Source of the DNA: Verrucomicrobiota bacterium
Lineage (GTDB): Bacteria > Verrucomicrobiota > Verrucomicrobiia > Limisphaerales > PALSA-1396
Assembly (NCBI GenBank): GCA_016200005.1
Contig: JACQFP010000068.1
Span: 1-64,000, forward strand
DNA: 64,000 bases
Direction of reading: 5' to 3'
Shown in pieces: positions 1 through 64,000 of the stretch (positions within the stretch are counted from its first letter, which is position 1; each line of letters begins with the position of its first letter). Both the position numbers and the translations under genes were made by a program. The notes beneath the pieces were generated by a model. The model was not told the origin of the DNA. It saw nothing but the letters and a program-made list of their open reading frames with translations, and made no database searches.

Positions 1-270
1 CCGCGCACCGGGATTGAGCGGCGGCATCATCTGGACGAGTACAGCGTGTAACGGGCGGTGCGCAAGGCGGCGGTGCTAGCCCAGCTGGACGGCCGGAAAG
101 TGACGCCGCACACGTTGCGACATTCCTTTGCGACGCATCTGCTGGAGAATGGTTATGACATCCGGACAGTCCAGGATTTACTCGGGCACAAGGACGTGAC
201 AACGACGCAAATTTACACGCATGTGATGCAGAAGCCGGGACTGGGCGTGAGGAGTCCGCTGGATCAATAG
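1..270 (+). pseudogene. 3' end of integron-type tyrosine recombinase, in-frame stop
   Basis: Frame 1 is open from base 1 but carries a TAA at 49-51. Reading through it gives RRHHLDEYSV-stop-RAVRKA, the same layout as integron integrases (ERRHHLDES.xQRAVRxA), where a Gln codon normally sits, so a CAA to TAA change is the simplest explanation. Downstream, the catalytic core is intact: [12 protein letters not shown] (His and Arg of the active site), [10 protein letters not shown], then the nucleophile Tyr in TQIYTHV, ending in GVRSPLD as in IntI proteins. The 5' part lies outside the window. Restart at GTG 58 could give a 70-residue piece, which would lack the first catalytic Arg and the DNA-binding N-terminus. 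No attC-like cassette array is visible downstream. Confidence 0.8.
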
Positions 271-479
271 GGTTGAGGGTTGAGGGGGGAGAAACATTCA
301 ACGTTCAACGTGGAACATCGAACTGGAACACCAACCCCTGACGCCTCACAGGAGGGGAACAAGGGAAAGGAGAAAGCAGAGGGCAGAAATTGGAGTAAAG
401 TGGAAGGACCACTGAACATCCAACGTTCAACATTCAGCATCGGCTGTGGAAGGCAATGAGCGGATTTGTTCAGCCAGGG
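271..479. other. Intergenic, short degenerate repeats
   Basis: No gene is visible. The stretch contains degenerate copies of a word like AACGTTCAACGTGGAACATCGAAC (near 299-322) and AACATCCAACGTTCAACATTC (near 415-436). They lie between the converging recombinase fragment and the GH130 gene. They do not look like attC sites because no inverse-core/core pairing is evident. Confidence 0.4.
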
Positions 480-1934
480 CTATTCCATCGCGGCCAGCAC
501 TTCGTCGAGGGACAGCGTGGCGAACGTGGTGGCGTAGTCGGACATGGCGTAGGGGATGATGAGTTGTCGTCCGAACAGAAGACTGCCGCAGGAATAAACG
601 ACGTTGGGGACGTAACCTTCGCGCTCGTTTTCGTTGGGCTTGATCAGCGGTTCGCGCAGACGGCCGATGACCTTGGTCGGATCGTCGCGGTCGAGCAGGA
701 ACGCGCCGATGCAGTATTTCCGCATCGCGCCGACGCCGTGGCTGAGCACGAGCCAGCCGGCTTCGGTTTCGATGGGCGAACCGCAGTTGCCCATTTGAAT
801 GAACTCCCATGGAAAGGTCGGCTTCACGATGAGTTCCGCATTGTGCCAGAAGTGCAGATGGTCGGAGAACATCACGAAAATGTTTTCATAATCCTGACGG
901 CCGAGCATCGCGTAGCGGCCGTTGATCTTTCGCGGGAAGAGCGCCATGCCTTTGTTTTGTATCGCCGGGCCGTTCAAGGTGATGAATCTGAAATACAGGA
1001 AGTCGGGCGTCTCGATGAATTGCGGGAGGATCAGCTTGCCGTCGTAGGCGGTGTAGGTCGCGTAATAGGTCTGCGTACCGTCGTCATTCCTGAAGAGAAC
1101 AAAGCGCGCGTCTTCAATGCCGTTGCTTTGGGAAGGCGTGGCCGGGAACAGGATGCGTTCGGACAAGCGCGAGTCAGGGGCGAATTGCACTTCGTAATTC
1201 GATTGGGCCAGCGCCAGGACTTTCGACGCGAGCACTTCAGTTTCCTGGTCGCGTTTCCGGAGTTGATCCAGGGCACTCTTGACGTGGGCGGTCAACTCTT
1301 CCAACGCAAATGATGCGCCCAACTGTTCGAGCACGTGACGGCTGAAATCGCCTGTCAGACCGAGTTCCTGAAGCTTTCGCTCGAACAGTTTTTTTTCGTA
1401 CGCAGCGTTGGGCGCATGGTCCGGCTCAAGGCTGTAGCGCGTGGGTGTGTTGATGGTGATGTCGCCCTTCGCGTCGAGGAAACCCGTGCGAAACGTGACC
1501 GACGAAATGTGTCCTTCGCCGGTGGCCCGCAGACTCAGAACGAAACGCAGTGAACCCGGCGGCAGGTCTGATTGATCCGGGTGCGGCACCATGGAGGGAT
1601 TGAACAATGCCGCAGCTTCTCCCGAATACTCATGCGTGAAATGCGCACCCAACAACAGTTCCCGTTCCTCGGAAAGCTTCTGGTCGGTGAGCAAATAGCC
1701 GCGCACCTGCTCGAAGCGGCGTTTGAGGAAGGCGCGGATTTTCAGATGACGTTCGCCAAAGTCGGCCAGGACTTGCTCGAGCAAAGTGTGGACTTCGCTT
1801 TCCGACAGGGCCATGACCCGCCCGCAGATTTTGATGGCACGCTGCTCGCTCGTGGGGTTGAAGGGCCGGACCAGCACGCGTGCGCGGTCCGGCAGCAGCA
1901 TGACGTTGGTGCGTTTGACATTGATGGCTTTCAT
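480..1934 (-). CDS. Glycoside hydrolase family 130 protein (mannoside phosphorylase/mannosidase-like)
   Basis: A 484-residue protein from ATG 1934. GH130 enzymes cleave beta-mannosides by phosphorolysis, or hydrolysis in some subgroups, with a five-bladed beta-propeller. Family-like features are NPSMVP near residue 112, NGIEDARFV near 271-279, TYTAYDG near 293-299 and a C-terminal block with MGNCGSPIETEAGWLVLSHGVG. The N-terminal region (about 1-220) is an extension with a charged helical part, as in the longer GH130 subgroups. The open frame reaches further upstream, but that part overlaps the neighbouring glycosyltransferase and is discarded. The gene follows the GT4 gene by 13 bp and is probably co-transcribed with it. 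GT4-GH130 pairing suggests synthesis or turnover of a mannose-containing glycan; substrate and mode (phosphorylase or hydrolase) cannot be told from sequence alone. Confidence 0.85.
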   Translation of the reverse strand: MKAINVKRTNVMLLPDRARVLVRPFNPTSEQRAIKICGRVMALSESEVHTLLEQVLADFGERHLKIRAFLKRRFEQVRGYLLTDQKLSEERELLLGAHFTHEYSGEAAALFNPSMVPHPDQSDLPPGSLRFVLSLRATGEGHISSVTFRTGFLDAKGDITINTPTRYSLEPDHAPNAAYEKKLFERKLQELGLTGDFSRHVLEQLGASFALEELTAHVKSALDQLRKRDQETEVLASKVLALAQSNYEVQFAPDSRLSERILFPATPSQSNGIEDARFVLFRNDDGTQTYYATYTAYDGKLILPQFIETPDFLYFRFITLNGPAIQNKGMALFPRKINGRYAMLGRQDYENIFVMFSDHLHFWHNAELIVKPTFPWEFIQMGNCGSPIETEAGWLVLSHGVGAMRKYCIGAFLLDRDDPTKVIGRLREPLIKPNENEREGYVPNVVYSCGSLLFGRQLIIPYAMSDYATTFATLSLDEVLAAME

Positions 1935-1947
1935 AAAGGATCGAGAG

Positions 1948-4236
1948 TTACGAAGCGGGCTGGTTGAACGCCGTGACGGCGTTCTGCATGAGTTGCATCT
2001 CCGCCAGCGCGAGCAGGAAAGCCAGCGTCGATTCCGCGCCTTGGTTCTGGTTGACGCGATCCACGTGCAACGCATCGCGGCAGCCGCCGGTGCTGGAGGA
2101 GTACACTTCCAGCCCGAGATCGTTCCAGCCGAGGAACCAATCGAAGGCGCGGTGGGCCTCCTCGTACCACCACCCTTCCGCCGTAACGCGGTAGGCTTCG
2201 AGGCTGGCCGATACCATGGCCTGCGCTTCGATCGGTTGCTGATCGAAGGTCGCGCGGTTGCCGCCCCGCTGATGAAATCCATTGCTGCCGATGGGGCGGA
2301 AGTCGCCGCTCTCCGCCGTTTGCGCTTCCGCCAGCCAGCGGAGAGTCTGGAGTCCGCGCTCGAGGACCGGCTTTTGCCCCGTCGCATTTCCGGTCAGGAT
2401 CAAGGCGTGGGCGAGCTTCGCGTTGTCGTAGGAGAGCACGTCCTCGAACCACGGCCAGTCCGGCTGCGTGGTCCGGTCGAAGAGTTCCATGAGCCGGGTG
2501 GTCAGCAGGTCACGGATTTGGCTGGCGAACCGATCGCCGCTCAGACGCTGCAAATATTCATGAATGCCGAGGAGGATGAACGCCCACGCGCGAGGTGAAC
2601 TGAACTCGGTCACCGCCGGCAGCGCTTGCGCGAAGAGTTGTCCAGCCATGACCTGGAAACTGCGGTAGGGCGAACGCCCCACCCCCAGACCCAGCGCCCA
2701 AAGCGCCCGCGCATGGGAATCTTCCGAACCCTGCTCATCAAGCCAGCGCCGGTCGAAGCTCAGGTGGTTGTGGAACCGCTTTGTTTTGGGGTCGAACGCG
2801 TGATGCAGAAACGCGGCATAAGTCGTGGCCAATGTCCGCACGCTTTCCGGCTCTTCTTCCATCTCATCCAGCAGCACGGCCAGAATGAACGCGCGCGCGT
2901 TGTCGTCCGTGCAGTAGCCTTCGGAAAAATTCGGCACCGTGAATATGGCGTGCTGAAAGAGACCGGTCGAATCGGTCATCCGTGAAAGATGATCCAGCTT
3001 CAATTCCGGCAACTCGCGGGGTTGCTGGTCGAGCGTTTTGGTGGCGAACGATTTTCGCGACAGCACCGCGCGTTCGAGGCGCGCCTGTTCGAACGAGCGC
3101 ATGTAAAGCCGCGCCACGTTGCTCCAGATCATTTCGCGACCCAGTTTGTAAGCGTTCTTGCGGGTGGTCGTGCGGCGTGTTTCATCACGCAGCAAACCGA
3201 TCACCTCGCGGGCAATGGCCTGAGCGTCGCCGAACGGCACCAACACACCGCGGTCTTCCGCGAGCAATTCGGCCGCGTGCCAGTACGGAGTCGAGATGAC
3301 GGCCTTGCCAGCGCCGAACGTGTAGGCGAGTGTGCCCGATGTAATCTGCGCTTCGTTGAGATAAGGTGTGATGTAAATGTCCGCTGCGCCGATGAACTCC
3401 TTCAGTTCCTCGAGTTCCACGAAGCGGTTGTAAAAGATGACGTTCTTCTGGACTTTGTTTTTCTTGGCGAGGCGCTCGAGGCCGAGACGGTAGGCTTCGC
3501 CCTGCTCGCGCAACTCGTTCGGGTGCGTGGCACCGAGGACGATGTAAACCACGTCGGGAAACTCCGCGAGAATCTGCGGCAGCGCGTTGAGGACATGCTC
3601 GATCCCCTTGTTCGGGGAAAGCAGGCCGAACGTGAGCAACACCACGCGCCCTTCCACACCAAACTGGTCCTTGTAATAACTCGGATCAACGAAAGGCAGA
3701 TCGGGAATGCCATGCGGGATGAGATCAATCTTGGCAGGCGGCGTCTGATAAACCTCTTGCAACATCTGTCGTCCGCGCTCAGCCATCACGGCCAGGCGGC
3801 TGGAGCGCGCGATCAATTCCTGCATGACGCGCCGCTGGTCGGCGTTCGGCTCGCGCAGGAGGGTGTGAAGCGTGGTAACAATGGGCATCCGCAATTCACG
3901 AAGCAGCGCGAGCAAGTGACTGCCGGCCGGCCCGCCGAATATCCCGAATTCGTGCTGCACGCAGACGATGTCCACGTTGCTGATGTTCAGAAAATCCGCC
4001 GCGCGCTGATACGAAACCAAATCCTGCTCCTCGATCTCGAAGCGGACCACGTCCGGGTATTCATAGCCGCCCTCGATGTCATTCACCGGCACCGCGAAGC
4101 ACTGGCTTTGCGGGTGCTCGGCCGCCACCGCCGACAGCAAGTCGGACGTAAACGTGGCAATGCCGCATTTGCGCGGCAAGTAGTCGCCGAGAAATGCGAT
4201 TTTTCGAATTTCCGATGCCGTTTCCACCGTTGCCAT
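1948..4236 (-). CDS. GT4-family glycosyltransferase with C-terminal helical (glycosidase-like) domain
   Basis: A 762-residue two-domain protein. The N-terminal part (about 1-400) is a GT-B fold glycosyltransferase of family 4. It starts with FLGDYLPRKCGIATFT, has HEFGIFGG and HTLLREP in the acceptor half, and GLLSPNKGIEHVL plus ITPYLNEAQITSGTLAYTFGAGKAVIST in the nucleotide-sugar half. The C-terminal part (about 420-762) is alpha-helical with GYCTDDNARAFIL and WFEDVLSYDNAKL, resembling (alpha/alpha)6 toroids attached to such transferases. No signal peptide is seen, so it should be cytosolic. It is first in a two-gene operon with the GH130 gene. A 12-bp perfect inverted repeat sits 17 bp upstream of the start. 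Confidence 0.88.
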   Translation of the reverse strand: MATVETASEIRKIAFLGDYLPRKCGIATFTSDLLSAVAAEHPQSQCFAVPVNDIEGGYEYPDVVRFEIEEQDLVSYQRAADFLNISNVDIVCVQHEFGIFGGPAGSHLLALLRELRMPIVTTLHTLLREPNADQRRVMQELIARSSRLAVMAERGRQMLQEVYQTPPAKIDLIPHGIPDLPFVDPSYYKDQFGVEGRVVLLTFGLLSPNKGIEHVLNALPQILAEFPDVVYIVLGATHPNELREQGEAYRLGLERLAKKNKVQKNVIFYNRFVELEELKEFIGAADIYITPYLNEAQITSGTLAYTFGAGKAVISTPYWHAAELLAEDRGVLVPFGDAQAIAREVIGLLRDETRRTTTRKNAYKLGREMIWSNVARLYMRSFEQARLERAVLSRKSFATKTLDQQPRELPELKLDHLSRMTDSTGLFQHAIFTVPNFSEGYCTDDNARAFILAVLLDEMEEEPESVRTLATTYAAFLHHAFDPKTKRFHNHLSFDRRWLDEQGSEDSHARALWALGLGVGRSPYRSFQVMAGQLFAQALPAVTEFSSPRAWAFILLGIHEYLQRLSGDRFASQIRDLLTTRLMELFDRTTQPDWPWFEDVLSYDNAKLAHALILTGNATGQKPVLERGLQTLRWLAEAQTAESGDFRPIGSNGFHQRGGNRATFDQQPIEAQAMVSASLEAYRVTAEGWWYEEAHRAFDWFLGWNDLGLEVYSSSTGGCRDALHVDRVNQNQGAESTLAFLLALAEMQLMQNAVTAFNQPAS

Positions 4237-4252
4237 GATTTGCAGTTCCTTG

Positions 4253-4311
4253 CCCCGTGGAGTAGCAGTGCGTTTAGCCTCCGGCGTGCGTGCGCCGTTT
4301 ACTCCACGGGG
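4253..4311. repeat. Nested inverted repeat upstream of the GT4 start
   Basis: Perfect 12-bp arms CCCCGTGGAGTA (4253-4264) and TACTCCACGGGG (4300-4311) enclose a second short hairpin (CGGCG/CGCCG). It lies in the leader of the GT4-GH130 operon, 17 bp before the start codon. It may be a mobile palindromic element or a structured leader. Bases 4312-4430 that follow contain TTTCAG/GAAATC-type word repeats and no gene. Confidence 0.6.
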
Positions 4312-4481
4312 CGCGTCGGCCTGCCCGCCGGAAAAGTAGAAATCTGAAATTGGGAAAGTTGAAATTCGGATTTCAGCTTTCTGCTTTCACTATTTCAGCT
4401 TTTCCCAAGACTGGCCCGGAACGAAACTAACCTTGTCCCAAAATAATTGTCTCGCGAAATTTTTAAAGCGAGTGACGCCAA

Positions 4482-4667
4482 CTAAACCACACTTGAGGTG
4501 AGGATCAGTTTTTCGCCTCTTTCCAAACGCTTGCCTCCGCGCTTCAAAAGGGCGACGCGGATGGCGCTGAACATTTCTCCATCGGTCAGGATGCGATGCG
4601 CCATCACAACATAAGTTCGTTCGTGGACTTCATCGATGACGATATTTTCGATACTGGGTGATTTCAT
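4482..4667 (-). CDS. Small conserved-looking hypothetical protein
   Basis: A 61-residue protein beginning MKSPSIENIVIDEVHERTYVVMAHR. The ATG at 4667 was chosen because AAAGG lies about 9 bp upstream and the composition of the longer open frame changes before it (Arg/Ser-rich, not protein-like). The product is soluble, basic at the C-terminus (KRGGKRLERGEKL) and has no recognised domain. It stands alone with a structured leader (hairpin 4700-4741). Function unknown. Confidence 0.6.
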   Translation of the reverse strand: MKSPSIENIVIDEVHERTYVVMAHRILTDGEMFSAIRVALLKRGGKRLERGEKLILTSSVV

Positions 4668-5073
4668 GCTATTTAACCTTTCGTTTTCGAGTTTGTAGGC
4701 ATCCCACCCGGGCGCTTCGACGAAACGAAGAGGCCGGGATGGCGTGCGCGTTGATCCATTGATTCTTAAGAAAACCTCCGTTGCCGATCCAGGCTGGCAG
4801 CTTAGTGACGGTTTCCGATCTCGACGGAGTATCGTTGATGTCAACGGAAGTAGCCAGCGAAACTTATACCTGGCAGGAAGCCGGGTATCGCGGAAGTGTT
4901 TTTTGCTCCCGATCCCTGGGCATTGTCGCCGCAACCCAGCGGGTATTGGTGGTGGCGCTGCCGCACCGTTCCGTCAATCGTTATGATTGCACGCCTCCGC
5001 AATGGGAGCGGTGATTAACGGGTTGAACATTTTTTGCTGCACTCGGATCGAGACTTCTGATACAGTCACCGCC
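4668..5073. other. Intergenic region between divergent small genes
   Basis: About 400 bp between two divergently oriented small genes, so it should hold both promoters. Apart from the hairpin listed at 4700-4741, no gene, tRNA or clear repeat is seen. Open frames on the plus strand here (4744-5014) have no protein-like composition. Confidence 0.5.
4700..4741 (-). promoter_or_regulatory. Leader hairpin upstream of small gene 4482-4667
   Basis: CATCCC (4700-4705) pairs with GGGATG (4736-4741), and an inner CTTCG/CGAAG stem (4715-4719 with 4726-4730) has a six-base loop. It lies 33 bp upstream of the small gene on the minus strand. There is no U-run, so a terminator is unlikely; a structured 5' leader is possible. 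It matches no riboswitch consensus known to me. Confidence 0.35.
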
Positions 5074-5298
5074 ATGAATAACACTCTGCAAAAGAGCCGC
5101 GGCCCGCGACCGCCATTTGAAAGCGGTCAAATCTGGGAACTGGCGGATTCAAGTCTTCAGATTGGCCTGGTGGGCAAGACGCTGGTGCATTACAAACATT
5201 ACAAGGGCAAGACCAAACGGGCGCCCATTTCGCTGGCGGGCATCAAGGTGTTGGAGAAATATCTGAAAGCAAACAAGGCGGTCCTGGTTCAGGAATAG
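5074..5298 (+). CDS. Small hypothetical protein
   Basis: A 74-residue protein starting MNNTLQKSRG. The core (FESGQIWEL, LQIGLVGKTLVHYKHYKG, LAGIKVLEKYLKANKAVL) reads like a compact beta-rich domain followed by a helix. The start at 5074 is preferred over the longer frame (from 4987) because the extra N-terminus is not protein-like. No signal peptide or membrane segment is present. I do not recognise the family. Basic character (many Lys/Arg) would allow nucleic-acid binding, but that is speculation. Confidence 0.65.
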   Translation: MNNTLQKSRGPRPPFESGQIWELADSSLQIGLVGKTLVHYKHYKGKTKRAPISLAGIKVLEKYLKANKAVLVQE

Positions 5299-5326
5299 CC
5301 GCTGAGCATTGCTTCAGGCGGATCGT

Positions 5327-6064
5327 TTAATTGTTCACCTGAACGAATTGAGTCTTCGACCAGGCGACAACCTTTTCCACCATCACCGAAGTAAATTCGC
5401 CGCTGAAAACATGGCCTGAACCTTCGATCTCGGCGAATTGTTTTGGCTCGTTGGCCCTGGCGAAAATGTCGCGTGAATCCTGGATGGGAATGACATCGTC
5501 GGCGGTCCCGTGCACCAACAACCAAGGCACATGAATTTGCGGCGCGCGATCCACCACCGTGTTGAGGGTCGTCAGGTCGTCCATGTAAGCTTTGGAAAGG
5601 GGACAGCTTGCGTCATCCCACATGCAACCCTGGCCCGGTTTGACCGTGCCAAATTCACGCTGCGCAAAAGCCTTCGTGTGAACCATGCCCGCCAACGAAA
5701 TCAGAAGTTTGATGCGCGTGTCCCGGCTGGCGCGCAACACCCCCACCGCCCCGCCCATGCTATGCCCGGCGTAACCTACGGTGCGACCCTTCAACGCATC
5801 CAACACGGCGACCAAATCCTCGACTTCCTTGGTAACGGTGGAGTCAACAAACCGGCCGCCCGAAGCCCCGTTGCCGGAAAAGGAAAAACGCAGCGCCGAA
5901 ATGCCGGCGCCTGCCAACCCTTCCGCCAACGCCACGAGGAAGGGACGGTCCTTGTTACCGGTGACGCCGTGACCAAGGACGACGAGGCTTTGGGAATTGC
6001 TTCTGCCGGCGTGAAAAGTGTAGTCGAGCCGTTCGCCCTGCGCATTTTTGATTTCGCCAAACAT
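5327..6064 (-). CDS. Alpha/beta-hydrolase family protein
   Basis: A 245-residue single-domain alpha/beta hydrolase. The oxyanion-side motif GHGVTGNK is at 31-38, and the nucleophile elbow GHSMGG places Ser at 102. The acid is in HGTADDVIP (Asp 189 or 190) and the catalytic His in GSGHVF (His 218), the usual order and spacing. No signal peptide is seen, so it should be cytosolic. Members act as esterases, acyl-peptidases or lipases; the substrate cannot be predicted. It is monocistronic as far as can be seen, with the histidine-kinase operon ending about 115 bp upstream on the same strand. Confidence 0.85.
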   Translation of the reverse strand: MFGEIKNAQGERLDYTFHAGRSNSQSLVVLGHGVTGNKDRPFLVALAEGLAGAGISALRFSFSGNGASGGRFVDSTVTKEVEDLVAVLDALKGRTVGYAGHSMGGAVGVLRASRDTRIKLLISLAGMVHTKAFAQREFGTVKPGQGCMWDDASCPLSKAYMDDLTTLNTVVDRAPQIHVPWLLVHGTADDVIPIQDSRDIFARANEPKQFAEIEGSGHVFSGEFTSVMVEKVVAWSKTQFVQVNN

Positions 6065-6181
6065 AGCGGTTGCTCTCTTGTAGCGGCGAGACGGGGGGCG
6101 AACAACCTTAAACTGTCGCCACCCAAACCCGACCGATGAGATTGCGTCCGTGGTGGGGAGCCAAGAAGCTGGGTTTTCGGT

Positions 6182-8599
6182 TCAGGCATCCAGACTTTTC
6201 CGCACGGCCTGCAGCAGGCGATTCGGTTGGTAGGGCTTCTGCAAGAAGTTCGTGCCTTCCTTCAACACAAAAGCGGTGTCTTCAACTTTCACGCTGTAGC
6301 CGCTGGTGTAAAGCACGCGCAAGTTCGGTTTTTGCGCCGTCAGTTCTTTGGCCAGGACGGGTCCATTCAATCCCTCGGGCATGACGATGTCCGTCAGCAA
6401 CAAATCAATCTGCGCCTGATGTTCGGCCCACAGCGCCAGGGCCGCCACGCCGGAGGCGGCTTCCAGGACCTGGTAACCGTTTCTTTTCAGGATGCCGGCG
6501 ACGAGATTGCGCACGGTCGTTTCGTCCTCCACCAGCAGGATGGTTTCGGTGCCGCCGCGCGGTTTCGGTGAGACCGCCACTGGCTCCGTGTCGGCGTCCT
6601 GTTCCGCGGCGCACGGCAGGTACACTTTGAAGCTGGTGCCCTGGCCCACCTGGCTGGCCACTTCCACCCAACCCTGGTGTTGCCGGACAATGCCATACAC
6701 GGTCGCCAATCCCAGGCCGGTGCCTTGGCCGACACCTTTGGTGGTGAAGAATGGTTCAAAGATATGCGCCAGAATTTCCGGGGTCATGCCGCAGCCGGTG
6801 TCGCGGACACTCAGGCAGACAAATTCGCCCGGACGCGATTCGGAATGATCGAGCAGGTTCACCGCGTCGATCCGTGCGGAGGCCGTGCGGATGATCAACC
6901 GGCCGCCGTTGGGCATGGCGTCGCGGGCGTTGATGGCGAGGTTGAGAATCACTTGTTCGATCATGCCCGCATCGGCCAGCACCCGGGGCAGTCGCGGTGC
7001 CTGGTGAAACTGCAAATCCACATCCTCGCCAATGATCCGGCGGAGCATCTTACCCATGCCCTCGATGACCTCATTGAGGTTCAGCGCCTTTGGCTGGATG
7101 ACCTGTTTGCGGCTGAAAGTCAGCAGTTGACGGGTCAGGCCGGCGGCCCGTTCCGCCGCCGCCGCCACTTCGTGCAGTTTTTCCTTCATGCCATCGGCCA
7201 GGTTGGGTTCCGCCGACAGCAATTCGGTGTAACCTTCGATGATGGTCAGGAGGTTGTTGAAATCGTGCGCCACTCCGCCCGCCAACTGGCCGACCGCTTC
7301 CATTTTTTGCGACTGGCGCAATTGTTCCTCGAGTTGTTTCCGTTCAATGAACTGACCGATCTGGCTCCCCAGAATATTAAACATCTGCAGCAAGCCCTCG
7401 TCGGCTTGCTGAATGGTATCAGAGAAGAACTCCAGGACGCCCAACATTTTGTCCCCCACGCGAACCGGAAAGCCCAGGGCGCCGCGCAACCCCGCGCGCT
7501 TGACGGCCGGCGCGCGCAGGAAGTTTGGTTCCTGGGTTGCGTCGGGAATCCAGGTCGGCTGGCCGCTGGCCCAGACCCGGCCCGGCAGGCCCACGCCGAT
7601 CCGGAAAGTCATTTTGCGGCTCGCTTCCTTTAATTCCAGGAATTCGGTGCTCGGCAGGTGCCAAAGTTCGGCGCAACGCAAGACATGGTTGGCTTGGTCG
7701 ATCAGCCACAGTCCACCGACCTGCCATCTCAGGTTCCGACAGATCACCTTGATGATGCGTACGGTGGCTTCCCCGAGCGCCGTTGATTCCGACAATTCCC
7801 GCGTCACCGCATGAATGACCATCTGCCGTTGTTCAGTACGCTTACGCTCCGTGATGTCGCGGGCGATGCCCAGGACGGCGACCGGCTCGCCCTGCTGGCA
7901 GATCAAGGTGCTGACCACCTCCAACGGAACACGACTGCCATTTCGGGCGGTGATGTCCAGTTCGTAGGTTGTGGCCATGCCAGAGTCGAGTTTGCGAGCA
8001 AAGCTGCCGCGGGCTTGTTCCACGTACTCCGGAGCCACCAGGTCGGTGATGTTTCGACCCAGGATCTCCTCAGCCCGATAGCCGGTGGCATTTTGCGCGG
8101 CCTTGTTGAAGGAAGTGAAATTGCCGGTCAAATCATGGGTATAGGCCAGGTCGTGGGCGTGGTCGAACAGGCTGCGGTAACGTTCCTCGCTTTCGCGGAG
8201 CGATTCCTCGACCCGCTTGCGCTCGATGGCGTAATGGATGGCGCGTTTGAGCATGAAGCTGTTGATCTGTCCCTTCACCAGGTAATCCTGTGCCCCGGCG
8301 GCCACGGCCTCCAAGGCCATCCGCTCGTCGCTCAAGCCGGTGAACACGATGATCGGGATTTTGGGAGCTTGGGCCATGACGCTGCTAAACGTCGCCAATC
8401 CCTGACTGTCGGGCAGCCCCAGATCCAGCAGCAGGATGTCAAATGTTTCGCGCTCCAGAGAACGCAACACCTCGTCCACGCGCCCGGCGCAGCTCATCTC
8501 AAACGCGGCCACGGGTGGCTCATTCAACATCTCATGGAAGAGCCGGGCGTCTCCCGGGTTGTCTTCCACCAGTTTGATTTTGATCGGACTCGCAAGCAC
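6182..8599 (-). CDS. Hybrid sensor histidine kinase: REC-PAS-GAF-HisKA-HATPase-REC
   Basis: An 805-residue soluble phosphorelay protein. An N-terminal receiver (about 5-125) has its phospho-acceptor Asp in [10 protein letters not shown] (residue 59) and Lys in YLVKGQ. A PAS domain follows at about 137-255 ([15 protein letters not shown], ending [10 protein letters not shown]), then a GAF domain at about 260-425 ([23 protein letters not shown]). The dimerisation/phosphotransfer helix has [11 protein letters not shown] with His 445, then an ATPase with N box ([12 protein letters not shown]), DTGCGM and [20 protein letters not shown]-terminal receiver (about 685-805) has [11 protein letters not shown]. 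It is the last gene of the two-component operon, 4 bp after a single-domain receiver gene. No membrane segment is seen, so it probably receives its signal through the N-terminal receiver or GAF domain. Confidence 0.93.
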
Positions 8600-8603
8600 G
8601 ATG

Positions 8604-9050
8604 TTACGCCTGTGGCAGCTTTACGATGCCAAACCAGAAGTCCTCAATCGACTGCACGATCTTGATAAACTGGTCAAGCCGGAGGGGTTTGGTGATGTAG
8701 CAGTTGGCATGAAGATTATAGGCCTTGACGATGTCCTCCTCGGCTTCCGAATTCGTCAAAATGACGACCGGGATGCGCTTCAAGTCCGGATCGCGTTTGA
8801 TCTCTTCCAACACTTCGCGCCCGCTTTTGCGCGGCAGATTGAGATCCAGGATGATGACGTTCGGGCGCGGCACACTGACGTAATCGCCGACGCGACGCAG
8901 GAACGCTATCGCCTTCGCGCCGTCGTCCACAACGTGTAGCTTATTCAGCACTTTGCACTCTCGTAGGGACTCGCGCGTCAGGCGCACGTCGCCGGGATTG
9001 TCTTCCACGAGCAATATTTGCACCAGTTGACCGACTGCTTCGTCTTGCAT
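8604..9050 (-). CDS. Single-domain response regulator, Rcp1-like
   Basis: A 148-residue CheY-like receiver without output domain. It has the acidic pair in VEDNPGD, the phospho-acceptor in VIILDLNLPRKSG, Thr/Ser in VILTNSEAEED and Lys in CYITKPL. The long form with VEDNPGDVRLTRE is typical of phytochrome-associated (Rcp1-type) regulators. It lies 9 bp after the CHASE8 kinase gene and 4 bp before the hybrid kinase gene, so it probably shuttles phosphate between them. It is a close paralogue of the regulator at 10993-11439. Confidence 0.93.
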   Translation of the reverse strand: MQDEAVGQLVQILLVEDNPGDVRLTRESLRECKVLNKLHVVDDGAKAIAFLRRVGDYVSVPRPNVIILDLNLPRKSGREVLEEIKRDPDLKRIPVVILTNSEAEEDIVKAYNLHANCYITKPLRLDQFIKIVQSIEDFWFGIVKLPQA

Positions 9051-9059
9051 GACTTTGAT

Positions 9060-10529
9060 TCAATTGGCTTTCTGTTTGGGGATAGTGAAGTAAAAGATTG
9101 AGCCTTTGCCAAGCTCGGATTCGACCCAGATCCTCCCGCCGTGGCGCTCCACGATACGTTGGCAGATCGCCAGGCCGATGCCCGTGCCCGGGTATTCCGC
9201 TTTGGAGTGCAGCCGTTGAAAGATGATGAAGATGCGCTTGAAGTATTCCGGCGCCATGCCGATGCCGTCATCATGCACCGAAAAAACCCACTCCGCCGCG
9301 CTCTCCACGGCACGCACATGGACATGGGGCCGCCCGGCGCCATGGAATTTAATGGCGTTGCTGATGAGATTTTGAAGCAGTTGACCCAGTTGCGTCGCGT
9401 CGGCCATGACGGTCGGCAGTTCCCCGTTTGTCACGACCGCACCGGCGGTTTCAATGGCGGGGCTCAGATTCACGCGCACCGTGCCCAGCACCTCGTGGAC
9501 ATCCACCGGTGAGAGCGGCTTGCCCCGCGTGCCGACGCGCGATAATTCCAGCAGGTCGCTGATGAGCCGCTGCATCCGCGTGGCGCCGTCCACTGCGTAG
9601 GCGATGAACTCGCGCGCGTCGTCGTCAAGCTGATCGTGATAGCGTTGTTCGAGCAGTTGGGTGTAGCTGGAGACCATGCGTAGCGGCTCCTGTAAATCAT
9701 GCGACGCCACGTAGGCAAACTGCTCCAGTTCCTGGTTGGCCAGTTCGAGTTGCGCGGTGCGTTTGCGGACCCGCTGCTCGAGTTCAACGTTCATCGCGCG
9801 CACGCGCTCTTCTTTTTCTCGCAACGCATTGTTTTGCTCGTGAATCTGGTCGAGCATCTGATTGAAGGCATCGGTCAGCAGGCCCAACTCATCTTGCCCC
9901 AACTTTTTGGCCCGGACAGAGTAATCCCGGCGGTCGGAAATGGCTTTGGCAGTCCCGGCCAGCGCCAGGATGGGCTGCGAAATCTGTTGCTGCAGTACGT
10001 TGGACAGGGTGTAGGCCGCCAGGAAAGAAACCACGATCACCAAAATGGCGATGCCACCGTAGAGTCGGAATCGCTCATACATGACCTCCAGGTCGGACTT
10101 GAGATAAAGCGTGCCCAGGCGTTGGTTGTCCCGGTGCGCGACCGGCTGAAATCCAACCAGGTACGAATGCTCGAAACGGTAACCATCCTTTCCCGGCGTC
10201 GCCGGGAAGTCCCCGGCGGCGAGGTTTGCCGGATATTTCGAGAATAGTTTGCCATCCTTGTCGTAGAGGCTCGCGGCGACGACATGCCGCTCGGCTCTGA
10301 GCGCGGCCAAGGTTTCGTTGGCGTCCCCCGGGTTGTCAAAGGCCAGCGCGGCGGCGCTGTTGGCGGCGATGACTTGCCCAATAGTGGCGAGTTGCCGCAG
10401 AGTCGTTTGCCGAAACGTCAGGAACTCGGCGGCAATGAAGGCCGCGCAAGTCAGCGCCACCACCACCCCGCTGGTCAGCAACAGAATTGCCATCAGCTTC
10501 CGCTTGATCGGTGTGTTGCGAAGCGACAT
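9060..10529 (-). CDS. Membrane histidine kinase with CHASE8-like sensor and HAMP
   Basis: A 489-residue protein. A first membrane helix is at about 12-33. The periplasmic part (about 35-155) contains RQLATIGQVIAANSAAALAFDN and DKDGKLFSKYP, the pattern of CHASE8 domains found in YfiN-type sensors. A second helix is at about 157-177, HAMP at 178-230 and a coiled coil at 228-265. The kinase core has VASHDLQEPLRM (His 277), LISNAIKFHG, VHDDGIGM and YPGTGIGLAICQRIVERHGG. CHASE8 sensors are usually controlled by a periplasmic YfiR protein; here the upstream neighbour (10533-10988) contains only the C-terminal half of a YfiR domain. The kinase may therefore have lost its partner. Confidence 0.92.
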   Translation of the reverse strand: MSLRNTPIKRKLMAILLLTSGVVVALTCAAFIAAEFLTFRQTTLRQLATIGQVIAANSAAALAFDNPGDANETLAALRAERHVVAASLYDKDGKLFSKYPANLAAGDFPATPGKDGYRFEHSYLVGFQPVAHRDNQRLGTLYLKSDLEVMYERFRLYGGIAILVIVVSFLAAYTLSNVLQQQISQPILALAGTAKAISDRRDYSVRAKKLGQDELGLLTDAFNQMLDQIHEQNNALREKEERVRAMNVELEQRVRKRTAQLELANQELEQFAYVASHDLQEPLRMVSSYTQLLEQRYHDQLDDDAREFIAYAVDGATRMQRLISDLLELSRVGTRGKPLSPVDVHEVLGTVRVNLSPAIETAGAVVTNGELPTVMADATQLGQLLQNLISNAIKFHGAGRPHVHVRAVESAAEWVFSVHDDGIGMAPEYFKRIFIIFQRLHSKAEYPGTGIGLAICQRIVERHGGRIWVESELGKGSIFYFTIPKQKAN

Positions 10530-10532
10530 CGG

Positions 10533-10988
10533 CTAAACTTTTCCGGCGGTGATGATCTCCGCCGGGCCCAGCAGGTGGGAACTAATCATCAGATCGGAAG
10601 CTTTGGCGGACTCCCCATTGATATTGAGACGGGTTTTTCCTTTGCGAGTGGCAAACTGGATCGGCCGGCCGCTCCGGGCAAAGTCATCGGCGTCCTCCAT
10701 CGTGAGAATGTTCCGGTCTTGCAAGCCGGCGAAAGTCTTCACCCAGCGCTTTGCCGCAGATCGACGGAGGCACACGCCATGACAGGTCTGGAACTCCGGC
10801 ACCCGGCGATAGCGTTGCGCCACCCCTGGCCGGTTTCTTCCTCTCTCACTGCGGACGACGTCGTCCAATCGACGGTCGCAGCGCATTTCAAACGCGGGGA
10901 CTGGCGGCTCTTGCAACATCTGCTGGATGAGCCGGGCGTCGCCAGGGTTGTCTTCGACCCGTTTGATCATGATCGGACTCGCAGGCAC
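10533..10988 (-). pseudogene. Chimeric remnant: receiver N-terminus fused to YfiR C-terminal half
   Basis: A 151-codon open frame of two unrelated pieces. Residues 1-47 ([35 protein letters not shown]) are a degraded copy of the N-terminus of the hybrid kinase at 6182-8599 ([35 protein letters not shown]), and stop before the receiver's phospho-acceptor. Residues from about 62 to 151 (VPEFQTCHGVCL, AGLQDRNILTMEDADDFARSG, ISSHLLGPAEII) match the C-terminal half of YfiR/DUF4154 proteins. There is no signal peptide, so the YfiR part could not reach the periplasm. The junction lies near 10800-10850. It is best read as a deletion scar that stayed in frame. Confidence 0.8.
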
Positions 10989-10992
10989 AAAT

Positions 10993-11439
10993 TTACTTCG
11001 GTGGCAGCTTTACGATCTCGAACCAGAAGTCCTCAATCGCCCGAACAATCTTGATGAAGTGCTCAAACGCGAGAGGTTTGCTGATGTAACAGTTGGCGTG
11101 AAGATTGTATGCTTGGACGATGTCCTGCTCCGCTTCCGAACTCGTCAGAATGACGACCGGGATGCGTTTCAGGTCGGGGTCGGCCTTGATGTCTTCCAAC
11201 ACTTCGCGCCCGTCTTTTCGCGGCAGATTGAGGTCAAGGATAATGACGTTGGGGCGCGGCACCTGGGCGTATTCGCCGGCGCGCCGCAGGAACGCCATCG
11301 CTTTCACCCCGTCGTCCACGACGTGCAGCTTGTTGCCCACCCTGCATTCGCGGAAGGACTCGCGCGTGAGGCGCACGTCACCGGGATTGTCTTCCACGAG
11401 CAAAATTTGCACCAGTTCACTGACGGGTTCTTCTTTCAT
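10993..11439 (-). CDS. Single-domain response regulator, Rcp1-like (second copy)
   Basis: A 148-residue receiver, collinear with the one at 8604-9050, with the same motifs: VEDNPGDVRLTRE, VIILDLNLPRKDG (phospho-acceptor Asp), VILTSSEAEQD and CYISKPL. Its ATG overlaps the stop of the upstream kinase gene (ATGA at 11436-11439), which suggests translational coupling and a dedicated kinase-regulator pair. It ends 4 bp before the chimeric remnant, mirroring the regulator to hybrid-kinase spacing in the other module. Confidence 0.92.
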   Translation of the reverse strand: MKEEPVSELVQILLVEDNPGDVRLTRESFRECRVGNKLHVVDDGVKAMAFLRRAGEYAQVPRPNVIILDLNLPRKDGREVLEDIKADPDLKRIPVVILTSSEAEQDIVQAYNLHANCYISKPLAFEHFIKIVRAIEDFWFEIVKLPPK

Positions 11440-12959
11440 GACGCTTGTTTGGCTTTTTGTTTGGGAATCGTGAAGTAAAATACGGAGCCTTTGCCCAGTT
11501 CGGATTCGACCCAGATTCTCCCGCCGTGACGTTCGACAATGCGCTTGCAGATGGCCAGGCCGACGCCAGTGCCTGGATATTCCGCCTGGCTGTGCAGCCG
11601 TTGAAAGATCAGGAAGATGCGATCGAAGTACTCCGCCGCAATGCCGATGCCGTTGTCACGGACCGAGAAGATCCATTCGTCCAGCCGCTCTACTGCAGCC
11701 ACATGAACGTGTGGCGGTTCTTTGCCGCGGAACTTGATGGCGTTGCTGATGAGATTCTGCACGAGCCGGATCAATTGGGGCGCGTCCGCCAGGATCGTGG
11801 GCAGTGGTTCGTTCGTGACCAGCCCTTGGCATTGTTTAATGGCGCTCTGGAGAGTGACACGCACTTGACCCAGAACTCCGTTGACATCAACCGACTCAAA
11901 GGACTGGCCGCGCGTGCCCATGCGGGAATACTCAAGCAGATCGTTAATAAGTTGCTGCATCCGGGTGGCCCCCTCGACGGCGTAGCGGATGAAATCACGC
12001 GCGTCGTCGTCAAGCTTGTCGTTGTAGCGCTGGGCCAGCATTTGCGTGTAGCTGGAGACCATTCGAAGCGGCTCCTGTAAATCGTGCGAAGCCACGTAGG
12101 CAAACCGTTCCAGCTCCTCGTTGCTGCGGCGCAATTCCGTCAACGCGGTTTGCAGGTTCTTCTCATTCTGGCGTCTTTCAGTGATGTCGCGAATGGCGCT
12201 GGAAACCAGCGTGCCCTCCTCCGTTTCCAAAGGGCTGAGGCTGACTTCCACTGGAAATTCAGTGTTGTCCTTGCGCAGGCCGTAGAGATTCAAACCCGCT
12301 CCCATGGGGCGCACCGTCGGAGCGTCGAAAAAGCGCATACGATGTCCGGCGTGATTTCCCCGAAAGCGCGGAGGCACGAGGAGTTCAATCTCTTTCCCCA
12401 AGAGTTCTTCACGCGAGTAGGCAAACAGCCTTTCGGCTTGAGAATTCATAAGTTCAATGAGGCCATGGCGATTGATAATCACGATCGCGTCCGGCGCCGA
12501 TTCCAGAAACCGGCGGAATCTTTCCTCAGCCTTCTGGCGCACGATGATTTCTTTTTCCAAGGCTGCGTTGACCTTTCTCAAATCGTTCCGGCTGGGCAAG
12601 GCGAGCGCGGTTGGCATCAACTTTGCGAGAAGGATCGCCGTGAACACGGACACCAACGCTGTCACGGCTTTTATAACTCCGGAAAGCCAGTAGGCAGGGT
12701 GCCACACCGACCAGATTTCCATCAGGTGCGTGGTGCCGCAAGCTAGAATAAAAATAGCGAAAAAGACCAATATCCAGTTAAATGCAAAGTCTCTGCGTTT
12801 GCGAACGTAGTAAAGCAGCGTGAGTGGAATCGAATAATACGCCAGCGTTATGAGTGCATCGGAAATAACATGCAGCCAGATGAGGCCGGGCTCCCAAAGA
12901 TAACAATGGCCGTGAGGCATGAAGCCTTCGCCCGACAGGAGTTGTTTGATGAATTCCAT
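11436..12959 (-). CDS. Histidine kinase with ethylene-receptor-like membrane domain
   Basis: A 507-residue protein. Three membrane helices (about 27-52, 60-82, 92-116) match the ethylene-binding domain of plant ETR1 and cyanobacterial homologues. Asp 34 (ISDALI) corresponds to ETR1 Asp25, Tyr 41 (AYYSIP) to Tyr32, and Cys 74 and His 78 (ACGTTHL) to the copper ligands Cys65 and His69. A PAS domain follows at about 143-260 (FLESAPDAIVIINRHG, IRDITERRQ), then HisKA with VASHDLQEPLRM (His 292) and the ATPase with LISNAIKFRG, VRDNGIGI and YPGTGVGLAICKRIVERHGG. It is the first gene of the two-component operon and is coupled to a receiver. Binding of copper and ethylene is inferred from the conserved residues only. 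Confidence 0.92.
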   Translation of the reverse strand: MEFIKQLLSGEGFMPHGHCYLWEPGLIWLHVISDALITLAYYSIPLTLLYYVRKRRDFAFNWILVFFAIFILACGTTHLMEIWSVWHPAYWLSGVIKAVTALVSVFTAILLAKLMPTALALPSRNDLRKVNAALEKEIIVRQKAEERFRRFLESAPDAIVIINRHGLIELMNSQAERLFAYSREELLGKEIELLVPPRFRGNHAGHRMRFFDAPTVRPMGAGLNLYGLRKDNTEFPVEVSLSPLETEEGTLVSSAIRDITERRQNEKNLQTALTELRRSNEELERFAYVASHDLQEPLRMVSSYTQMLAQRYNDKLDDDARDFIRYAVEGATRMQQLINDLLEYSRMGTRGQSFESVDVNGVLGQVRVTLQSAIKQCQGLVTNEPLPTILADAPQLIRLVQNLISNAIKFRGKEPPHVHVAAVERLDEWIFSVRDNGIGIAAEYFDRIFLIFQRLHSQAEYPGTGVGLAICKRIVERHGGRIWVESELGKGSVFYFTIPKQKAKQAS

Positions 12960-13498
12960 ACGCTTTAATGACCGGACCAGCCCCGACCGCGGAATTCTGG
13001 CTCGCCGTCGCCTGAGTCGTGGTCGAGGCAGACCCGGTCCCTTCCGATGATGTTAATCGCGCGGCTCCAACGTTTACATCTGACCGCGTTGCCGCATCGC
13101 GGATGACTTCGCCGAAATATCGGCCAGCTTGAGCGAGCCGCCCGTCGGTCTTGGCGTTGCATTCTTGACTCAACCTTCTGGGGAACGCCAACCATCTCAA
13201 TGGACCACCGACGATGGCGATTCGATCCGGGAGGCTTACGGCTAACCCAAAGCCGCCATGAAGACAAGGAAAAATTCCCGTACGGATCACAAGGGACCAA
13301 CGTCTAGCGTGGGCCAACGGAGGTCCACGGCGACTTCGCGCACCAGCAATCCATCGCCTTTGCACATTCCGGTTCGAGATGGTCGTGCCCTTCGCAACTC
13401 AACGCCAAGGCCTGTTTCCGGCCCAACCGAACACTGCCTGCGAAGGGTTTCCTCCGAGCGTTGAGAATGGCAACAGTTCTGCTAATCGCCATTATTAT
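12960..13498. other. Divergent intergenic region, 540 bp
   Basis: This lies between the two-component operon (minus) and the PilX-like gene (plus) and must hold promoters for both. Several overlapping open frames exist on both strands (for example 12965-13300 and 13304-13525, minus), but their composition is not protein-like and no domain is recognisable. No convincing promoter motif, RNA gene or repeat was seen. Confidence 0.4.
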
Positions 13499-14830
13499 AT
13501 GAAACATTCTCGCCAACCGGTGCATTCGTCGGCGGGCAGCGTGCTCTTGACCACATTATGTGTGGTCACGATCATCGGCGTCACGTTGGCGTCCTACCTC
13601 ACGCTCATTAATCATCAGAATTACAATTCGTGCCGTTCGCAGGCTTGGAATCAAGCCATGCCCGTGCTCGAAGCCGGGATTGAAGAAGCGTTGACCCACT
13701 TGAATGCTCATGGCCAGACCAACCTGCTTTGTGATGGTTGGGAGTATCATGACGGGAGCTACAGCATGATTCGTCAACTGGGCGCAGCCTACTACGTCGT
13801 CAACATCACCAACTACGTCTCCTCGAACTCCAGCCCGACAGTTGTCGCCGCCGGTTATGTTCCACTGCCGCTCCAGACGAACCGATACATTTGCCGCCAA
13901 GTCTCGGTCACCACCAAGAAGGCGACCCTCTTTGCAGGCGGCATCGTCGCAAAAGGCTCGATCGATCTCAACGGCAACAACATCAACACCGATAGCTTTG
14001 ACTCCGCTGATCCGGCCTACAGTTTGTTGGGCCTCTACAATCCGCTGGCCACAAAAGACAACGGGGACGTGGTAACCAATTCGCGGCTCACAAATTCGCT
14101 GTCCGTCGGGAACGCCAGGATCAAAGGCAAGGTGGCCACCGGACCGGGTGGCGTTGTGGCAATCGGTCCAAACGGCGTCGTGGGGAGCGCGGCTTGGAAT
14201 GCGGATACAAGCAATCGCGGCATCGAACCCGGCCACTGGCATGACGACATGAACCTTGCATTTCCGGATGTGACGCCGCCATTTTCTGGCGGGGCGTTTA
14301 TGCCGGTTTCCGGAGTGGTGGGCGGCGTTTTTTACACCTACGTATTGAACAACATTTTGAACAACGGTCGGTATCAGATGGCGGAACTGAAGATGAGCGG
14401 CTCGGCCAACATGATCGTCGTTGGCGACGTCACTTTATACGTGACCGGCAACGTCGATATTTCCGGGCTGGCGACCATCGTGATCGCCCCAGGTGGACAT
14501 TTGAAATTATATGTCGGCGGCCCTTCAACCGCGATCCACGGGATTGGCGTGAACAACCTCCTCGGCACGGCGGATCAATTCTACTACTACGGCCTGCCCG
14601 GCAACAAAAGCATTGAAATTGGTGGCAATGCGCTCACCACCGTTGCGCTCTACGCTCCTAATGCGGACCTTGATTTTCAAGGCGGCGGAAACATCCTCTA
14701 TCATCTGATGGGAAGCGTGGTCTGCAAATCGGTGAAATTGAACGGTCATTTCAGTTTCCACTTTGACGAGAATCTGCCGCGAGTCGGACCCGCCCGCGGT
14801 TATGTCGCAACCTCGTGGCAAGAGGGCTAA
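13499..14830 (+). CDS. PilX-like pilus-assembly/cell-surface protein
   Basis: A 443-residue protein from ATG 13499; the longer frame from 13379 lacks protein character upstream. The N-terminus (MKHSRQ, then GSVLLTTLCVVTIIGVTLASYLTL, about 13-36) is a single hydrophobic helix followed by QAWNQAMPVLEAGIEEALTHLN, the PilX N-terminal pattern of minor-pilin-like proteins. The rest is Gly/Asn/Val-rich beta structure (AGGIVAKGSIDLNGNN, MIVVGDVTLYVTGNVDISGLATIVI), reminiscent of polymer-forming or right-handed beta-helix folds. It is probably anchored in the inner membrane or exported through a type IV pilus-like system. No adjacent pilus genes are seen. Confidence 0.75.
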   Translation: MKHSRQPVHSSAGSVLLTTLCVVTIIGVTLASYLTLINHQNYNSCRSQAWNQAMPVLEAGIEEALTHLNAHGQTNLLCDGWEYHDGSYSMIRQLGAAYYVVNITNYVSSNSSPTVVAAGYVPLPLQTNRYICRQVSVTTKKATLFAGGIVAKGSIDLNGNNINTDSFDSADPAYSLLGLYNPLATKDNGDVVTNSRLTNSLSVGNARIKGKVATGPGGVVAIGPNGVVGSAAWNADTSNRGIEPGHWHDDMNLAFPDVTPPFSGGAFMPVSGVVGGVFYTYVLNNILNNGRYQMAELKMSGSANMIVVGDVTLYVTGNVDISGLATIVIAPGGHLKLYVGGPSTAIHGIGVNNLLGTADQFYYYGLPGNKSIEIGGNALTTVALYAPNADLDFQGGGNILYHLMGSVVCKSVKLNGHFSFHFDENLPRVGPARGYVATSWQEG

Positions 14831-14991
14831 CACTCGTCCTGCGGGGAAGTTTAACTCCGGTCGTTCGCCGCCGCCGGCGCACGCTGAACCTCGCCGCTCT
14901 TTCCATGCCTCAAATAACTTGCCAGGTGCATCCCTGATTCGCCAAAACCTGACACCGTCGATTGATGTAAAGTCCGGCACACGCGCCCGTT

Positions 14992-15591
14992 TCACCGTTC
15001 CCCGATGCCCTTTCCTTCCAACGGAATCCGGTCCAGGCATGAGTAACGCGCCCCTTGCGGCGAAAGCTCGCTCCGCATCAACTCCAGATGCGCCATTGCC
15101 CACCCGCCAAATTCTCTGTTCGCCCAGGTGGATAGTTTCTCCGCGAGGAATGCGCTCTTCGCGTGCCGCGGCTTGACGCGGCCGATGGTCAGATGCGGTC
15201 GAAACGCCCGCTGCTCATTGTGATCACCGAATCCGCGCGTCGCATCGCTGATGTGCGCGGCCAAGGCTTCCAAGTGTTTCAGGTCGCCCGCCAAGCCCAC
15301 CCAGATCACCCGCCCGCCGAAACAGCCCGTCTTTTCGGCACGAAGCTGACATGGGGCGACCTCCGCGCACACCTGGCGGATGGTCTGTTGCAATGCTGCG
15401 AGGCGCGCGTGGGGAACATTGCCGAAAAAACGAATCGTCAAATGCACCGACTCCGGCCGTGTCCAAGCAACATCTTCAATCGACTCGCCGAGCTCTCGTT
15501 GCAACACTTTCAGTCGCGCCAGCACCTCCGGCGGCAGCGGCACGGCGAGGAACGCGCGAATGTTTTGAGGCGGCTCAGGCATCACAAACAA
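14992..15591 (-). CDS. thpR: RNA 2',3'-cyclic phosphodiesterase
   Basis: A 199-residue 2H-phosphoesterase with the two diagnostic HxTx motifs: HLTIRFFG (His 50, Thr 52) and HLTIGRV (His 133, Thr 135). The N-terminus RAFLAVPLPPEVLARL is typical of ThpR/LigT. The enzyme opens 2',3'-cyclic phosphates to 2'-phosphates and has been linked to RNA repair and processing; it is cytosolic. ATG 15591 is used; a second Met three codons on (15582) is equally possible. It is monocistronic and convergent with the PilX-like gene. Confidence 0.9.
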   Translation of the reverse strand: MFVMPEPPQNIRAFLAVPLPPEVLARLKVLQRELGESIEDVAWTRPESVHLTIRFFGNVPHARLAALQQTIRQVCAEVAPCQLRAEKTGCFGGRVIWVGLAGDLKHLEALAAHISDATRGFGDHNEQRAFRPHLTIGRVKPRHAKSAFLAEKLSTWANREFGGWAMAHLELMRSELSPQGARYSCLDRIPLEGKGIGER

Positions 15592-15724
15592 GATTGCATT
15601 TATTCAACCACCAAGCCTCATAAAAACGATGCTCCTGAGGTTAGGGCGTCATGAGCTGTTGGAAAGTCCGTCCGATCCATCGCTCCCAATTCTCCAATAC
15701 TCCAGAACTCCATCAGCCCATTCC

Positions 15725-16777
15725 TTACCCCGGCTCCTGCTGGCTGATGCAATGGAACGCGCCGAGTCCCCAGATCAACTCCGTCGAATCGATACCCATC
15801 ACACGCCGGTCACGGAATTCCTTTTGCAAAATTGCCAGCGCCTTTGCGTCGTTGGTGTGGCGATACGTCGGCACGAGAACAATTTCGTTGGCAATGTAGA
15901 AATTCGCGTAGCTCGCGGGCAATCGTTGCCCCTGATGTTCGACGACACCGGGCATCGGCAATGTAACAATCCGAAACGCTTCGCCGTCCTGATCGCACAG
16001 GGTGCGCAAGCGTTGCAAATTGTCTTGCAGGATTTGGTGGTTTGCATCGGCGGGATCCTGTTCCATCACCGTCACAACCGTTTCCGGGTTCACAAAACGC
16101 GCCAGATCGTCGATGTGTCCATCGGTATCATCGCCCACAATGCCTTCGCCCAGCCAAAGCACTTTCGTTACACCGAGATAGTCGCACAGACATCTTTCGA
16201 TCTGACGTTTTGTCAAATCCGGATTGCGGTTGGGATTCAACAAACAAGCCTCGGTGGTCAATAAAGTGCCGCGACCATTCACTTCAATCGAGCCGCCCTC
16301 CAAAACCATCGACGGCGAGAAGAGCGGAAGCTGGCGCAATTTCGCGACGTGTTGCGGAACCGCGTCGTCGAGATCAAACGGTGGATACTTGTTGCCCCAG
16401 GCATTGTAGCCCCAATCGACGATCGCCCGCTCGCGTTTTCCGTTTTGTTCCCGCACGAGAAAAATCGGGCCGTGATCGCGACACCACGGTTCATAAGCGG
16501 GGAACTGGTGAAAGCGGACACGATCAAGTGGCGTCTTATATTGGCTCAACAATCCGCGCACCACACGTTCCATCTCCGCATCCCAAACGTTGATGTTCAC
16601 CTCTTCAACTTGAACGAGATGCCGAATCAACTCCGCGTAAACTGGCGGGACGCTGTCATACTTGTCCGGAAAACTGATTCCATCGCGACGCGGCCAAGTG
16701 AACCACGTGCTCGCGTGCCTTTCCCATTCCGCCGGCATCCGGTAGCCGAGGTCGGCGGGGACTTTAGAAGTGTTTGG
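15725..16777 (-). CDS. aguA: Agmatine deiminase / peptidyl-arginine deiminase-like protein
   Basis: Guanidino-group hydrolase of the PPAD family, converting agmatine to N-carbamoylputrescine in putrescine synthesis. Motifs include GYRMPAEWERHASTWFTWP at the N-terminus, EPWCRDHGPIF, GYNAWGNKYPP, LEGGSIEVNGRGTLLTTEACLLN, GDDTDGHIDDLARF (catalytic His) and the C-terminal FHCISQQEPG with the nucleophilic Cys. The frame stays open to 16897, but those extra residues are encoded by a palindromic repeat. GTG 16777 retains the family's short lead-in; ATG 16738 (MPAEW) is the alternative. Without the downstream amidohydrolase aguB nearby, the pathway cannot be completed from this window. Confidence 0.88.
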   Translation of the reverse strand, partial: PNTSKVPADLGYRMPAEWERHASTWFTWPRRDGISFPDKYDSVPPVYAELIRHLVQVEEVNINVWDAEMERVVRGLLSQYKTPLDRVRFHQFPAYEPWCRDHGPIFLVREQNGKRERAIVDWGYNAWGNKYPPFDLDDAVPQHVAKLRQLPLFSPSMVLEGGSIEVNGRGTLLTTEACLLNPNRNPDLTKRQIERCLCDYLGVTKVLWLGEGIVGDDTDGHIDDLARFVNPETVVTVMEQDPADANHQILQDNLQRLRTLCDQDGEAFRIVTLPMPGVVEHQGQRLPASYANFYIANEIVLVPTYRHTNDAKALAILQKEFRDRRVMGIDSTELIWGLGAFHCISQQEPG

Positions 16778-16804
16778 CACTTGGCGAGAAAAGCTATGGC
16801 GATA

Positions 16805-16995
16805 CTCGAAATCCGAAATCCGAAGTCCGAAACAAATCCGAAATTCGAACGCCAAAAATCCAAAACCCGACAACGGCCAGGCCGGAGTCACCTGCAACCG
16901 GACCCAGTGTTTGAGTCCGCGTGTTTTTGTTTCGGATTTCGGATTTCGTCATTTGGATTTGTTTCGGATTTCGAGCTTCGGATTTCGGATTTTCT
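16805..16995. repeat. Inverted repeat of CGAAATCCGAAATCC words
   Basis: The left arm (about 16805-16860) has tandem CCGAAATCCGAA-type words, and the right arm (about 16927-16995) has their reverse complement, TTCGGATTTCGG-type, with a spacer of about 65 bp. The arms are diverged but could form a long hairpin. It sits between aguA and the aldo/keto reductase, contributes an open-frame extension to aguA on the minus strand, and reaches to 2 bp from the end of the reductase gene. It resembles a MITE-like intergenic element. Confidence 0.7.
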
Positions 16996-16997
16996 TT

Positions 16998-17942
16998 TCA
17001 GGGCACCGGCCCACCCTGCGCCGCGGCCAGCAGGTGATACCATTCCTCGCGCGTCAGTTCGAAGTCCGCCGACTTTGCTGCCTCACGAATTCGCGCCGGA
17101 TTGGTTGAACCAATGATCGGCACAATCCTGCTCGGATGTTTCATCAACCACGCCAATGCCACAGCCGTCGGGCTGACACCCCTCGCTGCCGCGATCTTAT
17201 CCAGCACGGCGACAATCGTCGCCGTCCGATACTTCTGTTGTGAGGGCAACACACGTTTCGCTCCGTCACCCAAATAACCTCCCGCCAGCGGACTCCACGC
17301 CAGTGGCGTCATTTTTTCAATCAGGCATTGGTCGAGCGTGCCGTCGGTAAAGCAATCCAGTTTGGCCAGACTGATCTCAACCTGATTGACAATGAGCGGC
17401 ATCGGGCAGGCGACCTGAAGAGCAGTCACCAGCGACGGACGAAAATTGCTGACGCCGAAATAACGCACCTTGCCCGTCTGTTTCAATCGTGCAAAGGCAC
17501 TCGCGATCTCTTCCGGGTTGGCCAGATAATCCGGGCGATGCAGTTGGTAGAGATCAATCGTGTCCACTCCGAGCCGCTGCAACGACTGCTCACAAGCCGA
17601 GACGATATGTTGCTCGGAAAAATCATAACGCTGCGGTGAATCGGGATTCGGCTCGCCGGGAACACGTATCCCGCCCTTCGTCGCAATCACCACCCGCTCC
17701 CGCATCCCGGAAACTTGTTTGAGGGCTTCCCCCAACATCCGTTCCGATACGCCGATGGAATAAACATCCGCCGTATCGAACAGCGTGTAACCCGCCTCGT
17801 AAGCCGCGATCACTGCGCAGCGACCCGCCGCCTCGCTTTCGGGTGTGACCTCGGACGGCGTCCAGGTGCCGGCGATTCGCCAGCAGCCGTAAGCCAGGCG
17901 GCTGGTGCGTAGTGAACTCGTGCCCAGTGGAATCGTTTCCAT
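16998..17942 (-). CDS. Aldo/keto reductase
   Basis: A 314-residue NAD(P)H-dependent oxidoreductase with a TIM barrel. The catalytic tetrad is visible as Asp 56 (GYTLFDTADVY), Tyr 61, Lys 89 (VIATKGG) and His 135 (LYQLHRPD). The cofactor-binding end has VPIIGSTNPARIREA. It is most like the YdhF/oxidoreductase-type subgroup acting on small aldehydes or ketones; the substrate is unknown. It is cytosolic and probably monocistronic, reading away from the secreted-protein region that begins at 18.1 kb. Confidence 0.9.
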   Translation of the reverse strand: METIPLGTSSLRTSRLAYGCWRIAGTWTPSEVTPESEAAGRCAVIAAYEAGYTLFDTADVYSIGVSERMLGEALKQVSGMRERVVIATKGGIRVPGEPNPDSPQRYDFSEQHIVSACEQSLQRLGVDTIDLYQLHRPDYLANPEEIASAFARLKQTGKVRYFGVSNFRPSLVTALQVACPMPLIVNQVEISLAKLDCFTDGTLDQCLIEKMTPLAWSPLAGGYLGDGAKRVLPSQQKYRTATIVAVLDKIAAARGVSPTAVALAWLMKHPSRIVPIIGSTNPARIREAAKSADFELTREEWYHLLAAAQGGPVP

Positions 17943-18125
17943 AATTTGAAAGTCAAAGACTAGAGCCGGAAAGATTCCAGCGCAAAATTAAATCATCGAA
18001 AAGACATTCCGCAGTCCCCACGGGATTGGATCCGGAAATTGACTTGCTTTCCCAGGAGGCTCGCGGTGTCATACGAGTGTTCCCGAGGGAAATCAACCAT
18101 TGCAAATCTTAACCATGTTCTGTTT

Positions 18126-20633
18126 ATGAAATATCCACGATGCGCATTCATCAGACTGACGTCGCTCACCGTGCAGCAGAGGGTTTTTGAAACACTCGCT
18201 GTGCTTCTTCATCCTAAAGAAGACTGGACAAGGAAAACCAACACCATCCTCTGCATCACCGGTCTGTTGTTCTCAGCCCTAAGCCCTCACTTCTCAACCG
18301 CCTTCGCGCAGGGCACGACCATCACATATCAAGGCCGCCTCGATGCAGGAGGAAGTGCGTTCAGCGGCAACGCCGAATTCCAGCCCACGCTCTGGGACGC
18401 CTTGAGCGGCGGCTCGCAGCTCGGCACGAACAACCCGCTCTCGGTGATTGTGGCGGTGACCAATGGCCTGTTTGTCCTGCCGCTGGACTTCGGCGACGGG
18501 CCGTTCAACGCCGGGGCGGACCGCTGGTTGCAGCTTCAAGTGCGCACGAGCATCGGACCGTTCACCACGTTGACGCCACGGCAGCCACTCACTTCCGCGC
18601 CGTATGCAATTCATTCGGCCAACGCGGCCACGGCTGGCGTGGCGGCAAGCGCCAACTCGGTTGCGGCCGCAAACATCACCGGTACGCTGGGGCTGGCGCA
18701 GTTGCCCAGCGCCTTGGTGACGAACAATGAAACGGGTGTGAATCTCACCGGCGCCTTCAGCGGCAACGGCGGCGCGTTGAGCAATTTGTCGGCGAGCGCG
18801 TTGGTGGCACCGCTGACCGGTGTTTCCATCACCACTTGGGGTGACACTCAGTTCGGTCAGCGGGAAGTGCCCGCGAACCTGGACAATGTCGTGGCCGTGG
18901 CCCCTGGGATAGCGCACAGCCTGGCCTTGAGAGCCGACGGAACAGTGGCGGCTTGGGGGGCAGGAGCAACCAATAATCCAAGTGCTGGCGTTGATTTCGG
19001 CCAGTCCATCATACCCCCCGGTTTGAACAACGCGAAGGCGGTTGCGGCCGGTTACCTGCACAGCCTGGCCTTGAAATCCAACGGCACGGTCGTTGCTTGG
19101 GGTTGGAATGATTATGGCCAGACGAATGTGCCCGTGACCTTGAGTAACGTGACCGCAGTTTCAGCCGGGGCCTATCACACGCTGGCGTTGAAAACCGACG
19201 GAACGCTCGTCGGTTGGGGGACCAATAGCAATGGCCAGTTGTCCATTCCGCCAGGCTTGAGCAATGTGATGGCCGTGTCTGCGGGCCTCCTTCACAGTCT
19301 GGTCTTGAAGTCCAACGGAACGGTGGTCGCGTGGGGAGCGGGACAAACCAACGATCCGGGAACGGGTCAAGATTTCGGCCAGTCGCTGGTGCCGCCGGGC
19401 TTGTCCAATGTCGTGGCCATTGCCGCAGGCGGCGTGCACAGCCTCGCCCTGAAGGCGGATGGCACCGTCGTCGCTTGGGGAGCGGGACAAACCAACGATC
19501 CGGGAAGCAGCGTTGATTATGGCCAGTCTCTGGTGCCACCGGGCTTGAGCAACGTGGTCGCGGTCGTGGCGGGCGTCTATCACAGCCTGGTGTTGAAGAG
19601 CGATGGCATGGTCGTGGGTTGGGGGGGCAGCGGGTTGGGCGAGGCGGATGTGCCGCCGGGTTTGAACAATGTATTTATGCTGGGCGCCGGCTCCTGCGCT
19701 CGCCACGCTTTGGCATTGCGGAGGCGCGCGGAGTCGCCCGTGGCCTGGCTCGATTCAGACAACACCTTCAACGGCAGCCTGCAAATCAATGGCGAGATCC
19801 ACGCTTTTGGCGAAGCGACGTTCGGCGGCGACTTGAGATTGGATGACGGTAATCTTTGGTTTCGCGGCGGGCTTGATCGCAATAACGGCTTGGGCTGGTA
19901 TGGCACCAACAAGAGCTTTGGTGACTTCTCCTCCCCTGCGCCCGACGGCCCGATCTTGTTCGGTTACGCGGGCGGCGGGCTGGGAACGACAACCAACGGA
20001 TCGCACGTTGTGCTGTCTTGGGATGCTTCGCAGCGCGTGGGGATCGGCACGGTCACACCGAACGCCCGGCTCTCCTTGGGTGGCGATCAAGCCGCCAGCA
20101 AGTTGCTGTTGTATGACTCCTACGGGTCCGAGGCCGGTCTTGGTTTCACAGGTTTCCAATTTCGCTTGCATTTGCCCGACACCAGCAGCCGGTTTGCCTT
20201 CCTGGACGCGCCGAACGGCAACGAGGTCTTCACCATTCAGGGAGGCACTTTCGGCAACGTCGGCATCGGCACCAATTCACCGCAGTCGAAATTGCACGTC
20301 CGCGGCGATATCCGGCTGGGTTCCAGCGGCCAGTACTTTGCGCCCGGCGGTCAGGAAAATCTGCGCATCATTCGCGGCGTGGTGAACGCAGCGGGCACCA
20401 TTCTCGCCGGGCAAGGTTTCACGGTCACGAAAGGTCCGACTGGTTTCTTCACGGTCACGTTCAGCCCCGCCTTCTCGGACATGCCGGCTGTAACAGTGAC
20501 GGCGCAATCGGGCATTGACCGGATGGCGACCTGCACCTCTGTCAGCACGAGTTCGACGGGGATCTGGACTCGCGACTCCGCCGGCACTGCCACGGACAAC
20601 CAGTTTAATTTCATCGCCATCGGCCCGCGCTGA
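18126..20633 (+). CDS. Secreted RCC1-repeat protein with leader fused in frame
   Basis: About 835 residues. After an unusual N-terminal stretch of 35 residues comes a signal-peptide-like segment (TILCITGLLFSALSP, STAFAQGTTITYQGRL). An N-terminal beta-domain shared with the protein at 21548 follows (PRWLQL-like GADRWLQLQVRTS, PRQPLTSAPYAIHSANAATAG). At least six RCC1-type repeats come next (HSLALRADGTVAAWG, YHTLALKTDGTLVGWG), then a tail-fibre-like region (GNVGIGTNSPQSKLHVRGDI). ATG 18126 lies in a leader homologous to that of 21548; where that gene has ATG (21548), this one reads AGG (18231), and one extra base puts the leader in frame. Either the long N-terminus is tolerated or secretion is impaired. 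Confidence 0.8.
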   Translation: MKYPRCAFIRLTSLTVQQRVFETLAVLLHPKEDWTRKTNTILCITGLLFSALSPHFSTAFAQGTTITYQGRLDAGGSAFSGNAEFQPTLWDALSGGSQLGTNNPLSVIVAVTNGLFVLPLDFGDGPFNAGADRWLQLQVRTSIGPFTTLTPRQPLTSAPYAIHSANAATAGVAASANSVAAANITGTLGLAQLPSALVTNNETGVNLTGAFSGNGGALSNLSASALVAPLTGVSITTWGDTQFGQREVPANLDNVVAVAPGIAHSLALRADGTVAAWGAGATNNPSAGVDFGQSIIPPGLNNAKAVAAGYLHSLALKSNGTVVAWGWNDYGQTNVPVTLSNVTAVSAGAYHTLALKTDGTLVGWGTNSNGQLSIPPGLSNVMAVSAGLLHSLVLKSNGTVVAWGAGQTNDPGTGQDFGQSLVPPGLSNVVAIAAGGVHSLALKADGTVVAWGAGQTNDPGSSVDYGQSLVPPGLSNVVAVVAGVYHSLVLKSDGMVVGWGGSGLGEADVPPGLNNVFMLGAGSCARHALALRRRAESPVAWLDSDNTFNGSLQINGEIHAFGEATFGGDLRLDDGNLWFRGGLDRNNGLGWYGTNKSFGDFSSPAPDGPILFGYAGGGLGTTTNGSHVVLSWDASQRVGIGTVTPNARLSLGGDQAASKLLLYDSYGSEAGLGFTGFQFRLHLPDTSSRFAFLDAPNGNEVFTIQGGTFGNVGIGTNSPQSKLHVRGDIRLGSSGQYFAPGGQENLRIIRGVVNAAGTILAGQGFTVTKGPTGFFTVTFSPAFSDMPAVTVTAQSGIDRMATCTSVSTSSTGIWTRDSAGTATDNQFNFIAIGPR

Positions 20634-20689
20634 CGCGCCGAACTCGCAATGACCGCTCCCGTCATCCACGAATCAAAACGAGGTGCATC

Positions 20690-21310
20690 ATGAAAAATCT
20701 GAAAGACTTCCAAAAACACAAACCCCAGACTTCCAGATCGAGCCGAAGGTCTCTGGTGGAGCGCGTTGAATCATCACTGCTTTGGGCAATGCAATCGGTC
20801 ACCTCAAGGAACGGTCGCAGACAATTCAGCGCGGACCATGGACTGGAACGCTGGCCTTACCGGGCCCGGGCGCTTTGTCTGATCTTCGTTCAAGCTGCCT
20901 TTTGCCTGCGGGCAGCTAGCCAGAGTTACTCCATCGACTGGTTCACGATTGACGGCGGCGGCGGCACGAGCACTGGCAGCGTCTATTCCGTCAGCGGCAC
21001 CATCGGTCAACCCGACGCCGGCCCGACCATGAGCGGCGGGAATTATTCCGTGGACGGCGGGTTCTGGTCCATCCTCGCCACCGTGCAAACGCCCGGCGCG
21101 CCGCTGTTGACCATCACCCGCTCCAACGCCACCAACGTGGTTCTCTCCTGGCCTTGGCCATCGACGGGCTTCGTGCTGCAGGAGAATCCAGTTATCGGCA
21201 CGACCAACTGGACAAATGTTGGCACGTCGCCGATCACCAACGGGCCGAATCTCGAAGTCATCATCTCCCCGCCTATCGGCAATCGGTTCTATCGTCTGAA
21301 GCATCCGTAA
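20690..21310 (+). CDS. Secreted hypothetical protein (SIDWFTIDGGGG family)
   Basis: A 206-residue protein with an unusually long basic N-terminus, then a hydrophobic export segment (ALCLIFVQAAFCLRAASQ, about 61-78). The mature part begins SYSIDWFTIDGGGGTSTGSVYSVSG and continues GGNYSVDGGFWSIL, a short exported domain I associate with Verrucomicrobiota. The C-terminus (LTITRSNATNVVLSWPWPSTGFVLQEN, FYRLKHP) resembles the immunoglobulin-like tail common in surface proteins of this phylum. GAGG lies just upstream of ATG 20690. It follows the RCC1 gene by 56 bp and may be co-transcribed. Function unknown. Confidence 0.75.
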   Translation: MKNLKDFQKHKPQTSRSSRRSLVERVESSLLWAMQSVTSRNGRRQFSADHGLERWPYRARALCLIFVQAAFCLRAASQSYSIDWFTIDGGGGTSTGSVYSVSGTIGQPDAGPTMSGGNYSVDGGFWSILATVQTPGAPLLTITRSNATNVVLSWPWPSTGFVLQENPVIGTTNWTNVGTSPITNGPNLEVIISPPIGNRFYRLKHP

Positions 21311-21443
21311 CCGGGACTGCCGCCGCCAAATCACGCCACCCGAGGAGGGCCGGGAATCGCCTTGCTTTTCCTTGATCCTTGCCTTCTCATTTACTTGTTC
21401 CCGAAGGGAATTTGCCATCGTGAATCTCAAGCAAGTTCTGTTT

Positions 21444-21551
21444 ATGAAAACTCCCCTGCTTGTTTTCAAGCTGTCGGTCCTCCTCACCGTGGTGGACATG
21501 GCTTTGGAAAAACTCGTCGCTCATCATCATCTGAAAGAAAACTTGTTATGA
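21444..21551 (+). CDS. Putative 35-residue leader peptide overlapping the next start
   Basis: A short frame starting MKTPLLVFKLSVLLTVVDMAL and ending KENLL. Its TGA overlaps the ATG of the following secreted-protein gene (ATGA, 21548-21551). A homologous leader, about 190 bp in all, precedes and is fused to the RCC1 gene at 18126. The peptide is basic then hydrophobic, so it could itself enter the membrane, or it may serve only translational coupling. No strong ribosome-binding site precedes it. Expression is unproven. Confidence 0.45.
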   Translation: MKTPLLVFKLSVLLTVVDMALEKLVAHHHLKENLL

Positions 21552-23041
21552 AAAACAAATCCATCCTCGCACTCGCAGCGTTGCTCTTCTCGACCCTCAA
21601 CCCTCAACTCTCAACCGTCCTCGCCCAAGGCACGGCGTTCACCTATCAAGGCCGCCTCAATGACAATGGCAGCCCGGCCAACGGCACGTACGATCTCCGT
21701 TACGAACTGCACAATGACGCCACCACCAACGGCCTGCTTGGCTCGCCGCAGAATGATTTCGGCGTTGCAGTCTCGAACGGCCTGTTCACATCTAGGCTCG
21801 ACTTCGGGCCAGGCATTTTTACCGGCGACCCGCGCTGGTTGCAGGTGTTGGTGCGCAGTAATACTGCGCCAGTGTTTTCCGTCCTGTTGCCGCGGCAACG
21901 AATTGACGCTGCGCCTTACGCCGTCTTTGCCGGACTGGCGGCGGACCTGAAGAGCGGAATCAGTCCGACGTTCACAGGCACGCCCAGTTTCAACGCAGCC
22001 AGCGGCCCGCCGTTCAACGTGGGCAGTTCGAGTTTGGTCAGGAACTTGAATGCCGACCTGCTGGACGGTTTGGACTCGACCGCGTTCGTGCTCAAGGCCG
22101 GCGATACGATGACCGGCGGCCTGACGATTAACGCGTCAGGAGTTGACGCGCTGACAGCCACAGCGTCAGGGGTCAACGGCGTCAACGCAGTATCCACTTT
22201 CAATAACGGCAACGGCGTCATCGGCACGGCGGACATCGGCAGCGCCGCCTACGGAATCTGGGGGAAAAGTGCCAATGGTCAGGGGGGCCATTTCAACGGT
22301 GGCGCCTATGGGGTTTATGCCACGAGCACGGGCGGTCAGGCGGTGTATGCCAACTCCAGTTCCGGCTATGCTGGTCAGTTTGACGGGGCCGTGCGGATCA
22401 ACTTCGCATCGCCCTTCAACAAACCACAACTGGAGGTCAGAGATCCTTCCGATTCCGGGTTCGCCCGGGTCCGGTTACAGACCGGCACGCGGCCGCTCTG
22501 GGACATCGCGGTTGGAACGGGCGTCAACACCACGAACACGCTTCGTTTCTTTAGCGATGGCAACGGCGATGTCGTAACCATTTCGCCACAAGGAACGCTC
22601 TCCACCAAAGTGCTGACCATCACTGGAGGCGCGGACATCGCCGAACCGTTCAAGATGTCCGAGGAAAATCTGCCCAAAGGCGCGGTGGTCGTCATTGATG
22701 AGGAAAATCCCGGACACCTGAAGCTTGGCACACAGCCCTACGACCGACACGTGGCGGGTGTCATCAGCGGCGCGGGTGGTATCAACACCGGACTGAATCT
22801 GCAGCAACACGGCGTCCTGGAGGGCGATCAGCCCGTAGCACTCTCCGGTCGCGTCTATGTCCAGGCCGACACTTCAAACGGCGCGATCAAGCCGGGCGAT
22901 TTGCTGACGACATCCGACACGCCGGGTCACGCCATGAAAGTGACTGACCATGTTCTGGCGCAGGGAGCGATTCTCGGCAAGGCGATGACCGGATTGCCGG
23001 CGGGCAAAGGACTGGTCCTGGTGTTGGTCACGCTGCAATGA
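21548..23041 (+). CDS. Secreted protein with conserved C-terminal GADIAEPF domain
   Basis: A 497-residue protein with a clear signal peptide (MKNKSILALAALLFSTLNPQ, cleavage near VLAQG). The N-terminal domain (about 28-130) starts TAFTYQGRLNDNG and ends PRQRIDAAPYAVFAG, shared with the RCC1 protein upstream. The middle has a DLLDGLDSTAFVLKAGDTMTG motif and Gly-rich repeats typical of fibre-like proteins. The last 130 residues (GADIAEPFKMSEENLPKG, VAGVISGAGG, GDLLTTSDTPGHAMKV, GKGLVLVLVTLQ) form a domain seen at the C-terminus of many bacterial surface and phage-fibre-like proteins. Start chosen at 21548 for the signal peptide and the overlap with the leader ORF; the longer frame from 21362 is rejected. 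Confidence 0.85.
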   Translation: MKNKSILALAALLFSTLNPQLSTVLAQGTAFTYQGRLNDNGSPANGTYDLRYELHNDATTNGLLGSPQNDFGVAVSNGLFTSRLDFGPGIFTGDPRWLQVLVRSNTAPVFSVLLPRQRIDAAPYAVFAGLAADLKSGISPTFTGTPSFNAASGPPFNVGSSSLVRNLNADLLDGLDSTAFVLKAGDTMTGGLTINASGVDALTATASGVNGVNAVSTFNNGNGVIGTADIGSAAYGIWGKSANGQGGHFNGGAYGVYATSTGGQAVYANSSSGYAGQFDGAVRINFASPFNKPQLEVRDPSDSGFARVRLQTGTRPLWDIAVGTGVNTTNTLRFFSDGNGDVVTISPQGTLSTKVLTITGGADIAEPFKMSEENLPKGAVVVIDEENPGHLKLGTQPYDRHVAGVISGAGGINTGLNLQQHGVLEGDQPVALSGRVYVQADTSNGAIKPGDLLTTSDTPGHAMKVTDHVLAQGAILGKAMTGLPAGKGLVLVLVTLQ

Positions 23042-23095
23042 CCTTCACGCACCCGGCGGAATTTTCAGAATCATGAATTCAATCTCTCTTTCGCC

Positions 23096-24784
23096 ATGAA
23101 GATTCAAATAGTTAGCCCGCGCTCCACGCCAAAGAACAAGGTGTTGATCGTGGCGGGCCTTGCACTGTTGATTCATTGCCACACCGCCGCGGCGGTGGGC
23201 ACGTGGACGCCGGTGGCCACCAATGCGCCGGCCGGGGGCGCCCACATGTTGTTGCTGTCTGACGGCACCGTCATGGTTCAGCACGCTGACGATACACTCC
23301 CCAACACCATGATCTGGTATCGGCTGACGCCGGGGAATCAAGGCGGTTACACCAACGGTAGTTGGACGACGATTGCGCCGAGCCACATGAGTCACGTGTT
23401 CTACGAATCGTTCGTGTTGCCGGACGGAAGAGTCGTGGTGGCCGGTGGTGAATATGGCACTGGAACAAATCACGCCGAGGTGTACGACCCGGTCGCCAAC
23501 TTCTGGACAACGCCTCTGGCCTCGCCAGCGCCGATTATCCGCGACGGATGTTCCGAGTTGCTTCCAGACGGCAGATTGTTGGTGTTCCCGAACACCTACG
23601 TCTTCACTCCTCCATTTACGAATATGATCTACGATCCCACGGCCAACAGTTGGTCGCTTGGGTCGCCGTGCCTCGCCTCGCAGGACGAGGCCACCTGGAT
23701 CAAGCTGCCCGACGACAGTATTTTGACAATTGATCGCAACGCCAACACGACCGAGCGGTACATCCCCGCGCTGAACCAGTGGATTGCAGATGCCCCGGTG
23801 CCGCCGAATTCACAAGTGTGGTCCAACGTTGAAATCGGAGCCGCTCTCCTCCTGCCCAACGGCAAGGCATTTTTCCTGGGTGCCAGCGGAAGAACCGCTC
23901 TCTACACTCCGTCGGGCACGACGAATGCGGGCACATGGGCATCCGGAGCCAACATTCCCAACGGGCTGGTAACCCAGGACGCCCCGGCCGCCATGCTGGC
24001 GAACGGCAAAATCCTGTGCGTCGTTCATACCTTTGGCAGCAACAACAGTGGGCCGTCGTATTTTTATGAATATGATTATGTCGCCAACTCGTTCACACAG
24101 GTCAACAGTCCCACCGGCGGTCTGACGGACAGCAAGGGCGCCAACCGCATCTCCCTCCTGGATCTGCCCGATGGAACCGTGTTGTTCAGCGACACGACCA
24201 GCCAGCTCCATGTTTACCAGCCGACCTGCTGTCCCCTGGCCGCCGGCAAACCGGTCATCAACACCATCAGCGCCAACGCCGACGGCTCGTATCTTCTGAC
24301 GGGCACTGGCCTGAACGGAATCTCCGCCGGCGCCGCGTACGGCGACAACGCGCAGATGAACAGCAATTATCCGCTCGTGCGACTGACCGACGGCAGCGGC
24401 AACGTTTATTACGCGCGCACTTACAACTGGTCCAGCACCGGCGTGATGACTGGCAACCGCGTCGTCAGCACGAGATTCGCGCTGCCCGCCGCCGTGTTTC
24501 AGGGCGGAGGTGGCACCTTTTCGCTGGTCGCAGTAGCCAACGGCATCAGTTCGGATCCGGTTTCATTTGCCGGACCCGTCTGGGTTGATTTCAATTACAG
24601 CGGCTTTTTCCAGTTCGGCACTTACGACTTTCCTTTCAGCACGCTCGCTCAAGGAACAAATGCAGTTTCTTCCGGCGGTTCAATTCTGATCAAAGGAAAC
24701 GGCACCAGCTCTGAAACGCTTACGATCAAGAAATCTTTGACAATTGTGGCTATCGGCGGCCCGGCAACAGTCGGCAAGCAATGA
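23096..24784 (+). CDS. Secreted kelch-like/beta-propeller protein
   Basis: A 562-residue exported protein (NKVLIVAGLALLIHCHTAAA signal). Repeated units such as SFVLPDGRVVVAGGEYGTGTNHAEVYDPVANFW, CSELLPDGRLLVF and MLANGKILCV are kelch-type propeller blades, as in galactose-oxidase-like proteins. A later segment (GSYLLTGTGLNGISAGAAYGDN, YPLVRLTDGSGNVYYARTYNWSS) matches the immunoglobulin-like domain following such propellers. The C-terminus (VDFNYSGFFQFGTYDFPF, TLTIKKSLTIVAIGGPATVGKQ) resembles the tail of the peptidase encoded next. Its stop overlaps the next start by 4 bp. Copper ligands of galactose oxidase were not identified, so enzymatic activity is uncertain. Confidence 0.82.
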   Translation: MKIQIVSPRSTPKNKVLIVAGLALLIHCHTAAAVGTWTPVATNAPAGGAHMLLLSDGTVMVQHADDTLPNTMIWYRLTPGNQGGYTNGSWTTIAPSHMSHVFYESFVLPDGRVVVAGGEYGTGTNHAEVYDPVANFWTTPLASPAPIIRDGCSELLPDGRLLVFPNTYVFTPPFTNMIYDPTANSWSLGSPCLASQDEATWIKLPDDSILTIDRNANTTERYIPALNQWIADAPVPPNSQVWSNVEIGAALLLPNGKAFFLGASGRTALYTPSGTTNAGTWASGANIPNGLVTQDAPAAMLANGKILCVVHTFGSNNSGPSYFYEYDYVANSFTQVNSPTGGLTDSKGANRISLLDLPDGTVLFSDTTSQLHVYQPTCCPLAAGKPVINTISANADGSYLLTGTGLNGISAGAAYGDNAQMNSNYPLVRLTDGSGNVYYARTYNWSSTGVMTGNRVVSTRFALPAAVFQGGGGTFSLVAVANGISSDPVSFAGPVWVDFNYSGFFQFGTYDFPFSTLAQGTNAVSSGGSILIKGNGTSSETLTIKKSLTIVAIGGPATVGKQ

Positions 24785-26709
24785 AACGCAAACGCCAAAT
24801 GCTTCGATGGTTAGTACGACTGAAAGAACCAACCGCTGTCAGCATCGTGCGCCGCGCTTGCGTGTTTTCTTTCATTGCGATGGTTTTTTTCACGGTGAGA
24901 ACGCTCGGCGCGCCAACGACAGAGGATTTCGCCAAGCTTGCGAGCCAGGTCGTCCCGGCACAAGCCCGCTCCGCGGCCGCGGTGCCCCCGGCGACAGTTC
25001 CCGCAAGCTTCTCAATCTCACCGCGGGGATTCTTGAAGTCCATCAGCGCGCCGCCTTCATACCATTTTCCGGCGCAACCTGGGGCAGCGGCCCAACCACC
25101 GTCAGCCATCGCACGCGATTTCCTGCTGACCAACGGATCGTTGTTTGGCGTGTCGCCGCTGGCGATTGACTTTCGCGAGGAGCGCGCGCGACAAAGCACC
25201 GCCCGTCAATACGTGCGGTTGCAGGAGTTGTATCACGGCATCCCTGTCGTGGCCGCAGAAGCGGTCGTGCAACTCAATTTGCAGAACGAGGTGGAAGCTG
25301 TGCTCGGCGATTTCGAGCCGGAGGATTCGCTTGCCAACAACGGGCGCACTGAGACGCAACCGCGACTGTCAGCCGACGCCGCGGTTGCGAAGGCAAAGGA
25401 AGCATTCATCGCGCAAGCTGCGCCCACGCAAATCCAGACCAGCACGCCGCAGCTTGCAATCTTCGCGCCGGCAGTGCTCGACGAATCCGGCGAATCTCAA
25501 CTCGTGTGGGACCTGGAAGTTTCCGCCACCGCGCCGAAGAAATTCCGCTATCGAGTTTTGGTGGACGCGGCGCGCGGGGACATTGTGCGCCTGTGGACTT
25601 TGACGCCATCCGCTTTGTATCGCCAAATTCTTCAGTACTCCATCGTCTCCATGAGTACCAACAGTTGTAGCTCGAGCGAGTCGCTCGTGCGGCTTGAAGG
25701 CCAGCCGCCCTCCGGCATCGCCGATGCAGACAGCGCGTACACGTACTTGGGCGACACCTACAATTTCTACCTCGTGAATCATGGGCGGGACGGCTTCGAC
25801 GGTTTGGGAGCAACCAACCGCGCGGTCGTCACCTACTGCCAGAGCTGCCTTCAATGCCCTTGGAACAATGCGGAAGCAGACTCGTTTGATCGGGAACTGC
25901 ATTTCGGCGACGGCTGGGCTGTGGACGACATCGTCGCACATGAATTCACTCATCTGGTGACAGCCTCGGAATCCGGATTGATTTATACCAACGCCTCCGG
26001 CGCCATCAACGAATCGTTCTCCGATGTGTGGGGTGAGTTTGTTGATTTGACCAACGGTCACGGGGCGGACACACCAGACGTTCGCTGGCTCATCGGCGAG
26101 GAGTTGGCGCTCGCGACGCTGCGCAGTATGAAAAACCCGCCTCAATACAACAATCCGGATCGCCTCGGCAGCCCGCTTTACCAACCACCGAGCAACACCT
26201 ACGACAATGGCGGCGTTCACGAGAACAGCGGCGTTAACAACAAACTCTGCTATCTGCTGACCGACGGCGATGCGTTCAACGGACAGTCAGTTTACGGCAT
26301 GGGCATCACCCGGATAGCGGATTTGTATTATGAAGTGCAGGTCAATCTGCTCACCTCGGGTGCCGGCTGGACTGAGCTGTATCAGGCGCTCCGTCAGGCT
26401 GCCATCAACCTGGGATGGAATTATTCCGATCGTTTGAACCTGTATCACGCGTGCGCCGCGGTCGAAATTGCCGGGCCGGGCGCGAACCTTTACGTTGACA
26501 AATCCAGCACCTGCCCAAATCCGGCAGGCCTGGCGTCTTGCGTCTTCCCAGGCATTGGCCCGTACCTCACGGTGAGCCAGGGCTTGAATGCCGCCGGCCC
26601 AGCCGACGTTGTTCATGTGCGAACCGGCAACTACAACGAGCCAATGACCATCAACCAACTCGTGACTATCCGGGCTGAGAGCGGGCCGGTATCCATCGGC
26701 AAGCCCTGA
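24781..26709 (+). CDS. Secreted M4-family (thermolysin-like) metallopeptidase
   Basis: A 642-residue protein. After a membrane-crossing signal (ACVFSFIAMVFFTVRTLGA) comes an FTP/PepSY-type propeptide (QYVRLQELYHGIPVVAAEAVVQLN). The zinc site is HEFTH (His 387, Glu 388, His 391) with the third ligand Glu 411 in INESFSDVWGE, the exact thermolysin spacing of 24. The active-site His region appears as GGVHENSGVNNKLCYLL. The C-terminal part (YVDKSSTCPNP, PYLTVSQGLNAAGPADVVHVRTGNYNEPMTI, VSIGKP) looks like the beginning of a DUF1565/beta-helix domain that stops abruptly. It is translationally coupled to the kelch-like gene. Probably an extracellular protease. Confidence 0.9.
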   Translation: MKRKRQMLRWLVRLKEPTAVSIVRRACVFSFIAMVFFTVRTLGAPTTEDFAKLASQVVPAQARSAAAVPPATVPASFSISPRGFLKSISAPPSYHFPAQPGAAAQPPSAIARDFLLTNGSLFGVSPLAIDFREERARQSTARQYVRLQELYHGIPVVAAEAVVQLNLQNEVEAVLGDFEPEDSLANNGRTETQPRLSADAAVAKAKEAFIAQAAPTQIQTSTPQLAIFAPAVLDESGESQLVWDLEVSATAPKKFRYRVLVDAARGDIVRLWTLTPSALYRQILQYSIVSMSTNSCSSSESLVRLEGQPPSGIADADSAYTYLGDTYNFYLVNHGRDGFDGLGATNRAVVTYCQSCLQCPWNNAEADSFDRELHFGDGWAVDDIVAHEFTHLVTASESGLIYTNASGAINESFSDVWGEFVDLTNGHGADTPDVRWLIGEELALATLRSMKNPPQYNNPDRLGSPLYQPPSNTYDNGGVHENSGVNNKLCYLLTDGDAFNGQSVYGMGITRIADLYYEVQVNLLTSGAGWTELYQALRQAAINLGWNYSDRLNLYHACAAVEIAGPGANLYVDKSSTCPNPAGLASCVFPGIGPYLTVSQGLNAAGPADVVHVRTGNYNEPMTINQLVTIRAESGPVSIGKP

Positions 26710-26778
26710 AACGCATAGGTCGTTCCATGAGCTAGTCGGTCAGCTTCCGCGCATTTCACTCGACTTCACTGCCCTGCT

Positions 26779-27552
26779 TTGAAACCTTTTGCACCCGTGG
26801 TTGCATACCGAAAAACCAGCCTCAAGCCTAAACGAGTGCTCCTGATCAACGCCGTCAAATGGTCGGACGCATACTCGAAGGACAATCCTTGCTGCGATGT
26901 CGGACACTGGTTTGGTCGCTGGCTCAAACATCTTCCAGCCGTTTCGCAAACCGTCGTCGATGCTGAAGATGAATTCATGGAGACCGTCCGGAACGAAACC
27001 GATGGCGTCATCATCAGCGGCTCGCCGCGCGACGCCTGGAACGACGATCCGGTAAATGAAAAACTTTGTAACCTCATCCATGAATGCGCCGAGCGAAAGA
27101 TTCCGGTGCTGGGCGTTTGTTATGGGCATCAGGTGATGGGTCGCGCGCTCGGCGGCCAAGTCGGACGCCATCCGCAAGGATTGGAACTGGGCAACACGCC
27201 GATCGACCTCACGCCTGCCGGTGCGGACTTTCCGCTCTTCGCCGGTTTTCCAAAACGATTCGATGTGCTCAACAGCCACGCAGACGCGGTGCTGACGTTG
27301 CCGCCGCAATGTGAGTTGCTGGCGACCGGACGCTTCACCGAGGTCCAGGCTTTCCAACAAAACGGGTTGTTGATGGGCGTCCAGTTTCATCCGGAAAGCG
27401 ACCCCGACACAATGCGATTCATCTGGAGCGGCCGGCTCGAAGCCTGGCGGAAAAAAGTCAGCTTCGATCTCGATCAACGCCTTGCTTCCCTGCGACCCGC
27501 GCCGCAAGCCACGAAAGTTCTGGAAAATTTTGTTAACCACTTCATCCCATGA
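26779..27552 (+). CDS. Class I glutamine amidotransferase-like hydrolase
   Basis: A 257-residue GMP-synthase-type GATase domain with the triad Cys 114 (GVCYGHQ), His 204 and Glu 206 (VQFHPESD). As a stand-alone domain it would hydrolyse a gamma-glutamyl amide bond. It begins the four-enzyme operon with Fe-ADH, ALDH and a GS-like ligase, where a gamma-glutamyl hydrolase is exactly what a gamma-glutamylation pathway needs (the role of PuuD in the putrescine pathway). The start is TTG 26779, because no ATG or GTG is available in the plausible region. The stop overlaps the next gene's ATG (ATGA). Confidence 0.85.
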   Translation: MKPFAPVVAYRKTSLKPKRVLLINAVKWSDAYSKDNPCCDVGHWFGRWLKHLPAVSQTVVDAEDEFMETVRNETDGVIISGSPRDAWNDDPVNEKLCNLIHECAERKIPVLGVCYGHQVMGRALGGQVGRHPQGLELGNTPIDLTPAGADFPLFAGFPKRFDVLNSHADAVLTLPPQCELLATGRFTEVQAFQQNGLLMGVQFHPESDPDTMRFIWSGRLEAWRKKVSFDLDQRLASLRPAPQATKVLENFVNHFIP

Positions 27553-28709
27553 GCCAACCACTCATCACTTTTTCTTTTCCAACCACAACGCTCTTCGGCG
27601 TCGGCGCCATCGCGGAGCTTTCCTCGCGCCTCCGCCAGATGAACGTCACTCGCCCGCTCGTCGTCACTGATCCTGGCGTGGTGCAAACGGAAGCGTTCAA
27701 TCTGTTGAAACACACGTTGGGTGAGAAGGCGCAGGGCCAATCCTGGTTTCTCTTCAGCGGCGTGCATCCGAATCCGGTGGAGAATGATGTAGTGGAAGGC
27801 GCGGCGGCATATCGAGACGCGAGTTGTGATGGTGTGATTGCGTTCGGCGGTGGCAGCGCGCTTGATGTTGGCAAGGCAGTCCGTTTGTTGGTCAAGCGAC
27901 CCGACCTCAAGCTAGAAAAGTTCAACTATCAGGACGATTGGAACAATCTCGCGCCGTGCGTTTGCATTCCGACAACGGCGGGAACTGGCAGTGAGGTTGG
28001 ACGGAGTTCCGTGATTACGATGTCCGCCACCAAACGCAAGGCGGTTTTGTTCCACCCAGCGTTGCTCGCGAAGCTGGTCATTCTCGATCCGGAATTGACG
28101 CGTGGACTGCCACCCAAGTTGACGGCGGCGACTGGCGCTGATGCGTTGACACATTGCATCGAATCGTTCACCTGTCCCGTGTTTCATCCGATGTGCGACG
28201 GCGTCGCGCTGGAAGGAATCCATTTGATCATGGACGCCCTTCCGCGCGCCTATCGCGACGGCAACGATCTCGATGCGCGCGGCAAAATGCTCGTAGCGGC
28301 GGCGATGGGCGCAGTAGCTTTTCAGAAGGATTTGGGCGTTGTCCACTCGCTGGCGCACCCGCTGTCCACGATATGCGGAATGCATCATGGGCTGGCGAAT
28401 GCGCTTTGCCTTGTCGCCGGCATGACGTTCTGCGCGGAGCGCAAGCCAGGGCTTTATCGCCGCGTCGGAATCGCGTGCGGGTTGGACGTCGTCAAGAGCA
28501 GCGATGCCGAAGCAGATCGAGCGACGATTGAGTTCATTAAGAAATTCCTCGCCGGTATTGGCCTCGACGCGCGATTGCGTGACCACGGGGTGAAGGCGGA
28601 ACAACTTGACGCGCTTGTAGCTCAGGCGGTGGACGATCCCTGCCACAAGACAAATGCAGTGCCAGTGACCGCGAAGGACTTCCGTCAGCTCTATGAGCAA
28701 GTGCTGTGA
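27549..28709 (+). CDS. Iron-containing alcohol dehydrogenase
   Basis: A 386-residue group III alcohol dehydrogenase. It has the NAD-binding FGGGSALDVGKAV, the family block PTTAGTGSEVG, and metal-ligand regions TGADALTHCIESF and HSLAHPLSTICGMHHGLANA with the conserved Asp and His residues. It oxidises a primary alcohol to an aldehyde, or the reverse. Position between a GATase and an aldehyde dehydrogenase suggests that it oxidises the hydroxyl of a gamma-glutamylated amino alcohol; this is inference. Coupled by 4-bp overlap to the upstream GATase. Confidence 0.92.
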   Translation: MSQPLITFSFPTTTLFGVGAIAELSSRLRQMNVTRPLVVTDPGVVQTEAFNLLKHTLGEKAQGQSWFLFSGVHPNPVENDVVEGAAAYRDASCDGVIAFGGGSALDVGKAVRLLVKRPDLKLEKFNYQDDWNNLAPCVCIPTTAGTGSEVGRSSVITMSATKRKAVLFHPALLAKLVILDPELTRGLPPKLTAATGADALTHCIESFTCPVFHPMCDGVALEGIHLIMDALPRAYRDGNDLDARGKMLVAAAMGAVAFQKDLGVVHSLAHPLSTICGMHHGLANALCLVAGMTFCAERKPGLYRRVGIACGLDVVKSSDAEADRATIEFIKKFLAGIGLDARLRDHGVKAEQLDALVAQAVDDPCHKTNAVPVTAKDFRQLYEQVL

Positions 28710-28767
28710 AGCAAGGCGCGGCTGAACTTGACCTGAACCGCACCGGCAGCGTATCACATTCCGCACA

Positions 28768-30198
28768 ATGAATGTTCCGACGCAGCTTTTTCTCGATGGT
28801 AGTTACCAGAATTCCGCCTCTGGTCGGCGCACGACGTTGGTCAACCCCGCCACCGAACAAACCTTCACCGAGGTCGCCGCTGCTGATCTGGGCGATCTTA
28901 ATGCCGCCGTGGAATCCGCCCAGCGCGCTTGGGAATCCGGTTGGCGCGACCTTGCGCCCGGCAAACGAACTGAAATTCTTTTCAACGTCGCCCGCAAGCT
29001 GCGGGAAAATCTGGAGGAGATCGCGCAGTTGGAGACATTGAACATTGGCAAGCCAATCTCTGACGCTCGCGATGAAGCCGGATTGGGTGCGCGAGTGTTT
29101 GAATTTTACGCCGGTGCCGTGACCAAGTTCTACGGGCAGACCATTCCCGTGTCGCGCGGCGGATTTGATTTTACTTTGCATCAGCCGATGGGCGTGATCG
29201 CGGCAATCGTGCCTTGGAACTTTCCCTTCCCCATCGGTTCTTGGAAGGTTGCGCCGGCACTGGCGGCGGGTAACTGCGTCGTGCTCAAGCCCGCCTCACT
29301 TTCTCCGCTCACGGCGCTCAAGCTCGGCGAACTGGCTCATGCCGCCGGTTTGCCACCGGGCGTGTTGCAGGTTCTGCCGGGCAGCGGCTCGACCATCGGC
29401 GACGCGCTCGTCACTCATCCGTTGATTCGCAAGGTTTCGTTCACCGGCTCGACGGAGATCGGCCGCCGCGTCATGGAACTAGCTTCGCGCGATCTCAAGC
29501 GCATCTCGCTCGAACTCGGCGGCAAGTCGCCCAACATCGTTTTTGCCGACGCCGATTGGCAGCGTGCTGCCGAAAGCTCGCCGATGAGTGTGTTCGCCAA
29601 CACAGGGCAGGATTGTTGTGCACGCAGCCGCATGTTTGTGGAGCGAAGCATCTACGATCCCTTCGTGGAAGCATTCGTCGCCGCCACACGAAAGCTGAAG
29701 GTTGGTGATCCCGCCAAGCCCGAAACGCAACTCGGTCCGCTCGTTTCCGCGGGACAACGAACAACCGTGGAAGAGTTTCTTGTCGATGCCCGCAAACACG
29801 GCAGCCAGTTCGCCTGCGGCGGAGCGCGGCCAAATTCCAAAGGTTACTACCTTGAACCAACAGTGTTGCTCGACGTGGGCAAGACCGACCGTTGCTGGCA
29901 CGAGGAGATTTTTGGTCCCGTGGTTTGCATCACACCATTCGATGACGAGACGCAGATGCTGCAAGAAGTGAATGCGTCGCCCTACGGTTTGAGCGGATCG
30001 CTTTGGACGAATGATCTGCGCCGTGCGTTGCGCGTAAGTCGCGCGGTCCAGAGCGGCGTATTGAGCGTGAACTCGCACAGCAGCGTCCACGTCGAAGCGC
30101 CGTTCGGCGGATTCAAGACCAGCGGCATCGGTCGCGATCTCGGCATGAACGCGATGGAGGGTTACACGGAATTGAAAAATGTTTACGTGGGGGAATGA
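28768..30198 (+). CDS. NAD(P)-dependent aldehyde dehydrogenase
   Basis: A 476-residue ALDH superfamily enzyme. Cofactor binding is shown by VPWNFPFPIGSWKVAPALAAGN and FTGSTEIGRRV, the catalytic Glu is in LELGGKSP, and the nucleophile Cys is 283 in ANTGQDCCARS. The C-terminal EIFGPVV and FGGFKTSGIGRDLG complete the fold. Overall it is closest in style to betaine/gamma-aminobutyraldehyde-type dehydrogenases. In this operon it would oxidise the aldehyde made by the Fe-ADH. It begins 58 bp after the ADH gene. Confidence 0.93.
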   Translation: MNVPTQLFLDGSYQNSASGRRTTLVNPATEQTFTEVAAADLGDLNAAVESAQRAWESGWRDLAPGKRTEILFNVARKLRENLEEIAQLETLNIGKPISDARDEAGLGARVFEFYAGAVTKFYGQTIPVSRGGFDFTLHQPMGVIAAIVPWNFPFPIGSWKVAPALAAGNCVVLKPASLSPLTALKLGELAHAAGLPPGVLQVLPGSGSTIGDALVTHPLIRKVSFTGSTEIGRRVMELASRDLKRISLELGGKSPNIVFADADWQRAAESSPMSVFANTGQDCCARSRMFVERSIYDPFVEAFVAATRKLKVGDPAKPETQLGPLVSAGQRTTVEEFLVDARKHGSQFACGGARPNSKGYYLEPTVLLDVGKTDRCWHEEIFGPVVCITPFDDETQMLQEVNASPYGLSGSLWTNDLRRALRVSRAVQSGVLSVNSHSSVHVEAPFGGFKTSGIGRDLGMNAMEGYTELKNVYVGE

Positions 30199-30773
30199 TA
30201 CGTGAAACGTGAAACGTGAGGAGTGAGTCATGAACTTTAGCCAGTGGGAACAGACGGTGGCGGCAGAGATTAAGGGCGATTCCGTGTGGAAATCGGAGGC
30301 GTACCGACTGGCGCTGTTCGCGGCGGATTTGGGGTGGAGTGATGCAACCAAGCTCTTGAGCGATAAGCGAACCATCAGTCTGGCCGACCAGCTTTATCGT
30401 TCAGTAGGAGCTGTCAGCGCAGATTTGGAGGAAGGCTATTCGCGAGGCACGGGTAGAGATCGGGCACGGTTCTATGAGTACGGTCTTGGCTCGGCGCGTG
30501 AATCCAGAGGATGGTATTTCAAAGGACGCCATGTGCTCGGCCAGGAAGTGGCCGAGCACCGAATGCGGTTGTTTACTCAGATCATCAAACTTCTTCTGAC
30601 CATGGTGCCAGATCAACGTGGACAAACTTTACACGAGGAATCTCCGCAGTACCCTTCCGTTCCGAAATTACCATCCTCGGATGGTGCGGAAAAAGGTGAC
30701 GAACTGCTAGAGATTATTCCCATGCCCTGAGCCAATCTAACCTCTCACGTTTTACGCATCACATTTCACGTAT
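30198..30773. repeat. Inverted-repeat-flanked cassette carrying a four-helix-bundle gene
   Basis: The left end 30198-30229 reads ATACGTGAAACGTGAAACGT followed by GAGGAGTGAGTC. The right end 30740-30773 is its imperfect inverted copy (reverse complement starts ATACGTGAAATGTGATGCGT). The two ends enclose exactly the small gene 30230-30730, inside the ALDH-GS operon. The arrangement looks like a non-autonomous cassette that was inserted into the operon. Confidence 0.6.
30230..30730 (+). CDS. Four-helix-bundle protein (23S rRNA intervening-sequence family)
   Basis: A 166-residue protein whose core (WKSEAYRLALFAADLGW, RTISLADQLYRSVGAVSADLEEGYSRGTGRDRARFYEYGLGSARESRGWY) is the four-helix-bundle family first described from insertions in 23S rRNA genes. 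Its biochemical role is unknown. The C-terminal tail (about 125-166) is disordered and acidic. It interrupts the order ALDH to GS-like ligase, and inverted repeats flank it tightly, so it is likely cargo rather than a pathway component. Confidence 0.85.
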   Translation: MNFSQWEQTVAAEIKGDSVWKSEAYRLALFAADLGWSDATKLLSDKRTISLADQLYRSVGAVSADLEEGYSRGTGRDRARFYEYGLGSARESRGWYFKGRHVLGQEVAEHRMRLFTQIIKLLLTMVPDQRGQTLHEESPQYPSVPKLPSSDGAEKGDELLEIIPMP

Positions 30774-30774
30774 T

Positions 30775-32121
30775 ATGAACCTTCAGACTCTCAAATTCAA
30801 AATCAAAAGCGGCACGATTGACACGGTGATCGTTGCCTGCCCCGATGTCTTTGGCCGTCTGGTGGGCAAACGATTCACCGGACAATTCTTTCGCGACCAT
30901 GTCGTGAAAAGCAGCACACACGGCTGCAATTACTTGCTGACGGTCAATATCGAAATGGACCCGATGGATGGCTTCAAGCTGGCCAACTGGGACAAAGGCT
31001 TCGGCGATTTCGAGATGCGGCCCGACATGTCCACGTTGCGCGTGCTCCCCTGGCAACTGGGCACCGCGCTGGTCCTGTGCGATTTCCTCCATCACGACGG
31101 CAAGTTCGTGGCGGAAGCGCCGCGCTCAGTGTTGCGACGGCAGCTTGACGCCATTTCAAAGAGGAAGCTCACTTGTTACATCGCCGGCGAACTGGAGTTC
31201 TTCCTGTTCAACACTTCCTACCACGATGCGTTCGCTTCGCATTATCAAATCCTGCCGCCGTCGAGTGATTATCGAATTGATTATCACATCCAGCAGCCGA
31301 CGCAGGACGAGCCGATCATGCGCGCGGTTCGCAATCAAATGGCCGTTGCCCGCGTGCCGGTGGAATCGAGCAAGGGCGAATGGGGACGAGGTCAACACGA
31401 GATCAATTTCATTTACGACCAGCCGCTGCCGATGGCCGACATGCACGTGGTCTTCAAGCACGGCGTCAAGGAAATCGCCCAACAACACGGAAAGGCCGTG
31501 ACGTTCATGCCCAAGTATTCCGCGCAGGACGCCGGCAACAGTTGTCACATCCACGTCAGCCTCTGGCAGGGCGGCAAAAATCTTTTCTGGGACGACAAAC
31601 GCGGCGCTGGCTCGAAATTCTACCGCCAGTTTCTTGGCGGGCTGATGAAATATTCGCCGGAGCTTTGTTACTTCTTTGCGCCAACGATCAACGCCTACAA
31701 ACGCTACCAATCGGCCAGTTGGGCGCCCACCAAGATGGCCTGGGCGCATGACAATCGCACCGTGGGCTTTCGCGTCGTCGGCCACGGCAATTCGTTCCGC
31801 ATCGAGAACCGCATGCCGGGCGCCGACGCAAATCCATACCTGGCGTTTGCGGCCACCTTGGTCGCCGGCATGGCCGGTGTGGCGGAAGGATTGGATTGCG
31901 GCGAGGTCTATGAAGGAAACGCGTACATCGATCCCAAACTAAAAAGTCTGCCGAAATCTTTGCGCGATGCGACCGACCTTCTGGATCGCAGTCGAGTCGC
32001 GCGGGCGGCGCTGAGTGATGAGGTGGTCGATTTTTACGTCCACACGGCGCGGTTGGAGGCCCAGGCCTTTAACGACGCGGTCACGGATTGGGAACGTATC
32101 CGATATTTTGAACGGATTTAG
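30775..32121 (+). CDS. Glutamine-synthetase-like gamma-glutamyl ligase
   Basis: A 448-residue protein of the GS superfamily, class with GlnA3/GlnA4, PuuA and IpuC. It has GELEFFLF (metal-binding Glu), SSKGEWGRGQHEINF, the catalytic His region GNSCHIHVSLW, ATP site NAYKRYQ and the Arg-Glu block SFRIENRMPGADANPYLAFAA. It lacks the adenylylation loop of true GlnA I-beta. Such enzymes ligate glutamate to amines such as polyamines, ethanolamine or isopropylamine. The operon contents favour an amino-alcohol substrate (inference). The last 115-123 bp recur twice downstream (33021-33135 and 34493-34615). Confidence 0.88.
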   Translation: MNLQTLKFKIKSGTIDTVIVACPDVFGRLVGKRFTGQFFRDHVVKSSTHGCNYLLTVNIEMDPMDGFKLANWDKGFGDFEMRPDMSTLRVLPWQLGTALVLCDFLHHDGKFVAEAPRSVLRRQLDAISKRKLTCYIAGELEFFLFNTSYHDAFASHYQILPPSSDYRIDYHIQQPTQDEPIMRAVRNQMAVARVPVESSKGEWGRGQHEINFIYDQPLPMADMHVVFKHGVKEIAQQHGKAVTFMPKYSAQDAGNSCHIHVSLWQGGKNLFWDDKRGAGSKFYRQFLGGLMKYSPELCYFFAPTINAYKRYQSASWAPTKMAWAHDNRTVGFRVVGHGNSFRIENRMPGADANPYLAFAATLVAGMAGVAEGLDCGEVYEGNAYIDPKLKSLPKSLRDATDLLDRSRVARAALSDEVVDFYVHTARLEAQAFNDAVTDWERIRYFERI

Positions 32122-32160
32122 GTGGAGGAACGGAGGGGCGGCGCTCGACCAATGTTGTCG

Positions 32161-32628
32161 CTAATCATAACCAAATCCTTCTGCTTGTCGAACCTCGACC
32201 CGACCGTTCTTGGTCAAGGAAATTCCGAGGGTGGCACCGGCGTTCAGATCAATCTGCTTCGACCAACTAATCCGCTTGCTGGGCATCGTGAAGGTCACGA
32301 TTGGATGGACTGAAGTAGCTGAGACAGTTGAAGCCTCTGCGAATCCGAGCACTGCTCTGGTTTTCGGCCTGCCTCTGTAAACCTCCCTTCCATCAACCGC
32401 GATGACTGCCTCGCGGCCTTGATAAAAACCTTCCTGTAAGTGAATGACGAGGCTGTTCGTTGCGCCCGGCAGAATCGGTACGGCAGGGCGAACCGCGGGC
32501 TCTCTCCTGCACCCCGTAAGAGCGAAAAGCCCCACTAAAAAGCCAATGCTTATGTGATGTAATCTCCTGGTGTATGGGTCGGCGTGACAGAAATAAGGCC
32601 GGGGTTTGCAGTTAATCAGTATTGTCAT
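32161..32628 (-). CDS. Putative lipoprotein
   Basis: A 155-codon frame with a lipobox FALTGC (Cys 40 counted from ATG 32628) after the hydrophobic HHISIGFLVGLFALT. The mature part (about 115 residues) is mostly beta-strand (ATNSLVIHLQEGFYQGREAVIAVDGREVYRG), like a small periplasmic or outer-surface domain. The 20 residues before the signal are unusual. An AGGAG lies inside them, upstream of the signal, where no ATG/GTG/TTG occurs in frame, so the native start may have been lost. The region has lower GC than its surroundings. Function unknown. Confidence 0.55.
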   Translation of the reverse strand: MTILINCKPRPYFCHADPYTRRLHHISIGFLVGLFALTGCRREPAVRPAVPILPGATNSLVIHLQEGFYQGREAVIAVDGREVYRGRPKTRAVLGFAEASTVSATSVHPIVTFTMPSKRISWSKQIDLNAGATLGISLTKNGRVEVRQAEGFGYD

Positions 32629-32675
32629 AACGGGGCGACGCCTCTCGTTTCATACTCATCTCGCTTCATTAAACT

Positions 32676-32927
32676 TCACTCTTGCGGGCGTGCAAGCTTG
32701 GGTGGCAGCGTCGGAAAAATTGGGTACGGTTGCCACTCAGGAAGCTTTGGCTCGAGCTTCGGCGACAGAGGAGCGCCAGCAACAGGGGAAGCAACTATCT
32801 GGAGAGGCGGCTTACTCGCCAACGCCCGCTGCTGCTCGACAGTGGGAACGAAAAAGATACAGCAAACGGTGAATCCGACGCAAAAGCCTACACAGGCGAA
32901 TAAAACCGATTTGAGATTCGCTTTCAT
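32676..32927 (-). CDS. Small single-pass membrane protein
   Basis: An 83-residue product starting MKANLKSVLFACVGFCVGFTVCCIFFV, a Cys-rich membrane helix or uncleaved signal, followed by a Pro-rich tail (PVAGAPLSPKLEPKLPEWQPYPIFPTLPPKL). ATG 32927 was chosen over an upstream Met because it places the helix at the N-terminus. It is encoded 48 bp upstream of the lipoprotein gene on the same strand and may be co-expressed with it. No family recognised; both genes lie between two copies of the GS-like gene's 3' end. Confidence 0.5.
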   Translation of the reverse strand: MKANLKSVLFACVGFCVGFTVCCIFFVPTVEQQRALASKPPLQIVASPVAGAPLSPKLEPKLPEWQPYPIFPTLPPKLARPQE

Positions 32928-33020
32928 ACTTTGTTTGACGGTGAATGTGATATAATGCTCCCCTGCCAACTACCGAGGTAAACGACCCCTGCCACCCAAC
33001 GTTGAGCGGAGAAGCGGCGC

Positions 33021-33135
33021 GGCGCTGGGCGATGACGTGGTCGATTTCTACGTCCACACGGCGCGGTGGGAAGCGCAAGCGTTCAATGATGAGGTGACGG
33101 ATTGGGAACGCATTCGATATTTCGAACGGATTTAA
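33021..33135 (+). pseudogene. Second copy of the GS-like gene's 3' end
   Basis: 115 bp, about 87-90% identical by eye to 32007-32121, encoding GDDVVDFYVHTARWEAQAFN and DWERIRYFERI, then TAA at 33133-33135. Nothing of the GS-like gene upstream of this segment is present. It is more similar to the third copy (34501-34615, about 91%) than to the intact gene. It could not make a functional enzyme. Confidence 0.85.
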
Positions 33136-33199
33136 GCACACAAGGAGTCTGTGCAAAAATCCGGGGGAATTGGGACGCCTTCGGGCACCGCCCCGCGCG

Positions 33200-33308
33200 C
33201 GTAGCGCAGCCGTCCTCGGCTGCGGGTTCGCGGGGCGTCCGCGCCCCGTGGACCGGGCTTGGCCGCGAGACGCGGCCAGAACCCGCAGGCGGGGACGCCT
33301 GCGCTACG
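33200..33308. repeat. 109-bp palindromic repeat, copy 1
   Basis: The outer arms, about 31 bp each, are near-perfect inverted copies starting CGTAGCGCAG and ending CTGCGCTACG. Each arm is itself a hairpin (CGCAGCCG/CGGCTGCG; GGCGGGGACGCC). The centre holds two more stems (GGGGCGTCCGCGCCCC; GGCCGCGAGACGCGGCC). A second copy at 44850-44958 is nearly identical in the same orientation. It is a dispersed, highly structured intergenic element. Confidence 0.85.
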
Positions 33309-33392
33309 GGGGCAGTGCCCGGATGCACCCGGCGGAATTGCGAAGCGGAATGCGAACTTGCAAACACGGCACAAAGAACTTAGTGTCCGAAC

Positions 33393-33599
33393 GTGACAAC
33401 CAGCATTGAGGCCATTTACCAAAACGGCAAAATACTACTGCCGCGACCGCTGTCGTTGCCTGAAAAATCTCCGGTGCGCGTGACGATCGAATCGGGCGAC
33501 ACCGAGCGCGAGGCCTGGCTGAAGCTTTCCGAGGAATCCTTGACCAGGATATGGGACAACGCGGACGACGATGTCTTCAATGAACTGCTCTTGAAATGA
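33393..33599 (+). CDS. AF2212/DUF104-like antitoxin
   Basis: A 68-residue protein from GTG 33393, with SIEAIYQNGKILLPRPLSLPEKSPVRVTIES, the swapped-hairpin DNA-binding N-terminus of DUF104-type antitoxins, and a C-terminal acidic tail (DNADDDVFNELLLK) that would bind a toxin. No intact toxin follows. The next bases in another frame read EVVLLPDIA and break off, suggesting a decayed MazF/PemK-like toxin start, though this is weak. It may be an orphan antitoxin. Confidence 0.65.
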   Translation: MTTSIEAIYQNGKILLPRPLSLPEKSPVRVTIESGDTEREAWLKLSEESLTRIWDNADDDVFNELLLK

Positions 33600-33660
33600 G
33601 GTCGTTCTCCTGCCGGACATTGCGCATTGCCAGGCAGACAGAAAGGGTTAAAATATTCCC

Positions 33661-33918
33661 ATGAGCGTTACGCTGGAAATTCCGGATGACTTTGCGCAGC
33701 GGCTGCAAACCGAACCTGATGCGGCCGAAGCACAGTTGCGCCTTGAACTGGCCATCGCTTTGTATCGTCAAGGCCAACTGCCGCCGGGTCGCGCTGCGGA
33801 GTTGGCAGGTATGAATCGTTGGACATTCGAGGACCTCCTCCGGCAGCGCCAAGTTCCCATGCCCTACTCGTTGAGCGACCTCGACCACGACAGTGCTTAT
33901 GCCAGCGGTCGTCGTTGA
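33661..33918 (+). CDS. UPF0175-family antitoxin
   Basis: An 85-residue protein: MSVTLEIPDDFAQRL, LRLELAIALYRQGQLPPGRAAELAGMNRWTFEDLL, RQVPMPYSLSDLDHD. This is the UPF0175 pattern, a ribbon plus a helix-turn-helix (AAELAGMNRWTFEDLL). These proteins are found paired with PIN-like DUF3368 toxins, and such a gene follows directly, overlapping by about 20 bp, but is damaged. It is probably autoregulatory. Confidence 0.8.
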   Translation: MSVTLEIPDDFAQRLQTEPDAAEAQLRLELAIALYRQGQLPPGRAAELAGMNRWTFEDLLRQRQVPMPYSLSDLDHDSAYASGRR

Positions 33919-34224
33919 CTCCTCTGTGAACTCGGACGGGTCCTCGGCTTGTCTTTCATCCTGCAACCCGGCGAGACGCAAGCGCTGGCCTTGGCCTTGG
34001 AGCTGCCCAATTCGCTGTTGTTGGTGGATGACGCCCAAGGTTGCCGGGCCGCCCAGGCGTTGGGAATTGCTTACACCGGAACGCTTGGCGTCCTGCTTCG
34101 GGCCAAGGCAGAGAGCAAAATCGCCGCACTCCGTCCGGTGTTGGAATTGCTGAAACAAAGAACGACCTATTGGCTCAGTGCGGCGGTCTATGAAGCGGCG
34201 CTCGCACAGGCAAATGAATCGTAG
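33899..34224 (+). pseudogene. DUF3368 PIN-like toxin, internally deleted and frameshifted
   Basis: The start (MPAVVVDSSV, from 33899) is the first PIN strand with its conserved Asp. The sequence then jumps into another frame reading LGRVLGLSFILQPGETQALALALE, LLLVDDAQGCRAAQALGIAYTGTLGVLLRAK, the C-terminal half of DUF3368 proteins. About 60 codons between strand 1 and the LGxxLGL block are missing and the frame changes near 33930. A shorter product from 33949 could be made but would lack the first catalytic acid. Confidence 0.75.
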
Positions 34225-34239
34225 CAAAGGAGTTGATTT

Positions 34240-34365
34240 TTGGAAAAAAACCTATCTCACTTCTCGGAAGACGCGCAGCTACACAAGTGGGTGGAAGCAT
34301 CTCCGATCCTGCGCAAAGCGCCGCGCGAACAAATCCATCCGAAGAGAATCCAGGCAAACCTATAA
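34240..34365 (+). CDS. Possible 41-residue small protein, TTG start
   Basis: The start TTG 34240 is preceded by AAAGGAG at good spacing. The product reads EKNLSHFSEDAQLHKWVEASPILRKAP and ends RIQANL. The composition is protein-like (amphipathic helix then basic tail), unlike the overlapping frames. It may be a real small protein or the 3' remnant of a larger gene. No family recognised. Confidence 0.4.
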   Translation: MEKNLSHFSEDAQLHKWVEASPILRKAPREQIHPKRIQANL

Positions 34366-34402
34366 TCCAGGGAGTCTGTAGAACCGTTCGTCTTCTGCCT
34401 AT

Positions 34403-34615
34403 GTGGCCGTTTCATTGCTCGAACCCGGCAAGCCCGTCAGGTTTGAAGTGGTTGGCTCGGCGAACAGTCGGCGGTGGTTTGGGAATTATCTTGCGCGGGC
34501 GGCGCTGGGCAATGACGTGGTCGATTTTTGCGTCCACACGGCGCGGTTGGAAGCGCAGGCGTTCAACGACGCGGTGACGGATTGGGAACGCATTCGTTAT
34601 TTTGAACGGATTTAA
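34403..34615 (+). pseudogene. Third copy of the GS-like gene's 3' end, fused to unknown sequence
   Basis: A 70-codon frame whose last 41 codons (34493-34615) encode ARAALGNDVVDFCVHTARLE to DWERIRYFERI. They are about 87-88% identical in DNA to the end of the intact gene at 31999-32121. The first 30 codons (SLLEPGKPVRFEVVGSANSRRWFGNYL) are not GS-like and not recognised. No GS catalytic motif is present. Confidence 0.8.
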
Positions 34616-34850
34616 TCAGAGTTCGGTGGTGTCCTGAATTGGCGGTAGCACTATGGGTGATGCCAACGGCGTAAAGCTAAGATCACGTTCCTCTGAACAA
34701 ATATCACCGAGTTTGCAGTTGAGACGCCGCATAATCTGGCGAAGCGCTCGAGGAGTGATACTTTGCTGGCCTTGTTCCAAGCGATGAAGTGTAGAGGGAA
34801 GCAGGCCGACCTTCTATTGCTGCCGAGTTTTCAATTCCGGTGTGGAACAA
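34616..34850 (-). pseudogene. XRE-family helix-turn-helix regulator fragment with internal stop
   Basis: On the minus strand one frame reads VGLLPSTLHRLEQGQQSITP, then RALRQIMRRLNCKLGDI, an unmistakable XRE helix-turn-helix (recognition helix STLHRLEQG). It ends at TGA 34616-34618. Upstream in the same frame is TAG at 34814-34816 (KTRQQ-stop-KVG), and no start codon lies between. The first helices of the domain are missing. It shares its 3' border exactly with the end of the third GS-like copy. Confidence 0.7.
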
Positions 34851-34974
34851 AAGTGGAATAAACAGATTGACAATCGACCGACGGGCAGCATACTCGTCAC
34901 AAATCCCAAGGACTTCTAACGAAGTTCTATGAAGACCCATCAAGACACACCTCTCCCCCCAACACCAAACCTTT

Positions 34975-35129
34975 ATGAACTGTGCGGCCAGCTCGGCCAA
35001 TCTGTTCCGGGTGACCGACGGGCAATGGCACTTCAACTTCGACGCTCGCGGCACGGGTGTAGGCCCTCGCAACTCATCGTGACCTTTTCCGACGGCAGCC
35101 AACCCAACGTCTGGATCCAACTCAAGTAA
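34975..35129 (+). pseudogene. 3' fragment of a third HYR/PxKF secreted-protein paralogue
   Basis: A frame from 34975 reads SSANLFRVTDGQWHFNFD, then a shift leads to LIVTFSDGSQPNVWIQLK and a stop at 35129. These match the end of the protein encoded at 35178-38129 (QFRLADSQWHFNLD ... LVATLSDGSQHHVWTQLK). Only the terminal 50 or so codons of the PxKF domain remain, with one frameshift near 35070. Confidence 0.8.
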
Positions 35130-35177
35130 GCAGATTGCAAAAGTAATCCGTGTAACCCAGAGAGAAATAGAAAACTC
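35130..35177. repeat. Conserved spacer between tandem secreted-protein genes, copy 1
   Basis: 48 bp (starts GCAGATTGCAAAAGTAATCC after the stop, ends AATAGAAAACTC before ATG). It recurs almost unchanged at 38130-38176 in the same position between the two giant genes. Together with the flanking gene ends it marks the junction of a tandem duplication, and probably carries the ribosome-binding region. Confidence 0.85.
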
Positions 35178-38129
35178 ATGAAAACTCCCAATGCGAAAAT
35201 CCACTGGTTTTGTCTCACGTCGTTCGCCGCGTTGGTGCAGTTGATGTTCAGCGCCAGCACCGTCACCGCCACCACTGCCTACTACGACCTCGAGGTCAAA
35301 GTGGGTTATGAGTTTGGCGGTTGCAGCAGTTCAGGTCAGCCCGGCTATTGTGCGAATCCAGATTGTGGCTTCGTCGTCATCAAGAACAACGGACCCTCAC
35401 AGTTCGTGGGTGAATTGCGGTTGGATGGCGTTTCTGGCTTCGGACAATACGGTCACCAGGAGGTTCACGACACATCCGGACCTGGTTGTGTTTTGGCCCC
35501 AGGGGCTTCTTTCAGGCTGGAGGCCGGAGATGAGAGCAGCAATTACGGCGGTTTTAACAAGGCGTGCAACGGGCCGGATAACGGTTTGCTTCTGTCCATT
35601 ATAGGAAAGTCCGCGGGTCTGGACATCAGCTATCAAGTTTTTGACAAGGACATCCACTCGGGGGTTTTCCGCGACATTCACGCAACTCCATCACTTGAAA
35701 GCGGTGCACCGCTCCTCTCGGATTCGTATATTCTCCAGGGCGGAGATCCGTTCGGCGGAGACACTGGCGACGACTTCGAGGTGTCCCAAACCCCTGCCAC
35801 CTTCCACGTGCAAGCGGCTTGCGGCGATCCCTGCGCGCTCATTTGCCCCGGCAACATCACCGTGTGCGATAACAAGGGACAGTGTGGCCCGGTAGTCAAT
35901 TTTGTGGGTGCCAGTCTCTCCGGCGGCTGCCAAGGTGTGACGATTTCCCGCTCGCCCCCATCCGGTTCCTTCTTCCCGGTCGGGACAACTACCGTCAATT
36001 GCACCGCGACGGACGCCGCCGGAAATGAGACCCATTGCTCGTTTACCGTCACCGTTATCGCCACCGCATCGGACGGATTCATTCCCGAAGGTGTAGCGTC
36101 GGTAGGGCTGACTCATCTAGTACCGGACACCATTCTCTACAACGCGAACCCTGTTCCGAATCTAAATGACTGGGAGCCGTACCTCAGCGTCTTGGGCACG
36201 CATACTTTTCTGATTGGAGCCAACACGTTCGCGATCCCCGCCACAGACAGTCCGAGCGGAATGCTGATGCAGCGCTTCGCGCTGGCCTTCCAACCGGTTG
36301 CCGGCGGCAGCCACCGGCTGGGTGACTTCTTCTTTGCCGACGATGGCACCCCTTACCGCAGCCAGATCAACCGTTCTCGGGAACATGGCGACCCCGGCCG
36401 CGTCGCAGGCGACAAGCGACCTGGTGCGCTTAACTTCATTGTCGGCGGTGAAGCCTCGCCCCACTATTACACGAGTTTTCAGTCGGATGGGCGTTGGGCG
36501 TTGGGCTTCGCCCGTTCCGGTCTTAATGCAAGAGGCGATGAGCCAGATCCCACTGAGGGCCGCTATGGCACGATTCAAATCTACTCGTTGGACCCGACGG
36601 ACTTGGTGCAGACCATGTTGTGCAAGGCGCAGGACTCGGCCAACGGGCGATTGGCCAGCGGGACGCCACCGGATGCGATGATCACGCGCTTCGGCGGCGA
36701 ATTGGCCGGGCTGGACAACGGGAACTTCGTGTCGGTCGTGCATGACCGATCCGGGCTGCGCAATCCGGGTGATGCCACCGTGGCGACGATTTTTGCTCCG
36801 GACGGGTCGGTTGTCACAGAGAGCTTCGTGGTGGAGAATCACGACCTGTGGTCGAACGTGGCGGCGTACCGATGCGGTTTTGCGGTGCGCGTGCATGAGA
36901 ATCTGTATTTCTTTGACAACGCAGGCAACCGCCAGGGCGTGGCCAACATTCTCAACAGCGGGATAGACTGGGACACCGGACGAGGCGATGGTCAGCGGAT
37001 TGGGGCGCACATCAACAGTCCTTACGTGTGCCTGGCTGGAGCGGTGAATGAGACGGATGGGTTCGGAAACCCGATCAAGGTGGTGCGGTTGGGAGTGTGG
37101 GATTCGCGCACGCGGGCGTTTGTGACCCAAAGCCGGGTGAGCGAGATGGAAGTGAACACGCTTGACCGGGTGAATCTGGCGGTGGATGCGTTGGACCGGG
37201 TGTGTGTGGTGTACGAGGTCGAACCGGGCATGAGCTTCTTGCGGTACCAAGTGGCTACCCGGGTGTTCGCCTTCAACAGTTCCTCCGATACGCTGACCGC
37301 GCTGACGGCGTCGTTCTTCCCGTTTGTGAATTACGATCCGGACGGGTGCCATGGCATTCGCACCTTCCGGCCGAGTGTGGCGATGACCACGCGGCAGATT
37401 TGCATCGCGGCCAAAGGGGAGGTCAACAGCGCGAACAATCCGTTGGCCGGGCCGGATACGTTCCCGCAGACGACGTTCTATACCGTCATCTCCCACCCCG
37501 ATCCCCAAAATGACCCCACGACGGTGAGTCCGACAATCACCTGCCCGGCGGACATCAACCTCCCCTGTAGTCTTGATCTGTTGGTGCCAGTCACGTTCGC
37601 TGCCACAGCGACGGACCATTGTGATCCGTCGCCGACGATTGCCTACTCGCAACCGTCCGGGTCGGGCTTCCCGGTGGGAACCACGACGGTCACTTGCACG
37701 GCGACCGGCGCGAGTGGGAAAAGCGTCTGCTCCTTCACCGTAACGCGGGCAGTGCTGGGTTTTGCCGGGTTCCTGCCGCCCATTGGTGGAGCCGACGCCA
37801 CCGGTGGCAGCTTTGGCAACCCAGTGCGGACTTTCAAGAGCGGCAGCACGATTCCAGTAAAATTCACGGCGTCATGCGGTGGCGCGCCGGTGCTAACTGG
37901 GATCCACCGGCTGCAAGCCGTCAAATACAGCGACGCCACGACTGCTGCCGCACCGATCGACGCCACGCCGCAGGATGCGGCGACGACGGGCAACCAGTTC
38001 CGGCTGGCGGATAGCCAATGGCATTTTAACCTCGACACCAAGGCCGCCGGCATGACCGCCGGAATCTGGCAACTGGTGGCGACCTTGTCCGACGGCAGCC
38101 AGCACCACGTCTGGACCCAACTCAAGTAG
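35178..38129 (+). CDS. Giant secreted protein with HYR and PxKF domains
   Basis: A 983-residue protein with signal peptide (WFCLTSFAALVQLMFSASTVTA). Module A (about 35-215) starts DLEVKVGYEFGGCSSSGQPG and is Cys-rich. A HYR-type domain follows (LICPGNITVCDNKGQCGP, FFPVGTTTVNCTATDAAGNE). A long central beta-propeller-like region (about 300-770; DNGNFVSVVHDRSG, SPYVCLAGAVNETDG) comes next. A second HYR (TCPADINLPCS, FPVGTTTVTCTATGASGK) precedes a PxKF domain (FKSGSTIPVKF, WHFNLDTKAAGM, HHVWTQLK). It is probably an extracellular surface or adhesion protein. Module A is shared with the next gene at about 90%, suggesting recent exchange. Confidence 0.85.
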   Translation: MKTPNAKIHWFCLTSFAALVQLMFSASTVTATTAYYDLEVKVGYEFGGCSSSGQPGYCANPDCGFVVIKNNGPSQFVGELRLDGVSGFGQYGHQEVHDTSGPGCVLAPGASFRLEAGDESSNYGGFNKACNGPDNGLLLSIIGKSAGLDISYQVFDKDIHSGVFRDIHATPSLESGAPLLSDSYILQGGDPFGGDTGDDFEVSQTPATFHVQAACGDPCALICPGNITVCDNKGQCGPVVNFVGASLSGGCQGVTISRSPPSGSFFPVGTTTVNCTATDAAGNETHCSFTVTVIATASDGFIPEGVASVGLTHLVPDTILYNANPVPNLNDWEPYLSVLGTHTFLIGANTFAIPATDSPSGMLMQRFALAFQPVAGGSHRLGDFFFADDGTPYRSQINRSREHGDPGRVAGDKRPGALNFIVGGEASPHYYTSFQSDGRWALGFARSGLNARGDEPDPTEGRYGTIQIYSLDPTDLVQTMLCKAQDSANGRLASGTPPDAMITRFGGELAGLDNGNFVSVVHDRSGLRNPGDATVATIFAPDGSVVTESFVVENHDLWSNVAAYRCGFAVRVHENLYFFDNAGNRQGVANILNSGIDWDTGRGDGQRIGAHINSPYVCLAGAVNETDGFGNPIKVVRLGVWDSRTRAFVTQSRVSEMEVNTLDRVNLAVDALDRVCVVYEVEPGMSFLRYQVATRVFAFNSSSDTLTALTASFFPFVNYDPDGCHGIRTFRPSVAMTTRQICIAAKGEVNSANNPLAGPDTFPQTTFYTVISHPDPQNDPTTVSPTITCPADINLPCSLDLLVPVTFAATATDHCDPSPTIAYSQPSGSGFPVGTTTVTCTATGASGKSVCSFTVTRAVLGFAGFLPPIGGADATGGSFGNPVRTFKSGSTIPVKFTASCGGAPVLTGIHRLQAVKYSDATTAAAPIDATPQDAATTGNQFRLADSQWHFNLDTKAAGMTAGIWQLVATLSDGSQHHVWTQLK

Positions 38130-38176
38130 GCAGATTGCAAAAGTAATCCGTATAACCCAGAAGAAATAGAAAACTC
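38130..38176. repeat. Conserved spacer between tandem secreted-protein genes, copy 2
   Basis: 47 bp, the near-identical counterpart of 35130-35177 with one deletion (CCCAGAAGAAATAG against CCCAGAGAGAAATAG). It joins the stop of the HYR/PxKF gene to the ATG of the beta-helix giant. Confidence 0.85.
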
Positions 38177-41100
38177 ATGAAAACTTCCAAAACAAGAATC
38201 CGCTGGTTCTGTCTAACGTCGTTAGGCGCGCTGATACAGTTGGTACTCAGCGTCGGCAGCCATGCAGCAACCTTTACCGTAACGACCACCGCCGACAGCG
38301 GATCTGGCTCGCTACGCCAGGCCATCACAAATGCCAACTTCAACCTCGGCGCGGATACCATCGCGTTCAACATCCCCGGCACAGGGCCGCACACAATCCA
38401 ACCGCTTTCAGCGCTGCCCACGATCACCGACCCAGTGATCGTTGACGGCTACACCCAGTCGGGGGCCAGTCCAAACACCATGGTCGAGGGCGACAACACA
38501 GTGCTGAAGATCGTTCTGGATGGCAGTCTGGCCGGAGATGACCTCGCGGGAGGCCCGCCCGTCTACGGACTCGAAATCGTCTGCGGAAGCACGACGGTTC
38601 GCGGCTTGGTCGTCGCCAACTTCGCGGATAGCGGAATTTTTCTTCGCAACAATGGGGGCAACGCCATCCAAGGCAACATCATTGGCACTGACGGCTCTGG
38701 ATCCATTGCGCAAGGCAACGGTCTGCGGTCGCCGCCGCTAGGATCGTTTTCGTGGGGAGGAGATGCCGCCGTGAAACTCGTGTTGTCATCCGACAATCTC
38801 ATTGGCGGAACCAGTCCCGCGGCGCGAAACCTCATTTCGGGGAACCTCCTCGGCATTCGCATTGATCCGGGTGACCGGAATCGCATTCAAGGGAACTTGA
38901 TTGGCACCGACGCCAGCGGAACCCGCGCGGTTCCGAATTTGCAGGCCGGGATCGCTATCTTCGGCACTCAGGACGGCTATGAATCTATTGGAAATGTCAT
39001 CGGCGGCGGCGCTCCCGGGGCCGGTAACCTGATCTCCGGAAACCGAAAACCCGACCCGGTGAATTGGTGGGACGGAGGCTATGGGATTTGGGTCCAAGAT
39101 CGCGGAGGCGCGGTCATCCAAGGCAACAAGATTGGCACAGATGTAACGGGCAAGCTCCCTCTTGGAAATCAGCACGGAGCGGTTGTGACCGAGTATGATC
39201 TCGCGGTCGGCGCACTTGGCGCCCTAGTTGGGGGCACGGGCCCCGGGGAAGGGAATCTGATCTCTGGCAATGAGCACACGGGATTGATGCTTGGTGGGAC
39301 TGCCAGGAAGGTCGTGCAAAGCAATTTGATTGGAACCGACGTGGGAGGAAGTCAACCGCTGGGCAATGGTGACGACGGCATCCTCTTGGCATTCGCGGCA
39401 GATTGCCTGATTGGCGGGACGATCTCGGAGGCGCGGAATGTCATTTCATGCAACGGGAATTCCGGTGTCAATATGGTAGGGGATGGTGCGGACCACAATG
39501 CGGTTCAGGGCAATTTCATCGGCACCGACATCACCGGTACCCGAGGTCTGTTCGGACAACCCCAAGGAATCATGATTCAAGGCAGGGCGAACAACTTGAT
39601 TGGCGGCCTCCCTCTTGGTGCGCGCAATGTCATCTCTGGAAACGGCGTTGGCGTGTGGATCAGCGGCTCCGACAACAAAGTCCAAGGCAACTTTATTGGA
39701 ACTGACGTCAGCGGCAGAGTGGCGCTGGGCAACGGTGCCGGCGTTTACCTGGGAATTGCCGCCGGAACTTCCATCGGCGGTGTCGAGCCAGGCGCCGGAA
39801 ATCTCATCTCCGGCAACAACCTTCCGAGTGGCTACGCCGGTGGCTTGTATTTGAACGGGGCGGGGGTCACTGGAACTCGGGTGCAAGGCAACCTCATCGG
39901 CACCGACATCACAGGCACCCTCCCTCTGGCCAACACTGTCGGCATGACGATCGACAACTCGTCTGACAACGCCATCGGTGGATCCGAACCAGCCACCGCC
40001 AACCGCATCGCCCACAGCCTCTATTATGGTATCTGGGTGACTGGAGATGCGGCGGTGAGGAACTCCATCCGTGGCAATTCCATTTTCGACAACGGACTCT
40101 CGGATCCATCTTCGTTTTCACTCTTGGGGCTCGATCTAAGTAGCAGCGGGCTAGGGGTTACTCCCAATGATGTCGGCGACGCTGACACAGGGCCGAACAA
40201 CCTCCAAAACTTCCCGACAATCACTTCCGCCTCGACCTCGCCCGGAAATGTTCAGATTCAGGGCATGCTCAACAGCACGCCCAACACGACCTTCACCCTC
40301 GACTTCTACGCCAACCATGTCGCGCATGCTTCTGGTTACGGCGAAGGCGAAACCTACCTCGGTGCTGCCACCGTTACCACCGACCCTAGCGGCAATGCGA
40401 GTTTTAACGTCACCCTACCCCTTCCGCCGGCCGCTGGTCAGATCATCACAGCCACCGCCACCGATCCGGCCGGCAACACTTCCGAGTTCTCGCAAACGCT
40501 GCGATCCTTCCCGGCGGACGCCTGCGGATACGACCTCCAAGTCACAGTGGGTTATGAGTTTGGCGGCTGCAGTAGTTCAGGGCAGCCAGGGTATTGTGCC
40601 AATCCAGATGCCGGCTTCGTTATCATCAAGAACAACGGGCCGGCACCGTTCGTGGGTGAATTGCGGTTGGATGGCGTTTCTGGTTTTGGCTCTTATGGTC
40701 ACCAAGAGATCCATGATACAACCGGAGTTGGTTATGTTCTGGCTCCAGGGGCTTCTTTCAGGCTGGAGGCCGGAGATGAGAGCAGCAATTACGGCGGTTG
40801 GAACAAGGTTTGCAACGGACCGGACAATGGTTTGCTTCTGTCCATCATCGGAAAGTCCGCCGGTCTGGACATCAACTATCGAGTTTTTGACAAGGACATC
40901 CACTCGGGGGTTTTCCGCGACATTCACGCGTCTCCATCACAGGAGACCGGCACGCCGCTCCTCTCGGATTCACACATTCTCCAAGGGGGTGATCCTTCCG
41001 GCGGAGACACTGGCGACACTTTCGAAGTGGCTCAAGCTCACGCCATCTTCCACATTCAAGCGGCCTGTAGCGATCCTTGCACGCTCATTTGTCCCGGTAA

Positions 41101-42853
41101 TATCACGGTGTGCGATGACAAGGGGCAGTGCGGCGCCGTGGTCACTTTTGTGAGTCCCAGCCTCTCCGGCGGCTGCCAGGGTGTGACGATTTCCTGCTCG
41201 CCTGCATCAGGTTCTTTCTTCCCGGTCGGGAGCACGAGCGTCAACTGCACTGCGACGGATGGCTCCGGAAACGTGGTGACCTCTTGCTCGTTTACCGTCA
41301 CGGTTACCGAGACCGACCCGCCGCCGGTTGCCTGCCCGAAGGATATCACCGTTGGCAACGATCCCGGCCAGTGTGGTGCTATCGTGAACTACCGCAATGT
41401 TCAGAGCCAATCAGACGACTTCAACGACGGGAACGATGACGGCTGGACGCGGCTTTCGCCGGGGACGGTGCCTGCAGTGTTCACCTTTCCCAACGGCGGC
41501 TATCGCTTCCAGACAACGACTCCAAGCGGCAACGCCAATGAGCCCGGCCGCGTAGAGAGCCTCAGGGAGGATGTCACCTACAGCGACTTCTATCTCAGCG
41601 TCGATCTGGTGGACTGGAAAGAGGACACGCGACAACTTTTCGGCCTCCTGGCACGGATCAGCACACCGGGGCATTACACCACCCGGGGTTATGCGTTTTA
41701 CTATGATCGTGGCAATGCACGTGGAAGTGGAGTCACCCCGACCAGCGGTTTCGTGGTCCTTTCACGAGTCTTCAATGAAGGTGGCAGCGGAGTTTCATCA
41801 GCCGGCATTCACCTGGATCCTGCAAAGGACTACCGGTTTGTGTTCATCGGAAAAGGGCCTCATTTGGAAGGGCGAATCTACGAATTACCCAACATCTGCA
41901 CCCCCGTGCTCACCATCACCGGCACCGACGCCACCTACACCAGCGGCTATAGCGGTTTGGTCGTCTATGACAACTCTGGGGGCTTGGGAGTCACGGATGT
42001 GACCTTTGACAATTACTTCGCATCCGAGGTCGAACCGCTGAGCGACTGTGCCAACTGCAGCCCGGCTTCCGGCTCGTTCTTCCCGGTGGGCACAACCACG
42101 GTCACTTGCACCGAAGCCAATGGCTGCGGCACGATCGTTCATCAATGCACTTTCACTGTGACCGTGCGGGATAACACCCCGCCCGTCATCACGACCTGTC
42201 TGCCAGCGGTTTCGGTTCCGTTTGGCGGCGTGCCGGCGGCGGCCACTACTGTGACAGAGTTCCAGAGTCAGGGCGGTGCCGTTTCCGACAACTGCGGCCT
42301 CGCCCCGGCGATGACCAGTTCGGATTCCGTGGCCGGCCTTTGCCCGACCATCGTCACCCGCACTTACACGGTCAAGGATACCAGTGGCAACCCCGCCACC
42401 TGCCAGCAGACCATCACGGTGAACAATCTGTTTGCCGGGGACGGCATCGTCTGGCACCAGCCGCTGGCCCGCAACGGCGCGAGCGAAGACACCGATCCCA
42501 GCGCCGGCGGCACGCTCAAGTATCGCTTCAAGCTGGGCAGCACCATTCCGATCCAGATCCATGCGCAGGGCTGTAGCGCGGATGTGACGGCAAACGCGAA
42601 CGTCATCGGCAAGGTCGTGGTCTTTGGCGATTCGAACTGCGACGGCGTGGCCGACGGCAACGCCCTGGCGATCGACTACAATGGCGTTGGCGAAGCCGGC
42701 GGGATCATGGACAAGATTGATGGCCACTTAAAATTCAATCTCGACACCAAGAAGCTGCCGCAGACCACCAAATGTTATCTGCTGCAGGTGACGGTCACTG
42801 ACACCAGCACCGGCGAGTCGCGTTCCGAAATGATTCCCGTGCAGGCGAAGTAA
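38177..42853 (+). CDS. Giant secreted parallel beta-helix protein with HYR domains
   Basis: A 1558-residue protein. A signal peptide (CLTSLGALIQLVLSVGSHA) is followed by TFTVTTTADSGSGSLRQAI, the entry strand of bacterial beta-helix repeats. About 11 repeats (about 100-640) use the pattern QGNxIGTDxTGxxxLGN / IGGxxxGAxNLISGN. A composition change near 700-780 (GNASFNVTLPLPPAAGQIITATATDPAGN) precedes module A (DLQVTVGYEFGGCSSSG), shared with the preceding gene. HYR-like domains come next (CPGNITVCDDKGQCG; CPKDITVGNDPGQCG) with an inserted lectin-like domain (about 1075-1290; SDDFNDGNDDGWTRLSPG). A PxKF-like end follows (FKLGSTIPIQI). It is secreted, probably structural or glycan-binding. Confidence 0.85.
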   Translation: MKTSKTRIRWFCLTSLGALIQLVLSVGSHAATFTVTTTADSGSGSLRQAITNANFNLGADTIAFNIPGTGPHTIQPLSALPTITDPVIVDGYTQSGASPNTMVEGDNTVLKIVLDGSLAGDDLAGGPPVYGLEIVCGSTTVRGLVVANFADSGIFLRNNGGNAIQGNIIGTDGSGSIAQGNGLRSPPLGSFSWGGDAAVKLVLSSDNLIGGTSPAARNLISGNLLGIRIDPGDRNRIQGNLIGTDASGTRAVPNLQAGIAIFGTQDGYESIGNVIGGGAPGAGNLISGNRKPDPVNWWDGGYGIWVQDRGGAVIQGNKIGTDVTGKLPLGNQHGAVVTEYDLAVGALGALVGGTGPGEGNLISGNEHTGLMLGGTARKVVQSNLIGTDVGGSQPLGNGDDGILLAFAADCLIGGTISEARNVISCNGNSGVNMVGDGADHNAVQGNFIGTDITGTRGLFGQPQGIMIQGRANNLIGGLPLGARNVISGNGVGVWISGSDNKVQGNFIGTDVSGRVALGNGAGVYLGIAAGTSIGGVEPGAGNLISGNNLPSGYAGGLYLNGAGVTGTRVQGNLIGTDITGTLPLANTVGMTIDNSSDNAIGGSEPATANRIAHSLYYGIWVTGDAAVRNSIRGNSIFDNGLSDPSSFSLLGLDLSSSGLGVTPNDVGDADTGPNNLQNFPTITSASTSPGNVQIQGMLNSTPNTTFTLDFYANHVAHASGYGEGETYLGAATVTTDPSGNASFNVTLPLPPAAGQIITATATDPAGNTSEFSQTLRSFPADACGYDLQVTVGYEFGGCSSSGQPGYCANPDAGFVIIKNNGPAPFVGELRLDGVSGFGSYGHQEIHDTTGVGYVLAPGASFRLEAGDESSNYGGWNKVCNGPDNGLLLSIIGKSAGLDINYRVFDKDIHSGVFRDIHASPSQETGTPLLSDSHILQGGDPSGGDTGDTFEVAQAHAIFHIQAACSDPCTLICPGNITVCDDKGQCGAVVTFVSPSLSGGCQGVTISCSPASGSFFPVGSTSVNCTATDGSGNVVTSCSFTVTVTETDPPPVACPKDITVGNDPGQCGAIVNYRNVQSQSDDFNDGNDDGWTRLSPGTVPAVFTFPNGGYRFQTTTPSGNANEPGRVESLREDVTYSDFYLSVDLVDWKEDTRQLFGLLARISTPGHYTTRGYAFYYDRGNARGSGVTPTSGFVVLSRVFNEGGSGVSSAGIHLDPAKDYRFVFIGKGPHLEGRIYELPNICTPVLTITGTDATYTSGYSGLVVYDNSGGLGVTDVTFDNYFASEVEPLSDCANCSPASGSFFPVGTTTVTCTEANGCGTIVHQCTFTVTVRDNTPPVITTCLPAVSVPFGGVPAAATTVTEFQSQGGAVSDNCGLAPAMTSSDSVAGLCPTIVTRTYTVKDTSGNPATCQQTITVNNLFAGDGIVWHQPLARNGASEDTDPSAGGTLKYRFKLGSTIPIQIHAQGCSADVTANANVIGKVVVFGDSNCDGVADGNALAIDYNGVGEAGGIMDKIDGHLKFNLDTKKLPQTTKCYLLQVTVTDTSTGESRSEMIPVQAK

Positions 42854-42907
42854 ACCGAACCTGCCGCAAGTGCCACGCATCGGCGGGTGGCATTATGGAA
42901 GATCAAC

Positions 42908-42939
42908 AGGCCCCGTGCGCGACATCGCTGGCGGGGCCT
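42908..42939 (+). terminator. Possible terminator hairpin after the giant gene
   Basis: AGGCCCCG (42908-42915) pairs with CGGGGCCT (42932-42939), eight perfect pairs with a 16-base loop, 55 bp after the stop at 42853. Only TT follows, so termination without Rho is uncertain. It lies between the giant gene and the export-chaperone-like gene. Confidence 0.45.
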
Positions 42940-42972
42940 TCCGCGTCAGACGGATAAATAAAAAACATCCAG

Positions 42973-43707
42973 ATGAAAATTTCAAAAATGTTGTTGGCAG
43001 TGGTGGTCGTCGCCACGCTCGTGCTGGCGGCGCTTGTTTTTCGAGGCCGTCAACCACATTCGACTGAAGCCGCGGTGGAGAGCCCTCAACCGGTTGAAGC
43101 CTCGGCACCGCTGGCGTCGTCCCCAGTGGACCGCGTGGTGGCGAAGCCGGTGGCTGCTCCCGTGGCCACGCCGGCCAGACCCGCTGGTGTGGCTCTGCCC
43201 GCGACCCCCATTCAATCCGTCAATCTGATGCGGGTGAGCGCCACCCAGGTGTTGGGCCGGGTCAACGGCAAGCTGATCCAACTCAAAGACCTGGTCCCGG
43301 TGCAGCCCGGCGAGACGGAAAAGAGCATGACGCCGGAGCAGTATCAGTCCCGATTGGAGCGGGCCATCGAGGCCGAGCTGGTGTTCCAGGAGGCCGGCCG
43401 TCAGGCGGTAGGTTTGACTCCGCAGCAACAGCAGCGGTTGGACAAGATCGCGCAGGACCACGCGGCCACATTGGAGGAATACAAGAAGCAGGGCATCTCG
43501 TGGAGTTCAGTCGGCGCAGCGCAACTGGAGTTTGAGAAACGGCTGCTGTCTGCGCAGATGCTGCAACAGAACCTGGTCGTCAAAAAAGCAGCCGTGGTCC
43601 CGAGTCCAGAGCCCGAAATGCAGTCCCGCTATGAGCAGGCGCGGCGCGAGCTGCTCGGTCAACTCCGGGCGGGCGCCAATATTACCGAGACAGTCCCAGC
43701 ACTGTAG
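42973..43707 (+). CDS. Membrane-anchored periplasmic protein with SurA-like N-terminal features
   Basis: A 244-residue product. It has an N-terminal membrane anchor (MLLAVVVVATLVLAALVF, about 6-23), a Pro/Ala/Val-rich linker to about 80, then a helical region reading VLGRVNGKLIQLKDLVP, QSRLERAIEAELVFQEAGRQAVGLTP and RLDKIAQDHAATLEEYKKQG. This order (NGxxI entry strand plus helices, with Glu-rich helix E-AELVFQEA) resembles the N-terminal chaperone domain of SurA/PpiD-type proteins, without a peptidyl-prolyl isomerase domain. It may assist export of the giant secreted proteins encoded upstream (inference). Confidence 0.6.
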   Translation: MKISKMLLAVVVVATLVLAALVFRGRQPHSTEAAVESPQPVEASAPLASSPVDRVVAKPVAAPVATPARPAGVALPATPIQSVNLMRVSATQVLGRVNGKLIQLKDLVPVQPGETEKSMTPEQYQSRLERAIEAELVFQEAGRQAVGLTPQQQQRLDKIAQDHAATLEEYKKQGISWSSVGAAQLEFEKRLLSAQMLQQNLVVKKAAVVPSPEPEMQSRYEQARRELLGQLRAGANITETVPAL

Positions 43708-43832
43708 CCCCGGGGAATTTGATGGACTTCAAATCCCTCCTCCCAAGGCTGGCCGGTGTCGGACACGGTCAATTCCCTCCTCACAACCAGCCGTTCGACA
43801 TCGATTTGATTTTTTGAGTTTCGTGTTGTCAT
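43659..43832 (-). pseudogene. Truncated tandem copy of the coiled-coil secreted gene
   Basis: A 57-codon frame: NQIDVERLVVRRELTVSDTG, QPWEEGFEVHQIPRG. It matches residues about 60-95 of the upstream protein (KQIDVERLIVRKELIVSDSG, QPWEKGFEAQAIPRG) and then breaks off. It has no signal peptide. Its ATG overlaps the upstream stop (43829-43832), and its own end overlaps the 3' end of the opposite-strand gene at 43707. It looks like a leftover of a tandem duplication. Confidence 0.65.
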
Positions 43833-44761
43833 CGTACAGCCTTGTCCGTCCATTCCTTCTGCGATCCCTCGATCCGCAATGGGCCGGCGACTTCTTTACC
43901 GTCGCGGACAACCATATAGGCATCGGCGCCGGCAACGCTGTCCCAGCGGAGTCGCGCCAGTCCTTTGGCTTTTGTGGCGGGTGAAGCAGCCGTGCGACTA
44001 CCTTGGACGCCAACGGCAATTATCGCATATTTATGTTCGCCCGAACCATCGTCGCTGATCACCGTGGGTGCGGCGGGAGTCGGAATCATCGCTTGATGTA
44101 TTTCGCCACCCCAGAGTTGCAGGACATCTTTGGGATAAGGCAATCCACCGCCGCCATAACCGCCGCCGCCGAGGGACATCATCCCCTGTCCGATCAGTGC
44201 ATCGGTCAGCGGCTCGTTGTGTCGTGGCCGGTAGGTCTGAAAGCGGAGCCGTCCGGGATGGTTTCCGCCCGTCAACTCCTTTGGTGGCATTTGGGAAGGC
44301 TCAAGGCCCTCGCCTTGGATGATCGCCATTTGTCGCCACGCGCCATCGATCCAGACGTTCCATGAGATGTGCCCCGGCGAGCCTCGCACGCTGCCATCTT
44401 TCTCAAGGGCATGAAACCGGTCGTCGAATGGATCATCAATCTCTCCCTTGATCAACCGGCTGCGGACCCACAGCCCTCCCGGTCCATCCCACAGCGAGCG
44501 CGCATAGATGCCGCGAGGAATCGCCTGCGCTTCAAATCCCTTCTCCCACGGCTGGCCGCTATCGGACACGATCAATTCCTTCCTCACGATCAACCGTTCG
44601 ACATCGATTTGCTTTTTGAGTTTGGCGTTGCCCTCCTCCAACGCCGCGACTCTCTTCTTCAATGCTTCGACGTCCCGCTTGAGCGCGTCGAGATTTTCAT
44701 CGGCGATTACGGCAGAGGCAAACAACATCATCGTGGACGTTAGCAGAATAATTGTTTTCAT
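43829..44761 (-). CDS. Secreted protein with N-terminal coiled coil
   Basis: A 310-residue protein from ATG 44761. It has a signal peptide (TIILLTSTMMLFASAVIADE), then a coiled coil NLDALKRDVEALKKRVAALEEGNAKLKKQ (about 25-53), a beta-rich central part starting VERLIVRKELIVSDSGQPW, and a C-terminal stretch with TPAAPTVISDDGSGEHKYAIIAVG, LRWDSVAGADAYMVVRDGKEVAG, a fibronectin-III-like domain. No enzyme motif is seen. The coiled coil suggests trimerisation like a fibre protein. A truncated copy follows immediately. Confidence 0.65.
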   Translation of the reverse strand: MKTIILLTSTMMLFASAVIADENLDALKRDVEALKKRVAALEEGNAKLKKQIDVERLIVRKELIVSDSGQPWEKGFEAQAIPRGIYARSLWDGPGGLWVRSRLIKGEIDDPFDDRFHALEKDGSVRGSPGHISWNVWIDGAWRQMAIIQGEGLEPSQMPPKELTGGNHPGRLRFQTYRPRHNEPLTDALIGQGMMSLGGGGYGGGGLPYPKDVLQLWGGEIHQAMIPTPAAPTVISDDGSGEHKYAIIAVGVQGSRTAASPATKAKGLARLRWDSVAGADAYMVVRDGKEVAGPLRIEGSQKEWTDKAVR

Positions 44762-44849
44762 GATTGAAGTTTCGTTTGTGGTGAACATGCGCAGGATAAT
44801 GTCATGGCGCGGTCTGGCTGCAACCCAAGGATCGCACGCTGCCCGAGCA

Positions 44850-44958
44850 CGTATCGCAGCCGTCCTCGGCTGCGGGTTTGCGGGGCGTCCGCGCCCCGTG
44901 GACCGGGCTTGGCCGCGAGACGCGGCCAGAACTCGCAGGCGGGGACGCCTGCGTTACG
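44850..44958. repeat. 109-bp palindromic repeat, copy 2
   Basis: Nearly identical to 33200-33308 in the same orientation, differing at a few positions (for example CGTATCGCAG for CGTAGCGCAG). It has the same outer inverted arms and inner stems. It lies in the 308-bp gap between the coiled-coil gene (minus) and the pilin-like gene (plus). The rest of that gap (44762-44849 and 44959-45069) shows no gene. Confidence 0.85.
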
Positions 44959-45069
44959 GTGCCAGGGCGAGGATGTGCAGGAATGGTGAGCCAACTTCAC
45001 AGCGACATTGACATGGAGGCGTTGAAATGCGAATCATCTTGTAATTCACAGGCCTGAGTGGTCCCGCGT

Positions 45070-45885
45070 ATGGAACTGTCAAATCAAAGGCAAGTTCTCG
45101 GTACAGTTGCAACCGACAGTGCTGTGTGCCCGAGCGCCTTCACGCTCATCGAACTGCTGGTGGTCATTGCCATCATTGCCATTCTCGCCGGGCTGTTGTT
45201 GCCCGCGTTGAGCAAGGCCAAGGAAAAGGCAAAACGCATCGCTTGTCTCAACAATGCGCGCCAGGTCGGGTTTGCTTCCCAGATGTACACCACGGATTAC
45301 GGAAAGATTCTAAATCCGGGCGTGGATGACATCACTGACTTCAACAGCCCGTTTGCGCCCGACAACCCGCTCAAACTGTTCAAGCAGTATGTGGGAGTCA
45401 AGGACCCCATTGGCCGGCCGCAGGTTTATATTTGTCCCGCCGCCAAGCCAATGAAAACGCCAACTTACGCGCCGAGCGTGTACAGTGCCACTGATTTGAT
45501 CCTCAGCCAATTGGTTCTTAACAAGGGAGTGGACAAGGTCCGTGTTCCGGCGCGGACTGTATTCATCCAGGAGCATTACGTGTTGATGAACCTTTCCGGT
45601 TTTGAACCGGAAGATATCAACCGGCCAAACAGCGCCGACGCCTACACGCAATGGCATACGTGGACCGCCTCCAGTTCCTCCGAATGGAGCGGGCCGCCAG
45701 GACGCGAGCATTATAACAACCTCCATGAGCAGGGTGGCAATCTGGTCTCCTGCGACGGCCACGCCGAATACCGGAAGAACAAGCAGACCTCGAGTCTCGA
45801 TTGGGGCCTTGTGGATCAAAAGCTGAATGATTCGCCCTGGCAGCCGAACGAAGGCCACTCGCGGGCGCCCTATTATTACAAATAA
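45070..45885 (+). CDS. Type II secretion/prepilin-like protein (H-x9-DG type)
   Basis: A 271-residue pseudopilin with the prepilin N-terminus: [31 protein letters not shown]. Cleavage is expected before Phe, and the helix is followed by [20 protein letters not shown]. The C-terminal part has [18 protein letters not shown], the H-x9-DG-like signature of the large pseudopilin families of Verrucomicrobiota, Planctomycetota and Lentisphaerota. It is exported through a type II secretion-like system whose machinery is not in this window. GTG 45058 is an alternative start. It is followed 20 bp later by a lipoprotein gene, likely one transcript. Confidence 0.88.
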
Positions 45886-45905
45886 CTGAAAGGGTCTGGT
45901 GAGCC

Positions 45906-46283
45906 ATGATGAAATTGGCGAACGTCTTCTTTTGCCTGGGGATTGCGGGATGCGCCCTTGGCCTTCTCGCTTGCCAGAAGGAAGCCCGCGTTGACGCCAG
46001 CCGATCCTTGGAACAGTCATTTCAGTCATCGGAGCCGGAAGTCAAGGAGGCCATCGCTGCTGCCACCGCAAGCCTGAAGGCGGGAGATTACACGGACATG
46101 GCGCGGGCATTGAACCCGGTGCTGACGGGCCGCGAGCTTACGCCACCGCAACGAGAAGCGGCCGGACAATTGTTCCAGCAAATCAATCAAGTACTGGCGG
46201 CGAACCCCAAACTCGACTCCAAGGAATTGTACGAGTTACGCGTAAAATTACGCCAGGCCGCCACCGGAGGGAAGCGGTTCTGA
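45906..46283 (+). CDS. Small lipoprotein
   Basis: A 125-residue product with lipobox LLAC (Cys 23) after a clear hydrophobic segment (NVFFCLGIAGCALGLLAC). The mature part is helical and amphipathic (VKEAIAAATASLKAGDYTDMARALNPVLTG, QREAAGQLFQQINQVL), TPR-like in texture but too short to assign. It is encoded directly after the prepilin-like gene, so the two may function together at the envelope. Function unknown. Confidence 0.7.
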   Translation: MMKLANVFFCLGIAGCALGLLACQKEARVDASRSLEQSFQSSEPEVKEAIAAATASLKAGDYTDMARALNPVLTGRELTPPQREAAGQLFQQINQVLAANPKLDSKELYELRVKLRQAATGGKRF

Positions 46284-46393
46284 TCTCATAAACGCGTCGC
46301 TTTTCAATGTGAGAAGACAGAGGCGGGTTGTGCTTGTGTTCAGTTGTCTCTTATGGCTTCCTTTCCCGCGGCCCTGAAAAGACTGGATTGATC

Positions 46394-47323
46394 ATGAAAA
46401 GACTCTACCCGAAGCTGAAGTCGTTACCCATCTTGATACTCACCGCCTTTTCCACCCTTGGATTCACAACTACGGCCCACGGCGAAGTTGCAGGCGTGCA
46501 GCACGTCGTCATAATCGGTTGCGACGGGATGAGTCCGAACGGAGTGTTGAAGGCAAAGACGCCTGTGATGCGCCAACTCATGAAGGAGGGCGCTTACACT
46601 TTGCACGCGCGCGGCGTGATGCCGACTTCCAGCAGCCCCAACTGGGCTTCGATGATCATGGGCGCGGGACCGGAGCAACACGGCGTCACTTCCAACGATT
46701 GGGAGACGAACAAATTCGACATCACCCCCATCGCCGTTGGTTCGGGCGGAATTTTTCCCACCATCTTTGGTTTGCTGCGCGACCAACGACCGAAGTCGGT
46801 CATCGCCTGTTTTCACGACTGGGATGGCTTCGGGCGATTGTTTGAAAGAAAGGCAGCAGACATGATCGAGGACAGCGACGGGCCGACGAACGCCGTGGAA
46901 CATGCCGTGGCGTACATTCGCCAGAAGAAACCGACGTTCACATTCATCCACCTCGATCACGTGGATCATGTCGGCCATCAGATTGGCCACGGCACGCCGG
47001 AATATTTTGCGTCAGTGGAGGTGGCGGACAAATTGATCGGAGAAGTGATTCAAGGGTTGAAGGACGCCAACATCTGGAAACAAACCATCCTCCTCATCAC
47101 TGCTGACCACGGCGGAGTTGGTAAGGGTCATGGCGGTGCAACGATGGCTGAAATTGAAATCCCGTGGATCATCGTCGGCCCTGGTGTTGCCGTCGGCAGG
47201 GAAATCAAAAGACCGGTCAACACTTACGACACCGCCGTTACTGTCGCCTACATTTTCGGACTGCGTCCGCCCGAATGCTGGATTGGCAAACCAGTAATGG
47301 ACGCCTTCAAAGTCTCCCGCTGA
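46394..47323 (+). CDS. Alkaline-phosphatase-superfamily protein (secreted)
   Basis: A 309-residue protein from ATG 46394, with a signal peptide (SLPILILTAFSTLGFTTTAHG). The metal-site pattern of the superfamily is visible: IIGCDGMSPNG (Asp), a Ser-rich nucleophile region TSSSPNWASMIMG, HLDHVDHVGHQIGHG (Asp and His), TADHGGVGKGHGG (Asp-His and final His). Members include nucleotide pyrophosphatases and phosphonoacetate hydrolase (PhnA). Being directly upstream of phnW it may release phosphate or a phosphonate outside the cytoplasm; the substrate is not determined. Confidence 0.85.
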   Translation: MKRLYPKLKSLPILILTAFSTLGFTTTAHGEVAGVQHVVIIGCDGMSPNGVLKAKTPVMRQLMKEGAYTLHARGVMPTSSSPNWASMIMGAGPEQHGVTSNDWETNKFDITPIAVGSGGIFPTIFGLLRDQRPKSVIACFHDWDGFGRLFERKAADMIEDSDGPTNAVEHAVAYIRQKKPTFTFIHLDHVDHVGHQIGHGTPEYFASVEVADKLIGEVIQGLKDANIWKQTILLITADHGGVGKGHGGATMAEIEIPWIIVGPGVAVGREIKRPVNTYDTAVTVAYIFGLRPPECWIGKPVMDAFKVSR

Positions 47324-47342
47324 CCACTGCCTAGCTGGAATA

Positions 47343-48482
47343 ATGGACGCCGCTTCATCACTCCCGACCGCGAAGGACAAACTCCTTTTTACGCCCGGCC
47401 CGCTGACCACCAGCCTCACGGTCAAACAGGCGATGCTGCGGGACGCCGGCTCCTGGCATTTCGAGTTCAACGCCGTGGTTGCGCGCGTGCGTGAAACACT
47501 GCTCGCCCTGGCCGGTGTTTCGCGCGAAGCCGGCTACGAATGTGTTCTCCTTCAAGGCAGCGGCACGTTCGGCGTGGAGGCGGTCTTCGCCACCTGCGTT
47601 CCGCCCAACGGCAAGGTCGCTGTCCTGGCCAACGGCGCTTACGGCGAACGCATCGTGCTGATGCTCCAACAGGCGAAAATTGATCACGTCGTTCTCCGCA
47701 CGCCCGAGGACACGCCGAATGATCCCGCTGCGCTCGAACGCACTTTGACTGCGGACAGATCAATCACCCACGTCGCCGTGGTTCACTGCGAAACTACCAC
47801 TGGGATTCTGAATCCAATCAACGAGATCGGCCAAATTGTCAAACAACACGGTCGCGCCTACATCGTGGACGCAATGAGCAGTTTTGGGGGGATGCCTATC
47901 GATTTTGCCGCGGCTGGAATCGATTTTCTCATCTCGTCCGCCAACAAGTGCATCGAGGGGGTGCCTGGATTCACTTTCGTTATTGCCCGTCGTCCGTCAC
48001 TACTCGCCAACGAAGGACACGGACGCAGTCTCAGCCTCGATCTGGTCGGTCAGTTGAGAGCATTTGAGAAAAGCGGGCAATTCCGTTACACGCCACCAAC
48101 GCATTCAATTCTCGCTTTCGACCAGACATTGCGCGAACTGGATCAGGAAGGCGGCGTCGCCGCGCGCGGCGCTCGGTATCATCGCAATCACGAGGTGCTC
48201 GTGGAAGGGATGAAAAAAATTGGCTTCCGGGTTTTTCTCGATCCAACATTACAGAGCTACATCATCACCTCGTTCTATTTTCCGAATGATCCCAAGTTCA
48301 CGTTCAACGAATTTTATCGGCGGTTGAGCGACAAAGGCTTCATCATCTATCCAGGCAAAATCAGTCAGGCGGACACGTTTCGCATCGGTAACATCGGGCG
48401 CATCTTTGAATCCGACATCCGCGCCCTTTTGCTGGCCATCGGCGAAACGGTGAAAGAGATGGGGTTGCAGATGAACAAATGA
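47343..48482 (+). CDS. phnW: 2-aminoethylphosphonate--pyruvate transaminase
   Basis: A 379-residue class V PLP aminotransferase that converts 2-aminoethylphosphonate plus pyruvate to phosphonoacetaldehyde plus alanine. Family features are LLFTPGPLTTSLTVKQAML at the start, LQGSGTFGVEAVFAT, VHCETTTGILNPI, the PLP-side DAMSSFGG and the Schiff-base Lys 203 in SSANKCIEGVPGF. The partner PhnX follows 200 bp later. ATG 47343 is supported by the conserved N-terminus. Confidence 0.95.
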   Translation: MDAASSLPTAKDKLLFTPGPLTTSLTVKQAMLRDAGSWHFEFNAVVARVRETLLALAGVSREAGYECVLLQGSGTFGVEAVFATCVPPNGKVAVLANGAYGERIVLMLQQAKIDHVVLRTPEDTPNDPAALERTLTADRSITHVAVVHCETTTGILNPINEIGQIVKQHGRAYIVDAMSSFGGMPIDFAAAGIDFLISSANKCIEGVPGFTFVIARRPSLLANEGHGRSLSLDLVGQLRAFEKSGQFRYTPPTHSILAFDQTLRELDQEGGVAARGARYHRNHEVLVEGMKKIGFRVFLDPTLQSYIITSFYFPNDPKFTFNEFYRRLSDKGFIIYPGKISQADTFRIGNIGRIFESDIRALLLAIGETVKEMGLQMNK

Positions 48483-48684
48483 ACGCCGGCTTCCGAGAGC
48501 GAGCTGTGCAGGCACTTCCCGCTGGCGTAAGTTACCCTTTCCTTGTTCGCGACAGCCGGGCGGTTGGCCCTCAAAAAATGCGGATTGACCTTGAATCTAT
48601 GATCTCCACTGTTGATCTTTCGCGAGCACATTTGCAGAAACTGTAAATGCACCGATCAACTACAACCGAACGAATAGAAATTCC

Positions 48685-49533
48685 ATGAGCGCCAATGCCA
48701 ATTTTGTTTTCAAGCGAAGCTACCGGGGCAAAGTCTCCGCCCTCATCCTCGACTGGAGCGGCACCACGGCCGACGCCTACGTCATCGCCCCGGCGGTGGT
48801 GTTTGTCGAGGTGTTTAAGAACCAAGGGGTCGAAATTTCAATGGAGGAAGCCCGCGGGCCAATGGGGCTGCGAAAAGACCTGCACATCAAGGCGCTGACG
48901 GAAGACCCTGTCATCCGCGAGCGTTGGAAGGGCGTCCACGGCAAGTATCCGAATCAAGCTGACGTGGACCGCATGTTCACGGATTTTGTTCCGGCGCAAC
49001 TGGCCTGTCTGCCGAAGTACACCAAGTTGCTGCCCGGCGTAGCCAACGTCATCAAGCGACTTCAGGCGAAGGGCATCAAGATCGGCAGTTCCACGGGCTT
49101 CACGCGCCCGATGGTGGATGTCCTGGAGAAAGCGGCGAAGAAACAGGGCTACGTGCCCGACGCGTCGGTTGCCGGCGACGAAGTGGTGCACGGCGCGCGC
49201 CCGCGACCCTTTATGGTTTACCGCAACCTTGATCTGCTGGACGCCTGGCCCATCGAATCCGTGATCAAGGTGGATGACACGATCAGCGGCGTCGGTGAAG
49301 GCTTGAACGCCGGTTGCTGGGCCGTGGGCGTGGCGCGCTACAGCAATTACATGAACATCAACTCGCTTGAGGAAGAAGCCACGTTGTCCAAGCAGGAGAT
49401 CCAACGCCGCCTGGAACAGACGCGCGAAATCTTGCGCAAAGCCGGCGCGCACTACGTCATTGACAGCCTCGCCGACATTGAAGCGGTCATCGAAGACGTC
49501 AACGGTCGCCTCGCGCGCGGCGAGAAACCTTGA
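48685..49533 (+). CDS. phnX: Phosphonoacetaldehyde hydrolase
   Basis: A 282-residue HAD-superfamily phosphonatase cleaving phosphonoacetaldehyde to acetaldehyde and phosphate. The nucleophile Asp 23 is in ALILDWSGTTAD, and the Schiff-base Lys 64 is in GPMGLRKDLHIKAL, the same spacing of 41 as in the Bacillus enzyme (Asp12/Lys53). Other HAD motifs are GIKIGSSTGFTRPM and VIKVDDTISGVGEG. It pairs with phnW in the two-step pathway. The 200-bp gap upstream (48483-48684) shows no gene. Confidence 0.95.
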   Translation: MSANANFVFKRSYRGKVSALILDWSGTTADAYVIAPAVVFVEVFKNQGVEISMEEARGPMGLRKDLHIKALTEDPVIRERWKGVHGKYPNQADVDRMFTDFVPAQLACLPKYTKLLPGVANVIKRLQAKGIKIGSSTGFTRPMVDVLEKAAKKQGYVPDASVAGDEVVHGARPRPFMVYRNLDLLDAWPIESVIKVDDTISGVGEGLNAGCWAVGVARYSNYMNINSLEEEATLSKQEIQRRLEQTREILRKAGAHYVIDSLADIEAVIEDVNGRLARGEKP

Positions 49534-49552
49534 GCGCGAAATTAGAGCTGCC

Positions 49553-50842
49553 ATGTCCCGACTTCTGACAACCGCATTCCTTGCCTTATTCGTAAGCGGC
49601 CTCACCGCAGGTGAACCCAACTGGCCGCAGTTTCGCGGCCCGCGCGGTGACGGTTCAAGCTCCGCCGAGCATGTCCCCGTAACATGGAGCGAGACCAACA
49701 ACATTGCCTGGAAAGTCAGCCTGCCCGGGCGCGGCCGGTCATCGCCTGTGGTGATAGGCGACCGTATTTGGCTGACACTGGCGGTTGAACAAGGCGTCGT
49801 GCGGAAGAAGATCGAAGGCGACGATATGCAGACGGCGGAACATGTCTCGCTCGAAGCGGTATGCCTCGACGCGCTCAACGGAAAAATCCTCTGGCGAATG
49901 CAACTCTTCGATGTGGACAAGCCTGCACCGGTCCACTGGTTCAACAGTTGGGCGACACCAACGCCAGTCGTGGAAGCGGAACGACTTTATTGCGACTTTG
50001 GAACTTTCGGCACCGCCGCCGTGGACACCAGAACGGGCAAAGTGATTTGGAAAACTCAATTGCCCGTGGATCACCAGGTCGGGCCGGGCAGTTCGCCGGT
50101 ACTTTATCAGAACCTGCTTGTGCTCGTGCGCGACGGTCGTGACGCCCAATACCTCGCCGCGCTCGACACAAAAACAGGCAATCAAGTCTGGCGTACCGAG
50201 CGTCCACCGATTAACGCTTCAAGTGGCAACTTGAAGAAATCATTTGTTACGCCGCTGCTCGTCAACGCAGCGGGCCATACGCAGTTGATTTCGCCCGGAG
50301 CGCATTGGGTCGTTTCCTACAACCCCGCCACCGGCAAGGAATTCTGGCGGGCGCGCCACGGCAATGGATTTTCAATCGGTTCGTGCCCTGTGTTCGCCGA
50401 TGGCGTGACCTACTTCAGCACCGGCTGCATGAAGCCGCAACTCTGCGCGTTCCGCGCCGATGGCGAAGGCGACGTCACCACGACTCACGCCATCTGGAAG
50501 ACGTTGCGCCAGGTGCCCGTCATGTCCTCGCCTCTGCTACAAAACGACACGCTTTATTGGACCTCGGACGACGGCATGGCGAACTGCGCCAATACCAAAG
50601 ATGGCGAGGCGTACTGGCAGGAGCGGCTGAACCAGCAGCACCTCGCGTCGCCCTTGTTGGCCGAGGAGCGAATTTATTTCTTTGGCATGGAAGGCAAGTG
50701 CACGGTCGTCAAGGCGGACAAGAAGTTTGAGAAACTCGCGGAGAATCAGCTTGAAGGCACGGTGGTGGCAACCCCCGCCATCGTTGACCAAGCCATCTAT
50801 CTGCGGACGGACAGCCATCTCTACCGGATCGGCAAGAAGTAA
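49553..50842 (+). CDS. Secreted PQQ-type beta-propeller protein
   Basis: A 429-residue protein with signal peptide (SRLLTTAFLALFVSGLTAG), then NWPQFRGPRGDGSS, the hallmark N-terminus of the PQQ-binding-like propeller proteins abundant in Verrucomicrobiota and Planctomycetota. Blade motifs recur (ALNGKILWRMQL, DTRTGKVIWKTQL, DTKTGNQVWRTE, NPATGKEFWRARH). PQQ binding and catalysis cannot be judged. It begins 20 bp after phnX and is probably in the same transcript, so a role in phosphonate use is possible but unproven. Confidence 0.88.
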   Translation: MSRLLTTAFLALFVSGLTAGEPNWPQFRGPRGDGSSSAEHVPVTWSETNNIAWKVSLPGRGRSSPVVIGDRIWLTLAVEQGVVRKKIEGDDMQTAEHVSLEAVCLDALNGKILWRMQLFDVDKPAPVHWFNSWATPTPVVEAERLYCDFGTFGTAAVDTRTGKVIWKTQLPVDHQVGPGSSPVLYQNLLVLVRDGRDAQYLAALDTKTGNQVWRTERPPINASSGNLKKSFVTPLLVNAAGHTQLISPGAHWVVSYNPATGKEFWRARHGNGFSIGSCPVFADGVTYFSTGCMKPQLCAFRADGEGDVTTTHAIWKTLRQVPVMSSPLLQNDTLYWTSDDGMANCANTKDGEAYWQERLNQQHLASPLLAEERIYFFGMEGKCTVVKADKKFEKLAENQLEGTVVATPAIVDQAIYLRTDSHLYRIGKK

Positions 50843-50878
50843 CCCGCCCGCTGTGCGGCAGGGGTAGGAACACCCTAA

Positions 50879-51123
50879 GCCGTAACGATGCAGACCGACG
50901 AACCCCTCACCCTCACCCTCTCCCCATCGGATGGGGAGAGGGAACGCATTCCCGCGTACGGACGACACGCACCGTTCGGTGATTCGCCGCAACGTCGCCG
51001 GAGTTTCACCCTCTCCCCGTCGGACGGGGAGAGGGCCGGGGTGAGGGGCGTGTTCAACTGCATCGTTACGGCTAAAGGGTGGACACCGAACTGTCGCGGC
51101 TCTGTTTGGTGTCCGCCCTTTAG
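50879..51123. repeat. Nested palindromic repeats between the propeller gene and pbfA
   Basis: Perfect 15-bp arms GCCGTAACGATGCAG (50879-50893) and CTGCATCGTTACGGC (51058-51072) enclose a CCCCTCACC (50903-50911)/GGTGAGGGG (51040-51048) element with inner CTCTCCCC hairpins. Immediately after lies another stem, CTAAAGGGTGGACACC (51072-51087) with GGTGTCCGCCCTTTAG (51108-51123). It looks like one mobile palindrome inserted inside another. The 50843-51242 gap holds nothing else. Confidence 0.8.
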
Positions 51124-51242
51124 GGTGTTGCGGCTGCAGCAAGCTGTGGTGGCGTTGCCCGGATGCGACGGATTGAAGGCTTCATCAAAGCAATGAATTG
51201 CCTGCCGACGGCGAAACCGGCTACGCTGCCATCCTGAAAGCC

Positions 51243-52619
51243 ATGAATGATTCGTTCGACCATCTAAAATCGGAAGGCGACTTGAACATCTCGCCGCAAC
51301 GTAAATCGTGGTCGGCGAAACATATCAACGCCGAAACGCGCCACTGGTTGGAAGAGGACGCGAAATATTTTCTGCATCAATCACTCTCCACTCCCTGCCT
51401 GAATGTTTTGAAGAGTTGCAACGGCGCAAGCGTAGAAGACTTGCAAGGGCGGCAGCTCTTGGATTTTCACGGCAACAACGTTCACCAGGTCGGCTTCAGT
51501 CATCCGCGCGTCATCGAAGCCATCACGGCGCAAATGAAGGAGCTTTCTTTTTGCACCCGACGCTACACCAACCTGCCGGCGATCAAGCTCGCGAAGAAAC
51601 TCACTGAGCTTGCACCCGGAAATTTGAACCGAGTGTTGTTCGCTCCCGGCGGCACCAGCGCCATTGGCATGGCGTTGAAGCTGGCGCGTGTGGCTACCGG
51701 TCGCTTCAAAACCATTTCGATGTGGGATTCCTTTCACGGTGCGTCGCTCGATGCCATTTCGGTTGGTGGTGAGGCGATTTTCCGCAGCGGCATCGGCCCG
51801 TTGCTGCCCGGATGCGAACACGTTCCGCCGCCGGACAATCGTCATTGCCCGTTCAAGTGCGGTGACGCCTGCAATCTCAAATGCGCCGACTACATCGAGT
51901 ATGTGCTGGAGAAAGAAGGCGATGTCGCTGCGGTCATCGGCGAAACCGTCCGCAGCACGCCGTTCATTCCACCGCCCGATTATTGGAAACGCGTCCGCGC
52001 TGCCTGCGACAAGCACGGCGCGTTGTTGATCCTTGACGAAATTCCGCATTGCCTCGGCCGCACGGGAAAAATGTTCACCTGCGAACATTTCGATGTCGTT
52101 CCCGACATGCTCGTGATCGGCAAAGGGCTGGGCGGCGGCATTTTTCCGCTGGCGGCGTTGATCGCGCGCGCGGATTTGAACAAGGCGATGGCGCACAAGG
52201 CGCTCGGCCATTACACGCACGAAAAAAATCCGGTCGCTTGCGCCGCCGCTCTGGCAACCATTGAAGTCATCGAAAGCGGGGGTTTGTTGCAGAACGCCAC
52301 CAGGCTTGGCAAATACGCCGGGGACCAGATGCGTGGCATGATGAAAAAGCACCCGTTGATCGGCGACGTGCGCGGATTGGGTCTGTTGATGGGCATCGAG
52401 CTGGTGAACAATCGGAAGACGATGGAACGCGCCGCCGATGAAGCCGAGCAAGTGATGTATCACGCGTTGAGCAAGGGGCTGAATTTCAAACTGACGATGG
52501 GCAACATCCTCACCCTGACGCCCGCCTTGACCATCACGAAGCCGCAGATGGACAAAGCGCTGGCAATCATCAGCGACGCTCTCAATGAAATTGAATTGCA
52601 CAAGCAAATCAAAAGGTAA
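51243..52619 (+). CDS. pbfA: (R)-1-hydroxy-2-aminoethylphosphonate ammonia-lyase (class III aminotransferase fold)
   Basis: A 458-residue PLP enzyme of aminotransferase class III. PbfA removes ammonia from 1-hydroxy-2-aminoethylphosphonate to give phosphonoacetaldehyde, feeding PhnX. Matches recalled from that family are YFLHQSLSTPCLNVLKSCNG, DFHGNNVHQVGFSHPRVIEA, FCTRRYTNLPAIKLAKKL, APGGTSAIGMALKLARVATG and SMWDSFHGASLDAIS; the PLP Lys is 294 (LVIGKGLGGG). The location beside phnW and phnX supports it. ATG 51243 is used; the frame is open to TTG 51198. The main alternative would be a generic class III aminotransferase. Confidence 0.85.
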   Translation: MNDSFDHLKSEGDLNISPQRKSWSAKHINAETRHWLEEDAKYFLHQSLSTPCLNVLKSCNGASVEDLQGRQLLDFHGNNVHQVGFSHPRVIEAITAQMKELSFCTRRYTNLPAIKLAKKLTELAPGNLNRVLFAPGGTSAIGMALKLARVATGRFKTISMWDSFHGASLDAISVGGEAIFRSGIGPLLPGCEHVPPPDNRHCPFKCGDACNLKCADYIEYVLEKEGDVAAVIGETVRSTPFIPPPDYWKRVRAACDKHGALLILDEIPHCLGRTGKMFTCEHFDVVPDMLVIGKGLGGGIFPLAALIARADLNKAMAHKALGHYTHEKNPVACAAALATIEVIESGGLLQNATRLGKYAGDQMRGMMKKHPLIGDVRGLGLLMGIELVNNRKTMERAADEAEQVMYHALSKGLNFKLTMGNILTLTPALTITKPQMDKALAIISDALNEIELHKQIKR

Positions 52620-52907
52620 CCGTCGCAAGCCAGCTCTGGTTTGAAACGTCGTAGCGGCGGGCGTCCCGCCAGACGTAGAAACCGGCATCTTGCATCAAGC
52701 GCGGTTTCTCGCCTGAACTGCACCGGCAGCAGTCGTGCTGAACCCTTAACCTGCTCGAATAATTCTTGATGGAAAATCGCAAGTCTGGTGTTGTGAACAC
52801 ATGATAAAGAGAGACTGGAACAAGTCACCCGTGCATCAGCCCACGCATACCGTTCTGCTCAAATGAAATGTTGGGCAGCGTTGGCACTTGAAAGCAAAAG
52901 ACATCGT

Positions 52908-53330
52908 ATGAGCGATGACATCAATCAAGAGATATTGACTGAACTACGTAAGGTGACTTCCCTGACTCGGCGCATGTTTTACTTGATACTGGCTTTGGTC
53001 ATCGTGTCGGCCCTGTCTGTGCTCGTTGATCAACATTCCCGGAATTCCTCTCAGGCAGACTCTTGGGCGGAGGTCACGTCTGCGGTGAGACGGCAAGATT
53101 TCCCGAAAGCTTTCTCTTTGGCCAAGGCGCTGGTTGCTCGCCAGCCCAATTATAATTACGGCCAGGCATACCTTGGAGCCATCTATTTGGCGATGAACGA
53201 TATTACGAACGCCGAGGTACACTATTCACGAGCTTACGAATTGTTCCCGGACGAAGAGAGCGCCAAGCATTTGGCGGCGGTTCGGAAACGGCTGGCGGCG
53301 GCGAATGACTTGAAGCTGCTGTCGAAATGA
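52908..53330 (+). CDS. Membrane-anchored TPR-like protein
   Basis: A 140-residue protein from ATG 52908. A short cytosolic N-terminus (SDDINQEILTELRKVTSLTRR) precedes one membrane helix (MFYLILALVIVSALSVLV) and then helices with TPR spacing (AFSLAKALVARQPNYNYGQAYLGAIYLAMNDITNAEVHYSRAYELFP). Probably a small scaffold protein facing the periplasm. It stands alone; the 290 bp upstream (52620-52907) contains only a short GGCGGGCGTCCCGCC palindrome and no gene. Confidence 0.7.
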   Translation: MSDDINQEILTELRKVTSLTRRMFYLILALVIVSALSVLVDQHSRNSSQADSWAEVTSAVRRQDFPKAFSLAKALVARQPNYNYGQAYLGAIYLAMNDITNAEVHYSRAYELFPDEESAKHLAAVRKRLAAANDLKLLSK

Positions 53331-53495
53331 AACGAACACTACCTGATTACCCCGTGGGATTCGGATGCGCATTTCTCGATCAACTCTACTCGCCTGCCCC
53401 GGTCGCATAGCTTGTTTGTTGATACAACCGCCACATTATTTGACAAACGCTTGATTCAACGAATCCTCTCCCATCAGTGAACTGATTTTCAAACG

Positions 53496-54863
53496 ATGAG
53501 CGCAAACCCATTCATTTGTGGAGTGATCGAAGGTTTTTATGGCCGCCCGTGGACCGGGCTGCAGCGACGGCGATTGTTCGGCTGGCTGCAACAATGGGGC
53601 ATGAACACTTACATGTATGCGCCCAAGGACGACATCAAACATCGCGCGTTGTGGCGGGAACCATACGACGATGCCGAAGCCGCCGAACTCAAAGGCCTCA
53701 TCGCCGATTGCCAGGCGCGCAACATTGACTTTGTTTATGCCATCGCGCCGGGACTTGACATCGAATACGGCGTCGATGCTTCTGCGCTGCTGAACAAGCT
53801 GCGACAGGTGGCGGGGCTGGGCGCGCGCTCGTTCGCCATCCTCTTCGACGATATTTCACATCGAATGAGGGCTGCGGACGCCGGTCGCTTTGCCACTTTT
53901 GCCGAGGCGCAAAGCAAGATCACGAACGCCGTGTTCCATTTGCTGCGCGACGAGATCGAATCAGCGCGGCTCTGGTTTTGTCCCACGCCCTATTGCGGTC
54001 GCATGGCCGGGCACGCGGTGAAGAAGTGCGATTATCTGCGCGAGATCGGCGAACGATTGGATCGCGACATTGATATTTTTTGGACCGGGCCGGAGATTGT
54101 ATCCGAAACCATTTCCCGGGCCTCCATGCGCGAGTTGCAAACCGTCCTGAAGCGCAAGCCGCTCCTCTGGGACAATCTTCACGCGAACGATTACGATTTG
54201 CGCCGGATTTATCTTGGCCCGTACGCCGGTCGCCCGCCGCAGTTGCGCGCCGAGGTCCGCGGCATCCTGAGCAATCCGAACTGCGAGTTCGCTGCGAACT
54301 TTGTCCCGTTGCGGACACTCGGCCTGTATGCGCGAGCCGGGAAAGATTGGCAACCGCGAAAAGCGTTTCGACAAGCGTTGACGGAATGGTTGCCGGAGTT
54401 CGCCAGTCGTGCGAAAGACTCCGTGACGCTCCGCGATCTGAAGTTGCTGGGCGATCTGTTTTATCTGCCATACGAATCCGGCAAGCGGGCGACTCAATTG
54501 TTGAATGATTTTGAATTCCTGTTGCGAACACCTCCGAACCGCTGGGGCAAAACGCTCACGCGTTTCGACCAGACGTGCCAGGAGATCGTGGCGTTGTTCG
54601 CGAAAGTGACCGAACTGGACGACCGCGAATTGTGTTACTCGCTTTACCGGCATCTGTGGGAGATCAAGGAGGAGGCGGTCTTGCTGCGCGCTTATTTGCA
54701 TTGGCTGAAATCTAAGCCAAAACGCGGCGAGAAGTTTTCCTCCGGAGAACATCGTCCCAAAGTCTATCGCGGCGGATTGGTCGCGGCGTTACAGCGCCTG
54801 TTGCCCATGGATGAATCCGGTTATTTTTCGCACGCCCTTGGCAAGAGGACTCGAAACAGGTAA
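53496..54863 (+). CDS. GH84 beta-N-acetylglucosaminidase (O-GlcNAcase-like)
   Basis: A 455-residue protein that starts almost directly with the catalytic barrel: CGVIEGFYGRPWTGLQRRRL. Substrate-site motifs are GMNTYMYAPKDDIKHR, YAIAPGLDI and FAILFDDISHRM, whose Asp 118-Asp 119 correspond to the catalytic pair of GH84 (Asp174/Asp175 in human O-GlcNAcase). Further family-like residues are FWTGPEIVSE and LLWDNLHANDYD. There is no signal peptide, so it should be cytosolic, unlike many secreted bacterial GH84 enzymes. The next gene encodes a GNAT of the type fused to GH84 in animals. Confidence 0.92.
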   Translation: MSANPFICGVIEGFYGRPWTGLQRRRLFGWLQQWGMNTYMYAPKDDIKHRALWREPYDDAEAAELKGLIADCQARNIDFVYAIAPGLDIEYGVDASALLNKLRQVAGLGARSFAILFDDISHRMRAADAGRFATFAEAQSKITNAVFHLLRDEIESARLWFCPTPYCGRMAGHAVKKCDYLREIGERLDRDIDIFWTGPEIVSETISRASMRELQTVLKRKPLLWDNLHANDYDLRRIYLGPYAGRPPQLRAEVRGILSNPNCEFAANFVPLRTLGLYARAGKDWQPRKAFRQALTEWLPEFASRAKDSVTLRDLKLLGDLFYLPYESGKRATQLLNDFEFLLRTPPNRWGKTLTRFDQTCQEIVALFAKVTELDDRELCYSLYRHLWEIKEEAVLLRAYLHWLKSKPKRGEKFSSGEHRPKVYRGGLVAALQRLLPMDESGYFSHALGKRTRNR

Positions 54864-54900
54864 TAGAAACCGCGTATGATTTTCTGGCGCTTCAAATGTG

Positions 54901-54959
54901 CCCTCACCCGGCCTCCGGCCACCCTCTCCCCCTCGGAGGGGGAGAGGGCAGGGTGAGGG
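54901..54959. repeat. CCCTCACCC palindromic element
   Basis: CCCTCACCC (54901-54909) and GGGTGAGGG (54951-54959) enclose a CCCTCTCCCC/GGGGAGAGGG hairpin with loop CTCGGA-like. Related elements are at 50903-51048 and 59245-59402. It lies between the GH84 and GNAT genes and could act as a weak attenuator or be a mobile palindrome. Confidence 0.75.
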
Positions 54960-55027
54960 GGGCGCACAGAACTTTAGGATTAGAATCTTGCCGAGTATCA
55001 TCCCTAACGAGCATAATACTTTCAGCC

Positions 55028-55645
55028 ATGTTACCTGAAGGATTCCAGATTCGACGCTATCTACCGCGGGATGAAGACGCGGTTTATGAAGTTTGCCTGA
55101 AAACCGGTGACAGCGGCAAAGATGGCACGCACCTCTACGACGATCCCAAAGCCCTCGGTCATATCTATGTCGGGCCATACATCCATCTCGAGCCGGAACT
55201 TGCGTTCGTGCTGGAAGACAAGGAAGGGGTTTGCGGCTATGTGATGGGCGTGTTGGACTCGAAAAAGTTTTATCAGGCGTTCGTGGACAAATGGCTACCC
55301 GGAATCCGCCAGCGCCATCCGGAACCAACCGGCGATCCGGCCACGTGGACTCCCACGCAGAAGCTTTACCATCAGTATTACCATCCAGATGTGTTTTGCC
55401 CCGAGCCGTACGATCAATACCCGTCGCATCTGCACATCGACCTGATGCCGCGCGTGCAAGGTCGCGGATTGGGGAATGACATGATGCGCGTGCTACTGGA
55501 GGAACTTGCAGCGCAAAAAACTCCCGGCGTTCATCTCGGAATGGCGCCATCCAACGCGCGCGCAGAAAAGTTTTACAAGAAGCTCGGCTTCCACGAGCTG
55601 CTGCGAACCAGCGACTCGCTTTACCTCGGCAAACAGTTTCCTTAA
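55028..55645 (+). CDS. GNAT-family protein resembling the C-terminal domain of animal O-GlcNAcase
   Basis: A 205-residue GNAT. IRRYLPRDEDAVYEVCLKTGD, LAFVLEDKEGVCGYVMGVLDSKKFYQAF and the acetyl-CoA loop RVQGRGLGNDMM, MAPSNARAEKFYKKLGF are visible. The FVLEDxxGxCGYxxGxxD block matches what I recall of the pseudo-acetyltransferase domain of human OGA and its stand-alone bacterial homologues. Unlike the human domain, the loop keeps the Q/RxxGxG/A form, so catalysis is plausible. It is encoded 164 bp after GH84 with a palindrome between them. ATG 55028 is chosen; the longer frame is repeat-derived. Confidence 0.85.
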   Translation: MLPEGFQIRRYLPRDEDAVYEVCLKTGDSGKDGTHLYDDPKALGHIYVGPYIHLEPELAFVLEDKEGVCGYVMGVLDSKKFYQAFVDKWLPGIRQRHPEPTGDPATWTPTQKLYHQYYHPDVFCPEPYDQYPSHLHIDLMPRVQGRGLGNDMMRVLLEELAAQKTPGVHLGMAPSNARAEKFYKKLGFHELLRTSDSLYLGKQFP

Positions 55646-55667
55646 CCGGCGATGGTTCGTCCGCTTC

Positions 55668-55741
55668 GTAGCCGCCGACGTGAGAAGGCGGAATTTTTAG
55701 AAACACCGTCAATAGTTCCGCCTTGTTACCTCGGCGGCTAC
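55668..55741. terminator. Inverted repeat between convergent genes
   Basis: Arms of about 26 bp, GTAGCCGCCGACGTGAGAAG with GCGGAA (55668-55693) and TTCCGCCTTGTTACCTCGGC with GGCTAC (55716-55741), can pair with a few mismatches. They lie between the convergent GNAT and DegT genes, so the structure could terminate both transcripts. A half-copy (CGTAGCGGCCGACGTAAGGAGG) overlaps the nuoN/nuoM junction near 59195-59216. Confidence 0.6.
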
Positions 55742-55749
55742 AGCATCGC

Positions 55750-57024
55750 TCAGCGAAGTTGATCGGCGTTGGCAACAACCTTCTGGATCGCTTGCGCTAC
55801 CAAACGAATTCTATCTTCATTCGCCAGCAAGACATTCTGCGGAATCCAGACCGCGTCCCGGCAAACCTGCTCACAAACGGGGCATTGCACTTTGGTATAA
55901 TCGACTCCTTTGCCGAAGAGCGGCGCACTGATGCCGTTGGCCGGTCCTTGATTTGCGTTGCGGAAGACGCCATTGGCGTAAAGTGGCTGATACCAACCTT
56001 TGGATGCGGGTACACCCTCGGCAATCAAGGCATCGAGAAACTTGTCGCGTGAAACACTCAACATCTTCTCGTCCACCCGGAAGATATACATGTGATAACT
56101 GCGGCGGGTCATGCGAGGCTCCGGCGCGAGCAAACGAATCCCCGGCACCTCGCGCAACTCACGGTCGAGGATTTGCGCGTTGGCCTGGCGTTTGAGTGTT
56201 TGCTTTTCGAGCCGGCTAAGTTGCGCCAGCAAAACGGCCGCTTGAAATTCCGTCATGCGCAGGTTGCTGCCGAGGTAGTCGTGGTCATACCATGCCGACC
56301 CCTTGCGCCGGCCGCAGTGCGAGTAACTGCGACAAAGATCCGCCAACGCCTCGTCGTTCGTGACAAAGATGCCACCTTCGCCCGCCGTGATGTTTTTCGT
56401 AACCTGAAAGCTGAACGTCCCACCTTCGCCGAGCGTCCCCGTCCCCTGCCCTTTCCATTGCGTGCCCCACGAATGCGCCGCGTCTTCGAGCACGCGCAGT
56501 TTGTGTTTGCGCGCAATCGCGTTCAAGCGATCCATGTCCGCCACGTAACCGCCGACATGCACGGGAATGATCGCCTTCGTTCGCGGTGTCAACTGGCGCT
56601 CCACGTCGTCGGGGTCCATGCAAAGTGTGTCGGGTTGGATGTCCGCAAAAACCGGAATTGCACCAACAGTAACAACGGCGCTGGCCGTGGCGATGAACGT
56701 GTACGGCGGCACGATGACTTCGTCACCCGGCAGAACACCCAATCCACGCAACGCCATTTCGATGGCCGCGGTGCCATTCGTGCAAGAAACGCCGAAGCGC
56801 GCCATCTGAAACGCGGCGAACTCCGCCTCGAACTGGCGGACTTTCTCACCGTACCACCACTTGCGGGATTCCAGGACGCCCAACAATTGTTTGCGTTCGG
56901 CGTTGTCAAAGGCTGGCCAGACCTGCCACTTGACCGGGCAGACAGGCTTGCCGCCGCTGATGGCAAGCGTGCTTGGTTGACCTTTGACGGTGGCTTTTGT
57001 TCGTTTGGTTGCGGGTCGCTTCAT
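55750..57024 (-). CDS. DegT/DnrJ/EryC1/StrS-family aminotransferase
   Basis: A 424-residue PLP enzyme from the second Met of an ATGATG (57024). The extra upstream frame is not protein-like. It has the fold features NGTAAIEMALRGLGVLPGDEVIVPPYTFIATASAV, HVGGYVADMDRLNAIARKHKL, EDAAHSWGTQWKG and the Schiff-base Lys 210 in FSFQVTKNITAGEGG. Members make amino sugars for surface glycans or antibiotics; some act as dehydratases. No sugar-nucleotide genes are adjacent, so the substrate is open. It is transcribed toward the GNAT gene. Confidence 0.92.
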   Translation of the reverse strand: MKRPATKRTKATVKGQPSTLAISGGKPVCPVKWQVWPAFDNAERKQLLGVLESRKWWYGEKVRQFEAEFAAFQMARFGVSCTNGTAAIEMALRGLGVLPGDEVIVPPYTFIATASAVVTVGAIPVFADIQPDTLCMDPDDVERQLTPRTKAIIPVHVGGYVADMDRLNAIARKHKLRVLEDAAHSWGTQWKGQGTGTLGEGGTFSFQVTKNITAGEGGIFVTNDEALADLCRSYSHCGRRKGSAWYDHDYLGSNLRMTEFQAAVLLAQLSRLEKQTLKRQANAQILDRELREVPGIRLLAPEPRMTRRSYHMYIFRVDEKMLSVSRDKFLDALIAEGVPASKGWYQPLYANGVFRNANQGPANGISAPLFGKGVDYTKVQCPVCEQVCRDAVWIPQNVLLANEDRIRLVAQAIQKVVANADQLR

Positions 57025-57190
57025 CATGCTGGTTGGGAACTTAAGAAAACCGCCCGGAAAAGGTAAGGACAAATTGGAACAACCCCACGGTGCGAATTGC
57101 CAGATTGAACGAAGCATGATTTCGTTGGGTCGAATTAAATTGATAACGCATAGGGATTGGCGAGCCGCATGATACACATTTCGACGAGCC

Positions 57191-57655
57191 ATGAATGGAA
57201 AAACACTACTTCCCACCATTCTTCTCGCGTCGTTGCTGCCCGCGCTGGCAGATGAACGCGAAACGGCTTTCGATCCTTATGCGCCGGTCAAAGCCACGAC
57301 GGAATGGAAACCGAATCCCGCGCTCTTGCGAGAACTGCTCCGCGTAAGGAGGAATTACCCGACCGTCTCGATTGGCAAAGGCGATTTCGAGGTCAGCGGC
57401 CCATTACTCCAGACGATCCGCCGGCCGCGCGATTGGTCCGATCTGAGTCTCGGACGGAAAATCCTTGCTCTGCCCGTCATCAATCTCCTCGTTCCCCAAC
57501 CAATGCCGCCGTCACCGGGCGGGGGGAAATATTTTGCGTGGGGACAAAGCGGCCTGCCGTGGGGAACGCTGGCGGAAGGTGCCGCGCCTGGGGCCGGAGG
57601 ATTTGCCCGCTACGTCAATCACGAGGCTACAGGATTGATTTCCATCGGCTGGTAA
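57191..57655 (+). CDS. Secreted hypothetical protein
   Basis: A 154-residue product with a signal peptide (MNGKTLLPTILLASLLPALAD, cleavage near ALA-D). The mature part has a basic helical section (NPALLRELLRVRRNYP) and ends in a Gly-rich stretch (PGGGKYFAWGQSGLPWGTLAEGAAPGAGGFARYVNHEA). No domain recognised. It is divergent from the DegT gene and convergent with nuoN; the 163 bp before it must hold its promoter. Confidence 0.55.
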   Translation: MNGKTLLPTILLASLLPALADERETAFDPYAPVKATTEWKPNPALLRELLRVRRNYPTVSIGKGDFEVSGPLLQTIRRPRDWSDLSLGRKILALPVINLLVPQPMPPSPGGGKYFAWGQSGLPWGTLAEGAAPGAGGFARYVNHEATGLISIGW

Positions 57656-57739
57656 ACGAGGTCAAGCCGCCTTCATCAATCCATCGTGACACGCACAATC
57701 AGCGCTCGCCTGCAAATAAAGAACTGCCACATCCGGGAT

Positions 57740-59191
57740 TTAAAGTTTCAAAGCCTTCACCGCTTCGGTCGCCAGATTGACCATCGCATTGGGAAACATT
57801 CCCAGATAAAGCATTCCCGCGATGCAACCATACAGCGAAACCCGGATGGGCCTGGACATTTCAATCGGCGACAAATCTGCCGGGTCCTTCGACCAGTAGA
57901 TTGCGCGAATGACGCCGAAATAGTAATAGAGCGAAATCACCACGCCGACAATGGCGACCGCCACCAGCCAGTAATACGACGCGTGAGCCGCACCTTGTTC
58001 CACGACGGCTTTGAACAACAGGAATTTTCCAAAGAACCCGGCCAGCGGCGGAATGCCCGCCAGCGAAACCATCGCCAGCGTCATCGTCGCCGCCAGCAAC
58101 GGAGAGCGCTGGTGCAACCCCGCCAGCGCTCCGATGTCTTCACCGTCCACTTTCCGCATCACCAGGCAGATCACCGTGAACGCGGCCAGCACCGTGAAGA
58201 GATACCCGCTCAAGTAATACAGAATCGCCGATTGGCCGGCGGCACTCAGGGCCGCCACGCCCATCAGCAGGTAACCGGCGTTTGCGATGCTCGAATAGCC
58301 AAGCAGCCGTTTCAGATTGCGTTGTGGAATGGCGCAGAGGTTTCCGTAGAGGATCGTTACCGCCGAAATCACCAGCAATAACGTCGTCCATTGCACCGTG
58401 ATCTCCGGCACCGCACTGAACAGCACCCGCAACAACAAGACAAACCCAGCGGCTTTTGAACCGACGGCGAGAAAGGCTGTCGTCGGAGCAGGCGCGCCTT
58501 GATAAACATCCGGCGCCCACATTTGAAACGGAAACGCCGCAATCTTGAAACCCAATCCGACCAGCACCAGTAAAATGCCAAACAGGAAAACCTTGTTGCT
58601 CGCGAACTGCAGTACCACCGGCGACAGTTCATCGAAATTCAACTTGCCTGTCGTCCCCCACACCAGCGCGATGCCGTAAACCAAGAATGCCGACGACAGC
58701 GCCCCCAGGATGAGGTATTTCACGCCCGCTTCGAGCGACACCAACCGCCCGCGCTGAAAACTGGTGAGGACGTAAAAGGTGACCGTGATGAGTTCGATGG
58801 AAACGAACAACAGGCTGAAATCGTTGGCGGACGCGGCGAACATCATCCCCGCCAGCGCAAACAAGATGAGCGCGTAATATTCAGAGATGCCGCTCTCGAT
58901 ACGGTCGGCGAATTCGTTCGACATCAACAACACGATCAACGCGGCCAGCAGAAAAAACCGTTTGAAGAACAATGCCAGCCCATCCAGCACATACATTTCT
59001 CCGAATGCGTACTGCGTTTCCGAAACGTGGAGCGCGAAACTGCCGGCCAGAATCAAGCCCACGCCGGCTGCCGCCACATAACCGAGTTTGCGCTTCAACT
59101 CTGTCGGCGTCCACAAGTCCGCCAGCAACAGTCCCAAACCGAGCGCCACCACCGCGATTTCCAAAATGATCAGCGAATAGTTCATGCTCAT
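57740..59191 (-). CDS. nuoN: NADH-quinone oxidoreductase subunit N
   Basis: A 483-residue antiporter-like membrane subunit of complex I, with about 14 transmembrane helices. Key conserved features include LFVSIELITVTFYVLTSFQRG (Glu in TM5), AAFPFQMWAPDVYQGAPAPTTAFLAVGSKAAGFVLLLR (Lys and Pro of TM7-8) and GIPPLAGFFGKFLLFKAVVE. It pumps protons across the inner membrane coupled to quinone reduction. Its start overlaps the stop of nuoM by 4 bp. It is the last gene of the operon here. Confidence 0.95.
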   Translation of the reverse strand: MSMNYSLIILEIAVVALGLGLLLADLWTPTELKRKLGYVAAAGVGLILAGSFALHVSETQYAFGEMYVLDGLALFFKRFFLLAALIVLLMSNEFADRIESGISEYYALILFALAGMMFAASANDFSLLFVSIELITVTFYVLTSFQRGRLVSLEAGVKYLILGALSSAFLVYGIALVWGTTGKLNFDELSPVVLQFASNKVFLFGILLVLVGLGFKIAAFPFQMWAPDVYQGAPAPTTAFLAVGSKAAGFVLLLRVLFSAVPEITVQWTTLLLVISAVTILYGNLCAIPQRNLKRLLGYSSIANAGYLLMGVAALSAAGQSAILYYLSGYLFTVLAAFTVICLVMRKVDGEDIGALAGLHQRSPLLAATMTLAMVSLAGIPPLAGFFGKFLLFKAVVEQGAAHASYYWLVAVAIVGVVISLYYYFGVIRAIYWSKDPADLSPIEMSRPIRVSLYGCIAGMLYLGMFPNAMVNLATEAVKALKL

Positions 59192-60942
59192 TTCGTAGCG
59201 GCCGACGTAAGGAGGCTCTGATCTTTTTGGGCTTTAACATCACACTCGCCCTCACCCTGACCATCTCCCTCAAGGAGAGGAGACAGCAATCGTCCATTTT
59301 CTTTGGCTTTCGAGTCGTTGAGCTTTTCAGCGACACCCGACATGCCAAGAGACGGCAAACGATTCTCCCTCTCCTGGGGGAGAGGGCCGAGGTGAGGGCG
59401 AGTCAGTGAACCAGTCAGTGGGGAACCCACCATCGCCTTCTCGCTCGATTTGCCCGTTGCCATGCTCACAATGATCTCCGCGCTCGGCATGATTTTCTCC
59501 GTCAACAATCGCGGGAAGAAACCGAACAGCAACAAACTCGCCAGCAGCAGGGCGAACGGCAACTTACGCCACGGATTGCTCGCATCCGCAACCACCGCCC
59601 ATTTTTCCGGCAGCGGACCGTGCAAAATATTCCGCACCGCCCGCAGCATGTAAACTGCGCCGATGATGAGCGCACCCCAAACCGCCAGGCTCGTTATAAG
59701 TGGAAACGCCTTCCATGCGCCGAAGAACACCGTCACCTCGCCGACAAAATTTGCAAACCCCGGCAGTCCGCACCCCGCCAGCATCGCCATCACCAGTGCC
59801 GAACCGATGAACGGCAGTTTGCGCAGCAACCCGCCAAGCTCCCCGATCTCCAGCGTCTTGGTTTGCTGATAGAGATACCCGCTCAAACCGAACGTCAGCG
59901 CCGCGAGAAAACCGTGCGCAATCATCACCACCACCGCGCCCGTGATCCCGATCAGATTGAGGCTGGCGATGCCGAGAAACACAAAGCCCATGTGCGCGAC
60001 GCTGGAGTTGCCGATCAGCAGATTCAGATTCCTTTGCCGCATGGCCACCCATCCGACGTAGAGAATGTTGCCCAGACAGAGCCACGCAACGACGTGCAGC
60101 CACCCATGCGCTCCTTCCGGCATCAGTGGCAACGCGAGCCGAATCAAACCATACAATCCAAATTTCTTCAGCACGCCGGCGTGCAACATCGCCGTCGGCG
60201 TGGGCGCCGAACTGTAACCCAACGGCGCCCAGGTGTGAAACGGCCAGAGCGACACCAGAATTCCAAATCCGAACAGCAGCAGCGGAAAAATAAAATTCTG
60301 CGCGTTGACGGAAAGTGGATTTTGCCGGATGTGCTCCGTCAGCTTTACCATGTCGAAGGTGTTCGCGCCGGATTGCAAGTAGAGAGCAATCAGACCGACC
60401 AGCGCGATCAGCGCGCCGATGCTGAGATAAAGCGTGATCTGGAACGTGGCGTAGTTCTTATTTTCCCCACGGCCCCACACGCCGATCATGATGAACGTCG
60501 GCACAAGCGCCAGTTCGTGAAAGAAGTAGAAGAAAAACAGGTCGAGCGACGCGAACGCACCGAGAATGCCGCCGGTCATCACGAGCAGCAGGATGTAAAA
60601 TTCCTTCTCGCGCTCCCTGATCTCCCACGAGCAGCACGCCGCCGCAAACGCCACAATCGCGCCCATCAGAATCAGACCAACGTTCAGTCCGTCCACGCCC
60701 AGCTTGCACGCGATGCCGAGCGATTCCGCGCCCAGTCCGGGGATGGTGCTGATAAACTTGTAACCGTTTGCATCCGTCGTTGCGTTGTTGAACTGCCAGA
60801 ATATAAGCACCGCCAGCAGCATCGTGACGAACGTCACGCCCACCGCCACGGCGCGCATGATGACGGCAAAGTTGCGCGGCACAAACGCCAGCGCGATTGC
60901 GGCGAGCAACGGTAGAGCAAAGATTAAGGTCAAAGTTGTCAT
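59188..60942 (-). CDS. nuoM: NADH-quinone oxidoreductase subunit M with repeat-encoded C-terminal tail
   Basis: A 584-residue subunit, some 75 residues longer than usual. The antiporter core is present: FFHELALVPTFIMIGVWG, SLWPFHTWAPLGYSSAPTPTAMLHAGVLKKFGLYGLIR (catalytic Lys), HMGFVFLGIASLNLIGITGAVVVMIAHG and GLPGFANFVGE. The core ends near the EKIMPSAEIIVSMATG helix. The remaining residues (RPHLGPLPQERENR ... SPLLEGDGQGEGECDV) are read from the palindromic repeat 59245-59402. The N-terminus begins MTTLTLIFALPLLAAIALAF and overlaps the stop of the ATPase gene by 4 bp. Codons 11-33 are duplicated at 63313-63382. Confidence 0.92.
   Translation of the reverse strand: MTTLTLIFALPLLAAIALAFVPRNFAVIMRAVAVGVTFVTMLLAVLIFWQFNNATTDANGYKFISTIPGLGAESLGIACKLGVDGLNVGLILMGAIVAFAAACCSWEIREREKEFYILLLVMTGGILGAFASLDLFFFYFFHELALVPTFIMIGVWGRGENKNYATFQITLYLSIGALIALVGLIALYLQSGANTFDMVKLTEHIRQNPLSVNAQNFIFPLLLFGFGILVSLWPFHTWAPLGYSSAPTPTAMLHAGVLKKFGLYGLIRLALPLMPEGAHGWLHVVAWLCLGNILYVGWVAMRQRNLNLLIGNSSVAHMGFVFLGIASLNLIGITGAVVVMIAHGFLAALTFGLSGYLYQQTKTLEIGELGGLLRKLPFIGSALVMAMLAGCGLPGFANFVGEVTVFFGAWKAFPLITSLAVWGALIIGAVYMLRAVRNILHGPLPEKWAVVADASNPWRKLPFALLLASLLLFGFFPRLLTEKIMPSAEIIVSMATGKSSEKAMVGSPLTGSLTRPHLGPLPQERENRLPSLGMSGVAEKLNDSKAKENGRLLSPLLEGDGQGEGECDVKAQKDQSLLTSAATK
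59245..59402. repeat. CTCGCCCTCACC palindromic element inside nuoM
   Basis: Perfect 12-bp inverted arms CTCGCCCTCACC (59245-59256) and GGTGAGGGCGAG (59391-59402) enclose a second CTCTCC-type palindrome, 158 bp in all. It is related to the elements at 50.9 and 54.9 kb. Uniquely here it lies within the 3' part of a coding frame, supplying the tail of NuoM. Confidence 0.8.
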
Positions 60943-63077
60943 GTCACCACCACGTTTACCTTTTTGGTTTCTTTACGCTTGCCGAGAGCAGCTTTCTTCT
61001 CGTCAAAGGGAACTTGGAAAATAATCGGACGCTGGCACTTAACACCTTTCCCGAACGCAACAGCCTGAAGAAATTGGAGATTCGGAATCGCGGCGGTGTG
61101 TGTCTGGCCGTAAAAGTTTTTGAAGAAGCCTAGGCTCGTATCATCAAAACAGGAGAAAGACACAATCGTGTTGCACTGCGTTAGAACTGTCTTGCTGACG
61201 TTGGCAGTGCGTTGAGCGATCACAAGCAGACCGACCTGATACTTGCGACCTTGTAGTGCAATCTGCGCGATTTTTGCCACGAGTCCTTTTGAATCGTTGT
61301 CACCAAGTCCCATCGTTGTGGTTTCCGGGATAACTGTGTGTGCCTCTTCGACAACAAGCAACACACGCGGACACGTGTTGGGGTTATCACGCGCGAAGCT
61401 GAGTAAGGAAGTTAGGTAAAACTCGGTAACGAGTAACGTGACTTTGGTGTTCGAGATTTCGTTTAGAGTGATAATCCCCAACTTCTTATCGTTTTCAGGG
61501 GACGTCAGAAAATCCGACATCTTCTTCGATACATCTTTGCGCAACTGTTCTGAAAACTCGTTAAGGATTTTCTTCTTATCTGCTAAAGCAGGAAAGGGTG
61601 TCGTTTCAACTTCCCCCAGCTTTCGCCCCAGATCAGCGGACAACGCGGGCGTAATAGAGAGGTCATGTGGGTTCAGATCATTTAAGCGACCGGCATATCG
61701 CGCCGTCAGGTCAATGCAAATTACCTTGGTTTCGTGAGTCAACGCGTGTCTCAAGAGATCAAAGGCAAGCTCAGTCTTGCCAGAGCCAGTGACGCCAAGA
61801 ATCGCAGTGTGATACTCAAGCATGTCAGCAAACGCACCGGTGACACTGATCGAAGTCTCTGGCACGTTCCCGTATTTGAAGTCGGTTTCGTCAATGCGAA
61901 CCATGTCCGCTCCAAATCCTTTAGGCACTGCGAAGACGGGCGTGTTCATGGCGGGAAGCCAGCCGAATTTTTCAAAGCCCTTTTCGGGATTCAGCGTTCC
62001 GAGTTGTGAGGCCGTGGCAATCTGATAGCCGTGGCGGTCGGTTTCCAAATTCTCCTCCTCGGTAAGACCTTCGGTAATTTGGTAGAAAACGCGCTCGCTT
62101 CCGACTTCCGCCCAAGTCAGCATGCCTTCTTTGCAATCGGTGGGATTCCAAGTATGGAAGCGCAGTTGGGCAATCGTTGACTCTTGATCTACAAATCCCA
62201 CGAGACGCGAGTCTTTACCTCCACCAAGAAGCTGCTCGGCGGTTTTGTCCAATGAAACTGGTTCGTAAAGGCAACTCGGTTCAAGACCCTTTAACGGGCT
62301 ATCAACATCGGCCAAACAAAGACCAGTCCCAAGAATCTGGTTGTCTTTTGACTGGCAGAACAGGGGAAGAACGTAACGCTGTTTTCCGTCACCTTGTTGC
62401 AGAACTTTTACGGCCGTGCGATCCCATTTGGAGTCGGACTCAATCGTCGCATGGATGATATTCGGCGCGTCCGTTCTGACGACTCGCCCAATTACCGTGA
62501 AGCCGCTGCGCTGCGCACTGAAAGCAGATAGCAATTCCGGAACACCTAGTGGCCAGAGTGCAATAAAAGCACCCCAGAAAAGAACCAAGATCGCCGTCTG
62601 TTTTGATTGCACTCCATAAAATGAGATCACCGCGTATATGAAAACCACCGAGTAGAGCACACGGGATTTGCCGAAAATCACAGAAGGCTGCTTGGTCAAA
62701 TCAGCAATCCGTTTTCGCCAGCCCGTGAGTGTTGGGCCGGAACTTACGGCAACGCATGTCATGGCAAAGACGCAAACAATCCCGCAGTAAAGGAACACAA
62801 GCCACCAGATCAGTTTGCTTGGCAGTCCATAAACTGGCACAAGGGTCAGCATAGCCATTAGGCCGTTGACAGCAGAATCCGCTGGCTTGGTGAAATGATG
62901 TTCCAAAAGGGCCGAACCGAGGACGATCAAAAGCAGGGCATTTTGAAAAATGAGGGAGCTTTTCGGATCGGACGGAAGAATTTCACCCGTTGTAAGCCGA
63001 GAGATTAAACCGACGGCAAACAAGCTGCCCAACAAAATCGCAACGCGAGTCCAAGGTTGAGTTGTTGTTTGGTTCAG
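60939..63077 (-). CDS. Membrane-anchored HerA/FtsK-like ATPase (DUF87-type)
   Basis: About 712 residues. Several N-terminal membrane helices (WTRVAILLGSLFAVGLI, LLLIVLGSALLEHH, LIWWLVFLYCGIVCVFAMTCVAV, LYSVVFIYAVISFYGV, TAILVLFWGAFIALWPLG) precede a HerA-like beta-barrel and the P-loop domain with Walker A GVTGSGKTELAFDLL, Walker B VLLVVEEAHTVIPE and a sensor region LLVIAQRTANVSKTVLTQCNTIVSF. Hexameric DNA-translocating ATPases have this core. The start is uncertain: CTG 63077 has GGGGAG just upstream; GTG 63182 and ATG 63266 are open in frame, but the latter lies before an intrinsic terminator (63194-63235). The stop overlaps the start of nuoM. GC is lower than nuo. Confidence 0.8.
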   Translation of the reverse strand: MNQTTTQPWTRVAILLGSLFAVGLISRLTTGEILPSDPKSSLIFQNALLLIVLGSALLEHHFTKPADSAVNGLMAMLTLVPVYGLPSKLIWWLVFLYCGIVCVFAMTCVAVSSGPTLTGWRKRIADLTKQPSVIFGKSRVLYSVVFIYAVISFYGVQSKQTAILVLFWGAFIALWPLGVPELLSAFSAQRSGFTVIGRVVRTDAPNIIHATIESDSKWDRTAVKVLQQGDGKQRYVLPLFCQSKDNQILGTGLCLADVDSPLKGLEPSCLYEPVSLDKTAEQLLGGGKDSRLVGFVDQESTIAQLRFHTWNPTDCKEGMLTWAEVGSERVFYQITEGLTEEENLETDRHGYQIATASQLGTLNPEKGFEKFGWLPAMNTPVFAVPKGFGADMVRIDETDFKYGNVPETSISVTGAFADMLEYHTAILGVTGSGKTELAFDLLRHALTHETKVICIDLTARYAGRLNDLNPHDLSITPALSADLGRKLGEVETTPFPALADKKKILNEFSEQLRKDVSKKMSDFLTSPENDKKLGIITLNEISNTKVTLLVTEFYLTSLLSFARDNPNTCPRVLLVVEEAHTVIPETTTMGLGDNDSKGLVAKIAQIALQGRKYQVGLLVIAQRTANVSKTVLTQCNTIVSFSCFDDTSLGFFKNFYGQTHTAAIPNLQFLQAVAFGKGVKCQRPIIFQVPFDEKKAALGKRKETKKVNVVVT

Positions 63078-63193
63078 AGTTCTCCCCTTTCCAAGTGCGC
63101 CGGCGCCAGACGCACGGCTTCGTGAAGCTTTTGTTCCAGTTGCTTTTTCGGAATCAGCTTCGTCACGTAGCTGGCGCGACACGCAAGCGGGAC

Positions 63194-63235
63194 AAAAAAT
63201 AACCCCGCAAGAGGCCTTTCGGCGTGTCCGCGGGG
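63194..63235 (-). terminator. Intrinsic terminator downstream of truncated nuoM
   Basis: On the minus strand CCCCGC (63235-63230) pairs with GCGGGG (63208-63203), with an inner GCC-GAAA-GGC hairpin, followed by TTATTTTTT. This is a canonical Rho-independent signal. It would stop transcription coming from the DUF1883 and membrane-protein genes before the ATPase and nuoM, so those need their own promoter. Confidence 0.75.
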
Positions 63236-63312
63236 AGTAGATAAATCTAGTGCCGGAGCACTGCAAATAAATAACCGCCTCGGCTGAAGTTTGTCAACCG
63301 TGAGTTTTCGAG

Positions 63313-63412
63313 CCGCCACGGCGCGCATGATGACGGCAAAGTTGCGCGGCACAAACGCCAGCGCGATCGCGGCGAGCAACGGCAAAATGAAGATGAAAGA
63401 GACTATGGACAT
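63313..63412 (-). pseudogene. Truncated nuoM start (first 33 codons)
   Basis: ATG 63412 starts MSIVSFIFILPLLAAIALAF followed by VPRNFAVIMRAVA. From residue 11 it equals the intact NuoM at amino-acid level; the first nine residues differ (SIVSFIFI against TTLTLIFA). After residue 33 the frame runs into unrelated sequence and ends at 63074 with KLIPKKQLEQKLHEAVRLAP, possibly a relic of another gene. It begins 1 bp after the stop of the gene at 63414. Confidence 0.85.
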
Positions 63413-63413
63413 T

Positions 63414-63803
63414 CTATGGCTTGGTAGTCTTATCGGCATCAGGCTCGATCTGCTGCCCTTTTGCGGGCATTCGCTCTCGAATAATCTTCGTTATCTTTTT
63501 CTTCGACCTGCAGCCCCGGATCCACAGTGCGCCAAGTATTGCCGATGCGACGTAGAAAACGACTGTCACCACAACGAAAACTTCGAAAAGCCGCGGAGAC
63601 TTTATGTCTGTGGTTGTGAGCGTAATCGTGAAACTCACAGCCGTCGAAATGAAGAAAATGGCGAGGTTGAGGTAAAGAGATTCTGGCCCGCCTCGCTCAA
63701 TTGTTTCTAGCTCGGCTTCAGAGATTTCATAAATCCGCAATTCATCGAGCGTCGCACGAACGATGCGCGGTCCGATATTTTCCTGGTTTTCATTTTCTGC
63801 CAT
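63414..63803 (-). CDS. Small integral membrane protein
   Basis: A 129-residue protein. It has an acidic N-terminal domain (about 1-45; RATLDELRIYEISEAELETIERGGPES), then two membrane helices (LYLNLAIFFISTAVSFTITLTT; LFEVFVVVTVVFYVASAILGALWI) and a basic cytosolic tail (KKKITKIIRERM). This order, with both termini inside, is common for small regulators of membrane complexes. No family recognised. It starts 3 bp after the DUF1883 gene and ends beside the truncated nuoM start, so it is part of the foreign-looking block. Confidence 0.65.
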   Translation of the reverse strand: MAENENQENIGPRIVRATLDELRIYEISEAELETIERGGPESLYLNLAIFFISTAVSFTITLTTTDIKSPRLFEVFVVVTVVFYVASAILGALWIRGCRSKKKITKIIRERMPAKGQQIEPDADKTTKP

Positions 63804-63806
63804 GCG

Positions 63807-64000
63807 TCAGTGCCTTTCTACCTCAACGCCAGCGCGGACTGTCCCGCTATACCCACCCAAATCAACGGTCAAATGCCAACGCCCCGCGTGGGGCGCTTTC
63901 AAACGAAACGGTGATTGCTTAACTAAACCGCCGTGGTAGCTGAATGACTCTCCTCTCTTGTATCGTGAAAAGTTCGATTCATCCAGCAATTGCACGTTGG
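63807..64000 (-). CDS. DUF1883-domain protein, 5' part outside the window
   Basis: The last 64 codons: VQLLDESNFSRYKRGESFSYHGG, LVKQSPFRLKAPHAGRWHLTVDLGGYSGTVRAGVEV. This is the DUF1883 pattern (LMDxxNFxxYKxGxxxxYYGGxxxxSPxxIxxPxxGxWHxxxDLGGxxGxVRASV). The frame continues off the right edge. DUF1883 can occur beside TIR domains; none is visible here because the N-terminus is missing, although the gene ends right after the domain. Small, probably cytosolic. Confidence 0.8.
   Translation of the reverse strand, partial: NVQLLDESNFSRYKRGESFSYHGGLVKQSPFRLKAPHAGRWHLTVDLGGYSGTVRAGVEVERH

Follow-up and report, generated by a model that had tools for sequence, protein, structure and literature searches.

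The window analysed in the current study, a stretch of 64,000 nt at the start of contig JACQFP010000068.1 of a Verrucomicrobiota bacterium, carries two neighbouring genes, one for a glycoside hydrolase of family GH84 and one for a GNAT acetyltransferase, which together represent a split version of animal O-GlcNAcase (OGA): catalytic barrel and stalk are encoded by the first gene and an OGA-like GNAT by the next, as had been proposed in the first-pass annotation. In bacteria, the most likely role of the pair is the breakdown of amino sugars taken up by the cell, and not the editing of proteins. The basic pairing has already been published for Oceanicola granulosus, where the gene directly downstream of that for OgOGA encodes an acetyltransferase (OgpAT) like the C-terminus of human OGA, and Rao et al. 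(2013) likened this gene order to the order of the human domains (PMC3814719). The window pair is a rediscovery in another phylum. New are the adjacency of the two genes across the order Limisphaerales, the pairs found in Deinococcota and Alphaproteobacteria, two bacterial fusions, and the sugar-uptake operon setting of the pair in relatives of the window.

The GH84 gene (nt 53496–54863, + strand, 455 aa) matches the Pfam NAGidase family at 281.9 bits (cut-off 25) and is assigned to the OGA-like subfamily of beta-N-acetylglucosaminidases by family HMM, PDB matches and tree. Its (beta/alpha)8 catalytic domain (PF07555 match, nt 53517–54398, +) begins at residue 3, leaving no space for a signal peptide, and the enzyme is hence taken to be cytosolic, in agreement with the earlier annotation. 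The catalytic Asp-Asp pair (D118-D119, within LFDDI; nt 53847–53852, +) aligns with human D174 and D175. Human OGA constructs head the list of PDB matches (up to 1.2e-123; 50% identity over the catalytic core), and a second matched stretch (residues 308–441; nt 54417–54818, +) falls on the stalk, the helical bundle at positions 550–700 of human OGA. Human residues G67, K98, D174, D175, Y219, W278, N280, D285 and N313 are all kept in the window enzyme, and K98, D174, D175, Y219, W278, N280, D285 and N313 are kept in 53/53 OGA-like GH84 proteins. Besides the stalk match, a clade (starred) with human OGA and OgOGA, supported at 100/96, places the window protein in the OGA-like subfamily. It scores higher against human OGA than against OgOGA. 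The three domains thus have the identical order seen in human and Trichoplax OGA (GH84-stalk-pHAT), from which the window arrangement differs in being split into two genes and in having no OGT partner.

The acetyltransferase gene (nt 55028–55645, +, 205 aa) lies 164 nt downstream, as against 10 nt in a relative of the same genus. Within the gap there is a palindromic GC-rich repeat (nt 54901–54960, no strand assigned), further copies of which occur at nt 50914–50942 and 51007–51036. An alternative start at nt 54896 was rejected in favour of the ATG at 55028, as the extra N-terminal codons are intergenic sequence that includes this repeat. Assignment of the product as an OGA-like GNAT is based on Pfam GNAT families scoring over their cut-offs, PDB matches, tree and residue alignment. 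The best PDB match is OgpAT (3zj0, 3.3e-47), then SsAT of Streptomyces sviceus (4bmh, 4.1e-42), the Trichoplax OGA pHAT (6r45, 8.9e-32) and human OGA (1e-25), which bears out the resemblance to the C-terminal domain of human OGA noted previously.

Of the residues that characterise OgpAT-like proteins, namely a P-loop of the form [Q/R]xxGx[G/A] and Thr25, His135 and Asn175 of OgpAT, the window GNAT has all the equivalents. Its P-loop, QGRGLG (nt 55457–55474, +), corresponds by alignment to OgpAT residues 143–148, which contact the acetyl-CoA pyrophosphate (PMC3814719). The pair therefore resembles OgOGA-OgpAT (PDB 2xsa, 3zj0) in having an OGA-like GH84 with stalk followed by an OGA-like GNAT with intact acetyl-CoA residues. 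Two OGA-specific tunnel insertions are also predicted from a gap-free alignment with OgpAT (residues 8–204 / 6–202); a structure predicted from a five-row alignment had a mean pLDDT of only 53, and the insertions were judged from sequence alone. Among 82 bacterial GNATs, the equivalents of OgpAT T25, H135, N175 and G148 are kept in every one (82/82) and the remainder of the P-loop nearly always, while most of these acetyl-CoA and catalytic residues have been lost from human and Trichoplax pHAT; the window protein likewise keeps the equivalents of T25, H135, D137, the P-loop and N175. Since these residues are intact, the bacterial GNAT is predicted to be a working acetyltransferase. OgpAT itself binds acetyl-CoA, whereas human pHAT does not, and the acceptor of OgpAT was described as unidentified by Rao et al. 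2013 (PMC3814719).

The pairing is conserved. A GH84 match was found in 62 of 146 Limisphaerales genomes sampled, the protein being in most cases OGA-like and some 450 aa long. Flanking sequences were taken for 40 GH84 loci, making 41 with that of the window, and as one ends at a contig edge, 40 could be assessed. In 36 of the 40, the next gene 3' of GH84, in the same orientation, is that for the GNAT, so that the pairing within Limisphaerales is not due to chance. The two genes commonly overlap, by 4 nt (17 loci) or 20 nt (3 loci), or are separated by 4–24 nt (12 loci); three loci, including the window, have gaps of 119–170 nt, and in one the genes are fused. In one of the genomes without adjacency the GNAT gene is found elsewhere, beside an EIIC gene. 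As a control, an even sample of the phylum provided 45 other GH84-bearing genomes, mostly with much longer frames, and at a threshold of 1e-12 a GNAT was found in none of them. Outside the phylum, the pair was recovered from Deinococcota (L188, L190, L196, L157) and from an alphaproteobacterium (L170), a relative of Oceanicola whose GH84 matches OgOGA at 3e-200. Conservation of the adjacency beyond the window, on which the first-pass annotation had staked its proposal, is thus observed both within and outside the order. Adjacency is looser in Deinococci, where both genes are present but apart in some genomes. One deinococcal genome (G966, L182/L224) has an intact OGA-like GNAT beside a degraded GH84, now recognisable by no more than a C-terminal fragment in a different frame.

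The settings of OGA-like GNATs without a GH84 partner in Deinococcus and Pseudomonadota are diverse, as might be expected if the GNAT acted on an unrelated amine and were merely co-transcribed with GH84. This is very unlikely in view of the pairs, which come from three phyla and fall in separate parts of the GNAT tree, and of the two fusions. The unpaired Deinococcus genes do, however, lack amino-sugar neighbours, which indicates that specificity for sugars is not a necessary trait of the GNAT family and counts against the amino-sugar reading developed below.

While GH84, stalk and GNAT are divided between two genes in the window, they are joined on a single polypeptide in two other cases. In L109 (G349, on a 307-kb contig) a chain of 689 aa can be aligned over its full length with human OGA (4.9e-130), spanning barrel, stalk and pHAT, and a second fusion is present in Deinococci (L157/L219, on a 3-kb contig). 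As the junctions of both are free of stop codons in every frame, a single sequencing frameshift does not account for either. A 684-aa frame of L196 that runs over the GNAT was rejected as a fusion because GH84 is read there out of frame. In the GH84 tree, each bacterial fusion is nested among split pairs, apart from the other and from the animal proteins, which suggests that at least three fusion events have occurred.

In the GNAT tree, the window protein groups with animal pHAT in a clade to which neither SsAT nor the relatives linked to PIG-L genes belong (97/97); the animal branches are very long. The window GNAT therefore falls inside the OGA-like clade, an outcome on which the earlier proposal also depended. 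SsAT (PMC3919268; PDB 4bmh) is similarly an OGA-like GNAT, but stands alone, branches outside this clade, and has related plasmid-borne copies in Streptomyces with no adjacent GH84. In the GH84 tree the animal proteins branch inside the OGA-like clade of bacteria, but a topology in which bacteria are kept separate was not rejected (AU p = 0.25). The first-pass annotation had suggested a functional link older than the fusion; this is plausible, given that fusions lie among split pairs. Animal OGA may likewise have descended from a bacterial pair of this kind.

The surroundings of the pair hint at its function. In Limisphaerales, 29 of 41 loci have, within about 5 kb, at least one gene for an ABC sugar importer, an EIIC-type permease, a BadF-type GlcNAc-kinase-like protein (NagK) or an SIS protein. 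A layout of SBP-permease-permease-GH84-GNAT, accompanied by NagK, SIS or both, is shared by three phyla, and others include GH84-GNAT-DegT-EIIC and EIIC-GH84-GNAT-NagK-SIS; partners of this kind (transporter, kinase, phosphosugar enzyme) are also linked to the pair in Deinococcota and in L170. The EIIC gene (lacE family) adjoins the pair in about 17 loci, and as none of the 12 genomes checked has more than one copy of it, its position there is not a matter of chance. Against this, the window pair itself has no transporter, kinase or SIS gene adjoining it; the EIIC gene is on another contig of the window genome, in which no close SIS homologue was found. That EIIC gene (L237, G000:C46) is single-copy and about 70–76% identical across the order. 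No other PTS gene was seen alongside it, and the permease may work without a PTS. Comparison of window nt 57191–59348 with a genome of the same genus (L238, G361:C226) shows that an SIS gene is found there next to nuoN, at the site where the window has DegT and GH84-GNAT. The SIS gene linked to the pair in other loci is related to SCO4393/NagS (3.8e-36), a GlcNAc-6-P dehydratase (PMC12680351). Relatives of NagS with lower identity lacked this dehydratase activity in that work (PMC12680351), so that distant ones may differ in activity, a further point against an amino-sugar pathway.

The first-pass annotation had tentatively envisaged that GlcNAc is taken off a cytosolic target. Read as protein O-GlcNAc cycling, this would mean that GH84 strips cytosolic proteins of their O-GlcNAc, while the GNAT either acetylates proteins or has a regulatory effect on GH84. 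The closeness of GH84 and stalk to human OGA, with retention of the peptide-groove tyrosine (human Y286), is compatible with this, and Thermobaculum terrenum has homologues of both OGA and OGT (PMC4683255). The OGA of the latter is similarly a cytosolic bacterial OGA-like GH84, but it has an OGT homologue in its genome and no GNAT has been reported with it. An OGT-like GT41 enzyme (PF13844) was sought and none was found in the window genome (G000, 96% complete), while in the order it occurs in 6 of 78 genomes and is absent from 72, although four of the six that have it also carry GH84. In addition, the helix alpha3/alpha4 insertion shared with OgpAT gives rise to a narrow tunnel and, in the animal homologue, is in steric conflict with peptide acceptors (PMC3814719, PMC12494797). 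Association with importers, GlcNAc-kinase-like and NagS-family SIS genes points instead to small imported amino sugars, and O-GlcNAc cycling is considered highly improbable.

With adjacency, fusions, intact active sites and the operon context of relatives directly established, we marginally favour a cytosolic, two-enzyme module of amino-sugar catabolism, in which imported glucosaminides are first acetylated and then cleaved. Uptake would be by an ABC sugar importer in some lineages and by an EIIC-type permease in others, and the sugars would be small beta-linked saccharides in which GlcNAc is presumably accompanied by a certain amount of GlcN without an acetyl group, for example disaccharides from chitin/chitosan or pieces of the cell wall. 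In GH84 enzymes the nucleophile is the 2-acetamido group of the substrate itself, and a terminal GlcN would consequently not be cleavable. The GNAT would acetylate the amine of this terminal GlcN from acetyl-CoA, so rendering the probable glucosaminide acceptor cleavable by GH84, and the released GlcNAc would pass to the GlcNAc-kinase-like and NagS-like SIS enzymes. From the operon context we infer glucosamine or a glucosaminide (EC 2.3.1.3) as the acceptor.

There are precedents for such a scheme. RmNag of Rhizomucor miehei, a fungal GH3-GNAT fusion, also couples a beta-N-acetylglucosaminidase with a GNAT, here a glucosamine N-acetyltransferase, cleaves (GlcN)2 only in the presence of acetyl-CoA, and an acetylate-then-cleave logic has been proposed for it (PMC4680927). 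It differs in that its hydrolase belongs to an unrelated family, and no sequence similarity to its GNAT was detected in the PDB search with the window GNAT. The lysosomal enzymes HGSNAT and NAGLU follow the same logic in succession, in their case on alpha linkages (PMC9570396). Oligomers are not the only substrates of RmNag, which also acts on GlcN (PMC4680927), and this agrees with a more general role of the GNAT in aminosugar salvage, whereby free GlcN (or GlcN after deacetylation) would be acetylated for the GlcNAc kinase, and not as a GH84 substrate before cleavage. In Alpha- and Gammaproteobacteria, GNAT relatives without GH84 are indeed surrounded by GlcNAc genes (in Falsirhodobacter, for example, NagK-ROK-GNAT-nagB-nagA), and such operons place the GNAT with NagK, nagA, nagB and sugar importers. 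The tight coupling to GH84 and at least two fusions with it suggest, however, a common substrate, and salvage of free GlcN is regarded as a lesser possibility.

A gene for a DegT-type aminotransferase is located directly 3' of the GNAT in 13 Limisphaerales loci (L092, L099, L101-L104, L107, L110, L112, L114, L116, L117, L119), followed in most by EIIC; the acetylate-then-cleave module does not account for it, a point against this reading. The DegT gene of the window (nt 55750–57219, – strand) was examined as a conserved partner and discounted, being convergent and only 42–46% identical to the GNAT-linked DegT genes, and is probably another paralogue. Genes for PIG-L/LmbE-type deacetylases (PF02585) adjoin three more distant GNAT relatives (L033, L035, L036), and an unpaired OGA-like GNAT, L205, has such a neighbour as well, judged from its sequence. 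This suggests pairs of deacetylase and acetyltransferase acting on amino sugars. Together, the DegT and PIG-L neighbours could mean that the GH84-GNAT pair processes a natural product or thiol containing GlcN(Ac), the GNAT interconverting amino groups along with the deacetylases or DegT. PIG-L neighbours are found mostly with GNATs of the outgroup clade, and sugar importers and NagK are the commoner partners, so this alternative is unlikely.

The function of the pseudo-acetyltransferase domain of OGA is still debated (PMC3814719, PMC12494797). If the preferred reading, acetylation followed by cleavage, is extended to animals, their OGA might be a fused bacterial amino-sugar pair, and its pseudo-acetyltransferase what is left, in inactive form, of a glucosaminide N-acetyltransferase by which substrates were formerly made ready for GH84. 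This is put forward tentatively, and if true would explain why a GNAT fold is found on the hydrolase of a protein modification. For bacteria, the module would represent a route for degrading partly deacetylated chitin or cell-wall sugars. The operon context offers a concrete acceptor hypothesis (GlcN or GlcN-GlcNAc) for OgpAT-like acetyltransferases, and the bacterial fusions are natural material for asking whether one chain acetylates and then cleaves.

The window derives from a soil bacterium of the Limisphaerales. Upstream of the pair it carries genes for a PhnX phosphonoacetaldehyde hydrolase (nt 48685–49533, +; 302.6 bits, cut-off 220) and a PbfA-type (R)-1-hydroxy-2-aminoethylphosphonate ammonia-lyase (nt 51237–52619, +; 706.7 bits, cut-off 525), which lie close together and form a catabolic pair for 2-aminoethylphosphonate.
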